Source: an uncultured Oscillospiraceae bacterium
Lineage (GTDB): Bacteria > Bacillota > Clostridia > Oscillospirales > Oscillospiraceae
Reading direction: 5' to 3'
Assembly (NCBI GenBank): GCA_947630785.1
Contig: CANRIW010000069.1
Coordinates: 1-48,103, forward strand
DNA length: 48,103 bases
Made by a program: the position numbers and the translations under genes. Each line of letters begins with the position of its first letter. Position 1 is the first letter of the stretch. This document shows positions 1 through 48,103 of the stretch, piece by piece. The notes under the pieces are model-generated. The model did no database searches. It saw only the letters and a list, made by a program, of their open reading frames with translations, and was not told the DNA's origin.

Positions 1-125
1 GGCTTGTGCTTGCCCCGCAGCAGCACGGCGGCGGCGGCAGCGGTCTTGCCCAGAGGCTTGCCGGCGGCATCGAGGACGTACCATTTGCGCTCGATGTTGG
101 CCTTGTTCGCCATAAAGGTAGACAT
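1..125 (-). CDS. rplM: 50S ribosomal protein L13, N-terminal part
   Basis: This is the first 41 codons of ribosomal protein L13, a 23S rRNA-binding protein of the large subunit. The rest lies beyond the window edge. The reverse-strand translation starts [20 protein letters not shown] and continues with a [20 protein letters not shown] segment, the typical L13 N-terminus ([20 protein letters not shown]-like). The start ATG at 123-125 is preceded by GGAGG about 9 bases upstream. A consensus promoter and a leader of about 70 nt lie upstream. In Firmicutes rpsI usually follows, but it would be outside this window. The identification rests on a short but very characteristic N-terminus. Confidence 0.93.
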
Positions 126-230
126 ATCGGTTTCCTCCATTTTTATGTTCAAAATTGTTTGAAACATGGCAGCGCGGCCCCTTTCCGGGGACGCAAGCGT
201 TATTATAAGTCCCACCGCCGCCGATGTCAA
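126..230 (-). promoter_or_regulatory. rplM promoter and leader
   Basis: On the minus strand TTGACA (230-225) and TATAAT (207-202) are separated by 17 bases, a full consensus sigma-A promoter. The transcript would carry a leader of about 70 nt with a CCCC-GGAAA-GGGG hairpin and a weaker imperfect hairpin (ATGTTTCAAA/TTTTGAACAT) just before the ribosome site. L13 leaders with autoregulatory structures are known in Firmicutes. Whether this leader is one cannot be decided by eye. Confidence 0.8.
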
Positions 231-330
231 CCAAAACATGAGGTTTTTTTAAATATTTTTTGAAATACTCGCTTATCCTCTTAAATTTCAAACTAAACGC
301 TTAAATACTCGCTTTTGATTTTCGTTTTTA

Positions 331-1707
331 TCAGCCCCACGCCTCCGCCAGCAGCTCCGCCGCCCGGGCGAGTTCTTCCTCGCTGAGGCCGGCGTAGCCC
401 AGCACCACGGTGGAGGCCCGGGGCGCCGCCCCGTGGCAGTACTGGCTCAGGGGAGCCACCCGGACAGACACCGCCGCCGCCCGCTCCACCAGCTCCCCCT
501 CGGTGAGCCGGGACAGGGTGAGCAGGAAGTGGAGCCCCGCATCCTGCCCCGTAAGGGTGACGCCGGGGATGGCCAGCAGTTTTCCGGTGAACAGGGCGTT
601 CTTTTTCCGGTACAGGTTGCCCGTCCGGCGGAGGTGCCGGCCATAGAGCCCTCGCACCAAAAACCGCCGCAAGCTCTCCTGCTCGAACCGGGACACGGTG
701 CAGGCGGTGTGGGGAAAGGTCTGCCGGTAGCGCTCCAGCAGGGCGGGCGGCAGGATCATATAGGCCACGCGGATGGCCGGGGCGATGGACCGGGAGAAGG
801 TGCCCATATACACCACTCTCCCGCCTCTGTCCAGACCCTGCATGGCGGGGATAGGCCGGGAGGTATAGCGGAACTCGCTGTCGTAGTCGTCCTCGATGAG
901 GAAGCGCCCCTCCCCCGCCCCGGCCCAGTGGAGCAGGCGGCTCCGCCGGCCGGCGGGCATGGTGTCCCCCATAGGAAACTGGTGGGAGGGAGTCACGTAG
1001 GCCAGCCGCGCCCCGGACGCCGCCAGGGCCTCCGGGTCCATCCCCTCCCCGTCCACCGGGATAGGAAGGGGCGTCCTGCCGTGGTGGAGGGCGGCGGCGT
1101 AGGCCGCCGGGTAGCCCGGGTCCTCCAGGGCGATCTCCCGGTACTCGGGCAGCAGCTGGAGCAGCAGGGACAGCAAGTAGTCCGCCCCGGCTCCCACCAC
1201 GATCTGGTCCGGCGTACACCGCACCCCCCGGTACTGGGCCAGCAGGTCGGCCAGGGCCGCCCGAAGGGGCAGGTCCCCCTGGGGGTGGCCCCGCTGGAGC
1301 AGGCCGGGGTTCTCGTATACCGCCTCCTTGGTGATCCGAGCCCAGGAGGAGAAGGGAAAGGCGGACACGTCCACCGCCGAGGTGGAGCAGTCGTACTTCC
1401 ACTTGGAGGGCTCCGGCGGCGGCTGGGCCACGTCGGGGGCGGGGGGCGGGGCCAGGGGCAGCAAATCGGCCACGACATAGCCGCTGCGGGGCCGGGCGGT
1501 CACATAGCCCTCCGCCGCCAGCAGGGAATAGGCGGTCTCCACGGTGCTCATGCTCACCCCCGCCAGGGCGCACAGCCGCCGCTTGGAGGGCAGCTTGGTC
1601 CCCGGCGGGACCTCCCCGGAGCGGACGGCGGCGGCGATGTGCCGGTAGAGCTGGCCGTACAGGGGCTCGCCGCCGTGAAATACGGGGAGCGGAAAGGATG
1701 CGGACAT
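331..1707 (-). CDS. MocR/PdxR-like GntR-aminotransferase fusion transcription regulator
   Basis: A 458-residue protein with an N-terminal GntR winged helix-turn-helix (about residues 10-75; LYGQLYRHIAAAVRSGEVPP, then TKLPSKRRLCALAGVS) fused to a fold-type I aminotransferase-like domain (about 110-458). The second domain carries a DDYDSEFRY segment and a SRSIAPAIRVAY segment in the place of the PLP-lysine region (the family motif is usually SK or SR-P-x-x-R). MocR proteins sense PLP or aminated compounds. The start at 1707 is chosen because GGGAGG lies 9 bases upstream; an earlier in-frame ATG at 1851 would run into the divergent gene. It is divergent from an ECF transporter S component, a pairing known for PdxR and predicted vitamin B6 transporters, so control of B6 uptake is the inferred role. 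Confidence 0.88.
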   Translation of the reverse strand: MSASFPLPVFHGGEPLYGQLYRHIAAAVRSGEVPPGTKLPSKRRLCALAGVSMSTVETAYSLLAAEGYVTARPRSGYVVADLLPLAPPPAPDVAQPPPEPSKWKYDCSTSAVDVSAFPFSSWARITKEAVYENPGLLQRGHPQGDLPLRAALADLLAQYRGVRCTPDQIVVGAGADYLLSLLLQLLPEYREIALEDPGYPAAYAAALHHGRTPLPIPVDGEGMDPEALAASGARLAYVTPSHQFPMGDTMPAGRRSRLLHWAGAGEGRFLIEDDYDSEFRYTSRPIPAMQGLDRGGRVVYMGTFSRSIAPAIRVAYMILPPALLERYRQTFPHTACTVSRFEQESLRRFLVRGLYGRHLRRTGNLYRKKNALFTGKLLAIPGVTLTGQDAGLHFLLTLSRLTEGELVERAAAVSVRVAPLSQYCHGAAPRASTVVLGYAGLSEEELARAAELLAEAWG

Positions 1708-1739
1708 TTGGTCTCCCTCCCATCTGACCACATAAAAAA

Positions 1740-1815
1740 GATGAAAACTGGGCATGGAAATGATGTCAGTCAGGGGTATAATAACACCAACGTCGGCCAA
1801 CGTCAAGTTTTCATC
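1740..1815. promoter_or_regulatory. Divergent intergenic control region with a perfect 10-bp inverted repeat
   Basis: GATGAAAACT at 1740-1749 is exactly mirrored by AGTTTTCATC at 1806-1815. Between them lies TATAAT (1777-1782), a -10 for the rightward ECF gene that has no good -35 at 17 bases. A weak -35 with an upstream repeat suits an activated promoter, as in PdxR-controlled genes. AACGTC also occurs twice (1789-1794 and 1799-1804). Operator status is an inference. Confidence 0.5.
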
Positions 1816-1833
1816 GAAGGAAGCGTGATCCCC

Positions 1834-2415
1834 GTGAACGAATCGAAACAAAACAAACTGGTGCTGAAGCTATGCGTAACGGCGCTTCTGGCCGCCTTGG
1901 TGGCCGCCAGCGCCCAGCCCTACGTCCTTGTGCCCGCAGGGCCCCTGGGTGAGCAGCGCCTTCACCTGGGCAACGCGCTGTGCGCCCTGTCCGGCATCCT
2001 GCTGGGGCCCTGGTGGGGCGGGGTGGCATCGGGCATCGGCTCTGTCTTTTTTGACCTGTTCAACCCCGCCTATGTCGCCGAGGCCCCCATCACCTTCCTC
2101 ACCAAAGGGATGTACGGGGTGGTGTCCGGCCTAGTGTTCTACAGGGGATTCAAGGGGAAGTACACCTACCCCGCCCTCACCGTGGCCTCGCTGTGCGCCG
2201 CGGTGACCTACGCCGTGCTCTATCTGGTCAAGAACTACTTCTATAACGGGCTGCTCATCCACGGGCTGGAGCCCGCCGCCGCATGGCTGGGGGTGGTGAG
2301 CAAGGTGCCCTCCGCCGTGTTCAACGGGGTGGTGGCGGTGGTGTTCGCCCCTATCATCGGCCTGGCCCTGTACAAGGCCCTCAAGGCCGCCCATCTGGAC
2401 CGGCTCCTGGCGTGA
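1834..2415 (+). CDS. ECF transporter S component (vitamin-binding membrane subunit; B6 candidate)
   Basis: A 193-residue, very hydrophobic protein with about five or six membrane segments and a short basic start (VNESKQNKLVLKLCVTALLA). The early AALVAASAQPYVLVPAG-type segment and a LGNALCALSGILLGPWWGG region match S components of energy-coupling factor transporters, which bind a vitamin and share an EcfAAT motor encoded elsewhere. No ATPase or T subunit lies nearby, so it is a solitary group II S component. GTG at 1834 was chosen over GTG at 1825 because AAGGAAG (1817-1823) is 10 bases from the former and only one from the latter. The divergent MocR-type regulator suggests a pyridoxine-family substrate (PdxU2-like); riboflavin or another vitamin cannot be excluded. 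Confidence 0.8.
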   Translation: MNESKQNKLVLKLCVTALLAALVAASAQPYVLVPAGPLGEQRLHLGNALCALSGILLGPWWGGVASGIGSVFFDLFNPAYVAEAPITFLTKGMYGVVSGLVFYRGFKGKYTYPALTVASLCAAVTYAVLYLVKNYFYNGLLIHGLEPAAAWLGVVSKVPSAVFNGVVAVVFAPIIGLALYKALKAAHLDRLLA

Positions 2416-2448
2416 TTTTGCAAGAAACAAGATGGAAAAATGCAAAAG

Positions 2449-2484
2449 CTCCCTGCCCCCGAAAAAGCGGGACAGGGAGTTTTT
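2449..2484 (+). terminator. Rho-independent terminator of the ECF S-component gene
   Basis: CTCCCTG (2449-2455) pairs with CAGGGAG (2473-2479), with further CCC/GGG pairing inside, followed by five T. Confidence 0.85.
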
Positions 2485-2563
2485 GTATTTTCGGCATATC
2501 TCTCAAACCGGACAGGCCGCGGCCTGTTTCTTTTTTGAAAGAGCGCACAAATCGAAATTCTTA

Positions 2564-2627
2564 TTTACAAATAGTTCACAAATCATTCACCCTTTGTTCA
2601 TGAAATACCCCGGCGGCAGGCTATAAT
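2564..2627 (+). promoter_or_regulatory. Pho-box-like promoter for two small peptide genes
   Basis: Four hexamers follow at an exact 11-base period: TTTACA (2564), TTCACA (2575), TTCACC (2586) and TTCATG (2597), each separated by five bases. TATAAT follows at 2622-2627. TT(A/C/T)ACA direct repeats at an 11-base period are the known binding pattern of PhoP/PhoB response regulators. No acceptable -35 hexamer is present, as expected for an activator-dependent promoter. A second copy of this arrangement faces it from 3159 on the other strand. Confidence 0.65.
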
Positions 2628-2730
2628 GCGCCATGGTCGGTGGAACACTGCCGGCTGGAAGAACCAACCAGGGCCGGTCCCTCGCCGCGGAGGGAGACGG
2701 GCCCGCGCGTAAATGGAGGATCATCGTACC

Positions 2731-2835
2731 ATGTATATGCTTGCTTATAAGAACACCTGCCAGCGGAAGGAGACCCTTCTGCACAAGATCGGCAGGATCC
2801 TGAAGAAGATCATCAGTTTTCCTGCCGAGGCGTAA
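2731..2835 (+). CDS. Small basic peptide 1 (34 residues)
   Basis: A short gene for a 34-residue basic peptide starting MYMLAYKNTCQRKETLLHKI, with an amphipathic LHKIGRILKKIISF stretch. ATG at 2731 is preceded by TGGAGGA at 10 bases. It lies downstream of the Pho-box-like promoter and 17 bases ahead of a second peptide gene, with one terminator behind both. No family is recognised. The lysine-rich amphipathic helix could be membrane-active or could bind a protein partner; both are guesses. About 100 transcribed bases before the ATG (2634-2710) can fold into GC-rich hairpins, so translation could be controlled. Its reality rests on the ribosome site, promoter, partner gene and terminator. Confidence 0.6.
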   Translation: MYMLAYKNTCQRKETLLHKIGRILKKIISFPAEA

Positions 2836-2852
2836 AGGAGGCCGAAGCGCCC

Positions 2853-2945
2853 ATGAGTCTCAGTGAATTCAAGAACATCCACTTCCGCAGGTTCCGGGTC
2901 TGGTTGCTGAGGGCCCTGAGCCGCAGGAGCCGCAGAGCCGCATGA
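2853..2945 (+). CDS. Small arginine-rich peptide 2 (30 residues)
   Basis: A 30-residue, strongly basic peptide beginning MSLSEFKNIHFRRFRVWLLR and ending in an arginine-rich RRSRRAA tail. ATG at 2853 has AAAGGAGG (2834-2841) 11 bases upstream, overlapping the stop of peptide 1, so the two are probably co-translated. The stop at 2943-2945 is followed after nine bases by a strong terminator. No family is recognised. Two ribosome sites in a row in a short transcript argue that both peptides are made. Function unknown; a phosphate-starvation role is inferred only from the promoter. Confidence 0.6.
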   Translation: MSLSEFKNIHFRRFRVWLLRALSRRSRRAA

Positions 2946-2954
2946 GCCTGCCTT

Positions 2955-2981
2955 CACCGCCCCTCGGGGCGGTGTTTTTTT
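2955..2981 (+). terminator. Terminator of the small-peptide operon
   Basis: CACCGCCCC (2955-2963) pairs with GGGGCGGTG (2966-2974), followed by seven T. Confidence 0.9.
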
Positions 2982-3004
2982 GTCCGGAGACCCGGCGGGC
3001 AAAC

Positions 3005-3090
3005 GAAAACCCCTCCGGTTTCCCGGAGGGGTTCGCGTTTTGAGAAAAGAGAGAGGGAGGATAGAAGGTGTCTGGTTTGCTTCCTGACGA
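3005..3090 (-). ncRNA. Possible Pho-controlled small RNA (about 85 nt)
   Basis: On the minus strand a Pho-box-like promoter with TATGAT at 3100-3095 is followed within about 85 bases by a terminator: CCCCTCCGG/CCGGAGGGG (3031-3023 and 3018-3010), then TTTT. A 14-codon ORF (ATG at 3094) could be read, but it lacks a ribosome site. The element sits between the stop of the carboxypeptidase gene and the convergent peptide operon. A separate small RNA is an inference; it might instead only be the 3' end of the dacF-type transcript. Confidence 0.4.
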
Positions 3091-3094
3091 TGTC

Positions 3095-3159
3095 ATCATA
3101 GCAGAGTCTCCCCCGCTAATGTTGGACAATTTAAAAACCTTTTGTGAAGGTTTTGTGAA
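3095..3159 (-). promoter_or_regulatory. Second Pho-box-like promoter, facing left
   Basis: Read on the minus strand: TTCACA (3159-3154), TTCACA (3148-3143), TTTTTA (3137-3132) and a weak TCCAAC (3126-3121), all at an 11-base period. TATGAT follows 20 bases further on (3100-3095). The spacing mirrors the plus-strand copy at 2564-2627 (19 bases from the fourth repeat to the -10). Confidence 0.6.
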
Positions 3160-3203
3160 TAACCGGGGTCTCCCTCCCTGCTTTTCCCAAATAGCGCGGT
3201 CTT

Positions 3204-4361
3204 TCAGCCTTGGAGGAACATCCCCGACAAAAACTGCTTGAAGATGCCGAACAGGGACAGCCGCTCCACCCCTTCGGACGCCACCAGGTCGATGGAGTCC
3301 ACGGCCTCTCCGTCCACCATGACCTCCAGCCGGCCCAAAATCTGTCCGGGCTCCACCGGGGCCTCCACGCTGTCCGCCAGGGTCATCCGGGTGGCCACCG
3401 CCCCGGCCTTGGATTTCTCCAGCAGGACGGAGCACTCACGGGCCGTCACCGGCTGGACGGTGTCACACCGGCCCAGCTCCACCTTCACCGGCGGGATGGG
3501 CCCCTCAGGGTACACCGGCGTCAGCGCGTAAGTGGCGAAGCCGTAGCTCAGCAGGGCCTTGGCGCTCTCGAACCGGTCGTTGGAGGTGGGGGCGTGCATG
3601 ACTGTGGCGATGAGCTCCATGCCGTCCCGCTCCGCCGTGGCGGACAGGCAGTACAGGGCGGAGTCGGTAAAGCCGGTCTTGAGGCCGGTGGCACCCTCGT
3701 AGTAGAAGATGAGCTTGTTGGTGTTGGCCAGCTGGAAGGCCCCGTCCCGGAGGGTGTCCATCCAGATGGTGGTGAACTCCCGGATGGACGGGTGGTTCAA
3801 AATCAGCTCCCGGCTCATGAGGGCGATGTCGTATGCGCTGGTGAGGTGCCCCTCGGCGGGCAGGCCGGTGCAGTTTTGGAAGGTGGTGTCGTTCATGCCC
3901 AACTCCTTGGCACGCTGGTTCATCCGCTCCACAAAGGCGGCCTCGCTGCCGGCCAGGTGCTCCGCCAGGGCCACGGCGCAGTCGTTGGCGGAGGCCACCG
4001 TCACCGCCTTCACCATGTCCCGGACGGACATCTGCTCGTTCTCCTTCAGCCAGATCTGGGACCCGCCCATGGAACAGGCGTAGGCGGAGGCGGTCACCGT
4101 ATCGTCCCAGCCCAGGGCGCCGGAGTCGATGGCCTCCATCACCAGCAGCAGGGTCATCACTTTGGTCACCGAGGCGGGCTCGTACTTGGTGTGGGCGTCC
4201 TGCTCATAGAGGATCCTACCGGTGGTCTTCTCCATCAGCACGGCGGAGGGGGCGGTGATGGCCACCGGGGCGGCGGTCTCCGCCGTCTCCGCCCGGGCGG
4301 TCTGGACGGATATGGGGCATAATAGGGCAAGCGCCAGCAAGCAGGCGGTGAATTTTTTCAT
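3204..4361 (-). CDS. D-alanyl-D-alanine carboxypeptidase (PBP5/DacF type)
   Basis: A 385-residue penicillin-binding protein that trims the terminal D-Ala from peptidoglycan stem peptides outside the membrane. It has a signal peptide (MKKFTACLLALALLCPISVQ, cleavage near ARA-ET) and the three serine-peptidase motifs: SVTK (SxxK, about residue 67), SAND (SxN, about 127) and KTG (about 234). The C-terminal third is the beta-rich PBP5 domain, ending in an amphipathic FGIFKQFLSGMFL anchor. The start at 4361 is chosen for GGAGG eight bases upstream and because the signal peptide begins there. In spore formers DacF acts in the spore cortex; whether this copy is sporulation-specific cannot be told. 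The sigma-factor gene lies divergent. Confidence 0.93.
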   Translation of the reverse strand: MKKFTACLLALALLCPISVQTARAETAETAAPVAITAPSAVLMEKTTGRILYEQDAHTKYEPASVTKVMTLLLVMEAIDSGALGWDDTVTASAYACSMGGSQIWLKENEQMSVRDMVKAVTVASANDCAVALAEHLAGSEAAFVERMNQRAKELGMNDTTFQNCTGLPAEGHLTSAYDIALMSRELILNHPSIREFTTIWMDTLRDGAFQLANTNKLIFYYEGATGLKTGFTDSALYCLSATAERDGMELIATVMHAPTSNDRFESAKALLSYGFATYALTPVYPEGPIPPVKVELGRCDTVQPVTARECSVLLEKSKAGAVATRMTLADSVEAPVEPGQILGRLEVMVDGEAVDSIDLVASEGVERLSLFGIFKQFLSGMFLQG

Positions 4362-4490
4362 GGGGATACCTCCGATCTTGGAAATCATTCTCCTCACAAG
4401 GATGTGGAGGACGGGCGATTTTATGCGCGGCGGAGACCGGAGGGTTTCTCCGTCAGCGGCAAAAACTGGATAGCATGTTCCGAAAAAAGA

Positions 4491-4519
4491 TTGCGTCGGG
4501 CCGCGTCTTTTCGTAATAT
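4491..4519 (+). promoter_or_regulatory. Promoter of the sigma/anti-sigma operon
   Basis: TTGCGT (4491-4496), a 17-base spacer and TAATAT (4514-4519) lie 65 bases before the sigma-factor start. Confidence 0.55.
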
Positions 4520-4584
4520 AGAGGTGAAAAATCCGTCTTTCCGGGTGAAGGGCCTTCACAACACAGGAGAAAGGAGGAGCGCCC

Positions 4585-5157
4585 ATGGAGGACAGCGCCA
4601 TCGTGGAACTGTTCTGGTCACGCAATTCCCAGGCCATCTCGGAGCTGCAGAACAAATACGGCGGGGTATGCCAGTCCGTGGCCGCCCGACTGCTGGGCAG
4701 CGTGGAGGACGGCCAGGAGTGTCTGAATGACGCCCTGCACCGGGTCTGGAACACCATCCCGCCCCAGCGGCCCCGCTCCCTGCGGGCCTATCTGGGCAAG
4801 ATCGTCCGGAACTTGGCCATCGACCGCTGGCGGGAGCGGTCCGCCCAGCGGCGGGATGGGGAGGTGGCCTCCCTCACCGCCGAGCTGGAGGACTGCCTGC
4901 CCGCCGCCCCCAGCGCGGAGGCGGTGGCTCAGGGCAATGAGACCGCCGCCGCCATCGACAGATGGCTGGGCACCCTGTCCAAAGAGGACCGGGTGCTGTT
5001 CGTCCGCCGGTACTGGTACGGGGACCGGGTGGACGAGCTGGCAAAGCGCCGGGGCGTCTCCCCCAACAATCTGGCCCAGCGGCTGTTCCGATTGCGGAGC
5101 GGCCTGAAGCGGGCCTTGGAACAGGAGGGCGTCATCGTATGCGCGAACAGAGTTTGA
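4585..5157 (+). CDS. RNA polymerase sigma factor, ECF (sigma-70 family)
   Basis: A 190-residue ECF-type sigma factor. Region 2 is seen at about residues 20-90 (QECLNDALHRVWNTIP, then LRAYLGKIVRNLAIDRWRER). Region 4, a helix-turn-helix, is at about 125-180 (LSKEDRVLFVRRYWYGDRVD, then ELAKRRGVSPNNLAQRLFRL). ATG at 4585 has AAAGGAGG about nine bases upstream. The last 19 bases overlap the next gene, which encodes a single-pass membrane protein, so this is a typical sigma/anti-sigma pair. The signal it answers and its target promoters are unknown. Confidence 0.88.
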   Translation: MEDSAIVELFWSRNSQAISELQNKYGGVCQSVAARLLGSVEDGQECLNDALHRVWNTIPPQRPRSLRAYLGKIVRNLAIDRWRERSAQRRDGEVASLTAELEDCLPAAPSAEAVAQGNETAAAIDRWLGTLSKEDRVLFVRRYWYGDRVDELAKRRGVSPNNLAQRLFRLRSGLKRALEQEGVIVCANRV

Positions 5158-6764
5158 ACCTGCTGGCCCAGCTGGGCGGCATCGACGAACAATACATCGA
5201 CGAGGCCGGAGAGGACATCCCGGCCAAAAAGAAAGTCCACTGGCTGCGGTGGGCCGCCCTGGCCGCCTGCCTGGCGGTGGTCATCGTGGGCGGGGGGATC
5301 CTCACCGGCGTGATCCCCGGCCTGCCCATCGGCGGCGTCAATCCCAGCGCCGGCGGCTCCGGCGTAGACCCGGCGGCGGATGGCCCCAGCACCTTTATGA
5401 GCTACGCCGGGCCGGTGTTCCCCCTGACCCTGCGGGAGGAGAACGACGCGATCATGGCGGAGCGGAACGTCACCTTGGACTTCGCCCCCTGGATCAGGAC
5501 CTGGTGGTCCAACGAGGACGAGGCCAACTCCCGGAATGGCCTCACGGAGGAGGAGCGGCAGGAGGTTCTGGCCCGGTACAATGAGTGGTTCCCCGAGGGG
5601 GGCCGGTGGCAGTCCTCCAGCGACATCCTGGTCACCGACTCCTACACCCTGACCAATACCTCGGACCAGGATCAGAAGCTCACCGTCCTCTATCCCTTCG
5701 CCGGCGGGCTGTATAATCTGGGGAACGTCCGGCCCACCCTCAGGTTGGACGGCGTGGCGCTGGACACCGCCCTCCACAGTGGCGTGGGGGCCGCCGTCTC
5801 CCCGGAGGGGGGCGGTGACGTCCTGAGCCATGCCGACTGCTGGGAGGATTACCGGGACGCCCTGGCCGATGGAACCTACCTGCGAAACGCCCTGAAGGGC
5901 TGCCCGGACCTGAGCGGCACCAAGGTCACCGTCTACGAGTTCACCGACCCCTGGGGGCCGGAGAAGGACGACGAGGCGGGCCTGCCCAACCCCTCTATCC
6001 TGGCCGCCTTCCATCAGGATGTGGAGCACAGCCGGGTCCTGTCCGTCGGGTTCAACGGCGGATACTACGGCTGGGACACCGGGGAGATGAAGCTGGAGTT
6101 TTCCATCCCCCGGCCCGGAGAGCGGGACTACGCCTTCCGCCTCATCGTCGTCGGCGAGGACATTCAGGACCTGGTCACCCAGGGCTACGCCTCCGGCGGG
6201 GGCTGGGATGGCGGAGATCCCATCGAGGCCGGCGTCACCGTCACCCGGCACGAGGCCGACCTGGAGGAGGTGCTGCGCCAGACGGCCTGGGATATCTACG
6301 GCAACTGGGACGCCGACTTCGTGCCCGGCGTGGATTTCGAGACGTACTACGGCCTGCTCAAGTCCTGGCTGGTCACCGACGGCCCCCTGTCCGACGCGGG
6401 GCGCTATGGCGGCGGGGCGCTGGAGGAGAACATCGTGCTGGCCCAGGCCCGCGTGTTCTGGCTGGAGGCGGAGGTCACCGTCCCCGCCGGGGGCAGCGTG
6501 GAGCTGACCGCCTCCATGCGGAAGGAAGCCAGCTGCGACTTCTACTGCGCCCACACCAAAAACCAGGGGGTCTACGGCTACGACCTGACCACCCGTCTGG
6601 GCTCCAACCTGCACTGCGCCGCCCAGGCGGCCACCCTGGAGGACCGGGGACAGATTGTCATCGTCCGGCAGAACTACGGATTCGACCTTGAAAACGGCGT
6701 AAAGACCGTTCCCTTGACAGAGGAGGAATACTATCTGGAGGTCAAACGGGCGCCGGAAGGTTGA
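5139..6764 (+). CDS. Membrane-anchored putative anti-sigma protein with a large outer domain
   Basis: A 541-residue protein. A cytoplasmic N-terminus of about 33 residues ([20 protein letters not shown]) is followed by one transmembrane helix (about residues 34-58, [20 protein letters not shown]) and a large, acidic, tryptophan- and tyrosine-rich exported domain. The start lies inside the upstream sigma gene (19-base overlap) with CAGGAGG upstream. Genes in this position usually hold their sigma factor at the membrane, but the outer domain here, nearly 480 residues, is far bigger than most and has no family I can name. The repeated [19 protein letters not shown]-like segment suggests beta-sandwich domains that could bind a ligand. 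The anti-sigma role is inferred from position and topology. Confidence 0.8.
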
Positions 6765-6789
6765 CAGAGGGACGGATGCCGGGTATAAT
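6761..6789 (+). promoter_or_regulatory. Consensus promoter of the rubredoxin gene
   Basis: TTGACA (6761-6766), 17 bases, TATAAT (6784-6789). The -35 box includes the TGA stop (6762-6764) of the preceding gene. Confidence 0.9.
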
Positions 6790-6819
6790 CATGGTATTCT
6801 GACACAGGAGGTCCTCAAC

Positions 6820-6975
6820 ATGGATAAGTATGTCTGCCCCTGCGGCTATGAGTACGACCCGGCGGTGGGCGATCCCGACAACGGCGTCGCCCCCGGCACC
6901 CCTTTCGACCAGCTGCCCGCCGACTGGGTCTGCCCCGTCTGCGGCCTGGACAAGGACGCTTTTGAGAAGGCCTGA
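6820..6975 (+). CDS. Rubredoxin
   Basis: A 51-residue one-iron electron carrier of the cytoplasm. Two Cys pairs bind the iron: CPCGYEYDP near the start and CPVCGLDK near the end. The conserved [20 protein letters not shown] core lies between and is diagnostic of the family. ATG at 6820 has AGGAGG nine bases upstream. It is monocistronic, with its own consensus promoter and a strong terminator shared with the convergent hydroxylase gene. In anaerobes rubredoxin serves oxygen- and peroxide-detoxifying reductases. The first pair reads C-P-C-G (one residue between the cysteines) instead of the usual C-x-x-C-G, an unusual variant also found in some clostridial rubredoxins. Confidence 0.93.
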
Positions 6976-6988
6976 TAAGTCCATACGC

Positions 6989-7029
6989 AAAAAGCTGCCC
7001 CATGGCTTGCGCCGTGGGGCAGCTTTTTT
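6989..7029. terminator. Bidirectional terminator between rubredoxin and the Mo hydroxylase
   Basis: AAAAGCTGCCCCA (6990-7002) pairs with TGGGGCAGCTTTT (7015-7027), with GGC/GCC added inside. T runs flank on both strands. Confidence 0.9.
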
Positions 7030-9862
7030 ATCCGTCGGAGCGGGCGGAGGCGATCTGCTCGGGGGTGATGGGCAGCTCGTAGAACCGCCGGCCGGTGGCC
7101 TGATAGACGGCGTCGGCGATGGCGGGCAGGGGGGTGTTGATGACGATCTCCCCGATGGACTTGGCCCCGAAGGGCCCCGAGTCCTCGTAGCTGTTCTCAA
7201 AGGCCACGTGGATGTGTCCCACGTCCAGCCGGGTGGGTATTTTGTACTGCATAAAGGAGTTCTCCCGCACCCGGCCCTTTTCGTCGTAGGTGACGTTTTC
7301 GGTGAGGGCCATGCCGATGCCCTGGACGATGCCCCCCTCCGCCTGGACCCGGGCCAGGTTGGGGTTGATGGGGGTGCCGCAGTCCACGCAGGCCCAGAAG
7401 TCCACCACCCTGGCGGCGCCGGTCTCCGGGTCGATCTCCACCTCGGCCACCCCGGCCATGTGGGGGGGCGGCGAGTTGGGGGAGCTGTGGGTGTCGGCGG
7501 CCTCCAGGGCCACGTTGTGGCCGCACATGGAGGCGGTAACGATGTCGTCCAGGGAGACGGCCCGGTCCGCGTCCCCCAGAGCACAGACCCGCTTCCCATC
7601 GAACTCCACCTGCTCAGGGGACAGGGACAGCAGTTCCGCGCCCAGTTTGCAGATCTGCTCCCGAAGCCTGCGGGCGCAGTTCTCCACCGCCTTGCCGGTG
7701 ACGTAGGTGGTGCTGGAGGCGTAGGAGCCGGAGTCGTAGGGAGAGACGTCGGTGTCCGCGCCGAACACGGTGATGTCCTCCACCGGGCAGTCCAGCACCT
7801 GGGCGGCGATTTGGGCCAGGATGGTGTCACAGCCGGTGCCCATGTCCGCCGCGCCGATGGAGAGGGTGTAGTAACCCTGCTCGTTCAGCTTCAAGGTGGC
7901 GCTGCCCACGTCGATGCCGGAGATGCCGGAGCCCTGGAGGGCCATGCCCATGCCCATGGCTTTGATCTTGCCGTCGGGGAGCGTTCGGACGGGGAACTTC
8001 TCATCCCAGCCGCTCATCTCTCTGACTTTGGCCAGGCAGCGGTCCAGGGCGCAGCTTGTATTGGTCTCGCCGAAGTAGGCGGGCATCACGTCCCCTTCCC
8101 GGACGATGTTTTTCTCCCGGAGATCAAAGGGGTCCATGTGCAGCTCCGACGCCAGCTCGTTCACCGCCGACTCGATGGCAAACAGTCCCTGGGTGGCCCC
8201 GTAGCCCCGGTAGGCCCCGGCGGCCATTACGTTGGTGTACACCACGTCGCTGACAAAGCGGAACGCCTCCGCCTTTCCGTACATGGGGATGGCCTTATGG
8301 CCGGACAGGCCCACGGTGGTGGGGCCGTGCTCGCTGTAGGCACCGGTGTTGGACAGGGTATAGAGGTCGATGCCCCGGATATGCCCGTCCCGCATGGCCC
8401 CCAGCCGCACATGCAATTGCATCTCGTGCCGGGGGCAGGAGGCGGTCATGGACTCGGCCCGGGAGTAGATCATCTTGCTGGGCTTCTTGGTCTTCCAGGT
8501 GACAAAGGCGGGGTAGATCTCGGACACCACCGTCTGCTTGGCCCCGAAGCCGCCGCCGATGCGGGGCTTGGACACCCGGACCATGGACTGGGGGATGCCC
8601 AGGGCAGCGGCCACGATCCGTCGGGCGTGAAACACGATCTGGGTGGAGCTCACCACGTGGAGCCGACCGTAGGGGTCGATGGTGCAGAAGGTGCGGAAGG
8701 TCTCCATCATGGACTGCTGGCATGCCTTGGTGTGGTACACCCGGTCGATGACCACGTCGCATCCGGCCAGAACCTTGTCGATGTCCCCGCCGGCGCTCTC
8801 CTCGTGGGCGCAGAGGTTGCGCATCTGGTCCGCCCCCACGGGGCAGATGCTCTCCCAGTTGTCCTCCGGGTGGACCACCACGGGGGCGTCCAGGGCTTTG
8901 GTATAATCCAGCACCGGCTCCAGCACCTGATATTTCACTTTGATGAGTTTCAGGGCTTTATCCACAGCCTTTTCCGTCTCCCCGGCCACGATGGCCACCG
9001 GGTCGCCCACATAGCGGACGTGGCGGTCCAGCAGCAGGCGGTCATGGGGGCTGGGCTCGGGCCAGGTCTGGCCGGCGGTGGTGAACCGCTTGCCATGCTG
9101 GTCCACGTCCTGCCAGGTGTAGACCGCCTCGATCCCCTCCACACGCTCCGCGGCGGCGGTGTCGATGTCCTCCACCAGGGCATTGGCGTGGGGGGAGCGG
9201 AGCACCTTGACGATGAGGCAGTCCCTGGGGGCGATGTCGTCGGTGTACACCGGCTGACCGGTGACCAGCTGCATGGCGTCCTTTTTCCGCACCGGCTGGT
9301 TGACAGCCTGAAAGGCCCTGGCCCGGGCCTTCTCGTGATAGCCCTGCTGGGGGGCGTCGGCGGGATTCCAGTTGGGGAAGGACTCCGGCGCGTCCTCGCC
9401 GGCCTCCCGGCGCCTGCGCCACTCCCTGAAGTTGAGCATCCCCCGGAGCTGGCCCTCGTAGCCGGAGCAACGGCACAGATTGCCCGCCAGGTACTCTCTG
9501 ATCTCCTCCTCGGAGGGGTCGGCGCTGTCCCGGAACAGGGAGATGGCGTTGAGGATGAAGCCGGGGTTGCAGAAGCCGCACTGCTCCGCCCCCTGGTCGG
9601 CGATGAACGCGCCGAACCGGGCGGCCTCCCGCTGGAGGCCCTCCAGGGTGGTGACCTCCCGGCCGTCGACGCGGGCGGCCAGCACCGAGCAGGACAGGGC
9701 CGGCTGTCCGTCCAGCAGGACGGTACACAGCCCGCAGTTGGAGGTCTCGCACCCCCGCTTGACGCTGTAACAGCCCTCCCGCCGCACCAGGTCGATGAGC
9801 AGCAGGTCGGGGGCGACGTCACGGGTCAGCTTTTTCCCGTTGAGGGTGAATGTGATGTCCAT
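7028..9862 (-). CDS. Molybdenum hydroxylase, fused 2Fe-2S and Mo-cofactor subunit (XdhD/selenate-reductase-like, purine dehydrogenase)
   Basis: A 944-residue cytoplasmic enzyme of the xanthine dehydrogenase family. Residues 1-160 hold two 2Fe-2S clusters: GCETSNCGLCTV with a later Cys, then CGFCNPGFILN and CRCSGY. From about 190 to the end is the molybdopterin-binding part with GGGFGAKQ, AYRGYGATQG, GAADMGTGCDT and GAKSIGE, whose Glu is the catalytic base in this family. Length and many segments resemble E. coli XdhD, the putative selenate reductase/hypoxanthine oxidase Mo subunit, but this copy keeps all the cluster cysteines that XdhD has lost. It lies 12 bases after the FAD subunit gene and beside xanthine permease and Xpt, so purine hydroxylation is the likely job. 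Members of this group can carry a labile selenium; that cannot be seen in sequence. Confidence 0.9.
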   Translation of the reverse strand: MDITFTLNGKKLTRDVAPDLLLIDLVRREGCYSVKRGCETSNCGLCTVLLDGQPALSCSVLAARVDGREVTTLEGLQREAARFGAFIADQGAEQCGFCNPGFILNAISLFRDSADPSEEEIREYLAGNLCRCSGYEGQLRGMLNFREWRRRREAGEDAPESFPNWNPADAPQQGYHEKARARAFQAVNQPVRKKDAMQLVTGQPVYTDDIAPRDCLIVKVLRSPHANALVEDIDTAAAERVEGIEAVYTWQDVDQHGKRFTTAGQTWPEPSPHDRLLLDRHVRYVGDPVAIVAGETEKAVDKALKLIKVKYQVLEPVLDYTKALDAPVVVHPEDNWESICPVGADQMRNLCAHEESAGGDIDKVLAGCDVVIDRVYHTKACQQSMMETFRTFCTIDPYGRLHVVSSTQIVFHARRIVAAALGIPQSMVRVSKPRIGGGFGAKQTVVSEIYPAFVTWKTKKPSKMIYSRAESMTASCPRHEMQLHVRLGAMRDGHIRGIDLYTLSNTGAYSEHGPTTVGLSGHKAIPMYGKAEAFRFVSDVVYTNVMAAGAYRGYGATQGLFAIESAVNELASELHMDPFDLREKNIVREGDVMPAYFGETNTSCALDRCLAKVREMSGWDEKFPVRTLPDGKIKAMGMGMALQGSGISGIDVGSATLKLNEQGYYTLSIGAADMGTGCDTILAQIAAQVLDCPVEDITVFGADTDVSPYDSGSYASSTTYVTGKAVENCARRLREQICKLGAELLSLSPEQVEFDGKRVCALGDADRAVSLDDIVTASMCGHNVALEAADTHSSPNSPPPHMAGVAEVEIDPETGAARVVDFWACVDCGTPINPNLARVQAEGGIVQGIGMALTENVTYDEKGRVRENSFMQYKIPTRLDVGHIHVAFENSYEDSGPFGAKSIGEIVINTPLPAIADAVYQATGRRFYELPITPEQIASARSDG

Positions 9863-9874
9863 ATCCGCCCTCCT

Positions 9875-10660
9875 TTACTTCAAAAGCCGCTCGGCGGCGC
9901 GGCGGGTCAGGGTCTTGATGAGGTGGGTGCGGTACTGAGCGCTGCCCCGCAGGTTGGAGCCGGTGGGGATGGCCTCGGCGGCATAAGCGGCGATCTTCTC
10001 CGGAGCGTCCGGGCCAAAGGGCGGGCACAGGACGCCGTCCTTGTCCAGGAGCAGGACGGCCCTCTGGGGCCGGGCCCCCACGGCGATGCGGAGGCCGTCA
10101 TCGCTCAGCGCGGCGGCGCAGGTGAGGGCGGGAAAATCGGTCTCGGTGTTCCGGGCGGACAGATAGCTGAACTTCGCGGGGACCCTGCGGACCAGCAGCC
10201 GCACCAGGATGTCCCGGTCATAGGGCATGGCGGCAAATTCGCTCAGCGGCATAAGGCCGCCCTTGTAGAGCTCCACCCAGGTCTCCATGGACAGGAACAG
10301 GGTGAGCACGTCGGAGAAGCCGAACCGGCCCCAGATGCTCCCCCCCACGGTGGCGCAGTTGCGGAGCTGCACCCCCACGATGTGCCGCAGGGCCTCCCGG
10401 ACCGCGCCGCCGGAGTAGGCGTCCAGACCGGGGTGGGTCTCCAGCTGTCGGAGGGTGACCATGGCCCCGATGGAGAAGCCCTCATCGGTCTCCTCGATGG
10501 CGTCCAGGCCCAGGCCGGACAGGTCGATGGCGGTGTTGACGCTCCGGCTGCTTATCTTTGTCCAGATCATGCCGCCTAGGACCATGTTGTTCCGCTTTTG
10601 ATTCAGCGTCCAGGCCTCCTCCAGGCTGCCGGCGCGCTTATACTCCCGAATGGTGATCAT
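9875..10660 (-). CDS. Molybdenum hydroxylase FAD-binding subunit
   Basis: A 261-residue protein of the CO-dehydrogenase/xanthine dehydrogenase medium-subunit family, which passes electrons from the 2Fe-2S clusters to FAD and on to an acceptor. Visible FAD-contact segments are NNMVLGGMIWTKI (replacing the usual AGGTDL loop) and NCATVGGSIWGRFGFSDVLT, the diphosphate-binding loop. The length fits the short selenate-reductase-type FAD subunits (about 257), not the longer XdhB. ATG at 10660 has GGGAGG upstream. It is the first gene of the operon, with the Mo subunit following after 12 bases. Confidence 0.88.
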   Translation of the reverse strand: MITIREYKRAGSLEEAWTLNQKRNNMVLGGMIWTKISSRSVNTAIDLSGLGLDAIEETDEGFSIGAMVTLRQLETHPGLDAYSGGAVREALRHIVGVQLRNCATVGGSIWGRFGFSDVLTLFLSMETWVELYKGGLMPLSEFAAMPYDRDILVRLLVRRVPAKFSYLSARNTETDFPALTCAAALSDDGLRIAVGARPQRAVLLLDKDGVLCPPFGPDAPEKIAAYAAEAIPTGSNLRGSAQYRTHLIKTLTRRAAERLLK

Positions 10661-10723
10661 GGGGCCCTCCCTTTATACGCGCTTTTCCCGAACGCCGGAA
10701 AAGCAATCATTTTGTGACAGTAT

Positions 10724-10764
10724 ATCATATTATCCTTGTCAAGTACAGCACAATGTGATAAACT
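10724..10764. promoter_or_regulatory. Overlapping divergent promoters of the hydroxylase operon and mocA-like gene
   Basis: Rightward: TTGTCA (10736-10741), 17 bases, TAAACT (10759-10764). Leftward: TTGTGC (10753-10748), 18 bases, TATGAT (10729-10724). The two promoters overlap, so one regulator could govern both; none is encoded next to them. Confidence 0.5.
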
Positions 10765-10803
10765 CCGAGACGATCACAGAACAGACTGGAGGGAATCGCC
10801 ATC

Positions 10804-11388
10804 ATGGGGCGGAGAATCAGCTGTGTGCTCATGGCCTCCGGAGCGGGAAAACGCTTCGGGGGGGACAAGCTGATGGTCCCGTTTGGGACGGAGCCCATGA
10901 TCTGCCGGGCGCTGGCCGCCACAGACACGCCGCTCATCGCCTGCCGGGTGGCGGTCACCCGAAACACGGAGGCGGCGGAGCTGTGCCGCCGGATGGGAGC
11001 GGCAGTCGTTCTGCATGACCTGCCCCACCGGAGCGACACCGTCCGCCTGGGGCTGGAGGCCCTGGGGGAGGGCCTGGCGGGCTGCCTGTTCTGCCCCTGT
11101 GACCAACCCCTGCTGACCAGGGCGTCGGTGGAGGGGCTGTGCCGCCGGTTCCTGGCGGAGCCGGAGTTCATCTGGCGTCTGGCGTATGATGGCGAGGCTG
11201 GAAGTCCGATCCTCTTCCCCGCTGACTGTTTCCCGGCCCTGATGGCCCTGCCGGAGGGAGAGGGCGGTTCTTTTGTCGTCAGGGCGCAGCCGGAGCGGGT
11301 GCGGCTGGCGGAGGCGTCCTCCCCCTGGGAACTGCGGGACGCGGACACCCGGCAGGATCTGTCAGAGCTGCTGGAACACATAAAATGA
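10804..11388 (+). CDS. Molybdenum cofactor nucleotidyltransferase, MocA/YgfJ family
   Basis: A 194-residue MobA-like NTP transferase. The signature loop LMASGAGKRFGGDKL near the start binds the nucleotide; HRSDTVRLGL and the CPCDQPLLTRASVEGL segment (metal-binding DQP) follow, then GSPILFP. In this family the enzyme attaches CMP (MocA) to molybdopterin for xanthine-dehydrogenase-type enzymes. YgfJ-type members are found with selenium-dependent hydroxylases. It is divergent from the hydroxylase operon, supporting a maturation role. ATG at 10804 has TGGAGGG upstream. Confidence 0.85.
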   Translation: MGRRISCVLMASGAGKRFGGDKLMVPFGTEPMICRALAATDTPLIACRVAVTRNTEAAELCRRMGAAVVLHDLPHRSDTVRLGLEALGEGLAGCLFCPCDQPLLTRASVEGLCRRFLAEPEFIWRLAYDGEAGSPILFPADCFPALMALPEGEGGSFVVRAQPERVRLAEASSPWELRDADTRQDLSELLEHIK

Positions 11389-11417
11389 GCGCGGTACGGC
11401 GGGTACCGCGCTCATTT
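11383..11417. terminator. Bidirectional terminator, mocA-like gene / xanthine permease
   Basis: AAATGAGCGCGGTAC pairs with GTACCGCGCTCATTT across a short loop. The stop codon of the mocA-like gene (11386-11388) lies inside the stem. Confidence 0.8.
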
Positions 11418-11433
11418 CACATTTTGAGAGATG

Positions 11434-12888
11434 TTACTTGTCGGCCTTCTGGAGCTCAGCCTGCTCCTCGGCCTCGATCTGCTTGTCCTCCGCGTCCTTG
11501 GGCAGGAGGATATTCAACAGGATGGCCACCACAGCGGTGGGAACGATGCCGGAACCGCCGAAGACCAGCTGGACGTACTCGGGGGTGTGGGCCAGGATGC
11601 CGGGGTTGGCGCCCATGCCGTAGCCCACGCCCAGGGCCACTGCCACGATGGACAGGCTGCGGGCGGTGAGATGGTGCCGGGTGATGAGCTGGATGCCGCT
11701 GAGCACGATGGAGGAGAACATCATGACCGCCGCGCCGCCCAGGACGGACTGGGGCATGATGGACACGATGGCGCCCAGCTTGGGGATCAGGCCGCAGAGG
11801 ATCAGGAATACCGCGCCGCAGGCCAGGGCCATCCGGTTGACCACCTTGGTCATGGCCACCAGACCCACGTTCTGGCTGAAGGAGGTGTTGGGCAGCACAC
11901 CGAACAGGGCGGCGATGGAGGAGCCGATGCCGTCGCAGATGACGCCGCCGGACAGCTCCTTGTCAGTGGCCTCACGGTCCATGCCGCCCACGATGACGCC
12001 GGAGATGTCGCCCACCGTCTCCACGGCGGTGACGATGAACATGATGGCCACCGGCAGGATGGCCCGCAGATCGAACACCAGGGGCACGGGCACCACATGG
12101 GGGATCTCGAACCAGGCGGCCTCACCCACCTGGCTCCAGTTCAGCACCCAGGACTTGGTGTACTCAACCCCGTCCACCACAAAGGTGTGGGGCAGGACCA
12201 GGCCCATGATAAAGGCGGCGATGTAGCCCGCGATGATGCCCACCAGGATGGCGGAGGAGCTGAAGAAGCCCTTGGTGCAATGCTTCACCACCAGGATGAC
12301 CACCAGCACGAAGGTGGCCAGCAGCAGGTTCTCCATAGAGCCGAAGTCCTGGGCGGTGTTTCCGCCGCCATAGGAGTTGATGCCCACCGAGATCAGGGAC
12401 AGGCCGATGGACAGCACCACGGTGCCGGTGACCACCGGCGGGAAGAACTTGCGCAGGGGCTTGAGGAAGAAGCCCAGCACGCCCTCGAACAGGCCGCCGA
12501 TGAGGGACGCCCCCATCATCGCTCCATAGGTGAGGATGCCGCTGCCCAGGGAGTTGGCCACACCGCTGAACACGCCGATGAAGCCGGAGGAGGTCCCCAT
12601 GATGATGGGCACCTTGCCGCCGATGGGGCCGATGGCGAACAGCTGGATCAGGGTGACGACGCCGGCGATGAGCATGGCGTTCTGCAGCAGGGACACCCGC
12701 AGGTCGGCAAACTCGGCGTTGCCGGCCAGACCGCAGGCGCCGGTGATGACCAGCAACGGGGTCAGGTTGCCCACAAACATGGCCAGCACATGCTGGAGCC
12801 CCAGCGGGATGGCCTGGGCCAGGGGCATTTTGCCGTCAAATTGATAGGCAGCCTGGGAAAGTCCCTTTGTTGTCTTTTCATTTTGCAT
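11434..12888 (-). CDS. pbuX: Xanthine/uric acid permease, NCS2 family
   Basis: A 484-residue nucleobase:cation symporter with about 12-14 membrane segments. Typical NCS2 features are the HVLAMFVGNLTPLLVITGAC segment near the N-terminus, a GTSSGFIGV segment, and the family signature NTSFSQNVGLVAMTKVVNR in the middle (the Q-N region that sets substrate choice). A charged 25-residue C-tail follows. The start at 12888 was preferred to the ATG at 12903 because GGAG lies nine bases before it. The gene is next to Xpt and the purine hydroxylase genes, so xanthine import is the inferred role. Confidence 0.9.
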   Translation of the reverse strand: MQNEKTTKGLSQAAYQFDGKMPLAQAIPLGLQHVLAMFVGNLTPLLVITGACGLAGNAEFADLRVSLLQNAMLIAGVVTLIQLFAIGPIGGKVPIIMGTSSGFIGVFSGVANSLGSGILTYGAMMGASLIGGLFEGVLGFFLKPLRKFFPPVVTGTVVLSIGLSLISVGINSYGGGNTAQDFGSMENLLLATFVLVVILVVKHCTKGFFSSSAILVGIIAGYIAAFIMGLVLPHTFVVDGVEYTKSWVLNWSQVGEAAWFEIPHVVPVPLVFDLRAILPVAIMFIVTAVETVGDISGVIVGGMDREATDKELSGGVICDGIGSSIAALFGVLPNTSFSQNVGLVAMTKVVNRMALACGAVFLILCGLIPKLGAIVSIMPQSVLGGAAVMMFSSIVLSGIQLITRHHLTARSLSIVAVALGVGYGMGANPGILAHTPEYVQLVFGGSGIVPTAVVAILLNILLPKDAEDKQIEAEEQAELQKADK

Positions 12889-12932
12889 ATCTCGTCTCTC
12901 CATTTCTCATATTTGATGAATGGAACAGCGGT

Positions 12933-12961
12933 ATTATATCGGATTACGCTCCGCGAGGCAA
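12933..12961 (-). promoter_or_regulatory. Promoter of the xanthine permease gene
   Basis: TTGCCT (12961-12956), 17 bases, TATAAT (12938-12933) on the minus strand. A small inverted repeat GCGAG/CTCGC (12953-12957 and 12975-12979) spans the -35 and could be an operator. Confidence 0.6.
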
Positions 12962-13000
12962 CGAAAAATCGCAGCTCGCATTCTTTTTTGTCAAAACTAT

Positions 13001-13029
13001 TTGACTTTGCGGAGAACTTGCCGTATCAT
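13001..13029 (+). promoter_or_regulatory. Promoter of xpt
   Basis: TTGACT (13001-13006), 17 bases, TATCAT (13024-13029). The remaining 49 bases before the start codon hold no guanine-riboswitch core. Confidence 0.6.
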
Positions 13030-13078
13030 AGTAGGCACTATTGACATACAGCCCGCCACACTTAAGGAGGAAATGGCC

Positions 13079-13648
13079 ATGGAGCTTTTGAAAGAACGCA
13101 TTTTGAGGGACGGCGTGGTAAAGCCCGGCAACGTTCTGAAGGTGGACAGCTTTCTGAACCACCAGATGGATATCCCCCTCATCAACGAGATCGGCAGGGA
13201 ATTCAGGCGCCGGTTTGACGGCTGCCCTATCACCAAGATTCTGACCATCGAGGCCTCCGGCATCGGGATCGCCGCCATCACCGCCCAGTATTTCAACGTT
13301 CCACTGGTCTTTGCCAAAAAGGCCCAGAGCATCAATCTGGACGGAGAGATGCTGACCACCAAAGTGGAATCCTTTACCCATAAGAGGACCTACGACGTCA
13401 TCCTGGCGAAAAAATTTCTCTCCCCCCAGGACCATGTGCTGATCATCGACGACTTTCTGGCCAACGGCTGCGCCCTGATGGGCCTGATCGACCTGGTGAA
13501 CAGCGCCGGGGCCACCATCGAAGGGGCCGGGATCGTCATCGAAAAAGGCTTTCAGGACGGCGGCAGAAAGATCCGGGAGATGGACATCCGTCTGGAGTCC
13601 CTGGCCATCATCGATTCCATGAGCGACAACAGTCTGACTTTCCGCTGA
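13079..13648 (+). CDS. xpt: Xanthine phosphoribosyltransferase
   Basis: A 189-residue PRTase that makes XMP from xanthine and PRPP. The protein starts [20 protein letters not shown], typical of Xpt. [31 protein letters not shown], and the PRPP loop [14 protein letters not shown] are the family landmarks. The start at 13079 was chosen because AAGGAGG (13064-13070) is eight bases upstream; an in-frame ATG at 13073 is too close. It is followed after 11 bases by the ZIP transporter gene, probably on the same transcript, and is divergent from xanthine permease, where Firmicutes more often have xpt-pbuX in one operon. Confidence 0.95.
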
Positions 13649-13659
13649 GGCGAAACATC

Positions 13660-14511
13660 ATGCCGGTATTTGTCTGGATCATCATCGTAACATTTATTTC
13701 GGGCGTCGTAGGCACGGGCCTTGGGGGGATGATCGGCTGCATCGCCCGGCGGGACTCCTCCCGCATCGTCAGCCTGTTCCTCAGCTTTGCGGGTGGGGTC
13801 ATGCTGGCCATCGTCTGCTTCGACCTCATCACGGAGGCGCTCACCCCCGCGGGCGAGAACAGCCTGAGGTTCCTCCTGCCCACTATCTGCGGTCTGCTGG
13901 TGGGCTACGCGACCGTGTTCGCTCTGAACCGGGTCATCGACAACAACACTAACAAAGAGGTCCCTCACATTGACAAGGACCACCCCGCCACCGCCGACGA
14001 CCTGGGCGAGCTCATCCACAGCGACCATTACAGCCACCACCGGGAGAGCGGCAACTGGCGGGAGATGTTCGTGGCCGGGGTCATCATGGCCTGCGCCATC
14101 GCCCTGCACAACCTGCCGGAGGGCATGGTCATCGGCGTCTCCTACACGGGGGCCGACACCGTGATGGACCGGGCCGGACTGGTCATGGCGGTCGTCATCG
14201 GCCTGCACAACATCCCGGAGGGGATGGCGGTCTCTGTGCCGCTGATCTCCGGCGGGATGTCCAGGGGCCGCGCAGTGCTGGTGACCGCCCTGAGCGGGTC
14301 CCCCACCATTCTGGGCGCCCTGATCGGCTATGGGCTGGGCGGGCTGGGTCCGATCGCCCTGTGTCTGGCCCTGTCCTTCGCGGCAGGCGCCATGATCTAC
14401 GTGGTCTTTGGCGAGCTTATCCCCGAAGCGGTGCTCATGTGGCGCTCCAAGGCCCCCGCCTTCGCCATCCTGGTGGGTATGATCGTTGGTCTGATCGTGA
14501 TCTATGTGTGA
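13660..14511 (+). CDS. ZIP family divalent metal transporter
   Basis: A 283-residue membrane protein with about eight transmembrane segments. The ZIP signature helices are present: ALHNLPEGMVIGV (TM4) and GLHNIPEGMAVSV (TM5), each H-N-x-P-E-G, which form the metal site. A cytoplasmic histidine-rich loop (SDHYSHH, about residue 122-128) between TM3 and TM4 fits zinc binding. The gene follows xpt by 11 bases with no terminator between, so it is probably co-transcribed, although a metabolic link is not obvious. It ends at a strong hairpin shared with the convergent DAK2 gene. Confidence 0.9.
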   Translation: MPVFVWIIIVTFISGVVGTGLGGMIGCIARRDSSRIVSLFLSFAGGVMLAIVCFDLITEALTPAGENSLRFLLPTICGLLVGYATVFALNRVIDNNTNKEVPHIDKDHPATADDLGELIHSDHYSHHRESGNWREMFVAGVIMACAIALHNLPEGMVIGVSYTGADTVMDRAGLVMAVVIGLHNIPEGMAVSVPLISGGMSRGRAVLVTALSGSPTILGALIGYGLGGLGPIALCLALSFAAGAMIYVVFGELIPEAVLMWRSKAPAFAILVGMIVGLIVIYV

Positions 14512-14517
14512 ACACAA

Positions 14518-14552
14518 AACCGCGGGAACGTCTTTCAGACGTTCCCGCGGTT
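14518..14552. terminator. Convergent terminator, ZIP transporter / DAK2 gene
   Basis: AACCGCGGGAACGTCT (14518-14533) pairs with AGACGTTCCCGCGGTT (14537-14552) across a TTC loop. The T run is better on the minus strand. Confidence 0.75.
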
Positions 14553-14577
14553 CCTCTATTGAGCACTATGATCCGGT

Positions 14578-16260
14578 TCACTCGGCGGAGATCATAAAAT
14601 AGTACACAGGCTGCCCGCCGGACAGCAGGGTGATCTCGGCGCCGGGGCAGGCTTTCTGGAAAATGGCCAGAGCTTTGTTCCCCTGCTCCTCGGTCACATC
14701 CTCCCCGTAGAAGATATTGATGAACTCGGCCCCCTGGCAGGCGTTGGAGCTGGCCAGCCGCTCCAGCAGGGAACCGATGGCCTTGTCGGTACCGAACAAC
14801 TGTCCGTCAGCCAAGGCCATGTAGTCTCCCTCGTGGATCTCAAAGCCGTCAAAATCGGAGTCCCGGGCGGCGTAGGTGATCTCGCTGGTGCGGACGTTCT
14901 TCATGGCGGCGGTCATGGTCTCCCGGTTGGTCTCCACGTCGGCGTCGGGGTCCATGTTCAGCAGGGCGGTGACCCCCTGGGGCACCGTCTTGGAGGGCAG
15001 CACGATGACCTCCCGCCCCTCGATGAGGCCCACGCACTGTTCGGCGGCCATGATGATGTTCTTGTTGTTGGGCAGCACGAACACCACCTCGGCGGGGGTG
15101 CGGGCGATCTCCCGGGCGATATCCTCGGTGGAGGGGTTCATGGTCTGGCCGCCGGAGATGATGCCGTCGGCCCCCAGGTCTTTGAACAGGGCGGCCATGC
15201 CGGGTCCGGCGGACACGGCCACCACGCCGTACCTCTTCTCGGCGGCGACGGGCGCGCCCTCCTCCTGGGCCTCCAGCTCGGCCTCCACGGCCTCCAGGTC
15301 GTCGGTGGACTGGGCCTTGCGGCCGGCAGCCAGGTCCTGGGCCTGGGTGACCATGTTCTCGATCTTGGCCAGCTCCAGGGTGCCGTATTTCTGGGCCTCG
15401 TTCAGCGCGTCGCCGGGGATATTGGTGTGGACGTGGACCTTGAAAGACTCGTCGTCCTCACCGATGACCAGACTGTCGCCGATGGAGGACAGGTACCGGC
15501 GGTAGGGGTCCAGGTCCACCTCGCCCTTGGTCTTGCGGACGATGAACACCGTGTCGAAAGCGAAGGTGATCTCCTCATGGCTGAGGGCGGCAAAGTCGGC
15601 CTTCTCCTGGGCGGCGGGCAGAGCGTCGTCCTTCACCTCGGGGGCGGGGACGCCGTTCAGCTCATCCAGCATCCCCTGGAGGATGACCAGAAAACCCTTG
15701 CCGCCGGCATCCACCACGCCGGCCTTTTTCAGCACCGGGTTCTGGTTGACGGTGTCGGCCAGGGCGATCTGCCCTTCGGCGATGGCCTCGGCCAGCACGG
15801 TCTCCACATCGCTCTCCCGGGCGGCGGTCTCGGCGGCCTTGGCCGCGGCAAGGCGGGACACGGTGAGGATGGTGCCCTCGGTGGGGTTCATGACCGCCTT
15901 GTAGGCGGTGGCCACACCCGCGTTGAGGGCGGCGGCGATTTGTACCCCGTCAGCCTCGTCCAGTTCCTTCAGGGTCTTGGCGAAGCCCCGGAACAGCAGG
16001 GACAGGATGACGCCGGAGTTCCCCCGGGCCCCCCGCAGCAGGGCGGAGGCGTTGGTGGAAGCCGCCTGGCCGATGGACCTTGAGGGCTTTTTCAACGCCT
16101 CGGCGGCGGCAGTGCCGATAGACAGGGACATATTGGTGCCGGTGTCCCCGTCGGGCACAGGGAACACGTTCAGGTCGTTGATGCCCTGCTTCTGGGCATT
16201 GATGGAGGCGGACGCGTGGATCACCATGCGCTGAAAGACAGCGCCGTCGATTTTGTTCAT
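14578..16260 (-). CDS. DAK2-domain protein, fatty acid kinase FakA/YloV family
   Basis: A 560-residue protein with an N-terminal DAK2 (dihydroxyacetone-kinase-like ATP-binding) domain (about 1-205) carrying NVFPVPDGDTGTNM and GARGNSGVILSLLFRG. A middle domain follows (about 235-320), then a C-terminal domain (about 340-560) with VFVLPNNKNIIMAAEQ. This is the YloV/FakA architecture. FakA phosphorylates fatty acids held by a FakB protein for lipid synthesis. No FakB gene is in the window. It follows an Asp23/Gls24-family gene, as yloU-yloV do in Bacillus. ATG at 16260 has AAAGGAAA upstream. Confidence 0.9.
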   Translation of the reverse strand: MNKIDGAVFQRMVIHASASINAQKQGINDLNVFPVPDGDTGTNMSLSIGTAAAEALKKPSRSIGQAASTNASALLRGARGNSGVILSLLFRGFAKTLKELDEADGVQIAAALNAGVATAYKAVMNPTEGTILTVSRLAAAKAAETAARESDVETVLAEAIAEGQIALADTVNQNPVLKKAGVVDAGGKGFLVILQGMLDELNGVPAPEVKDDALPAAQEKADFAALSHEEITFAFDTVFIVRKTKGEVDLDPYRRYLSSIGDSLVIGEDDESFKVHVHTNIPGDALNEAQKYGTLELAKIENMVTQAQDLAAGRKAQSTDDLEAVEAELEAQEEGAPVAAEKRYGVVAVSAGPGMAALFKDLGADGIISGGQTMNPSTEDIAREIARTPAEVVFVLPNNKNIIMAAEQCVGLIEGREVIVLPSKTVPQGVTALLNMDPDADVETNRETMTAAMKNVRTSEITYAARDSDFDGFEIHEGDYMALADGQLFGTDKAIGSLLERLASSNACQGAEFINIFYGEDVTEEQGNKALAIFQKACPGAEITLLSGGQPVYYFMISAE

Positions 16261-16293
16261 GTTCGGACGTTTCCTTTCTGTCTGGGCGGGTGC

Positions 16294-16644
16294 TTACCCG
16301 ATCACCATAGAGTCGACGCAGACGTTCACGCCGCGCACCTCCACCCCGGTCAGGCGGTGGACGTTGTACTTGACCTCGCTCTGGATGGAGCGGCCCACCG
16401 TCACCAGATTCACCCCATTGTCCACGATGATGTGCAGCTCGATGGTGATGGACTGGTCGTCGTGATGGATGATTCGGACGCCCTTTGCCATGGACTCCTT
16501 GCGGAGCAGATGGACCAGGCCGTCGGTCTTGGAGCGGAAGGCCATACCCTTGACCCCGAAGCAGCTGGTGGCCACCGCGCCGGTCAGATTGGTGTACACG
16601 TCGTTGCAAAGCTTGATGCGGCCCTTCTCGGTTTGTATCTTCAT
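16294..16644 (-). CDS. Asp23/Gls24 family protein (YloU)
   Basis: A 116-residue cell-envelope-associated protein family member, the usual upstream partner of YloV. Recognised by the MKIQTEKGRIKLCNDVYTNL start, an ITIELHIIVDNGVNLVTVGR segment, and the closing VRGVNVCVDSMVIG. It has an AAGGAAGGAG ribosome site and a promoter upstream, and ends 33 bases before the DAK2 gene. Its function is not well defined; Gls24/Asp23 proteins gather near the membrane under alkaline or cell-wall stress in other Firmicutes. Confidence 0.9.
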   Translation of the reverse strand: MKIQTEKGRIKLCNDVYTNLTGAVATSCFGVKGMAFRSKTDGLVHLLRKESMAKGVRIIHHDDQSITIELHIIVDNGVNLVTVGRSIQSEVKYNVHRLTGVEVRGVNVCVDSMVIG

Positions 16645-16697
16645 GGAATCTCCTTCCTTTCCTGCAAATGGCTGGGGGATCGAACACAGTTTTTCCT

Positions 16698-16726
16698 ATT
16701 GTATTCTATTTTCGGAGAAATTACAA
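16698..16726 (-). promoter_or_regulatory. Promoter of the yloU-yloV operon
   Basis: TTGTAA (16726-16721), 17 bases, TACAAT (16703-16698) on the minus strand. Confidence 0.7.
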
Positions 16727-16807
16727 GTGTCATTTGCGCCTTTTGGGGGCGTTCGCCGCCCCGCTGGGGAATTTTTGGAGATTTGCCCGGAATTTTTCAA
16801 ATTCCCA

Positions 16808-16836
16808 TTGTAATTTTTCCATCAATCGTGTAAACT
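16808..16836 (+). promoter_or_regulatory. Promoter of two small membrane-protein genes
   Basis: TTGTAA (16808-16813), 17 bases, TAAACT (16831-16836), about 45 bases before the first start codon. Confidence 0.6.
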
Positions 16837-16882
16837 AAGAACCGTGACAACCGCCGCCCACTACATCGAGGAGGAATGCATT

Positions 16883-16984
16883 ATGAAAAAAACTGCTTTT
16901 ATCGTGAGCATCGCCGCCATGGTGGTGTCCATCGGCGCCTTGGTCTGCGCCATCGTGGCCCTGGTCTCCCGCCCGCGCGGCTGA
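16883..16984 (+). CDS. Small single-pass membrane protein (33 residues)
   Basis: A 33-residue protein, MKKTAFIVSIAAMVVSIGAL and then VCAIVALVSRPRG: one hydrophobic helix (residues about 5-28) with a basic residue at each end. The ribosome site GAGGAGGAA lies seven bases before the ATG. It is the first of two small membrane-protein genes under one promoter, ending 23 bases before the next. The residue pattern fits a transmembrane peptide with its N-terminus inside. No family is recognised. Confidence 0.7.
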   Translation: MKKTAFIVSIAAMVVSIGALVCAIVALVSRPRG

Positions 16985-17007
16985 TCTGCAAAGGAGGCAC
17001 ATCCATT

Positions 17008-17208
17008 ATGGAAAAAAATCACTGGCTGCTGAAGCTGATCGCCGCCGTCCTGCTGATCGGTGCCGCCGCCTGCGCCATCACCGTCTATTGGGAAAAGCTG
17101 GCCGACATGTTCTACACTCTCTACGACAAGATCGAGGAGCGCAAGGCCGAACGCGCCGCCGACGCCGAGTACGACGACTATGATGACAGCGCTCTGATAG
17201 ACGAGTGA
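17008..17208 (+). CDS. Small membrane protein with acidic C-terminus (66 residues)
   Basis: A 66-residue protein. A hydrophobic helix (about residues 7-27, LLKLIAAVLLIGAAACAITV) is followed by a charged helix KIEERKAERAADAEY and an acidic DDYDDSALIDE tail. ATG at 17008 is preceded by AAAGGAGG, and the upstream small gene ends 23 bases before it. The pair has one promoter and a strong terminator. Short proteins of this shape (helix plus charged tail) occur next to envelope genes in Clostridia, but I do not recognise a family. Function unknown. Confidence 0.75.
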   Translation: MEKNHWLLKLIAAVLLIGAAACAITVYWEKLADMFYTLYDKIEERKAERAADAEYDDYDDSALIDE

Positions 17209-17250
17209 TTCGTGAAAACCGCGGTCCGCTTCTTTGGCGTCCCGCCGCAA

Positions 17251-17288
17251 CAAAGGACTCCCCTGACCGCAGTCAGGGGAGTCCTTTG
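17251..17288. terminator. Convergent terminator, small membrane proteins / DUF1015
   Basis: CAAAGGACTCCCCTGAC pairs with GTCAGGGGAGTCCTTTG across a four-base loop. Confidence 0.8.
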
Positions 17289-17289
17289 C

Positions 17290-18576
17290 TTATCGTATCC
17301 TTCTGGCCTCCAGATAGAACCGCTTGTCGTGGGCCTCGCCCATGGAGAAGGTCTTGCGGGGCAGCACGCCGTCGTGGATGACGGCAGGGAACAGCCCCTC
17401 CTTGGCCATGGGGGGCAGCAGGAAGGCGATGTTGCCGGGCCGGGCGGCAAACTCCCGCGCCACGTCCTCGCCATGGATGTAATCCACCCGTCCGGGGCGC
17501 TCCGCCAGATAGTCGTCCAGGAAGTTCTGGAGGGCAGCCACCGGCAGTTGGGCCGCGCTTAAGGGAACGGTCACGGCCCCCTCCTCCCCTGCGGTCACGT
17601 AGGGGAGCACATGGCCTTCACCGGGATGGGCGCCGGACTGAGCGCCGGGATAGCAGGCCAGGAGAGCCCCCACCAGCTCCTTCCAATCCGTGTTGAACAC
17701 AACCCGGTGGATGGGCTCGAACTCCAGGGACTCGTCGTGGAGGTTCACCAGCTCGCACAGGGCGAACCGGGCGGGCAGGAGATCCCACCGCTCCGGGGGG
17801 ACCAGGCGCTTCTGCCGCTCATAGCACTCCTTGGCGGTGGCGAGGGAGTGGTTCCCGTCCCCCACCGCGAAGAGCATGACGGGCTGGCCCTGGGCGTGAT
17901 AGCGCGTCCCGAAGGCCTCCGGGTCGGCCAGGGCGGACAGGGCGGCGGCCACATGGGCCAGCTGCTCCTCCCCCAGCTTCCACCCGGCGATGTGTCCGCC
18001 CCGCTCCATCAGGTCGAAGTCGTAGAGCTTCTCCATCTTCCCCTTCTGGGCGGTGAGGGGCTCGATGACGGTGCGGTCCGGATCGTCGGTGAGCACCATG
18101 ACGTGGGGCAGCTCGATGGGGGCGTTCTTCCGCACCGCCACCCGGGGCGGGATACGGGAGAGCACCACCCCCTCGGTGGCCCGGACGGCGGCCCCGGAGC
18201 CGGGCTCGTAGTCGTACTGCTCCAGGTCCACCATGCCCATCAGCCCCCGGCGGACTTTTCCGCTGTCCAGAATCCGCTCCACGTAGATCATGGCGGCGGG
18301 CAGCTCCCGGAATACCCCGTCCCGCAGATACCGGCTCATGGTGTTGTTGATGTCCATGATGTCGGTCTCCACATGGGGGCCGTCCAGACTGCTCTCGGGC
18401 AGGATCAGCCGCAGGGCGGAGGGGGCGCGGCCCACCCGCTCCTCCACTCTCTGCCAGTACTCCGGCTGGGAGGTGTACTGGTCGCAGGCCACCACGCTCC
18501 ACAGGGACAGGTCGCAGTCCTTTGGGAGCAAAATATCGGCGGGTCGGAAGGGCAGATTTTCAAACGGTTCTGCCAT
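17290..18576 (-). CDS. DUF1015 family protein
   Basis: A 428-residue protein of a widespread uncharacterised family. Visible hallmarks are WSVVACDQYTSQPEYWQRVE near the start, a DLEQYDYEPGSGA segment and GDGNHSLATAK in the middle, and a glycine-poor C-terminal third. It follows thrH by 32 bases in a four-gene series with an Lrp regulator and an aminotransferase. DUF1015 genes often sit beside serine/phosphoserine metabolism genes (SerA, SerC), which fits a link to ThrH. The biochemical role remains unknown. ATG at 18576 has GAGGAGG upstream. Confidence 0.85.
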   Translation of the reverse strand: MAEPFENLPFRPADILLPKDCDLSLWSVVACDQYTSQPEYWQRVEERVGRAPSALRLILPESSLDGPHVETDIMDINNTMSRYLRDGVFRELPAAMIYVERILDSGKVRRGLMGMVDLEQYDYEPGSGAAVRATEGVVLSRIPPRVAVRKNAPIELPHVMVLTDDPDRTVIEPLTAQKGKMEKLYDFDLMERGGHIAGWKLGEEQLAHVAAALSALADPEAFGTRYHAQGQPVMLFAVGDGNHSLATAKECYERQKRLVPPERWDLLPARFALCELVNLHDESLEFEPIHRVVFNTDWKELVGALLACYPGAQSGAHPGEGHVLPYVTAGEEGAVTVPLSAAQLPVAALQNFLDDYLAERPGRVDYIHGEDVAREFAARPGNIAFLLPPMAKEGLFPAVIHDGVLPRKTFSMGEAHDKRFYLEARRIR

Positions 18577-18608
18577 GATGACTCCTCCTCAAAAAACGGG
18601 CAAACGTG

Positions 18609-19208
18609 TCACAGGGCGGCCTTGATGGCGGCCAGCAGATCGGGGAACTCCTCGTAGGCGGGCAGCTCCGGGTGGGCGGCCTTGATGGCGTCGGTGGACT
18701 TGAACAGGAAGCCCGCCTTGCTGGCCTGGATCATGGCCAGATCGTTGAAGCTGTCCCCGGCGGCGATGGTCTCGAACCCGCAGGACTGGAGGGCCCGCAC
18801 GGTGGTGAGCTTGGACTTCTCGCACCGCATCTGATAGCCGGTGATCTCGCCGTTCTCCCCCACCTTCAGGGTGTTGCAGTAGATGGAGGGCCAGTTCAGC
18901 TTCTCCATCAGGGGCTTGGCAAACTGCTCGAAGGTGTCGCTGAGGATGACCACCTGGGTGATGGTCCGCAGCTCGTCCAGGAACTCCTTCGCCCCGGGCA
19001 TAGGGTCGATCTTCGCGATGGTGGCCTGGATCTCCTTCAGGCCAAGGCCGTGCTCCTTCAGGATGGCCAGGCGGTATTTCATCAGCTTGTCGTAGTCGGG
19101 CTCGTCCCTTGTGGTGCGGCGCAGTTCGGGGATGCCGCTGGCCTCCGCGAAGGCGATCCAGATCTCAGGCACCAGGACGCCCTCCATATCCAGACAGACG
19201 ATATTCAT
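18609..19208 (-). CDS. thrH: Bifunctional phosphoserine phosphatase/homoserine phosphotransferase
   Basis: A 199-residue HAD-superfamily enzyme that dephosphorylates phosphoserine and can transfer the phosphate to homoserine. The opening VCLDMEGVLVPEIWIAFAEA (nucleophile D7, first motif DxExxL/V) is nearly diagnostic of ThrH. Motif II is VVILSDTF, and motif III/IV is AAGDSFNDLAMIQ. Length matches the family (about 200). It overlaps nothing; the aminotransferase precedes it by 13 bases. Together with the DUF1015 and aminotransferase genes, a serine/threonine metabolic operon is likely. Confidence 0.93.
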   Translation of the reverse strand: MNIVCLDMEGVLVPEIWIAFAEASGIPELRRTTRDEPDYDKLMKYRLAILKEHGLGLKEIQATIAKIDPMPGAKEFLDELRTITQVVILSDTFEQFAKPLMEKLNWPSIYCNTLKVGENGEITGYQMRCEKSKLTTVRALQSCGFETIAAGDSFNDLAMIQASKAGFLFKSTDAIKAAHPELPAYEEFPDLLAAIKAAL

Positions 19209-19221
19209 GGGTAAATCTCCT

Positions 19222-20388
19222 TTATTTTAAGGTTTTCAGGAACCGTTCCAGCCGTCTCAATGCCTCGTCCAGGTCCTTCATGGAGGCGGCGTAGCAGGCC
19301 CGGACGAAGCCCTCCCCGCCGGGACCGAAAGCGGAGCCGGGGATGACCGCCACCTTCTCGGCCTCCAGGAAGCGGTCGCAGAACTCCACCGAGGTGAGCC
19401 CGGTGGACTTGATACAGGGGAAGGTGTAGAAAGCCCCCCTGGGCTCGAAGCAGTCCAGCCCCAGGGAGCGGAAGCCGTCCACCAGAAAACGGCGGCGGCC
19501 GTCGTACTCGTCCCGCATGGCCTCGATGTCCCCGTCCCCGTTGTTCATGGCCTCGATGGCGGCGTACTGGCTGGTGGTGGGGGCGGACATGATGCCGTAC
19601 TGGTGGAGCTTGGTCATGGCGCCGACCAGCTCCTTCGGCCCGCACACATAGCCCAGCCGCCAGCCGGTCATGGAGTAGGCCTTGGAGAAGCCGTTGACCA
19701 CCACGGTGCGCTCGTACATATCCGGGATGGAGGCGATGGACACGTGCCGCTGGCCGTAGGTCAGCTCGGCGTAGATCTCGTCGGAGATCACCAGGATGTC
19801 GGTGCCCCGCAACACCTCCGCGATGGCCTCCAGAGCCTCCCTGCCCATGATGCCGCCGGTGGGGTTGCAGGGATAGGGCAGCACCAGCGCCTTGGTCCTG
19901 GGGGTGATGGCGGCTTTCAGCTCCTCCGCGGTGAGGCGGAACTCGTTCTCCGCCTTTGTCTCCACGTAGACGGGAACCCCGTGGTACATGGAGGTCAGCG
20001 GCCCGTAGCACACGAAGGAGGGGGTGGGGATGATGACCTCGTCACCCGGCTCGATGACGCAGCGGAGGGTCAGGTCCAGCCCCTCGCTGCCTCCCACGGT
20101 GAGCAGGACCTGGCCGATGGGGGCGTACTCCAGGCCGAACCGCCGACGCATATAGGCAGAAATCGAGCGCCGCAGATCGGACAGGCCGGCGTTGGGGGTG
20201 TACTTGGTGAAGCCCTTCTCCAGGGAGTAGATGCCCGCGTCCCGGATGTGCCAGGGGGTCTGGAAATCCGGCTCGCCGATCCCCAGGGAGATGCCCCCCT
20301 CCATGCCCTGGAGCAGGTCGAAATACTTGCGGATGCCGGAGGGTGGGATGGCCTTTACCCGGCCGCACAAAAGCGCGTCGTAATTCAT
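19222..20388 (-). CDS. PLP-dependent class I/II aminotransferase
   Basis: A 388-residue fold-type I aminotransferase. The PLP lysine is in the GFSKAYSMTGWRLGY motif (about residue 230). The NPTGG loop (about 168-172), the VISDEIYAELTYG strand (about 197-209, with the cofactor-binding D and Y), and the C-terminal substrate Arg region (GEGFVRACYA) are present. It resembles the PatA/AspC-like Ib group; the amino acid used cannot be read off. The ATG overlaps the stop of the Lrp gene by four bases (ATGA), so the two are translationally coupled, and the regulator likely controls the operon. Confidence 0.9.
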   Translation of the reverse strand: MNYDALLCGRVKAIPPSGIRKYFDLLQGMEGGISLGIGEPDFQTPWHIRDAGIYSLEKGFTKYTPNAGLSDLRRSISAYMRRRFGLEYAPIGQVLLTVGGSEGLDLTLRCVIEPGDEVIIPTPSFVCYGPLTSMYHGVPVYVETKAENEFRLTAEELKAAITPRTKALVLPYPCNPTGGIMGREALEAIAEVLRGTDILVISDEIYAELTYGQRHVSIASIPDMYERTVVVNGFSKAYSMTGWRLGYVCGPKELVGAMTKLHQYGIMSAPTTSQYAAIEAMNNGDGDIEAMRDEYDGRRRFLVDGFRSLGLDCFEPRGAFYTFPCIKSTGLTSVEFCDRFLEAEKVAVIPGSAFGPGGEGFVRACYAASMKDLDEALRRLERFLKTLK

Positions 20389-20864
20389 TCCAGGACAAAC
20401 CTCTCCTCCTGCTCCTCCCGAACGGGGAAGATCAGGTGTTTCTCTTTGTATTTCTTCAAAATGAAGTGGGTGGCGGTGCTGGTGACCCCCTCCAAAGTGG
20501 ACAGCTTCTGGCTGACAAAGGTGGCGACCTCCTTCAGGGTCCGCCCGGAGATGATGACGGTGAGGTCGAAGGCCCCGCTCATCAGGTACACCGACTCCAC
20601 CTCGTCGTACTGGTAGATGCGCTCCGCCACCCGGTCAAAGCCGTTGCCCCGCTGGGGGGTCACCTGCACCTCGATGAGGGCGGTGACCGACTCCCTCTGG
20701 GTGCGGTCCCAGTCCACGATGGCCTTGTATCCCAGGATGATCTGATCCTTCTCGTATTGGGCGACAGCGGCCCTGGTCTCCTCCTCGCTCATGCCGGCCA
20801 GGGCGGCCAGCTGGGCGGTAGACAGGGTGGCGTCGTCCTCCAAAAGCTGAAGCAGCTGTTTCAT
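20385..20864 (-). CDS. Lrp/AsnC family transcriptional regulator
   Basis: A 159-residue regulator. A winged helix-turn-helix is at the N-terminus (MKQLLQLLEDDATLSTAQLA, ALAGMSEEETRAAVAQYEKD) and the RAM ligand-binding domain is at about 60-140, with QYDEVESVYLMSGAFDLTVI. Start 20864 is chosen because CGTGGGAGGAAG is just upstream; the longer reading from 20927 has no ribosome site. It heads a coupled operon with an aminotransferase, ThrH and DUF1015. An Lrp protein beside an aminotransferase probably responds to its amino acid. Confidence 0.9.
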   Translation of the reverse strand: MKQLLQLLEDDATLSTAQLAALAGMSEEETRAAVAQYEKDQIILGYKAIVDWDRTQRESVTALIEVQVTPQRGNGFDRVAERIYQYDEVESVYLMSGAFDLTVIISGRTLKEVATFVSQKLSTLEGVTSTATHFILKKYKEKHLIFPVREEQEERFVLE

Positions 20865-20929
20865 ATGGCTTCCTCCCACGCCCCGGCAGGCAAAATCATC
20901 GCTGCCGGAGCTGAAATTCTTAATCATAT

Positions 20930-20958
20930 ATTATACAGAAATGCCGGCAAAATAGCAA
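20930..20958 (-). promoter_or_regulatory. Promoter of the lrp-aminotransferase-thrH operon
   Basis: TTGCTA (20958-20953), 17 bases, TATAAT (20935-20930) on the minus strand. Confidence 0.7.
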
Positions 20959-21042
20959 CCCCATTTTCGCCCGGTTTATGGGCCGGATAATCCCCGCCCC
21001 GCGGGGCATACTGTCCCCGACTACGCGAAGGGCGGTACCGAC

Positions 21043-21789
21043 ATGGGCAAGCGGATACGACAGGCAAAATTCTACATTCTGGCCACGGCGCTGCTGCTCC
21101 TGGCGGAACAGCCGGTCCTGTGGGCCCTGTACCGCCCGGCGGCGACGGCGACCGCCAGCGCTCCTCTGCCCGCCGGTCCCTTTGTGGCCCTCACCTTTGA
21201 CGACGGCCCCAAGGCCGAGACCACCGCCCGCCTGCTGGACGGCCTGTCCCAACGGGGGGTCCGCTGCACCTTTTTCGTGCTGGGCGTCCAGCTGGAGGGC
21301 AACGAGGACCTGCTCCGCCGCATGGCGAACGCCGGCCACCAGATCGGCCTGCACACCGCCCACCACAAGGCACTGGCCGGCCTGGGCCCCGCCGACTTCT
21401 CCGCCGAGGTGGACCAGCTCCGCTTTGCCCTCACCGCCCTGCTGGGCCCGGAGGATTATATGCTCCGGCCCCCCTACGGCATGATCAGCCGCGCCGTGGA
21501 GGACCGCGCCGCCGCCCCCATCGTCCTGTGGTCGGTGGACCCGGAGGACTGGTCGGACCACGACGCCGCCCGCATCGCCGCCCACATCATCGACAACGCC
21601 CAGGATGGCGACATCATCCTGCTCCACGACATCTACGACGCCAGCGTAGACGCCGCCCTGGAGGCGGTGGACGCCCTCATGGCAAAGGGCTATACCTTCG
21701 TCACCGTGGAGGAGCTGTTCGCCATCCGGGGCGTAACGCCGGAGAACGGGAAGGTCTACCGCAGACTGCCGCCCGAAAACCAAAGTTGA
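21043..21789 (+). CDS. Polysaccharide deacetylase (NodB/CE4 family)
   Basis: A 248-residue exported or membrane-anchored enzyme. After an N-terminal hydrophobic segment (about residues 10-28) come the NodB motifs: TFDDGP (about 51), HTAHHKAL (HxxxH type, about 107), RPPYG (about 146), and DIILLHD (about 193-199). CE4 enzymes remove N-acetyl groups from peptidoglycan or chitin-like sugars with a metal held by the Asp-His-His set. No neighbour explains the substrate. The start has only a weak GAAGGGCGG upstream. The stop codon overlaps the -35 box of the next promoter. Confidence 0.9.
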   Translation: MGKRIRQAKFYILATALLLLAEQPVLWALYRPAATATASAPLPAGPFVALTFDDGPKAETTARLLDGLSQRGVRCTFFVLGVQLEGNEDLLRRMANAGHQIGLHTAHHKALAGLGPADFSAEVDQLRFALTALLGPEDYMLRPPYGMISRAVEDRAAAPIVLWSVDPEDWSDHDAARIAAHIIDNAQDGDIILLHDIYDASVDAALEAVDALMAKGYTFVTVEELFAIRGVTPENGKVYRRLPPENQS

Positions 21790-21814
21790 CAAAACAATGC
21801 GCGCCGTCTATAAT
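21786..21814 (+). promoter_or_regulatory. Consensus promoter in front of a broken gene
   Basis: TTGACA (21786-21791), 17 bases, TATAAT (21809-21814). A perfect ribosome site and an ATG follow, but the open frame ends after 25 codons. The -35 overlaps the deacetylase stop. Confidence 0.8.
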
Positions 21815-21847
21815 CAGGCAAAAGCCCATAGAAAGGAGTAAATAATA

Positions 21848-21925
21848 ATGGATCCGGACTTTCAATTATCCGTTTTAGCGCCTGGGTGCGGGGTCATTTT
21901 TCAATCTTTTCTCCGTTCACGATGA
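21848..21925 (+). pseudogene. 25-codon ORF behind a strong promoter, probable truncated gene
   Basis: GAAAGGAG lies 10 bases before ATG 21848; the reading frame MDPDFQLSVLAPGCGVIFQS ends at a TGA (21923-21925) inside the convergent YciI-family gene. A consensus promoter and ribosome site leading into a frame this short suggest that the original gene was lost by rearrangement, with the YciI gene now standing in its place. A genuine 25-residue peptide is an alternative. Confidence 0.45.
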
Positions 21926-22190
21926 CCACGTTCATGGCCTCCACATCGACCTTGTCCCAGACGTGCTCTAAAATATACGGCTCGGAGTCCAGATACTTGT
22001 CCAACCCGGCGCGGCTTTCGAAGTCCATGATCAGAACCGAGCCTTTCATCCTCCCGTCGCCGTCCAGCAGCCCGCCGGCGCAGACGACCTTGCCGTTCAC
22101 CCGGCTCAGATTCTCCAGGTGGCGGCCCCGGACCGCCAGCCGCTTGTCCAGCATATTTTCGCCGTCATAGGCTGTGATGATAAATTGCAT
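21894..22190 (-). CDS. YciI-like protein
   Basis: A 98-residue protein of the YCII ferredoxin-fold family. It has the MQFIITAYDGENMLDKRLAV start, a RGRHLENLSRVNGKV strand-helix, AGGLLDGDGRMKGSVLIMDF in the middle, and a YILEHVWDKVDVEAMNVVIV end. These proteins are small dimeric enzymes or binding proteins with a His-Asp active site; their reactions are mostly unknown. A TAGGAGGAG site precedes the ATG at 22190. It is in line with the TfoX gene 57 bases upstream. Confidence 0.85.
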   Translation of the reverse strand: MQFIITAYDGENMLDKRLAVRGRHLENLSRVNGKVVCAGGLLDGDGRMKGSVLIMDFESRAGLDKYLDSEPYILEHVWDKVDVEAMNVVIVNGEKIEK

Positions 22191-22247
22191 GATGCTCCTC
22201 CTACGATATTCGTCTCGCTTCTACGGCAAGTCAGATGGAAACTTGCG

Positions 22248-22568
22248 CTATTTATTCTTGCGAAGTTTTGGGACGGGTAATTCGTCATATATGGCTTCAA
22301 ACAAACCGGTCAAATACTCGCCATTATCAACTTCATCGACCAGCAGCATTTCGCTTGCCCCTTCATACGGTAATTCATAAGAAGCCGTTGGCATATAGGC
22401 GAGCGCTGATTTTACCGGCTTTACAAGCAGTCTGTCATCATAGATCCCACCGACGATTTTTCCTTTGTAATATATGATGTATTCGCCCATCATTGCTCTG
22501 TATGTAATGCCTTCCAGCCCCGATAACTGCCCCAAAATGAACTCCAAATACTCTTTGCTCGAAGCCAT
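22248..22568 (-). CDS. TfoX N-terminal domain family protein
   Basis: A 106-residue protein resembling the TfoX/Sxy N-terminal domain. It has MASSKEYLEFILGQLSGLEG, then ITYRAMMGEYIIYYKGKIVG, and a GASEMLLVDEVDN region. In Haemophilus, Sxy is a competence activator; single-domain relatives in Clostridia have no settled function. GGAGGG precedes the ATG at 22568. It lies between the YciI gene and a membrane-protein gene on the same strand. Confidence 0.85.
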   Translation of the reverse strand: MASSKEYLEFILGQLSGLEGITYRAMMGEYIIYYKGKIVGGIYDDRLLVKPVKSALAYMPTASYELPYEGASEMLLVDEVDNGEYLTGLFEAIYDELPVPKLRKNK

Positions 22569-22625
22569 ATTCTTCCCTCCAAAACTTCCAAGTTATCGCC
22601 TTGCGTAAAGCGGGAAACGGCGCTT

Positions 22626-23237
22626 TTATCTCCCTGCACGGGCGATCAGGGCGGCCAGTACCGCCATGAAAGCGCCCGCCAAAAGCAGCGGGATCATCCC
22701 GTCCGCATATCCCGCCCGGTCATCAAGGCCGTAATACAACACATAGCAGACCATGCTCACCAAGGCCACGATGACCGCCGCCGCAAACAGGATGACCGCC
22801 CCATTCCCGGAGACGATCCTCAGACCATAGAGGGCGTTGACCTCCAGGAACACCAATACCGCCCAGCCGACGATCAGGAAAAGCTCGGTGGTGACCTGGC
22901 GGTGGAAGGCAAAGCAGGTCACGGCGAGCAGCACTATATAGGAGACCACGCCGGCCAGGAGGACGGTCCCGGTTGAAAAAAAGCTGTCCACCCCATTTGC
23001 CGCCCCAGTCCCCCGGGCGATCAGGACCACCGCGGCGCAGCCAAGAAGGAACGCCGGGATCAGCAGCCAGCCGGACCGCATTCCTTTCACTGCGCCAGTT
23101 GGTTTGAACGCTAACGCCCACCAGAGCAGATAAAAGACACAGCAGCCCACCAGCAGGACGTCGCCCCAGAACAGGCCGCCCATTTCATGGATCGCCCCGC
23201 CCGCCGTTCCGCGAAGCGTCTCCAACAAAAAGTCCAT
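22626..23237 (-). CDS. Multi-pass membrane protein of unknown family
   Basis: A 203-residue protein with about six transmembrane segments (about residues 22-41, 52-72, 84-105, 112-131, 139-160 and 178-199) and few charges. The reading MDFLLETLRGTAGGAIHEMG is preceded by a GAGGAG site; the start at 23237 is preferred to the more upstream 23396, which would overlap bcp. It follows bcp by eight bases, so the two are likely co-transcribed. I do not recognise the family. Confidence 0.7.
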   Translation of the reverse strand: MDFLLETLRGTAGGAIHEMGGLFWGDVLLVGCCVFYLLWWALAFKPTGAVKGMRSGWLLIPAFLLGCAAVVLIARGTGAANGVDSFFSTGTVLLAGVVSYIVLLAVTCFAFHRQVTTELFLIVGWAVLVFLEVNALYGLRIVSGNGAVILFAAAVIVALVSMVCYVLYYGLDDRAGYADGMIPLLLAGAFMAVLAALIARAGR

Positions 23238-23245
23238 AGATACTG

Positions 23246-23704
23246 TCAGCTCCTCAGATACTCTAAAATCTCCGCCGCGTTGGTGTCCGGCTTCACCTTG
23301 GGCATCACCTTCTCGATGACCCCGTCCGGGCCGATGACAAAGGTGGAGCGCACCACGCCCATGCTGACCTTGCCGTAGTTCTTTTTCTCCTGCCAAACCC
23401 CGTAGGCCTCGATGGCCTGACGCTCCGGGTCGGAGAGCAGGACAAAGGGCAGACCGTACTTTTCCGCGAACTTCTGGTGGGAGGCCACGGAGTCCTTGCT
23501 GACGCCGATGACCACCGCGTCCAGCGACTTGAACGCCTCATACGCACCGGCAAAGGCGCAGGCCTGACGGGTGCAGCCGGGGGTGTTGTCCTTGGGGTAG
23601 AAATAGAGCACCACCCGCTTGCCCGCGAAATCGTGGAGGGACACGGGGTTGCCGTCCTTGTCGTTCAGGGTGAAATCCGGGGCTTTTGTTCCAGCTTCCA
23701 GCAT
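23246..23704 (-). CDS. bcp: Thioredoxin-dependent thiol peroxidase (Bcp/PrxQ)
   Basis: A 152-residue peroxiredoxin that reduces peroxides with thioredoxin. The DNTPGCTRQACAFAGAY segment holds the peroxidatic Cys (TPGCT) and the resolving Cys five residues on, the atypical PrxQ layout. A VKPDTNAAEILEYLRS end is typical. ATG at 23704 has AAAGGAGA upstream; the longer frame from 23743 adds an unlikely extension. It is followed eight bases on by a membrane protein gene. Oxidative-stress defence fits an anaerobe. Confidence 0.95.
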   Translation of the reverse strand: MLEAGTKAPDFTLNDKDGNPVSLHDFAGKRVVLYFYPKDNTPGCTRQACAFAGAYEAFKSLDAVVIGVSKDSVASHQKFAEKYGLPFVLLSDPERQAIEAYGVWQEKKNYGKVSMGVVRSTFVIGPDGVIEKVMPKVKPDTNAAEILEYLRS

Positions 23705-23739
23705 ATTGATCGTCTCCTTTGTTAAACTGTCGGCTGATG

Positions 23740-24045
23740 TCACGGTTTATCAGCCCGCCTCATTTCAGCTTCCACGGCCTCCGCTGAAAAAACTCTGCCC
23801 GCCTTTGCGTCGGCCATACCTTTTTCAATCTCTTCATCAAACTGTTCTTTTGTAAGCAAACCATACGCGAGAGGGGCCCTTTGTGGCAATTTTATCTCAA
23901 AGGGGATACCGCGCTGCAAAACGACTTGACGGAGAAACATACCGACCGCGTTGGACATTGGGATGCCCAGCTGGTCAAGCACCTGTTCCGCCTGTTCCTT
24001 GATTTCTGGCTCTACCCGCGCAAATACGTTTGATGTTCTCGCCAT
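23740..24045 (-). CDS. Orphan RelB/DinJ-family antitoxin
   Basis: A 101-residue protein whose ribbon-helix-helix-like N-terminus is MARTSNVFARVEPEIKEQAE, followed by QLGIPMSNAVGMFLRQVV, the signature of RelB/DinJ antitoxins. A C-terminal toxin-binding arm (about 60-101) follows. The ATG at 24045 has AGGAGG upstream; a longer reading from 24063 would place the start inside that site. No RelE/YafQ toxin gene is adjacent: bcp lies 35 bases downstream and the AIPR module is divergent. It may be a solitary regulator, a remnant, or part of a split pair. Confidence 0.85.
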   Translation of the reverse strand: MARTSNVFARVEPEIKEQAEQVLDQLGIPMSNAVGMFLRQVVLQRGIPFEIKLPQRAPLAYGLLTKEQFDEEIEKGMADAKAGRVFSAEAVEAEMRRADKP

Positions 24046-24165
24046 GATGACCGCCTCCTGCACATATTATATCCGAGCTGCCTGCGAAATGCAAGCGGTT
24101 CGCAATTCTTTTTCGAGATAACAAAGCCTTGTTAAACATTAGCACGGGAAAATCTAAAAAAACAC

Positions 24166-24213
24166 TTGACAAAATTGCGATATTGCGCTATTCTTAAATT
24201 GCGCAAAGCGCAA
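24166..24213 (+). promoter_or_regulatory. Promoter and palindromic operator of the AIPR module
   Basis: TTGACA (24166-24171), 17 bases, TATTCT (24189-24194). Around it sit TTGCG repeats: TTGCGATATTGCGC (24175-24188) inside the spacer and the palindrome TTGCGC-AAA-GCGCAA (24199-24213) just after the -10. Such sites suit the small XRE protein encoded second in the module. Autoregulation is an inference. Confidence 0.65.
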
Positions 24214-24258
24214 GACTGTTGGGGCTATGGCCTCAAGTAGTAGAAAGGAAGTAAAACT

Positions 24259-25419
24259 ATGATCAAGGAAATGTGCGTAAAAGAAAGTTCTTTTAGGAAA
24301 CTTGATGACCCATTTTTGAATGGGAAATCAAAAAAGTATGTATTTTATGTAAAGGTGGATGATGTCGCAGAAGGAATCCCCATGGCTACGAATCCGCGGG
24401 AACAATCCCTGAAATCTGCAGTTGCTACTGCGATTACGGAATCTCTTTTAAGCAACGATGGTTATTTCCATTTAAAGAATCGCGGTATTGTACTTTCAGC
24501 GGAAAGTGTTCACTACAATAATCGAACAGGAAGAGTGAGCATTTCTTTTTCTGATGAGCTTACCCATGGAAACATTGATGGAGGCCATACTTACAAAATA
24601 ATTTGTGAGCACAAAGGGGAAAACCTCGATCAGTATGTACAATTTGAGGTTATGACTGGGGTAGAAGATATTATCGACAGCCTTGCGGAAGCTAGAAATA
24701 CTTCTGTCGAAGTTGATGCAAAATCTATGGCTGAACTGCGGGCTAAGTTTGAGCCGCTTAAAGAAGCATTAGAGGGGATGCCCTTTTATAAGCGGATTGC
24801 TTTTAAGCAAAATCAAGTTTATGCGGATGAGACGACTGGGAAAAAGCTCCGTATGATTGATGCAAAAGAAATTGTGGCTCTTGTTAGTATGTTCGATATT
24901 GAACGCTATGGGAGTGGGAATCACCCTGTTCAGGCATATTCATCAAAGGCAAAAATGTTAGAGATTTATTTGGAAAACCCAGAGCATTATAGAAAATATG
25001 TTAATATTATGCCAGACATATTTGACCTTTATGAAGCGGTTGAATGTGAATTTGCTGACGCGTATAATGAAACTGGTGGCCGCTATGGGAGAAAAAAGTA
25101 TTCGGGGTATAAAGACGGAAAAATGGTATGGAAAAGCAAATTTGGTATGACAGAAATGGCATATAAGATTCCCGAGGGACTACTCTATCCTGTCATCGGT
25201 GCGTTCCGAACCCTCCTTTGCTATAACCAAAACACAGAAAAATATGAATGGAAGAATCACACCGACCCTGTTCAAGTATGGGAACATTGTAAAAGCAATC
25301 TTGTGGGAAAGATTATGAACTTTGCAGCTGCGATTGGGGATAATCCCAATGCAGTAGGGAAAGACCCCAATGTATGGGATTTAAGCTATATGACCCTTAT
25401 GATTGTTAGTAAGGAGTAA
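24259..25419 (+). CDS. AIPR-like abortive infection protein
   Basis: A 386-residue protein that looks like a member of the AIPR (abortive infection phage resistance) family. Supporting segments are LKNRGIVLSAESVHYNN (about 76-92), a D-G-G-H-T-Y-K motif (IDGGHTYKII, 113-122) in place of the family's NGGQT, and LAEARNTSVEVDAKSMAEL (154-172), the N-T-x-x-x-V-x-x-R/K pattern. AIPR proteins act as phage-triggered abortive effectors in defence islands, often with restriction genes. The gene is AT-rich compared with its neighbours, a sign of transfer. A small XRE gene follows after five bases. The family call is by motif only; a database search would settle it. Confidence 0.7.
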   Translation: MIKEMCVKESSFRKLDDPFLNGKSKKYVFYVKVDDVAEGIPMATNPREQSLKSAVATAITESLLSNDGYFHLKNRGIVLSAESVHYNNRTGRVSISFSDELTHGNIDGGHTYKIICEHKGENLDQYVQFEVMTGVEDIIDSLAEARNTSVEVDAKSMAELRAKFEPLKEALEGMPFYKRIAFKQNQVYADETTGKKLRMIDAKEIVALVSMFDIERYGSGNHPVQAYSSKAKMLEIYLENPEHYRKYVNIMPDIFDLYEAVECEFADAYNETGGRYGRKKYSGYKDGKMVWKSKFGMTEMAYKIPEGLLYPVIGAFRTLLCYNQNTEKYEWKNHTDPVQVWEHCKSNLVGKIMNFAAAIGDNPNAVGKDPNVWDLSYMTLMIVSKE

Positions 25420-25424
25420 GGGAT

Positions 25425-25643
25425 ATGAAATATACAGTTAGGTTGAAAATACATGAGCTATTACGAGAAAAAAACATTACACAAAAACGACTGGCTGAGA
25501 TTTCCGGTGTGCGGGAATCTACGATCAGCGACATTGTGCGTGGCTCAAGAACAGTAATCAATTTTGAACATTTGTCGAGGATAGCACAAGCATTGAATGT
25601 AAAAGATATTCGTGAACTGATAGAACTCAAAATTGACAACTGA
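25425..25643 (+). CDS. XRE-family helix-turn-helix regulator (72 residues)
   Basis: A 72-residue DNA-binding protein consisting of one HTH_3 (lambda Cro/XRE) domain: TQKRLAEISGVRESTISDIV is the helix-turn-helix (about 19-38), followed by RTVINFEHLSRIAQALNVKD. It starts five bases after the AIPR-like gene and closes at a terminator, so the two form a transcription unit that it probably represses through the TTGCGC palindrome at the promoter. It has no catalytic or sensor domain, so derepression would need loss of the protein or a partner. Confidence 0.9.
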   Translation: MKYTVRLKIHELLREKNITQKRLAEISGVRESTISDIVRGSRTVINFEHLSRIAQALNVKDIRELIELKIDN

Positions 25644-25692
25644 TGAATAAGACGGTTATGCTGTTACAAACAACCTAATTGGTTACATTCTC

Positions 25693-25728
25693 AAATGCCC
25701 CCTGTCTATTTTAAGGCGGGGGGCATTT
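25693..25728 (+). terminator. Terminator of the AIPR/XRE module
   Basis: AAATGCCCCC (25693-25702) pairs with GGGGGGCATTT, followed by T-poor sequence. The bases between 25729 and the flavin reductase promoter at 25825 hold nothing recognisable. Confidence 0.6.
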
Positions 25729-25824
25729 CGCTACCAGCGTATCCCGCCCATATGACGATCTGGTTGTAGACAAACCAGAGACAGCTTATAAGTTGATAAT
25801 TAGTCTATCCGTGACAGAGAAAGA

Positions 25825-25853
25825 TTGCACATTTGTTGAATCTGGGGTATAAT
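25825..25853 (+). promoter_or_regulatory. Promoter of the flavin reductase gene
   Basis: TTGCAC (25825-25830), 17 bases, TATAAT (25848-25853), 44 bases before the start codon. Confidence 0.8.
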
Positions 25854-25897
25854 ATCATAAAATTGACATTCAGCCAAAATAATCGGAGGTAACTGTT

Positions 25898-26455
25898 ATG
25901 CGTAAAAACTTTGGAGCCAAGCCCATCTGCTATCCTCAGCCGGTGTTTATCCTGGCCGCCTACGACGAAAACGATGTTCCCAACGCCATGAACGCGGCCT
26001 GGGGCGGCATCAGCGACGACAAGGAGATTTCCTTCTGTATCAGCGCCGACCACAAGACCACCCGCGACATCCTGGCCCGAAAGGCGTTCACCGTCAGCAT
26101 GGCGGACGCCGCCCATGTGGTGGAGTGCGACTATGTGGGTGTGGTGTCCGGCAACGATGTGCCGGACAAGCTGGCCCGGTGCGGCTTCCACACCACCAAG
26201 AGCGACTTTGTGGACGCGCCCCTCATCGACGAGCTGGCTATGGCGCTGGAATGCAGGCTCACCAGCTACGACCCGCAAACCTGCCGGCTGGTGGGCGAGA
26301 TCGTCAACGTGTGCGCCGACGAGAGCGTGCTGACCGGCGGTAAGATCGACCCGGCCAAGCTGAGACCCATCACCTTCGACCCAGTGAACAACGACTATCT
26401 GGTGCTGGGCGAAAAGGTGGGTAATGCGTTTGGCGATGGGCTAAAGTTGAGGTAA
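25898..26455 (+). CDS. Flavin reductase family protein (FMN-binding split barrel)
   Basis: A 185-residue protein of the flavin-reductase-like/flavoredoxin fold. It has YPQPVFILAAYDENDVPNAM at the N-terminus, a WGGISDDKEISFCISADHKT segment (substrate and FMN phosphate region, about 40-60), and the SADHKTTRDILARKAFTVSM motif. Such proteins reduce or carry flavin in anaerobes and are common near NADH-handling genes. The ribosome site GGAGG precedes the ATG at 25898. The GC-rich codon use contrasts with the AIPR module next door. A truncated helicase gene starts five bases after the stop, so this locus may once have been one operon. Confidence 0.88.
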   Translation: MRKNFGAKPICYPQPVFILAAYDENDVPNAMNAAWGGISDDKEISFCISADHKTTRDILARKAFTVSMADAAHVVECDYVGVVSGNDVPDKLARCGFHTTKSDFVDAPLIDELAMALECRLTSYDPQTCRLVGEIVNVCADESVLTGGKIDPAKLRPITFDPVNNDYLVLGEKVGNAFGDGLKLR

Positions 26456-26459
26456 GAGT

Positions 26460-27831
26460 ATGTTGCAGCCCGGCCTCTATGAGCAGATCATCAATCAACA
26501 GATCGAGTGCGAACTGTCTGGCATCCCGGCAGCCCGCCAATCCGTTATGCCCATCGACAAGGCCGAGGCGTCTAAAATACTGGCGCAGTATCTCTCCGAT
26601 GTGGTCCAAAAAGGCTTGGACAACGTGCTGGACCAGGGTGGGGACCTCTCCGGGCAGATCGACCTGGCAAATCAAATCGTCACGCTCATTCAGGAGAAAA
26701 CCAAAGAAGCTGACTTTGCCGCGCTGAGCGTAGACCAGCGGGCAGAGCAGCTTCTTGCGCTTTTGCGGGAAAACGATCCCCGGCTGCTGCTGGGGAAAAC
26801 CGCGGATAACATTGAGCGGCCGGAGACCTCGGTAGCCCAGAGCAGCTTGTTTACCGGGGCTGTCCACGAGCCACAGATGTTCTCCGAGCTGAAAAAGGAG
26901 ATCAACTCCGCGGACCAGATCGACATGCTGGTGTCCTTCATCAAGTGGAGCGGTCTACGGCTTTTGATGGATGAGTTGGCCGCATTTACCCAAGGCGGCG
27001 GACAGCTCCGTATCATCACAACCTCCTACATGGGTGCCACCGACATTAAGGCCATCGAGGAGCTTTCCAAACTGCCCAACACAGAGATCAAGGTCAGCTA
27101 TGACACCAAGCGCACCCGTCTCCATGCCAAAACCTATATTTTCTACCGAGACACCGGTTTCAGCACCGCCTATGTGGGGTCCTCCAACCTGTCCAATGCC
27201 GCCATGTCCAGCGGTCTGGAGTGGAACGTGAAGGTCACCGCGAAGGACCTGCCCAGCACCATGCAGAAGATCACCGCTACCTTCGACTGCTACTGGAACT
27301 CCACCGAGTTCGAGTTCTACAAGGAGGACGAGCGGGAGCGATTGTTCCGGGCACTCCGGGCAGAGCGGTTCATGGGCGAGGGAAGCACCCGGTCCTTCGT
27401 GTTTGACATTCATCCCTACCCCTATCAGCAGGAAATTCTGGACCAACTCCGCGCCGAGCGGGAGGTCCGCGGATACCATCGAAACCTGGTGGTGGCGGCC
27501 ACCGGCACCGGCAAAACGGTAATCTCCGCCTTTGACTACCGCGGGTTCTGCAAGGCCAATCCGGGCCGGGCGAACCGTCTGCTCTTTGTGGCCCACCGGG
27601 AGGAGATTTTGCAGCAGAGCCGGGACACCTTCCAGGGGATTCTGAAGGACCCAAATTTTGGCGAGCTGTTCGTAGGAGGCTACAAGCCGGCCAGCCTGGA
27701 TCACCTGTTCATCTCAGTGCAGACGATGAACTCCCAGGCGCTCTATGACAGCCTGCCGGCAGACTACTACGACTACATCATCGTGGACGAGTTTCACCAT
27801 GCCGCCGCGCCCACCTATCAACTGGTGCAAA
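26460..27831 (+). pseudogene. PLD-domain/SF2 helicase (DUF3427-type), truncated after motif II
   Basis: The preserved part encodes about 457 residues. A PLD-like nuclease module has its HKD-like LHAKTYIF (about 220) and SSNLSNAAM (about 240). A superfamily 2 helicase core follows, with Walker A AATGTGKT (about 345), LLFVAHREEILQQSRDTF (Ia region) and DEFHHAAAP (motif II, about 441). Then the sequence changes abruptly at about 27831 (QLVQ, then unrelated bases). Motifs III-VI and the C-terminal DUF3427 region, several hundred residues in intact relatives, are missing. Helicases of this type belong to restriction/defence-type systems. The ATG at 26460 has GAGG nine bases upstream and lies five bases after the flavin reductase stop. 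Recombination with mobile DNA is the likely cause. Confidence 0.88.
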
Positions 27832-27966
27832 GGATATTACGTAGACACGGTGGGGAAGAACACGAAAGCCATCAAACAATACATAGCGGATCAACTGAAA
27901 AGGGACAGGGAAAGTGACCAGCTGAGTATATACGATCCGCGAGACCCGTTTACGGGTAGCAGGTAA
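27832..27966 (+). pseudogene. Fragment of an unrecognised (mobile-element-like) ORF
   Basis: In one frame the bases after the helicase break encode a sensible 44-residue tail starting GYYVDTVGKNTKAIKQYIAD and ending in DPRDPFTGSR, then a stop. Composition and the join to a foreign gene suggest the 3' end of another gene, probably from a mobile element, since a recombinase end follows. I cannot name the family. Confidence 0.4.
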
Positions 27967-27992
27967 CAGATGCATGGCTGGCAGGCCAATAT

Positions 27993-28012
27993 GCGGCGCA
28001 CTTGTGCGCCGC
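27993..28012. repeat. Perfect 20-base palindrome with two-base centre
   Basis: GCGGCGCAC and GTGCGCCGC face each other around TT. It lies between the two gene fragments and could be an old terminator or the end of a mobile element. Confidence 0.4.
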
Positions 28013-28055
28013 CTGTAATATTAGGGCTATGCCCGAAACTGAAATACCCCCCGCT

Positions 28056-28307
28056 TTTGAGCTGGCCCGGCAGTACACCCATCTGGAGACCCTGGACCGT
28101 GACACGCTGGTCACCTTTGTGGACCGCATCGAGGTCGGCCCCAAGGTGTACGCCGACGGCAGCCACAAGATCCCCGCCCGCAGCCATCAGCCCTACCGCC
28201 AGAGCGTACGGATCTTCTACAAATTCATCGGCGCGCTGGAACCGGACGGCCAGGAGCCGGACGACCAGGAGTCGGATGTCCGGGAGCCCCAGCCCCAGGC
28301 AGGGTAG
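28056..28307 (+). pseudogene. C-terminal fragment of a large serine recombinase
   Basis: This encodes about 83 residues of the end of a transposon-type serine recombinase: FELARQYTHLETLDRDTLVT, then FVDRIEVGPKVYADGSHKIP, RQSVRIFYKFIG, and a charged glutamate/aspartate tail. The D/N-R-I-E-V core is typical of the C-terminal domains of Tn4451/ICE recombinases. No catalytic serine domain remains upstream, so it is a remnant. The copy shows that an integrative element once inserted here. Confidence 0.7.
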
Positions 28308-28315
28308 GGGTCGGC

Positions 28316-28353
28316 GTCCCACTCCATCTTGAAGGGGTTGGTGTCCCACTCCA
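28316..28353 (+). repeat. Short tandem repeats resembling an IS end
   Basis: GTCCCACTCCA occurs at 28316-28326 and 28343-28353 with CTTGAAGGGGTTGGT between. A third partial copy (GTCTCCATCTT) is at 28367-28377. Spaced GTCCCAC-type repeats are known at the ends of IS21-like elements, but no transposase gene is present, so this is weak evidence. Confidence 0.3.
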
Positions 28354-28494
28354 ACAAAATCAGGTATGTCTCCATCTTAAAAGACCCTTTTGTTGTGATT
28401 CTGCACAGAAATGGACCAAGAAAATCGGCAAAACACCGAAGAAATGGGAAATGAAGGAGAAAAGGCCGTTCAAGTTGGGGTAGGTACACCAAGG

Positions 28495-28580
28495 GAGGTC
28501 GGCGTCAACCTGAAGCAGGGCTACAACGGCGACATCACCGCCCGTCAGGCCGGCTCTATCGGCGGCCAGATGGTCAAGAA
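28495..28580 (+). pseudogene. Internal fragment of an alpha/beta-type spore protein (SASP) gene
   Basis: These 86 bases match 47813-47898 of the intact SASP gene with one difference and encode residues 30-57 of it (EVGVNLKQGYNGDITARQAG and the rest of the conserved block). They are embedded in an open frame with unrelated ends (28411-28677), so the product would be a chimera. The fragment is in the same orientation as the intact gene and lies just outside the far end of the CRISPR array. Confidence 0.85.
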
Positions 28581-28693
28581 CGTGTTGCCCATGCGAAAGA
28601 CGAGTTTTTGGCGGAATGACAGGACTGCGCCGGGACACGCGGTGGAGGTCAGGTACATAGTGTGTCTTGTTGTGTGATAAGATATAGTGAATT

Positions 28694-28732
28694 TTCAAGT
28701 CGCTGTCCATACGGACAGCGACTTGAATTTTT
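28694..28732 (+). terminator. Strong hairpin with T run beside the far end of the array
   Basis: TTCAAGTCGCTGTCC (28694-28708) pairs perfectly with GGACAGCGACTTGAA (28713-28727), followed by five T on the plus strand. It could stop rightward transcription from entering the array. Confidence 0.75.
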
Positions 28733-28786
28733 GGGGCATTTGGTTGCCTATGGACCCCCATAAGCGGATACATAAGGTAAAACCAG

Positions 28787-29165
28787 ATTCTGACTCACGC
28801 ACCCCTTGCGGGGTGCGACAAGGACGGCGACACCCTGACCGTCTGACCGTCATCCAGACGCTATTTCAGCCTACGCACCCCCTTGCGGGGTGCGACTGCC
28901 CCGACCTGAGACATACTCCATGGTAAACTCATTTCAACCCACGCACTCCGTGAGGAGTGCGGCAGATTGGCTGGATGCCGGAGAAATCTGCGAATGCAAA
29001 TTTCAACCTCCACACTCATCCCAGGGTGCGAAGTCAGGATAGGTGCCGTTCTCGACCACAGGCTCATTTCAACTCGTGTGTCTCGAAAAGGGTGCGACCG
29101 CTTCGATGCAGTCTCCCGGATGTACGCTAGGATTTTAACCCGCCGCACCCCCTGCGGGGTGCGGC
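28787..29165 (-). CRISPR. Decayed far end of the CRISPR array (about six degenerate repeats)
   Basis: Degenerate repeats at about 28787, 28863, 28931, 29000, 29066 and 29132, at a spacing of 64-76 bases. They keep the ATTTCAACC... start and the ...GGGGTGCGAC end to different degrees (for example GCACTCC pairing with GGAGTGC at 28931). Decay at the end away from the cas genes is the normal mark of the oldest part of an array. Spacers here are 31-43 bases. Confidence 0.9.
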
Positions 29166-29195
29166 GGTGACGCTGACCAACAGGTTCAGATAGTA

Positions 29196-32100
29196 ATTTC
29201 AACCCACGCACCCCGCGAGGGGTGCGACGCGTCCGCCAGCCCCGCCGGGCGCACTCCCGGCAATTTCAACCCACGCACCCCGCGAGGGGTGCGACGTATG
29301 ACGTCCGCGGCGTTCCGTATGACGAAGAGACATTTCAACCCACGCGCCCCGCGAGGGGCGCGACAGCATGACCGCGGCCTGATTTACGCAGCAAGCATTT
29401 CAACCCACGCGCCCCGCGAGGGGCGCGACTCCGACATATTGTACTGCTTACCACCAGCGAAACCATTTCAACCCACGCGCCCCGCGAGGGGCGCGACGCA
29501 GATGCCGGACCGGATGCACACGGCGCTAATATTTCAACCCACGCGCCCCGCGAGGGGCGCGACCAAGACCTTCGACGGCACCGTGGTAGGCCAGGAATTT
29601 CAACCCACGCGCCCCGCGAGGGGCGCGACAAACACCTGATCTCCCGGCTGCGGGCTCGTCTTGTGATTTCAACCCACGCGCCCCGCGAGGGGCGCGACGT
29701 CTCCCGGTCAGCAAAGTCGATGTCCCGGCCCTGATTTCAACCCACGCGCCCCGCGAGGGGCGCGACCCCCGGCATCCAGCCATTGAGGACAGCCTGGCCC
29801 TCATTTCAACCCACGCGCCCCGCGAGGGGCGCGACATCGGCAAATCACAATATCCATCGGCGCAAACAATTTCAACCCACGCGCCCCGCGAGGGGCGCGA
29901 CCGCAAGCTCCGCCACCATCCGGTCAAATTCTTCATCGATTTCAACCCACGCGCCCCGCGAGGGGCGCGACTGCACTCGCTCAGGATCTCCATGATCATG
30001 AACAGGATTTCAACCCACGCGCCCCGCGAGGGGCGCGACGGCAAGCGTTACGGCCTGTTGCGGGAGTTCAGTATTTCAACCCACGCGCCCCGCGAGGGGC
30101 GCGACTTAGCTCTGCGGACAAGATCGGCACAGGATAGCAATTTCAACCCACGCGCCCCGCGAGGGGCGCGACGTTTCGCTCCAATAACCCGGATATGCTG
30201 GGTACGATTTCAACCCACGCGCCCCGCGAGGGGCGCGACGGGGCCCGCCGGGTCCTGGCCCAGGTTGGTGCCCTTATTTCAACCCACGCGCCCCGCGAGG
30301 GGCGCGACGTACCAGCACCTGCGGGACATCGCCATCCAGGAATTTCAACCCACGCGCCCCGCGAGGGGCGCGACTTTCTCAGCAGTAAGCGGGGCCATTA
30401 TGCTCAGGATTTCAACCCACGCGCCCCGCGAGGGGCGCGACACGGGGCTAAAAACGGTCTATCCGCCGCGATAACATTTCAACCCACGCGCCCCGCGAGG
30501 GGCGCGACTACACGCCAAAGGCGCCTTTGATGACCTCCAAATATTTCAACCCACGCGCCCCGCGAGGGGCGCGACGCCTGGCCCAGGGCGCCGTCATCCC
30601 GCCCAACCGTATTTCAACCCACGCGCCCCGCGAGGGGCGCGACCCTTGTCCCTGTCTCCGCTCGTCACCTCGTCGATATTTCAACCCACGCGCCCCGCGA
30701 GGGGCGCGACGGCATCCAGCCATTGAGGACGGCCTGGCCCTCATTTCAACCCACGCGCCCCGCGAGGGGCGCGACCGCAGGCGGAGGCGCTGGCGCCCAG
30801 CACGTTCAGATTTCAACCCACGCGCCCCGCGAGGGGCGCGACCAGGTAGTCCTGGTCGATGATGTAATCGTCAGGATTTCAACCCACGCGCCCCGCGAGG
30901 GGCGCGACCCGTAGACTATCTGCTGGGCCGAAAAAATTTTTATTTCAACCCACGCGCCCCGCGAGGGGCGCGACCCCCATGGAGTGCACCTATCGGCCAA
31001 CCGGGCAATTTCAACCCACGCGCCCCGCGAGGGGCGCGACACCACGGTCCCCGATAATCACCACCGCAGGCGTATTTCAACCCACGCGCCCCGCGAGGGG
31101 CGCGACCGGCCTAGCGAGGGCATCGGCCACAACTTTCTGATTTCAACCCACGCGCCCCGCGAGGGGCGCGACCCACGACAGGCCATGTGCATCCCATGTG
31201 ATAGTTATTTCAACCCACGCGCCCCGCGAGGGGCGCGACGGTTGCGCTCGATCTCCGCCGAGAGGCCGAAGGCATTTCAACCCACGCGCCCCGCGAGGGG
31301 CGCGACGGTTTTTCCCCGCCTCCGTCTTTATGCCTCCCTATTTCAACCCACGCGCCCCGCGAGGGGCGCGACCCACGATGAGCACGGGGCGCTCCCCGGC
31401 GTAGACGATTTCAACCCACGCGCCCCGCGAGGGGCGCGACGACTGGTGATGGTGAAGTTGGCTATGGAACTGGTATTTCAACCCACGCGCCCCGCGAGGG
31501 GCGCGACCTCGGGGGTCTTGGTCGCGTCTAGGACGTTGCAATTTCAACCCACGCGCCCCGCGAGGGGCGCGACGGCAGCGAGGCATACACCGATAAGCTG
31601 ATGGCCATATTTCAACCCACGCGCCCCGCGAGGGGCGCGACTGGCCAAGGTGGAGGACTACAAGGAGGACAGCAAATTTCAACCCACGCGCCCCGCGAGG
31701 GGCGCGACAAAAGCAGGACGTGATCGATGTGAAGGGCCTGCTATTTCAACCCACGCGCCCCGCGAGGGGCGCGACCGGAGGCCCCGGACGTGCCCTTCTT
31801 CACCCTGGAGTGATTTCAACCCACGCGCCCCGCGAGGGGCGCGACGGCCCGGCGGGCCAGCGTGGAGGCCGCCCAGCGGATTTCAACCCACGCGCCCCGC
31901 GAGGGGCGCGACTAGTCCCGGGCGGCCTCCTCCTCGCTGATATGGATTTCAACCCACGCGCCCCGCGAGGGGCGCGACCCGGGTGACCTCGCGGAAAGGG
32001 TACAGCAGCTTATTTCAACCCACGCGCCCCGCGAGGGGCGCGACATCACATCACGCGCTGTAAAAACAGCCTTTAAATTTCAACCCACGCGCCCCGCGAG

Positions 32101-35100
32101 GGGCGCGACGGTGGAACGCCCGGAAGGCGGTGCAGGCCATGCGATTTCAACCCACGCGCCCCGCGAGGGGCGCGACGATCTTCATGGCGCAGTATGCCCG
32201 GCCAAACTTATTTCAACCCACGCGCCCCGCGAGGGGCGCGACCCGGGAGGAGGGCGAGTACATGGCAAACTATCGATTTCAACCCACGCGCCCCGCGAGG
32301 GGCGCGACTGGCCTACCTGGACCTCCGGCAGAGCTACGATTATATTTCAACCCACGCGCCCCGCGAGGGGCGCGACTGCGTACTGTTCGCAGGCGGCTCT
32401 CACGGCGTCGATTTCAACCCACGCGCCCCGCGAGGGGCGCGACAGGGGACATCGTAAAGATGCACCACTTCTTCGAATTTCAACCCACGCGCCCCGCGAG
32501 GGGCGCGACCCCCGGCAACGCCGATGCTTCACACGTCGTAGCTATTTCAACCCACGCGCCCCGCGAGGGGCGCGACCTGGCCCCTGTGGGGCTGTGGATG
32601 CTGTTCACAAATTTCAACCCACGCGCCCCGCGAGGGGCGCGACGCCACCAGCGCACAGGCACGGGTCGCCGGAGTAATTTCAACCCACGCGCCCCGCGAG
32701 GGGCGCGACGGGGTCACAGAGCCGGGCCACCTCTCCGGCAATATTTCAACCCACGCGCCCCGCGAGGGGCGCGACCTTTTAGCAGCTGATTGCGTACACA
32801 ATTTCCACATTTCAACCCACGCGCCCCGCGAGGGGCGCGACTCATTGCTCCAAATGTCAATGTTTGCCTCTTCCGTATTTCAACCCACGCGCCCCGCGAG
32901 GGGCGCGACACTATGTAACCGCCATATGGACTCCCACAAAATATTTCAACCCACGCGCCCCGCGAGGGGCGCGACGACACCCGTGATGACGGTGGCATGA
33001 CACAGCTTATTTCAACCCACGCGCCCCGCGAGGGGCGCGACAACGGCATCCGCCAGATCTTCGACGCCCGCCTCATTTCAACCCACGCGCCCCGCGAGGG
33101 GCGCGACTCAAGATGGTGGGTTTATAGGTTGAAACATGCTCAATTTCAACCCACGCGCCCCGCGAGGGGCGCGACCGGTCGCGGTACATAACAACATATA
33201 CGCGGACGGATTTCAACCCACGCGCCCCGCGAGGGGCGCGACGTCCGTCCACTCGCCTATATCCGTCCAGCCGTCCGGATTTCAACCCACGCGCCCCGCG
33301 AGGGGCGCGACGGATCGCCTTGAGCAAACAAACACAGTCAAACCCATTTCAACCCACGCGCCCCGCGAGGGGCGCGACGCGAAAGAGCTCCGCCGTAAAA
33401 GGGGCCTTTAGCTTATTTCAACCCACGCGCCCCGCGAGGGGCGCGACCGTTCGCAGAGACGCCGGAGGAGATAATATCCGCATTTCAACCCACGCGCCCC
33501 GCGAGGGGCGCGACTTGAGGTCCACTCGGCTATTTTGCGGTATCGGAATTTCAACCCACGCGCCCCGCGAGGGGCGCGACAATCTGCACCCTTACACCCC
33601 CAAATAACGCTGATAATTTCAACCCACGCGCCCCGCGAGGGGCGCGACCACGGCCTCGGACGCCTTTTTCTTGATCCGCAGATTTCAACCCACGCGCCCC
33701 GCGAGGGGCGCGACTCCCGTCTCCGTGAGGCGAAAGCGCATTTTTAAATTTCAACCCACGCGCCCCGCGAGGGGCGCGACTCAGGGCTTGCACGAGCCAC
33801 GGGTTTTCATTGACATTTCAACCCACGCGCCCCGCGAGGGGCGCGACCGCCGCGATCCGCTGGACGGGAACCTCTACCGGGTATTTCAACCCACGCGCCC
33901 CGCGAGGGGCGCGACGAGGTCGATCTTGTCCCCGGCCTGTTTCGCTTGGTAATTTCAACCCACGCGCCCCGCGAGGGGCGCGACCGTAGTTAATAAAAAC
34001 GGACTCCCCATTATCAATTTCAACCCACGCGCCCCGCGAGGGGCGCGACATAGGCTGATAATGTAACAGAATGCTTATTATGATTTCAACCCACGCGCCC
34101 CGCGAGGGGCGCGACCGTTTTGAGCATGGCGTGCCTTAAAACGGACTTATTTCAACCCACGCGCCCCGCGAGGGGCGCGACTGACAACTTGATATTGATA
34201 ACGGGGTTATATGGAATTTCAACCCACGCGCCCCGCGAGGGGCGCGACCCCCCATGAGCGGGGCCCGCAAGGAAAGCGAGGCGAAATTTCAACCCACGCG
34301 CCCCGCGAGGGGCGCGACCTGGCCTCCGGCTTCGTGGCGAAGTGCTACGACGGATTTCAACCCACGCGCCCCGCGAGGGGCGCGACTCACCGACTGGGCC
34401 CTCGAGATGGAGGCCAAGCGATTTCAACCCACGCGCCCCGCGAGGGGCGCGACCCGGGGCGGCATCTACCGCGACACGGACTTCGCATTTCAACCCACGC
34501 GCCCCGCGAGGGGCGCGACAGCTGCTCCCCATTGAGCAGCACCGCATCAACAAATTTCAACCCACGCGCCCCGCGAGGGGCGCGACACCAACGCGAAGGG
34601 CGAGCCCCTGGGCCTCGTGCCATTTCAACCCACGCGCCCCGCGAGGGGCGCGACCACCCTGGTCTGCAACGGGACCACGGTCAAAATATTTCAACCCACG
34701 CGCCCCGCGAGGGGCGCGACCGGCCTGGGCTTCCGCATCCGCTACGACGGCCGATTTCAACCCACGCGCCCCGCGAGGGGCGCGACTCTTTATCGGGAAC
34801 GAAGGGCTGTCCCTGCTGGAATTTCAACCCACGCGCCCCGCGAGGGGCGCGACTGTGGCAGTGGGAAAAAGTCTAAAAGGAGGACAAATTTCAACCCACG
34901 CGCCCCGCGAGGGGCGCGACCGGGACCCGGCGCGCCGCCGGGCGGAAAAATCAAATTTCAACCCACGCGCCCCGCGAGGGGCGCGACCTGGAGACGGCCC
35001 TGGACCAGTCCACGCTGTTCGGATTTCAACCCACGCGCCCCGCGAGGGGCGCGACTGGGTGCCGCCTATATCTCCAGGGACGACGAAAAATTTCAACCCA

Positions 35101-37264
35101 CGCGCCCCGCGAGGGGCGCGACGCATGACGGTCCTGTGGACGAAGAAGCCGAAGCTATTTCAACCCACGCGCCCCGCGAGGGGCGCGACTGGCTTGTCCC
35201 ACTCCCGGCTTTGTGCTATGATATTTCAACCCACGCGCCCCGCGAGGGGCGCGACCCATCTTCCCGGTCCCGCTGATCCCCACCATGGGGATTTCAACCC
35301 ACGCGCCCCGCGAGGGGCGCGACCAGGAAGTCCCAGACCATATTTTTCAGGCGGCCCCGATTTCAACCCACGCGCCCCGCGAGGGGCGCGACGGTGACGA
35401 TGGCGATGGCCCCTTGTACGGCCTGATTTCAACCCACGCGCCCCGCGAGGGGCGCGACCAAGACCTGGGAGCAGGCCCTGGAGGCCGGGGAATTTCAACC
35501 CACGCGCCCCGCGAGGGGCGCGACCTTGTCGATCTTCATGTCCGCGCCCCCTTACAGATTTCAACCCACGCGCCCCGCGAGGGGCGCGACCCGGGTGGGG
35601 GCCGGGGCCGTCGGCTCCGCGTTATTTCAACCCACGCGCCCCGCGAGGGGCGCGACCGCCTCCAGCTGGCGGCCGCCATGGCCGTCATGAAATTTCAACC
35701 CACGCGCCCCGCGAGGGGCGCGACGGATGCCTTGGAGCGGTTGAACGAAGAAGGCCAGGATTTCAACCCACGCGCCCCGCGAGGGGCGCGACCGTATATG
35801 GCCAGACAGAACGACATGACCAACAAGATTTCAACCCACGCGCCCCGCGAGGGGCGCGACGGCGGCGACACATAGGAGGACATTATGAGCCAACGATTTC
35901 AACCCACGCGCCCCGCGAGGGGCGCGACTTGCGTTCGAGCGTCACGTCGAGCGGGCCGACGATTTCAACCCACGCGCCCCGCGAGGGGCGCGACTGAAGC
36001 TGAAGGTCGTGTCGTCGATATGCCAGCGATTTCAACCCACGCGCCCCGCGAGGGGCGCGACGGGAGTACGCCGGGGCGGTCGCCGTTGACCTGAAGATTT
36101 CAACCCACGCGCCCCGCGAGGGGCGCGACCTGGGCACGCTACCCGGCCATTGAAAAGTTCTGATTTCAACCCACGCGCCCCGCGAGGGGCGCGACCCCCT
36201 GGCCCGCCCCCTTCGAGGGGGACATCGTATTTCAACCCACGCGCCCCGCGAGGGGCGCGACCGGGTTTCCGGTCTCCCTATTTTTATGCAAAGGGATTTC
36301 AACCCACGCGCCCCGCGAGGGGCGCGACCATAGAGTTTACATTACTCTCCGCCGTATAGCGATTTCAACCCACGCGCCCCGCGAGGGGCGCGACCCCCGC
36401 CCGCCACCGGGGACAGCGACCACACAAATTTCAACCCACGCGCCCCGCGAGGGGCGCGACACGGCGCCCAGGCGGGCCGCCGCCACGCTCTGAAATTTCA
36501 ACCCACGCGCCCCGCGAGGGGCGCGACGGCAGCTGGCTGGGAACAACCAGGGCGCGCTCGAATTTCAACCCACGCGCCCCGCGAGGGGCGCGACCACCCG
36601 CCCGTCTCCACGTCGCGGAGCATCCGATATTTCAACCCACGCGCCCCGCGAGGGGCGCGACGACGGAGCGCCTGGAGGACCCCCTGGAGGACCTGGAATT
36701 TCAACCCACGCGCCCCGCGAGGGGCGCGACGCCGCGATCGACTTCCTCAAGCTCGTCGCCGAGGGATTTCAACCCACGCGCCCCGCGAGGGGCGCGACCG
36801 AAACCCAAACAGGCCACGGGGTACGAGGACGCATTTCAACCCACGCGCCCCGCGAGGGGCGCGACGGTTGAAAACGTGCTTTATTTGGCGTGTTTTTAAA
36901 TTTCAACCCACGCGCCCCGCGAGGGGCGCGACGGTCAGTGAGTTATCCCATTAGCTGTTACACGGTATTTCAACCCACGCGCCCCGCGAGGGGCGCGACT
37001 GTTATCATCAGAGTAAATGCAATCATACAGCTTATTTCAACCCACGCGCCCCGCGAGGGGCGCGACTTGCTAACGCTTAACCCTTGGCCCGCTTAATGCA
37101 TTTCAACCCACGCGCCCCGCGAGGGGCGCGACTTTTTGGAGGGGTTATATATGCGTAAAGCAAGATTTCAACCCACGCGCCCCGCGAGGGGCGCGACCCG
37201 GAAATATTAGGAGGATTATCATGTATTATTTATTTCAACCCACGCGCCCCGCGAGGGGCGCGAC
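29196..37264 (-). CRISPR. Type I-C CRISPR array, about 121 repeats
   Basis: The 33-base repeat (plus strand ATTTCAACCCACGCGCC... to ...GGGGCGCGAC) occurs about 119 times without change from 29332 to 37264 by hand count. It is preceded by two variants at 29196 and 29263 with A/T at one stem pair (CGCACCCC/GGGGTGCG). The period averages 67, so spacers are about 32-37 bases. In the transcribed direction the repeat reads GTCGCGCCCCTC... to ...GTTGAAAT, the type I-C form, with a GC stem. Transcription runs leftward from the leader at 37265, in line with the cas genes. Spacers are all different except two near-copies (29767-29802 and 30711-30742). Confidence 0.97.
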
Positions 37265-37438
37265 AGCAAATCTGCACAAAATTCCCCAAAGAATTCTGTA
37301 CGGTCTGCGAAAAAGCATTTGCATAAAGAACATTTCAGACCGGACCGACCGCTCTTTTCAGCGGCAGACCGCCCTTTTTGCCGGATAAGAGGGCGCGAAC
37401 CGTGCGGCATATTCCTGTTCGCTTGTCCCTCGCACCGG
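37265..37438 (-). promoter_or_regulatory. CRISPR leader
   Basis: The 174 bases between cas2 and the first repeat contain no gene. An inverted repeat CGGTCTG (37301-37307) / CAGACCG (37336-37342) and a second CAGACCG (37365-37371) stand out, in an AT-rich stretch nearest the array. These could bind integration factors or form the promoter region; no convincing -10/-35 pair was found. Confidence 0.75.
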
Positions 37439-37729
37439 TTATACCAGCAGGACCCCCTCCGGCTCATAGGATGCCTTCACGCCGAAGTGCTCAATCTTGC
37501 TCTGGTATTTGTTGCCCAGCTGATAGAACCGCAGGCTGTCCTTGGCCGGGTCGATGATCTCCAGCAGTTTGGCCTGGAGCAGCTTATACTGCGCCAGGTC
37601 CACCAGACACTCGAACACCGAATTCTGCACCCGCTGGCCGTAATTGACGCACTGCCTCGCCACCCGCCGCAGCCGCTTCCGCCCGGCGGCGTCCTCTGTA
37701 TTCACGTCATAGGTGATGAGCACCAGCAT
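37439..37729 (-). CDS. cas2: CRISPR-associated endonuclease Cas2 (type I-C)
   Basis: A 96-residue protein with the ferredoxin-like fold of Cas2, starting MLVLITYDVNTEDAAGRKRL (the conserved D at the end of strand 1). Q-N-S-V-F-E-C is the usual strand 3 segment. It works with Cas1 as the spacer-integration complex. The start codon lies nine bases after the cas1 stop with GAGG upstream. It is the last cas gene, next to the leader and array. Confidence 0.96.
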   Translation of the reverse strand: MLVLITYDVNTEDAAGRKRLRRVARQCVNYGQRVQNSVFECLVDLAQYKLLQAKLLEIIDPAKDSLRFYQLGNKYQSKIEHFGVKASYEPEGVLLV

Positions 37730-37738
37730 AGGACTGCC

Positions 37739-38770
37739 TCACTTCCGCAAAAACGGCGGATAGCCGTCCAAATCGCCCCGGAGATACCGGGCCAGCAGCA
37801 GGGCCTGGACATAGGGCACCAGCCCCCAGGCCAGTTTTTCTTTCAGATACGGATGCGTGATAGGCTCTGCCAGCCGCTTCTGCCACGCGGAGAGAAAGAT
37901 TTTCCGGCCATTGTCGGACAGCCAGACCGCCCCGCCGGGCTGTTGGTCAAAATGTTCGGGGCGTATCTCCCGGTTGTTGATGAGCGTCAGCACGAACCGG
38001 TCGGCGAACAGAGGCCGCAGTTCCTCCATCAGGTCCAACGCCAGGGAGGTCCGCCCCGGCCGGTCCCGGTGGAGGAAGCCCACATAGGCGTCCAGCCCCA
38101 CGCTTTCCAGCGCCCCGGCGCAGGAATTGGCCAGCAGGGTGTAGGCGAAGGACAGCATGGCGTTCACCGGGTCCAGGGGCGGCCGGCGGGAGCGGCCAGT
38201 GAAGGTGAAGGCCTCCCGCTGGTTCAGGATGAGGGCGTCGAAGGCGTCGAAATAGACGGCGGCGGTCTGGCCCTCCAGCCCCCGGAGGGAGTCCAGGTCG
38301 GTCTCCTCCAGAAAGGCGGGCAGGCTGTCCGCCAGCAGGGAGGAGGCCCGGCCCAGCTTTTCATCGTCCACCCGCATGGCGTGGTCCCGGCGGGTGCGCT
38401 CGATGCTCCACCGGCCGTTGTAGACCTTGCCGAAGAGGAAGCACCGGGCAATCCGGCAGCTTTGAGCCGGGTCGTCCGCCGTGCGGTACTGGGTCCGGCG
38501 GAGCAGGACGTTGCCCGGATTCTCCCCGCAGACCCTGGCCAGGAACCGGCCTCTGGGGGTCAGGAAGCACAGGTTGATCCCCTCCCGGGCGCACTTGCCC
38601 ATGAGGGCGGGGCTGGCCCCCTTGTAGGAGAAGCAGAGGATGTTTTCCAGGGTGTGGAGGGGGAACTGGCCCCGCTTCTCCTCCCCGGAGAGCACCACCA
38701 CCGTCTCGCCCTCCAGGGCCAGATAGCTGTCCTCGCTGAGGACGAACAGGGTGTTGAGAAATTTCCTCAC
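37739..38770 (-). CDS. cas1: CRISPR-associated integrase Cas1 (type I-C)
   Basis: A 343-residue Cas1. The GTG start (38770) overlaps the cas4 stop by four bases (GTGA) with AAAGGAGG upstream; a longer frame reaching 39055 is not used. It has MRKFLNTLFVLSEDSYLALE at the N-terminus, SLLADSLPAF in the middle, and a NAMLSFAYTLLANSCAGALE helix plus AEPITHPYLKEKLAW near the end, the metal-binding region of the family. With Cas2 it inserts new spacers at the leader. In I-C it is fed by Cas4 (next gene), which selects the PAM side. Confidence 0.95.
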   Translation of the reverse strand: MRKFLNTLFVLSEDSYLALEGETVVVLSGEEKRGQFPLHTLENILCFSYKGASPALMGKCAREGINLCFLTPRGRFLARVCGENPGNVLLRRTQYRTADDPAQSCRIARCFLFGKVYNGRWSIERTRRDHAMRVDDEKLGRASSLLADSLPAFLEETDLDSLRGLEGQTAAVYFDAFDALILNQREAFTFTGRSRRPPLDPVNAMLSFAYTLLANSCAGALESVGLDAYVGFLHRDRPGRTSLALDLMEELRPLFADRFVLTLINNREIRPEHFDQQPGGAVWLSDNGRKIFLSAWQKRLAEPITHPYLKEKLAWGLVPYVQALLLARYLRGDLDGYPPFLRK

Positions 38771-39441
38771 AACTCGTCCTCCTTTCCGGGCAGATGGTCT
38801 CGGAGCCAGGCGGCGGGGGACTGGACCTTTGCCAGCCGGGGCAGGCACAGGTCCTTCAATGAGCAGGAGGCGCAGCCCTTGCCGGGCCTGGCCTTGGGGG
38901 TGTGACCACGGGCGTAGAGGGCCCGCATCTCGGCCAGCATGGACTCTGCCCGCGCCCGCAGGGCCTCGTCCAGCGCCACCTTGGTGCGCCGCCGGGGCTC
39001 GCCGTAGAACAGACTGCCCTCCGGGATGGAACACAGCAGCATCTCCTCCAGGCACATGACCTGGGCGCAGAGTTGGAGTTCGTCGGCGTCAAAGGGCTTA
39101 GGTTTGCCCCGCTTGTACTCCACAGGGTAGGGGAACCATTTGCCCTCCCGGCCCGCAAGGGTCACCCCGGCGGGGTCCCGGTGGAACTCCACCACGTCGC
39201 ACACCCCCTGCACTTGCAAACGGTGGGAGACGACCCGAAGGCCGCGGACGATCAATGTATCGCCGCGGCTCTCGGTCTGTTGTTCATCGTGGGCGCGCCG
39301 GTGGAGCAGGTCCCCCTCCACGGTGCGCAGGTTTTCCACCCACTGCCGTTCGATGTGGATCAAAGCCCACTGGCGGCGGCAGAAGGCGAAGTGCTGGAGG
39401 CCGGACAGGGCGAGGTAGTCGTCCTCCGGCGGAGCGGTCAC
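38767..39441 (-). CDS. cas4: CRISPR-associated nuclease Cas4 (type I-C)
   Basis: A 224-residue RecB-like nuclease. A Cys at 21 (FAFCRRQWAL) and the terminal CASCSLKDLC cluster give the four cysteines of the 4Fe-4S site, and VEYKRG supplies the nuclease lysine (E-x-K). Cas4 trims pre-spacers and defines PAM orientation. The ATG overlaps the cas7 stop by four bases and its stop overlaps the cas1 start, so translation is coupled. Confidence 0.95.
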   Translation of the reverse strand: MTAPPEDDYLALSGLQHFAFCRRQWALIHIERQWVENLRTVEGDLLHRRAHDEQQTESRGDTLIVRGLRVVSHRLQVQGVCDVVEFHRDPAGVTLAGREGKWFPYPVEYKRGKPKPFDADELQLCAQVMCLEEMLLCSIPEGSLFYGEPRRRTKVALDEALRARAESMLAEMRALYARGHTPKARPGKGCASCSLKDLCLPRLAKVQSPAAWLRDHLPGKEDEL

Positions 39442-40373
39442 CCCATGCGCTTGCAGGTGACGCCGGCGGGCAGGGCGGCCTCGTCCACGGCCACGGTGTA
39501 GTCGCTGTAGGCCCTGGGGGAAATGACGCCGTCCTTGTGGGCGACGGTGACGGTGTCGAACAGCTTCCAGGCCGGGGCGCAGCCCAGCTCAGAGTCGTGC
39601 CTGAAGACGATCAGTTCCCGGACGGCCATCTTGCCACGGGCGGCGGAGCGGTCGTTCTCGAACATGTTCAGGATGGCCTGCCACAGCAGTTCCAGGTCGT
39701 CCTCGGAGAACCCGGTGACCTTCCGGGCCAGGTTGGCGGAGACGTAGCCCTCGCAGCGGTAGAGGGCGTAGGGGACGATAAACTTATTTCCCAATGTATG
39801 AGGTCCCTTTTCCTCAACGTCTTTCTGTGTGGCCTGTGTAATACGTGCAATAGTGACCTCCTGGGGCACGATGGGGTCGACGCTCCGGGCGAAACCCAGC
39901 TGGACGGGCCCCCGGACTTGGCCACAATTGAGAGCCCCGCTAACGAAAGTAGTCATGACGGCCCCAAAAGTGCGAATATCAAAAAAGGTTTGACACAGCC
40001 AATCCCGCAATTTGAGGTCGATTTTTGGGTCATCTTTTTTTAATTTCGCTCCGATGGCTTTTGCCTCTTTACTGGAAACCTGCTGAATTGCTGTGAGTTG
40101 ATCCTGAATGCCAAAAGGGATTCCAGCTTCAACGTCGGAGCGGTTCAGGGGCACGCCATCCTTGATGTAGATGCGGTAGCCCGCCTCGTCCTCCTTCGCG
40201 GTCTCCACAAAATTCCGAATCTTCCGCTTGAGGCACACGTCGGTGACGAGGCCGTAGCCGGTCTCCGGGTCCAGCCGGGGCATGTTGCCCGCGTCGGGGT
40301 CGCCGTTGGGGTTGCCGTTCTCCACGTCGAACAGGATCACGAACTCATAGCGATTCTTGATGGGGTCAGACAT
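39438..40373 (-). CDS. cas7: Type I-C Cascade backbone protein Cas7 (Csd2)
   Basis: A 311-residue Cas7. The start MSDPIKNRYEFVILFDVENG with NPNGDPD is the family hallmark. A second stretch, RTFGAVMTTFVSG, and C-terminal R-A-Y-S-D-Y-T-V are also typical. Six or so copies coat the crRNA in I-C Cascade. The ATG at 40373 overlaps the cas8c stop by eight bases and has AAGGAGG upstream. The ATG at 40403 is not used. Confidence 0.95.
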   Translation of the reverse strand: MSDPIKNRYEFVILFDVENGNPNGDPDAGNMPRLDPETGYGLVTDVCLKRKIRNFVETAKEDEAGYRIYIKDGVPLNRSDVEAGIPFGIQDQLTAIQQVSSKEAKAIGAKLKKDDPKIDLKLRDWLCQTFFDIRTFGAVMTTFVSGALNCGQVRGPVQLGFARSVDPIVPQEVTIARITQATQKDVEEKGPHTLGNKFIVPYALYRCEGYVSANLARKVTGFSEDDLELLWQAILNMFENDRSAARGKMAVRELIVFRHDSELGCAPAWKLFDTVTVAHKDGVISPRAYSDYTVAVDEAALPAGVTCKRMG

Positions 40374-42147
40374 TTTCAGTTCCTCCTTTGTCCTTCTTCT
40401 CATAGAATTTCTGAACCTGATGGTAGTAGCCCAGGTGGAAGGTCCCCTGGTCGGCCAGGGGCAGCCGGGCGGGCAGGGTCTCGCGGATGCGGTTTTCCAG
40501 ATCGCCGATCAGCTTCTCATAGTAGACCCGCAGGCCCGTGTCCAGCTTGCGCAGATGGCTCTGGGACAGCTTGGTCAGCAGGGGGAAGATGGCGGCGGGG
40601 GTGGCGCAGGCGCTGTTGAAATACTTGTCCTTGATGGTGGCGTTGATGCCGGGGTTGGCGGCGGACTGAACCCGCTCCAGCACGGCGAACAGACGCCCCA
40701 GCACGTAGGGAAGATGGTTGCTCTGGTCGTTGAGTTCCACGGTTAAGACCTCCTCTGGCACTTTGAATTCTCTGTTTTTCAGGAAAAACGCTTTCAGAAT
40801 GGCCGCCCGGCCATAGGTGACGTCCTGTTCCGCCCGGATACGCAGCATGGTCTGCTCCAGCAGGGAGACAGGGTAGGGCCCGTCGGACAGGACGGCCCGC
40901 ACCACCGCCCCGGCCATGGGCGGGGACGCCTTCTTGTCCCGGCTGTTGGAGTTGGCGGTCTTGACGGTCTTGACGGTCTCATTGAGCAGCTGCAGCAGGG
41001 GCAGGGCTCCATTTGTCACGTTGGCGGGTTTGACGATTTCCAGCCGGTCGTAATGGGCCTGCACGTTGGCGAGCATCTGGCCGAAGGTGTCCTGCAGGAA
41101 GAACCGCACGCTGAGCCTCGCGGCGTTGGGGGCAAGGCCCAGCACATAGAACCGGTTCTTCGGGCTGAGCGGAACGCCGTTCACGTTCGCCGGATCGCCG
41201 CGGGCCAGTTTCTTCACCGCATCGTGCAGGTCCCTGTCGGTGATGACCTCCGATGGGCCGCCGAACGTGGCGCAGGAGAACAAGTCCTGGCACAGCGGTT
41301 CGGCGTCCTCCGCCCAGAAGACCACGGCGGTGTCGCCGATGTACTGGCGGTGTTCCCGGTCGGCGATGAGCCGGTTCAGCACCGCGCCGTACCGAAACGC
41401 GGCCTCCTCGGAGACGGGGGAGTTGAGCCCCTGACCCGTCTCCTTCCCCTCGTGGCCGTAGGACTCGAACGCGGAGGCGTTGAAGGACACCAGCGACGCG
41501 CCGGTGGCTTGGGCGTCTTTGATCCCTTTGATGGCGGGATGGAGCCGGGCGATGGGGGCCTGCCTGCCGGTGACCAGACAGCGGCCGGACGCCGCCCCGG
41601 CGGATCGGGCCGAGCGGTGGTCGTCCCACGCGGCCCGGACAGCGGGGTCATCCAGGACGCGAAGCTGGTTGACGGAGAAAACCAGGTTTGGGCCCTTCAG
41701 GATTTCCTCCAGATAGTCGGCCAGGACCGGGTGCTCCGCCGCCTGCTCCGGCTGCCAGGTATCGAAGAAGGCGCACACCGCCCGGGCGGCGGGGGAGTCC
41801 ACGGTATCGAGAACGTTTCGGTGAAGGGCCTTTGCTTCCTCAAAACATTTCAGCGTCCGGTCCGGTTTCCCCTTGTTGTCAATGCCAAGAAAATAGGAAC
41901 TGTTGTCACACAGAAAGTTTGCACAGATGTTGACGGCCCGCTTCTGCTGCTCCGGCACCTGCAAGGACTGAGGCACTTCCTTTTTGCCGCCCTCCGGCGT
42001 GATTTTCAGCGGGATGACCCCGCAAAGGTTGCCCTGCTCGTCGATGTCCAGGGCGAAGGAGACCTTTGCCACGCTCCAGCCGGGGGGCGTGATCTCTCCC
42101 CGCCGGGCAAGGGCGTCGTAATAGCCGCACAAAGCCTGTAAGATCAT
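40366..42147 (-). CDS. cas8c: Type I-C large subunit Cas8c (Csd1)
   Basis: A 593-residue Cas8c, the Cascade subunit that reads the PAM and recruits Cas3. The start MILQALCGYYDALARRGEIT, the SFNASAFESYGHEGKETGQG stretch (with the N-x-S-A-F-x-S-Y motif common in Csd1), and a C-terminal helical part with NHLPYVLGRLFAVLERVQ are recognisable. The C-terminal region may also yield the internally started small subunit (Cas11c). The ATG overlaps the cas5c stop (ATGA). Length is within the family (about 570-620). Confidence 0.94.
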   Translation of the reverse strand: MILQALCGYYDALARRGEITPPGWSVAKVSFALDIDEQGNLCGVIPLKITPEGGKKEVPQSLQVPEQQKRAVNICANFLCDNSSYFLGIDNKGKPDRTLKCFEEAKALHRNVLDTVDSPAARAVCAFFDTWQPEQAAEHPVLADYLEEILKGPNLVFSVNQLRVLDDPAVRAAWDDHRSARSAGAASGRCLVTGRQAPIARLHPAIKGIKDAQATGASLVSFNASAFESYGHEGKETGQGLNSPVSEEAAFRYGAVLNRLIADREHRQYIGDTAVVFWAEDAEPLCQDLFSCATFGGPSEVITDRDLHDAVKKLARGDPANVNGVPLSPKNRFYVLGLAPNAARLSVRFFLQDTFGQMLANVQAHYDRLEIVKPANVTNGALPLLQLLNETVKTVKTANSNSRDKKASPPMAGAVVRAVLSDGPYPVSLLEQTMLRIRAEQDVTYGRAAILKAFFLKNREFKVPEEVLTVELNDQSNHLPYVLGRLFAVLERVQSAANPGINATIKDKYFNSACATPAAIFPLLTKLSQSHLRKLDTGLRVYYEKLIGDLENRIRETLPARLPLADQGTFHLGYYHQVQKFYEKKDKGGTENV

Positions 42148-42797
42148 CGCAGCACCTCCTTTCCCGCTACCTCCAGGACGCCGTTGGTCAACTCCGCCAG
42201 GAAGAACATGGGCTGGATGTCCTCGGGGTCGGAGTAGTCCATGTCGTAGAGCATCAGCCCCAGGGAGCGGGTCTCCGGGATCGTGGGCACCGGCCCGCCG
42301 GGCCAGGCCCGGAAGTGGGCGGGGAACTCCCGGCAGCCAAAGCAGGGCTGGTGGTAGCATTGGCCCCGGTCCAGCCGCCGCCGGGCGATGTCGATGAACT
42401 TGCCCTCGTTGTCCGACGGCGCGGCTCTGTCGGTCATGGTGAAATGGGCGTCGATCACGTACCTGACATCGGTCAGCACCATGGAGGCCCGCTGCTGGAT
42501 GCTCTCGCCGGTGTAGATGGCCAGGGGCTTGTCCCCGCCGGTCATCACCGAGCGCACGTTGGAGGCCAGAATTTTGTCCTTGACCTCGTTGCGCCGGATG
42601 TTGGTGAAGGTGATGGGGTTCATCACGTGGATGCGGTCGATGTGCCACCGCAGACCGGGGTGCCAGTACACAGCCTCGATCAGCCCCCGGGCGGCGCTGG
42701 GCGTCATCACATCGTAGCTGACGCGCTCAACCTTAAGCTCCGGACGGGTGAACAGGGCGTAGTCCCCCCACACCTCCACCTGGATTCCTTGGCTCAT
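42144..42797 (-). CDS. cas5c: CRISPR-associated Cas5c (crRNA-processing endonuclease)
   Basis: A 217-residue Cas5 of the catalytic I-C kind, which cuts the repeat hairpin to make crRNA and stays bound to the 5' handle. The start MSQGIQVEVWGDYALFTRPE fits; S-Y-D-V-M-T-P-S-A-A-R-G-L-I-E follows, with a tyrosine/histidine/lysine region expected to carry catalysis. The start at 42797 has AGAGGTGG upstream. Type I-C lacks Cas6, so this protein is essential here; none is present in the locus. Confidence 0.94.
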   Translation of the reverse strand: MSQGIQVEVWGDYALFTRPELKVERVSYDVMTPSAARGLIEAVYWHPGLRWHIDRIHVMNPITFTNIRRNEVKDKILASNVRSVMTGGDKPLAIYTGESIQQRASMVLTDVRYVIDAHFTMTDRAAPSDNEGKFIDIARRRLDRGQCYHQPCFGCREFPAHFRAWPGGPVPTIPETRSLGLMLYDMDYSDPEDIQPMFFLAELTNGVLEVAGKEVLR

Positions 42798-42845
42798 TTT
42801 CGGTCCACCTCTCTTTCTATTATGTGGTTGTTTTGCATAATAAAT

Positions 42846-42873
42846 GGTATACACGAAACCTGGGAACTGTCAA
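42846..42873 (-). promoter_or_regulatory. Internal promoter upstream of cas5c
   Basis: TTGACA (42873-42868), 16 bases, TATACC (42851-42846), in the 94-base gap between cas3 and cas5c. It would let Cascade and adaptation genes be made apart from cas3. Confidence 0.5.
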
Positions 42874-42891
42874 GCAAAAAGTATGGGTTGC

Positions 42892-45051
42892 TCACAGGAA
42901 AATCCCCACCCCGCCGTCGGCCAGCAGGGCCAGGCCGGTGGTCTTGCTATACAGGGACGGATCGGTCAGCACGGCCAGGTCGTCCTCCAGAATATCCAGC
43001 GCGCCCCGGGCGTTGAGGGCGTTGAAGTGGTTTTCGTACACGTTCACGGAGAATTGCCCTGCCTTCCGCAGCAGGCCACGGCTGCGCTCGCCGTTTTGCA
43101 GGCGGGCGGCCAGCGCCTTGGCCTCCTCTGTGCGGGGGATGAGGACGGCGCGGGTGTTCTGATCGATGAGGTGGAACTCCCTGGCCGTCTCGGCAAAGGG
43201 GAAAGAGGGATGGTACGGGTCCTGTACTCCACCCTCGAACCGGGGGACGATGCGCTTGCTGTCGATTTCCTCTCCGCTGAACAGATGCAGAGCGGTGAAA
43301 TAGCGCTCGATGGCCTCCGGCGCGTCCAGGGCCGGACAGTCCCGAGTGACGGAGCGCATGACCTCCAGGGGCCGCTTCATGGCGTGAGGCAGAGTGGCGG
43401 TGTAGGCGCTGTCTGGCTGGAAAATGTACACAAGGCTTTCGTCTGCGGGACGCATCCCCTCCCGGTTGCACCGCCCGGCTGCCTGGACGACGGAGTCCAG
43501 CCCCGCCTCCGCCCGATAGACCGCGGGAAAGTCCACATCCACCCCGGCCTCGATGAGGCTGGTGGACACCACCCGGCAGGGGAGACCGGCTTTCAGCCGG
43601 TCCCGTATGGTGTGCAGCACCTCCCGCCGGTGCTCCGGCGTCATGAGGGTGGACAGGTGGAAGCTGTCGCCCTTGCCCAGAAGCGTGTAGACCGCCTGGG
43701 CCTGCTTGCGGGTGGACACGATGCACAGAACCTGGCTGTGAGTGTTGAGCCGCTGGGCCAGATCTTCGTCGGACAACTGTTCCAGGCGCTCATATCGCAC
43801 CCGCTGAAAGACCTGAGCGGGAATTTCGGGCGCGATTTCCCGTGTGGCCAGGTCCGGGGTGACGGCCTGGAACAGCGGCCCAAGGGCCGGCTGGGTGGCG
43901 GTGCAGAGGACACAGGACGCGCCGTAGTTCACGGTGAGCTCCGCAATGGCTCGTACACAGGGCAGCAGATAGGGCAGGGGGATGGTCTGGGCCTCGTCGA
44001 AGATGATGACGCTGTCCGCTAGGTTATGGAGCTTCCGGCACCGGGATGGTTTGTTCGCAAACAGGGACTCGAAAAACTGCACCGCCGTGGTCACCACCAC
44101 CGGCAAATCCCAGTTCTCGGATGCCAGCTTTTTCCGCTCCTTCTCCGGGTCCGGCGGGCCGCTCTCGTCGTCGCCAAAGTCCACGTTGGAGTGGTGTTCC
44201 AGCACCACGTCCTCCCCCAGGACCTTGCGGAAGGTGTCCGCCGTCTGCTCGATAATGCTGGTGTAGGGGATGACGTAGACGATCCGCTTTTTCCCGTGGA
44301 CCTGGGCGTGGCGCAGGGCGAAGGCCAGGGAGGAGACGGTCTTGCCGCCGCCGGTGGGCACCGTCAGGGTGAACAGGCCGGGGGACTGGGCTTTTCCCGC
44401 CTCCAGGCAGGCCCGGAGAATGTCACACCGGGCGCGGTCGAGGTCAGTTTCGGGGTCCTGCCAGCGGGCCGTGTAGGCTTCCAGCCGGGCGAGCAGCTGT
44501 TCCATGGTGACGTCGCTGCCCCGGGGCGGGGGACTGCCCCGCATGAACGCCTCGGTGTCCAGGAAGTCCGCGTCCACCAGGCAGGAGAACAGCATCCGGA
44601 CCCAGAACGCCATGGTGAAGCCGCCCCGGCCCAGGACTTTGGGCGGCCGGAACCGGGCGTGCTCCAGCTGGATCTCCTTGGAGAAGTCCCCATAGGGCTC
44701 CACCGTCCGCTTGAGCCGCCCGCTCAGGGTCGGGTCGGAGGGGTGGCTCGTCCGGCCACCGCCGTCGGGCAGGCCGCCGTGGTGACCAGCCACGCAGTAG
44801 GCGGCGGGCCAGAAGTATTTGGCGATCTCCTGGGCCCCGGCGGTGGAGTGGTCGGTCCAGATGTTCTCCCCTAGGATGCGGCGCTGAAAGGCGCGGGAGT
44901 ACTTCCCAATGTCGTGGACCAGTCCCACCTCCCGCCCCAATTCCTCCGCCCCAAAGGGCACGGCAAAGGCGGCACACAGTTCCGCTACATTTTGGTCGTG
45001 CTCCAAGATGCTCTGCTCTCGGCCATCTTCTGCGCGATGTGCAAGGTACAT
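42892..45051 (-). CDS. cas3: CRISPR-associated helicase-nuclease Cas3 (type I-C)
   Basis: A 719-residue Cas3 with HD nuclease first and SF2 helicase after. HD: EHDQNVAEL, LVHDIGKYSRAFQ, DHSTAGA and AGHHGGLPD. Helicase: TVPTGGGKTVSSLAFALRHA (Walker A), VIIFDEAQ (motif II), CTATQPALG (III) and SLIEAGVDVDFP plus QAAGRCNREG (V/VI). It degrades DNA opened by Cascade. It lies upstream of the other cas genes on the same strand, with a ribosome site AAGGAGG. All HD and helicase residues needed look intact. Confidence 0.96.
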   Translation of the reverse strand: MYLAHRAEDGREQSILEHDQNVAELCAAFAVPFGAEELGREVGLVHDIGKYSRAFQRRILGENIWTDHSTAGAQEIAKYFWPAAYCVAGHHGGLPDGGGRTSHPSDPTLSGRLKRTVEPYGDFSKEIQLEHARFRPPKVLGRGGFTMAFWVRMLFSCLVDADFLDTEAFMRGSPPPRGSDVTMEQLLARLEAYTARWQDPETDLDRARCDILRACLEAGKAQSPGLFTLTVPTGGGKTVSSLAFALRHAQVHGKKRIVYVIPYTSIIEQTADTFRKVLGEDVVLEHHSNVDFGDDESGPPDPEKERKKLASENWDLPVVVTTAVQFFESLFANKPSRCRKLHNLADSVIIFDEAQTIPLPYLLPCVRAIAELTVNYGASCVLCTATQPALGPLFQAVTPDLATREIAPEIPAQVFQRVRYERLEQLSDEDLAQRLNTHSQVLCIVSTRKQAQAVYTLLGKGDSFHLSTLMTPEHRREVLHTIRDRLKAGLPCRVVSTSLIEAGVDVDFPAVYRAEAGLDSVVQAAGRCNREGMRPADESLVYIFQPDSAYTATLPHAMKRPLEVMRSVTRDCPALDAPEAIERYFTALHLFSGEEIDSKRIVPRFEGGVQDPYHPSFPFAETAREFHLIDQNTRAVLIPRTEEAKALAARLQNGERSRGLLRKAGQFSVNVYENHFNALNARGALDILEDDLAVLTDPSLYSKTTGLALLADGGVGIFL

Positions 45052-45115
45052 TTTTGACCTCCTTAAACTTTGATGGTATCTAAAGTTTATCAGAATATCA
45101 GTCCCATAAACCGGA

Positions 45116-46453
45116 CTAATTTCTGCGTTCCAGCGCTATTCCAATCAATTTTTCCGTCTGATCCGCCATGAACAGCGGGATATTCAGCACATCCCCGTCC
45201 AGCATCAGATTGTCCAGCGAGAAGCGGATTCGGAGTTTGACGTCTTCCGGGAACAGTTCTTTGAACTTCCGCAGGCTCTTGCTGGCGTTGTTGGCCTCGG
45301 ACTTGACCTCCACCGGAAAGATGTCGTTCTCACGCTGGATGAGAAAATCCACCTCGTAGGGCGGGTTGTTCTGGCTCCAGTACCGGGGCAGCACCTCAAA
45401 CTGAGTGATGAGCGTTTGCAGCACATAGTTTTCCGTCAGGGCTCCCTTGAACTCCGTAAAGAGCCGGTTGCCCTCGCCAAAGGCGGTGGGGGAGAGTTGG
45501 GCCAGACGCCGAAGCAGACCCACGTCCACCAGATAGATCTTGAATGCGGACAGGTCGTCGTAGGCGGACACCGGTAGCCGGGGCGCTGCGCTGCGGTAGA
45601 CCTTGTGTACCAGCCGGGCGTCCACCAGCCATTGCAGGGCGTCCTCATACTCGCGGGCGCGGGCGCCCTCCTTCACGACCTTGTAGATGAACTTCTTGTT
45701 CTCCCTGGCCAGTTGGGAGGGGATGGACTTCCAGATCATCGAGATCTTCGGGAACTCCTTTACGTCCGGGTGCTTGGCAAAGTCCCGCTCATAGGCCCCG
45801 ATGATGTTGGAAAGGGCCTCCTGCATGGCCTCCACGTCCCGCTCCTGGGTCCACATCAGCACCGGCTCCGGCATCCCGCCGGTGACGTAGTACATCTTGA
45901 GCTTCTCCGTCAGAGGATTGAAAAAGGCGTCCGGGATGGGCTCGATGGCGTCAACGCTGTCCAGGTAGGCCGCAAGGTTCCCATCCCCGTTGGCCAGCAG
46001 AAACTCCGTGAAGGTCATGGGGTTCATCTGCATGAAGTTGACTTTACCCACCGGGAAAGAGGAGGGCCTGGCCAGGGCGATGCCCAGCAGGGAGCCGGCG
46101 CAGGCGATGTGGTACTGAGGCGCGTTCTCGCAAAAATACTTCATGGAGTTGATGACCTTGGGGCAGTCCTGCACCTCATCGAAGATGATGAGCGTTTTCT
46201 CCGGCAGGATCTTCTGCCCGCTAGCCAGCATCAGGTTCTGCAAAATGCGGTCCACGTCTTTGGTGGTCTCAAAGAACTGCCGGTACTCCTCGTGCTCGTC
46301 GAAATTGAAGTAGGCGGTGTTCTCGTAGTACCGCCGGCCAAATTCTTTGAGCGCCCAAGTCTTGCCCACCTGCCGCACGCCCTTGAGGATCAGGGGCTTG
46401 CGGTGGTTGGAGTTTTTCCATTTCAGCAGGTCATTCAAAATCAATCGTTCCAT
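45116..46453 (-). CDS. AAA-family ATPase with DUF4143 (AAA_14)
   Basis: A 445-residue protein. Walker A is KGVRQVGKTWALKEF (about residues 26-40), Walker B is TLIIFDEVQDCPKV (about 85-98), and the C-terminal DUF4143 nuclease-like domain shows EVDFLI and FPVEVKSE, a PD-(D/E)xK pattern. These proteins are common in gut bacteria, often in accessory regions; their role is not settled. It lies 64 bases upstream of cas3 on the same strand, with no terminator seen, but a CRISPR role is not implied. The ATG at 46453 is chosen over the GTG at 46459 because of GAGG spacing. Confidence 0.9.
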   Translation of the reverse strand: MERLILNDLLKWKNSNHRKPLILKGVRQVGKTWALKEFGRRYYENTAYFNFDEHEEYRQFFETTKDVDRILQNLMLASGQKILPEKTLIIFDEVQDCPKVINSMKYFCENAPQYHIACAGSLLGIALARPSSFPVGKVNFMQMNPMTFTEFLLANGDGNLAAYLDSVDAIEPIPDAFFNPLTEKLKMYYVTGGMPEPVLMWTQERDVEAMQEALSNIIGAYERDFAKHPDVKEFPKISMIWKSIPSQLARENKKFIYKVVKEGARAREYEDALQWLVDARLVHKVYRSAAPRLPVSAYDDLSAFKIYLVDVGLLRRLAQLSPTAFGEGNRLFTEFKGALTENYVLQTLITQFEVLPRYWSQNNPPYEVDFLIQRENDIFPVEVKSEANNASKSLRKFKELFPEDVKLRIRFSLDNLMLDGDVLNIPLFMADQTEKLIGIALERRN

Positions 46454-46574
46454 AGGCACCTCATCACACTTTTACATGAGTTCTCGTGCAAATCATTCAC
46501 ACTTTTATTTCATTATATGCTGATACAATGGAAAAAGCAAGCAATATTTCGGGTATATTTCATTGACAAAGCGG

Positions 46575-46667
46575 GTCACAGGGACGGAAAGTCCCTGACA
46601 AGCTGAATTGTGGGGCCACAAGTCAGCTTGTCAGGGAGTACCCTTGAACCCCGAGAGATCCTGTGAC
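46575..46667. ncRNA. Candidate structured RNA with nested stems
   Basis: GTCACAGG (46575-46582) pairs with CCTGTGAC (46660-46667) and encloses a long hairpin CCTGACAAGCTGA (46594-46606) / TCAGCTTGTCAGG (46623-46635), extended by TTGTGG/CCACAA, plus two small stems: GGGAC/GTCCC (46581-46595) and GGG/CCC around AGTA (46633-46642). Some pairs compete, so alternative folds are possible. It lies about 90 bases upstream of a 58-codon ORF on the plus strand. I do not recognise a named riboswitch or ribozyme. It may instead be the end of a mobile element. Confidence 0.45.
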
Positions 46668-46755
46668 GTAGAACTGTCTAAAATCATGGACCGGCGCCAA
46701 TACTCAATCGTGGAGAACATTGGTATATCAGCAGGAGGGAAAAGAAAGGAGCAAA

Positions 46756-46932
46756 ATGACCAACCAGCAAAAGCAAAGTATCATGGCAGAGGAGATTTGG
46801 CTCAACTACTACAACAACTATCTGTGCGAGCACAAGGTGATCACGGAAAAGGAACACACGAAGATGTGCAATGGGATCGCCATCCACTGCGACTGGAAAC
46901 GCAAGAGAGCGGAAAAGGACCGGGAGCGGTGA
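46756..46932 (+). CDS. Hypothetical 58-residue protein
   Basis: A 58-residue hydrophilic protein beginning MTNQQKQSIMAEEIWLNYYN and ending in a lysine/arginine-rich DWKRKRAEKDRER tail. AAAGGAG precedes the ATG at 46756. Two cysteines lie at residues 24 and 38 of the short chain. Small proteins of this form occur on integrative elements of Clostridia, but no family is named here. It is followed after 64 bases by a strong terminator and lies downstream of the structured RNA-like element. Confidence 0.65.
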   Translation: MTNQQKQSIMAEEIWLNYYNNYLCEHKVITEKEHTKMCNGIAIHCDWKRKRAEKDRER

Positions 46933-46996
46933 TTTCCTCTGCGGAGCGCAGTTTTGCGCTCCTACATAGCTTGCTGTGCGGCAAACTGAAAAACCG

Positions 46997-47030
46997 AAAA
47001 GATGCCCGGCTTCGGTGCCGGGCATCTTTT
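46997..47030 (+). terminator. Terminator behind the 58-residue ORF
   Basis: AAAAGATGCCCGGC (46997-47010) pairs with GCCGGGCATCTTTT (47017-47030). The region 47031-47221 contains no gene that I can recognise. Confidence 0.85.
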
Positions 47031-47221
47031 CTCTGAACGAATGCCCCTGGAACTTAAGAGGGCGGGAACCCTTGAAACTCATGGGTTTGTGTTTGGTCGC
47101 GGGTTGTGGGTATCATCAGTTGGCGGAGCGTTGCGACACGGAGATTGTGGAGGAGGGTTTTAGTGGATGTCGCAACACATTGAACCAGCAATCCGGGTGA
47201 TAGCCATTGAGAAATAACGCT

Positions 47222-47286
47222 GCGCCCGCCTCTGATTGAGGCGGGCGCTTTTGTAGAATAGGACCCCTGCCGTTTGGCAGGGGTCC
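47222..47286. terminator. Two adjacent hairpins, first with T run
   Basis: GCGCCCGCCTC/GAGGCGGGCGC (47222-47248, then TTTTG) and GGACCCCTGCC/GGCAGGGGTCC (47261-47286). The gene they ended is gone. Region 47287-47381 shows no gene. Confidence 0.6.
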
Positions 47287-47381
47287 AAATAAGGTGAAAG
47301 CGAGTTTTATTTTTGCCGTTTCATGCCTGACCAGATAAAACCGATAAGCAAAGCAACAATAGCAACATAAAGGAAATTTAA

Positions 47382-47546
47382 GAAGAGTTGGCAGCTCGGC
47401 TGCAGATCGAAGGGGTGACTTTAGAGCGTGACTGCATAAGTAGGATCGAAATTGGGACCCGTTTTGTAGCGGATTACGAATTAAAGGTCCTGTCGCGGAT
47501 ACTCGGCGTACCCATTGACTGGCTTCTGGAGGAGGAACCCGAATAA
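47382..47546 (+). pseudogene. XRE-family regulator, 5'-truncated
   Basis: An open stretch with a stop codon immediately before it (47379-47381) encodes 54 residues: EELAARLQIEGVTLERDCIS, then RIEIGTRFVADYELKVLSRI and LGVPIDWLLEEEPE. This is the second half of a SinR/XRE-like helix-turn-helix regulator; the S-R-I-E-x-G-x-R-F-V-x-D-Y-E-L core is typical. The first part of the DNA-binding domain is missing and no ribosome site is present, so it is a remnant. Confidence 0.75.
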
Positions 47547-47635
47547 CGATAGATTTCGTGAGCTTGAATGTGTTGCTTTTGCCTTCTTCGTTTGCCCAGC
47601 TAATACACATGTGAAAATTACCAGCAAAACATTCC

Positions 47636-47664
47636 GCATAGAAACGTCTCCTGCGCTCAAACTA
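47636..47664 (+). promoter_or_regulatory. Candidate sigma-G promoter of the spore-protein gene
   Basis: GCATA (47636-47640), 17 bases, CAAACTA (47658-47664). The -35 fits the sigma-G GHATR consensus fully and the -10 differs in one position from CATNHTA. It lies 62 bases before the ATG. Confidence 0.5.
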
Positions 47665-47725
47665 TGCTCGGATTTTCAATCCGACCAAAGACAAACCGAA
47701 ACGAAATGCAAAGGAGACGAAGGAA

Positions 47726-47932
47726 ATGTCTAACACCAATAGTTCTTCCAACCGCCTGGTCGTTCCCGGCGCCCGCGAGGCCATGGATAAGTTCAAGATG
47801 GAGGCGGCCAACGAGGTCGGCGTCAACCTGAAGCAGGGCTACAACGGCGATATCACCGCCCGTCAGGCCGGCTCTATCGGCGGCCAGATGGTCAAGAAGA
47901 TGATCGAGTCCTACGAGAACGGCCTGAAGTAA
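47726..47932 (+). CDS. Alpha/beta-type small acid-soluble spore protein
   Basis: A 68-residue spore DNA-binding protein that protects the chromosome in the dormant spore. The conserved blocks are LVVPGAREAMDKFKMEAANE, then VGVNLKQGYNGDITARQAGS and IGGQMVKKMIESYENGLK. The GPR germination-protease cut site (E-V/I-G-V) is in the second. ATG at 47726 has AAAGGAGACGAAGG upstream. Sigma-G control is likely. A fragment of the same block is found at 28495. The 135 bases after the stop carry three hairpins. Confidence 0.95.
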   Translation: MSNTNSSSNRLVVPGAREAMDKFKMEAANEVGVNLKQGYNGDITARQAGSIGGQMVKKMIESYENGLK

Positions 47933-47945
47933 GAATACCCGGACC

Positions 47946-48066
47946 GTTGACCTTTTCCCCCGACAGTGGGCGGGAAAGGTCAACGAAAGAAAAGCGTCGG
48001 ATCCGGCTTTCGCCGGATCCGACGCTTCAGTCTGTCGAAAAAGTCTGCCTAGAGGCAGACTTTTTT
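47946..48066 (+). terminator. Three consecutive hairpins after the spore-protein gene
   Basis: Stem 1: GTTGACCTTT/AAAGGTCAAC (47946-47984). Stem 2: AAGCGTCGGATCCGGC/GCCGGATCCGACGCTT (47992-48027), a long perfect stem with a four-base loop. Stem 3: AAAAAGTCTGCCT/AGGCAGACTTTTT (48038-48065), ending in T. The last 37 bases of the window hold nothing recognisable. Confidence 0.8.
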
Positions 48067-48103
48067 GCATAGATGAGGTAAAATGGGAATGAGGTGAGAG
48101 AGA

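Follow-up and report, generated by a model that had tools for sequence, protein, structure and literature searches.

Facing promoters with four presumed tandem regulator sites for a putative translation-blocking small RNA and a two-peptide mRNA in an uncultured Oscillospiraceae bacterium

A locus of an uncultured Oscillospiraceae gut bacterium is probably the output of a two-component system and would comprise translation-blocking small RNAs (sRNAs) and a facing peptide mRNA, both expressed from promoters with four tandem sites (tetrads) of the OmpR/PhoB-family type. It was found in a 48,103-nt stretch of DNA (48 kb), contig CANRIW010000069.1 of GCA_947630785.1, which we analyzed as a whole and refer to as the window. 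The organism belongs to the Pseudoflavonifractor / Candidatus Enterenecus group and its own genome (G000) is 98.5% complete. In the mechanism we propose, a phosphorylated OmpR/PhoB-family response regulator would occupy four tandem 11-bp sites and recruit RNA polymerase to promoters whose -10 is good and whose -35 element is poor or missing. One promoter would yield an sRNA of ~85 nt whose unpaired CCUCCCUCUCUCUUUUCUC tract could pair with purine-rich ribosome-binding sites and block translation of a set of mRNAs. From the facing promoter, an mRNA would be made that encodes two short, basic and amphipathic peptides and is induced along with the sRNA.

Both promoters were located by their hexamers. 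The peptide promoter (plus strand) consists of TTTACA (2564), TTCACA (2575), TTCACC (2586) and TTCATG (2597) at an exact 11-bp step (2564..2602), presumably the activator site of the peptide mRNA, followed 19 bp past the fourth hexamer by the -10 element TATAAT (2622..2627). A poor -35, ATGAAA, overlaps the fourth hexamer, and with it a simple scan gave a 10/12 sigma-70 match. The sRNA promoter (minus strand) consists of TTCACA (3159), TTCACA (3148), TTTTTA (3137) and TCCAAC (3126), again with an 11-bp step (3121..3159) and presumably an activator site, and of the -10 element TATGAT (3095..3100), 20 bp past the fourth hexamer; here the simple scan found no sigma-70 match with a -35 on the minus strand. 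The two facing promoters claimed in an earlier, sequence-only reading of this DNA are therefore both present, each made up of four hexamers in strict 11-bp steps with a -10 that follows after 19 or 20 bp, and the peptide and sRNA transcripts share the one promoter logic it had proposed.

That reading also held that the shared geometry makes chance unlikely. Within the single sequence this argument is weaker than claimed, for when the window was shuffled 200 times with dinucleotides preserved, a tetrad with at least 20/24 matches arose in 39 shuffles and one with at least 17/24 matches plus a 5/6 -10 in 41. When only matches to TTCACA are counted, the two promoter tetrads rank first among the distinct tetrads of the window, at 20/24 and 18/24, and the next distinct one, at 24353, reaches 17/24. 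Tetrads alone are only moderately improbable in 48 kb, yet a chance origin is ruled out because the tetrads are conserved in relatives, and it is this conservation that settles the reality of the promoters. With a matrix trained on the sRNA family, including the window sRNA's own promoter, the window promoters scored 32.4 and 18.5 compared with 11.6 for the best unrelated tetrad. Three of 54 candidate stretches were dropped as unrelated sequence, leaving 51 distinct family promoters that were scored. In 48 of these 51 sRNA promoters the spacing from the fourth hexamer to the -10 is exactly 20 bp, and the layout of 11-bp direct repeats at a fixed distance from the -10 is, as had been suggested, typical of an OmpR/PhoB-family regulator. 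For 34 non-redundant promoters, information content was 1.59 bits per base in the hexamers, 1.75 in the -10 and 0.90 in gaps and spacer, with the family consensus TTCACA-N5-TTCACA-N5-TTCTCA-N5-TCCAAC-N20-TATNAT. Hexamers three and four of the RNA promoter correspond to the consensus hexamers TTCTCA and TCCAAC and are not degenerate leftovers; the supposedly weak fourth repeat, TCCAAC, is itself the conserved family sequence at that position.

The tetrad of the peptide promoter recurs with its 19 bp spacing in five genomes (G000, G004, G024, G008 and G320), and the sister-genus promoters that were scored (two distinct ones of g18, one of g30) retain a tetrad 20 bp ahead of the -10. We also scanned 952 kb of collected DNA for tetrads followed by a -10 at a distance of 18-21 bp; the regions had been chosen around related features and do not represent a random sample. 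The scan returned 73 distinct matches. These comprise 55 first-class sRNAs (by pattern), 5 peptide promoters, 6 matches at 5 sRNAs of a second class described below, the loci L165 and L070, and 5 others that look unrelated.

The sRNA itself (3000..3090, minus strand) is about 85-90 nt long, with ends placed from the -10 and a terminator-like hairpin. It carries a conserved 5' motif, GTCAGG (3083..3088), and a near-invariant, anti-Shine-Dalgarno-like pyrimidine tract of 19 nt, CCTCCCTCTCTCTTTTCTC (3042..3060), which is predicted to be unpaired. In the predicted fold, a terminator-like GC-rich hairpin with a broken T run, TTTTCGTTT, occupies 3001..3040. The minus-strand RNA with a terminator that had been proposed thus stands as far as the hairpin (3040-3001) is present in the fold, but the T run is interrupted and the hairpin is absent from a simple terminator scan that does list the terminator on the plus strand. 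Covariance model R1, of which the window's own copy is a part, matches the sRNA at 2997-3108 with 105 bits.

When 641 bases of the region were searched with blastn, 23 of 40 genomes gave a match, namely the own genome and 22 of 24 same-genus relatives, and none of the 15 genomes outside the genus did; most matches span just the sRNA and its promoter. The short RNA and its repeats are therefore conserved in relatives as anticipated, with the tetrad promoter kept. We fetched 20 sRNA loci holding 25 copies, each of five loci containing a tandem pair. The -10, the 5' GTCAGG and the tract or a close variant are kept in all 25 copies; the middle and the hairpin sequence are variable. A pattern scan of genome contigs for GTCAGG plus tract returned 34 stretches, titled Pseudoflavonifractor (including named strains), Candidatus Enterenecus, Oscillospiraceae, or uncultured, Clostridiales or Bacillota bacterium. 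Model R1 was positive in 10 of 295 genomes of the order: the own genome, four of the same genus and five of two sister genera, with 45-52 bits in four genomes of g18 and 38 bits (E 5e-4, the weakest match of all) in one genome of g30. Assignment to a known RNA family was rejected, as the window has no Rfam match at gathering score; between 2400 and 3300, 19 matches at E up to 10 all fall below the gathering scores and none is named LhrC.

The window RNA is predicted to fold with a weak hairpin at its 5' end and a strong one at its 3' end, and a pyrimidine stretch between the two stays single-stranded (-34.1 kcal/mol, z -3.8). Over 50 distinct transcripts, the predicted probability that the tract CCUCCCUC is unpaired has a median of 0.94 and a minimum of 0.57, compared with 0.69 when the flanks are shuffled. 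The RNAalifold consensus is weak (-0.74 kcal/mol, nine predicted pairs): five pairs form the terminator hairpin, three of these five with changes on both sides, and the remaining four fall over the -10 region, outside the transcript as we place it. An anti-start-codon CAU is present in some sRNA copies only. Taken by its sequence, the sRNA looks made for blocking ribosome-binding sites.

As an anti-Shine-Dalgarno sequence, the tract is generic. Its 11-mer complement, GAGAGGGAGGA, has three exact matches in the own genome, the sRNA locus and two others, both of which are at ribosome sites, those of pheT and of an ammonium-transporter-like gene (names from reading translations). A transporter-like gene of G320 and G024 also has the complement at its ribosome site, where complementarity extends over 15 consecutive bases. 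In 41 genomes of the genus taken together, the 11-mer occurs 175 times versus 195 times for a reversed control (hand-added counts that include the sRNA loci) and is not enriched; because of this comparison, the target search was set aside despite its ribosome-site matches and no target is claimed. Feedback of the sRNA on the mRNA of its candidate regulator was likewise rejected. In each of the five genomes with peptides, a 9-nt match (GGAGGATAG) exists between the sRNA and the ribosome site of the regulator itself, but when cognate and swapped pairings were compared over 24 genomes, related and thus not independent, 401 of 5000 permutations were as good, a weak result overall.

We consider it improbable, though worth weighing, that the tract is mainly a protein-binding site, the target of an RNA chaperone or an RNase, and not an anti-Shine-Dalgarno element. 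Its 19 nt are nearly invariant, which is more than Shine-Dalgarno pairing needs, and the lack of enrichment of exact complements in the genus points the same way. The tract is, however, mostly unpaired, its CCUCC core is common to a second sRNA class with a different body, and for LhrC and the csRNAs, compared below, action on mRNAs through such motifs is reported or proposed.

The second class comprises six loci from six genomes (L075, L180, L187, L191, L192 and L193). Most have a TGTCA/TGACA-like 5' hairpin, and the core TCCTCCCTCT is common with the first class. The 952-kb scan found a tetrad promoter in five of the six loci, and in four of six the sRNA adjoins a gene of the Amidase_3 plus SH3 type (by reading; checked with Pfam for L187 and L192). 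As a separate observation, tetrad- or sRNA-like transcripts lie beside MiniIII/NFACT-type genes in L165 (around 545-830) and L074 (around 1501-1622); the one in L165 follows a PemK/MazF-like gene and its body is longer and different.

On the plus strand of the window, a leader of ~100 nt separates TATAAT from the first peptide frame. Peptide 1 (2731..2835; 34 aa) is basic, with a pI of 9.9 and an amphipathic stretch, and is preceded by the Shine-Dalgarno sequence GGAGG at 2715; if translation began instead at the in-frame ATG at 2713, the product would have 40 aa. Peptide 2 (2853..2945; 30 aa) is arginine-rich, with a pI of 12.0 and its own GGAGG-type ribosome site, AAAGGAGG. A terminator (2955..2981) with a stem at 2955-2974 and a T run, detected by the simple terminator scan, closes the unit, which agrees with the earlier description of two peptide genes with good ribosome sites and a terminator. 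By eye, neither peptide has an obvious signal peptide or transmembrane segment. Peptide 2 is present in the five genomes that carry the peptide promoter, out of 42 in the genus. Peptide 1 is present in four of the five; in G008 another reading frame stands in its place (by reading). Pairwise dN/dS values are 0.26-0.51 for peptide 1 (four genomes) and 0-0.32 for peptide 2, and the ribosome sites and the tetrad are retained alongside the peptides. The predicted conservation of the peptide frames is thus borne out by purifying selection within these five genomes, and judged by their sequences both peptides are coding. They are most likely clade-specific, the facing peptide promoter having been seen in one small clade only. 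Of the paired layout expected in relatives, co-occurrence of sRNA and peptide promoter was found in this small clade, but the sRNA is far more widespread than the peptides.

An action of the two transcripts on each other, as had been suggested, is possible, and nothing singles it out. The sRNA matches the Shine-Dalgarno sequence of the first peptide over 7 nt. This match, the convergent layout and the small, basic, amphipathic nature of the peptides would suit a type I toxin-antitoxin pair in which the convergent sRNA silences a toxic peptide mRNA. We nevertheless judge such a pair highly unlikely and rejected it: an antitoxin RNA should co-occur with its toxin gene, but many genomes that contain the sRNA lack the peptides (sRNA in 22 of 24 same-genus relatives, peptide 2 in 5 of 42 genus genomes). 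The transcripts, as we place them, moreover end without overlap, and both promoters carry one kind of activator site; antitoxin RNAs are usually constitutive. We favor a reading in which sRNA and peptides would be induced together.

A D-alanyl-D-alanine carboxypeptidase gene (Peptidase_S11 and PBP5_C; 3204..4757, minus strand), whose true start is probably an internal MKKF, is located just upstream of the sRNA. By sequence, the sRNA is linked to a carboxypeptidase gene and, in most genomes in which both could be placed, also to a two-component system. The own genome encodes seven OmpR-type regulators. The candidate regulator at C12:8503-9192 has orthologues at 79-97% in 40 of 41 other genus genomes, the exception (G005) being 64% complete. 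Both sRNA and regulator could be placed in 36 genomes; in 27 of them the sRNA lies on the same contig 1.8-2.7 kb from this regulator (25 of 27 at 1.8-2.1 kb), and the order sRNA, dacF (the DD-carboxypeptidase gene), regulator, kinase was seen in 7 loci; in the own regulator locus, a ComEA-like helix-hairpin-helix frame precedes the regulator (by reading). The remaining nine genomes, with sRNA and regulator on different contigs, are G014 and G015 (short contigs or contig starts), G012, G316 and the five genomes with peptides; in each of these five, the sRNA adjoins another carboxypeptidase, of the window's type. The linked system would activate both promoters, perhaps in response to an envelope-related signal.

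Several findings speak against this regulator. In the window's own clade, it and the sRNA are on separate contigs. No conserved box was found before the linked regulator, between dacF and regulator, in 8 loci. The sister-genus genome G281 carries an sRNA copy, and none of its five regulators matches the candidate at more than 45%. In G007 (98% complete) the candidate regulator is present and the sRNA was not found. For these reasons we regard the OmpR/PhoB-family system beside the DD-carboxypeptidase gene as the leading candidate and not as the identified regulator. Autoregulation of the linked system was rejected owing to the missing boxes, notwithstanding one fair pair in the own regulator locus (TTTACA-N5-TTTACG, score 13.4) and pairs of ~11 at the dacF start in two other loci. 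No curated NCBIfam regulator model reached its cut-off for the candidate protein. It is rather unlikely, yet far from negligible, that the same sRNAs and type of regulon are governed by another OmpR-family protein, of the L226 or L228 type, and that the linkage on the dacF side is incidental. Orthologues of these two own regulators were found in all four genomes compared (own, G003, G013 and G281), including at 73% and 77% in the sister-genus sRNA carrier, and the missing box at the linked regulator also speaks for them. The frequency and narrow distance range of the linkage argue against them, as does the own genome, which near both genes shows just a weak opposite-strand three-box match at L226.

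PhoB and PhoP promoters have OmpR-family direct repeats at an 11-bp step ahead of the -10, and the 11-bp TTCACA-like repeats of the window resemble Pho boxes of other phyla, such as those of PhoP in Bacillus and Streptomyces. The sequence-only reading had proposed a phosphate-starvation unit, with PhoP/PhoB acting on both promoters when phosphate is scarce. We find this very improbable and abandoned phosphate control. The PstS model (TIGR02136) has no match in the own genome and was found in 13 of 14 control genomes. PstB (TIGR00972) has no own-genome match at E 1e-60; it exceeds its cut-off in 24 of 41 genomes of the genus and in none of the five peptide-bearing genomes, two of which (G008 and G024) are <80% complete. 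Genomes that bear the sRNA, are at least 92% complete and have no PstB over cut-off include G000, G004, G016, G018, G022, G320 and G328. The pst-adjacent regulators of G003 and G013 show at most 43% identity to any of the seven own OmpR-type regulators, compared with 77-90% for genus orthologues, so that the own genome has no orthologue of the two pst-linked regulators compared. No TTCACA-type tetrad above score 9 was found in 12 pst regions of relatives (one, L122, ends at a contig end). In the 11 of these regions where pstS could be located, it is preceded by TTTACA-type boxes in another geometry and spacing (by eye), with clear repeats in most loci and less regular ones in L121 and L124. 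The likeness to the Pho regulon is hence one of direct repeats at an 11-bp step before a -10, and box sequence, geometry and gene content differ. In addition, PhoP of Mycobacterium tuberculosis binds repeats of this kind and is not known to act in phosphate control, so a TCACA-type motif need not mean phosphate. That protein binds TCACAGC repeats with a 4-bp spacer, three or four motifs with higher affinity than two (PMC4832192). Its TCACA-core motif every 11 bp resembles our tetrads, but phylum, regulator and the full motif, TCACAGC, are different.

CiaR is an OmpR-type regulator. The csRNAs of streptococci are several sRNAs expressed from CiaR promoters with direct repeats at an 11-bp step, and they carry an unpaired stretch complementary to Shine-Dalgarno sequences (PMC3091779). 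All of these traits recur here, OmpR-type control as a proposal and the unpaired anti-Shine-Dalgarno stretch as a prediction. The CiaR site in that source, however, consists of two TTTAAG boxes (TTTAAG-N5-TTTAAG) searched for at 10 bp from the -10, whereas we find four TTCAYA-type boxes ~20 bp away; most csRNAs there also have an anti-start-codon stretch, and they have two stem-loops (PMC3091779). LhrC1-5 of Listeria are multicopy, LisR-dependent sRNAs whose CU-rich (UCCC) motifs pair with a ribosome site and whose signal is cell-envelope stress (PMC4132741). Multiple copies, two-component control (here inferred) and a CU-rich motif are shared features, and an envelope signal may be another. 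In contrast to the one long tract of the window sRNA, LhrC has three redundant CU sites, and the LisR-responsive element, upstream of -53 and with no consensus at that paper's date, differs from a tetrad (PMC4132741). To neither group was a sequence relation found in the window at Rfam gathering score. The arrangement most likely works like csRNAs and LhrC and is a member of neither, because promoter boxes, RNA body and lineage differ.

As a more tentative extension, which we hold to be possible but doubtful, the locus may reflect an undescribed envelope-sensing two-component system of Oscillospiraceae with RNA as its main output. Such a system would drive several classes of sRNAs from tetrad promoters, all with a common anti-Shine-Dalgarno tract; one class adjoins a DD-carboxypeptidase gene and another a cell-wall amidase gene. 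In the window's clade the sRNA would feed back on the ribosome site of the regulator, and the two cationic peptides, induced at the same time, would form a recently added protein arm that acts at the membrane or on the kinase. A narrow-term full-text literature search, judged by title and abstract, returned no paper on sRNAs of this bacterial group, and their biology seems little studied in the open literature covered by it. What is gained here is a defined sRNA family whose signature can be searched for, along with a promoter architecture open to testing and a candidate for the system in control. If true, the arrangement would be an independent case of the csRNA/LhrC solution, in which a two-component system is combined with redundant anti-Shine-Dalgarno sRNAs, and the rule behind this convergence would become testable.

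Several minor observations concern further sites and genes. TTCAYR-N5-TTCAYR occurs 233 times in 41 genus genomes versus 55 times for a reversed control pattern (summed by hand), and further regulon members may therefore exist. In L022, L156, L159 and L163, a two-box TTCAYR pair lies ~9 bp ahead of a -10 and before the mcsA-like gene of a clpC operon, a geometry unlike that of the tetrads. Pairs in L157, L158 and L024 stand ahead of mraZ/rsmH-like and murA-like genes; they are weak by tetrad score and would fit an envelope theme. All these pairs, at mcsA-, mraZ-, murA-like and other genes, were rejected as promoters of the present type, as they fall below the tetrad score with a -10 at this distance. 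By reading of open frames, the window further contains a frame resembling an RNA polymerase sigma factor (4585-5157), divergent from the carboxypeptidase gene, and a cluster (7028-12903) with xanthine dehydrogenase subunit-like frames, a MobA-like nucleotidyltransferase and a xanthine/uracil permease-like frame.
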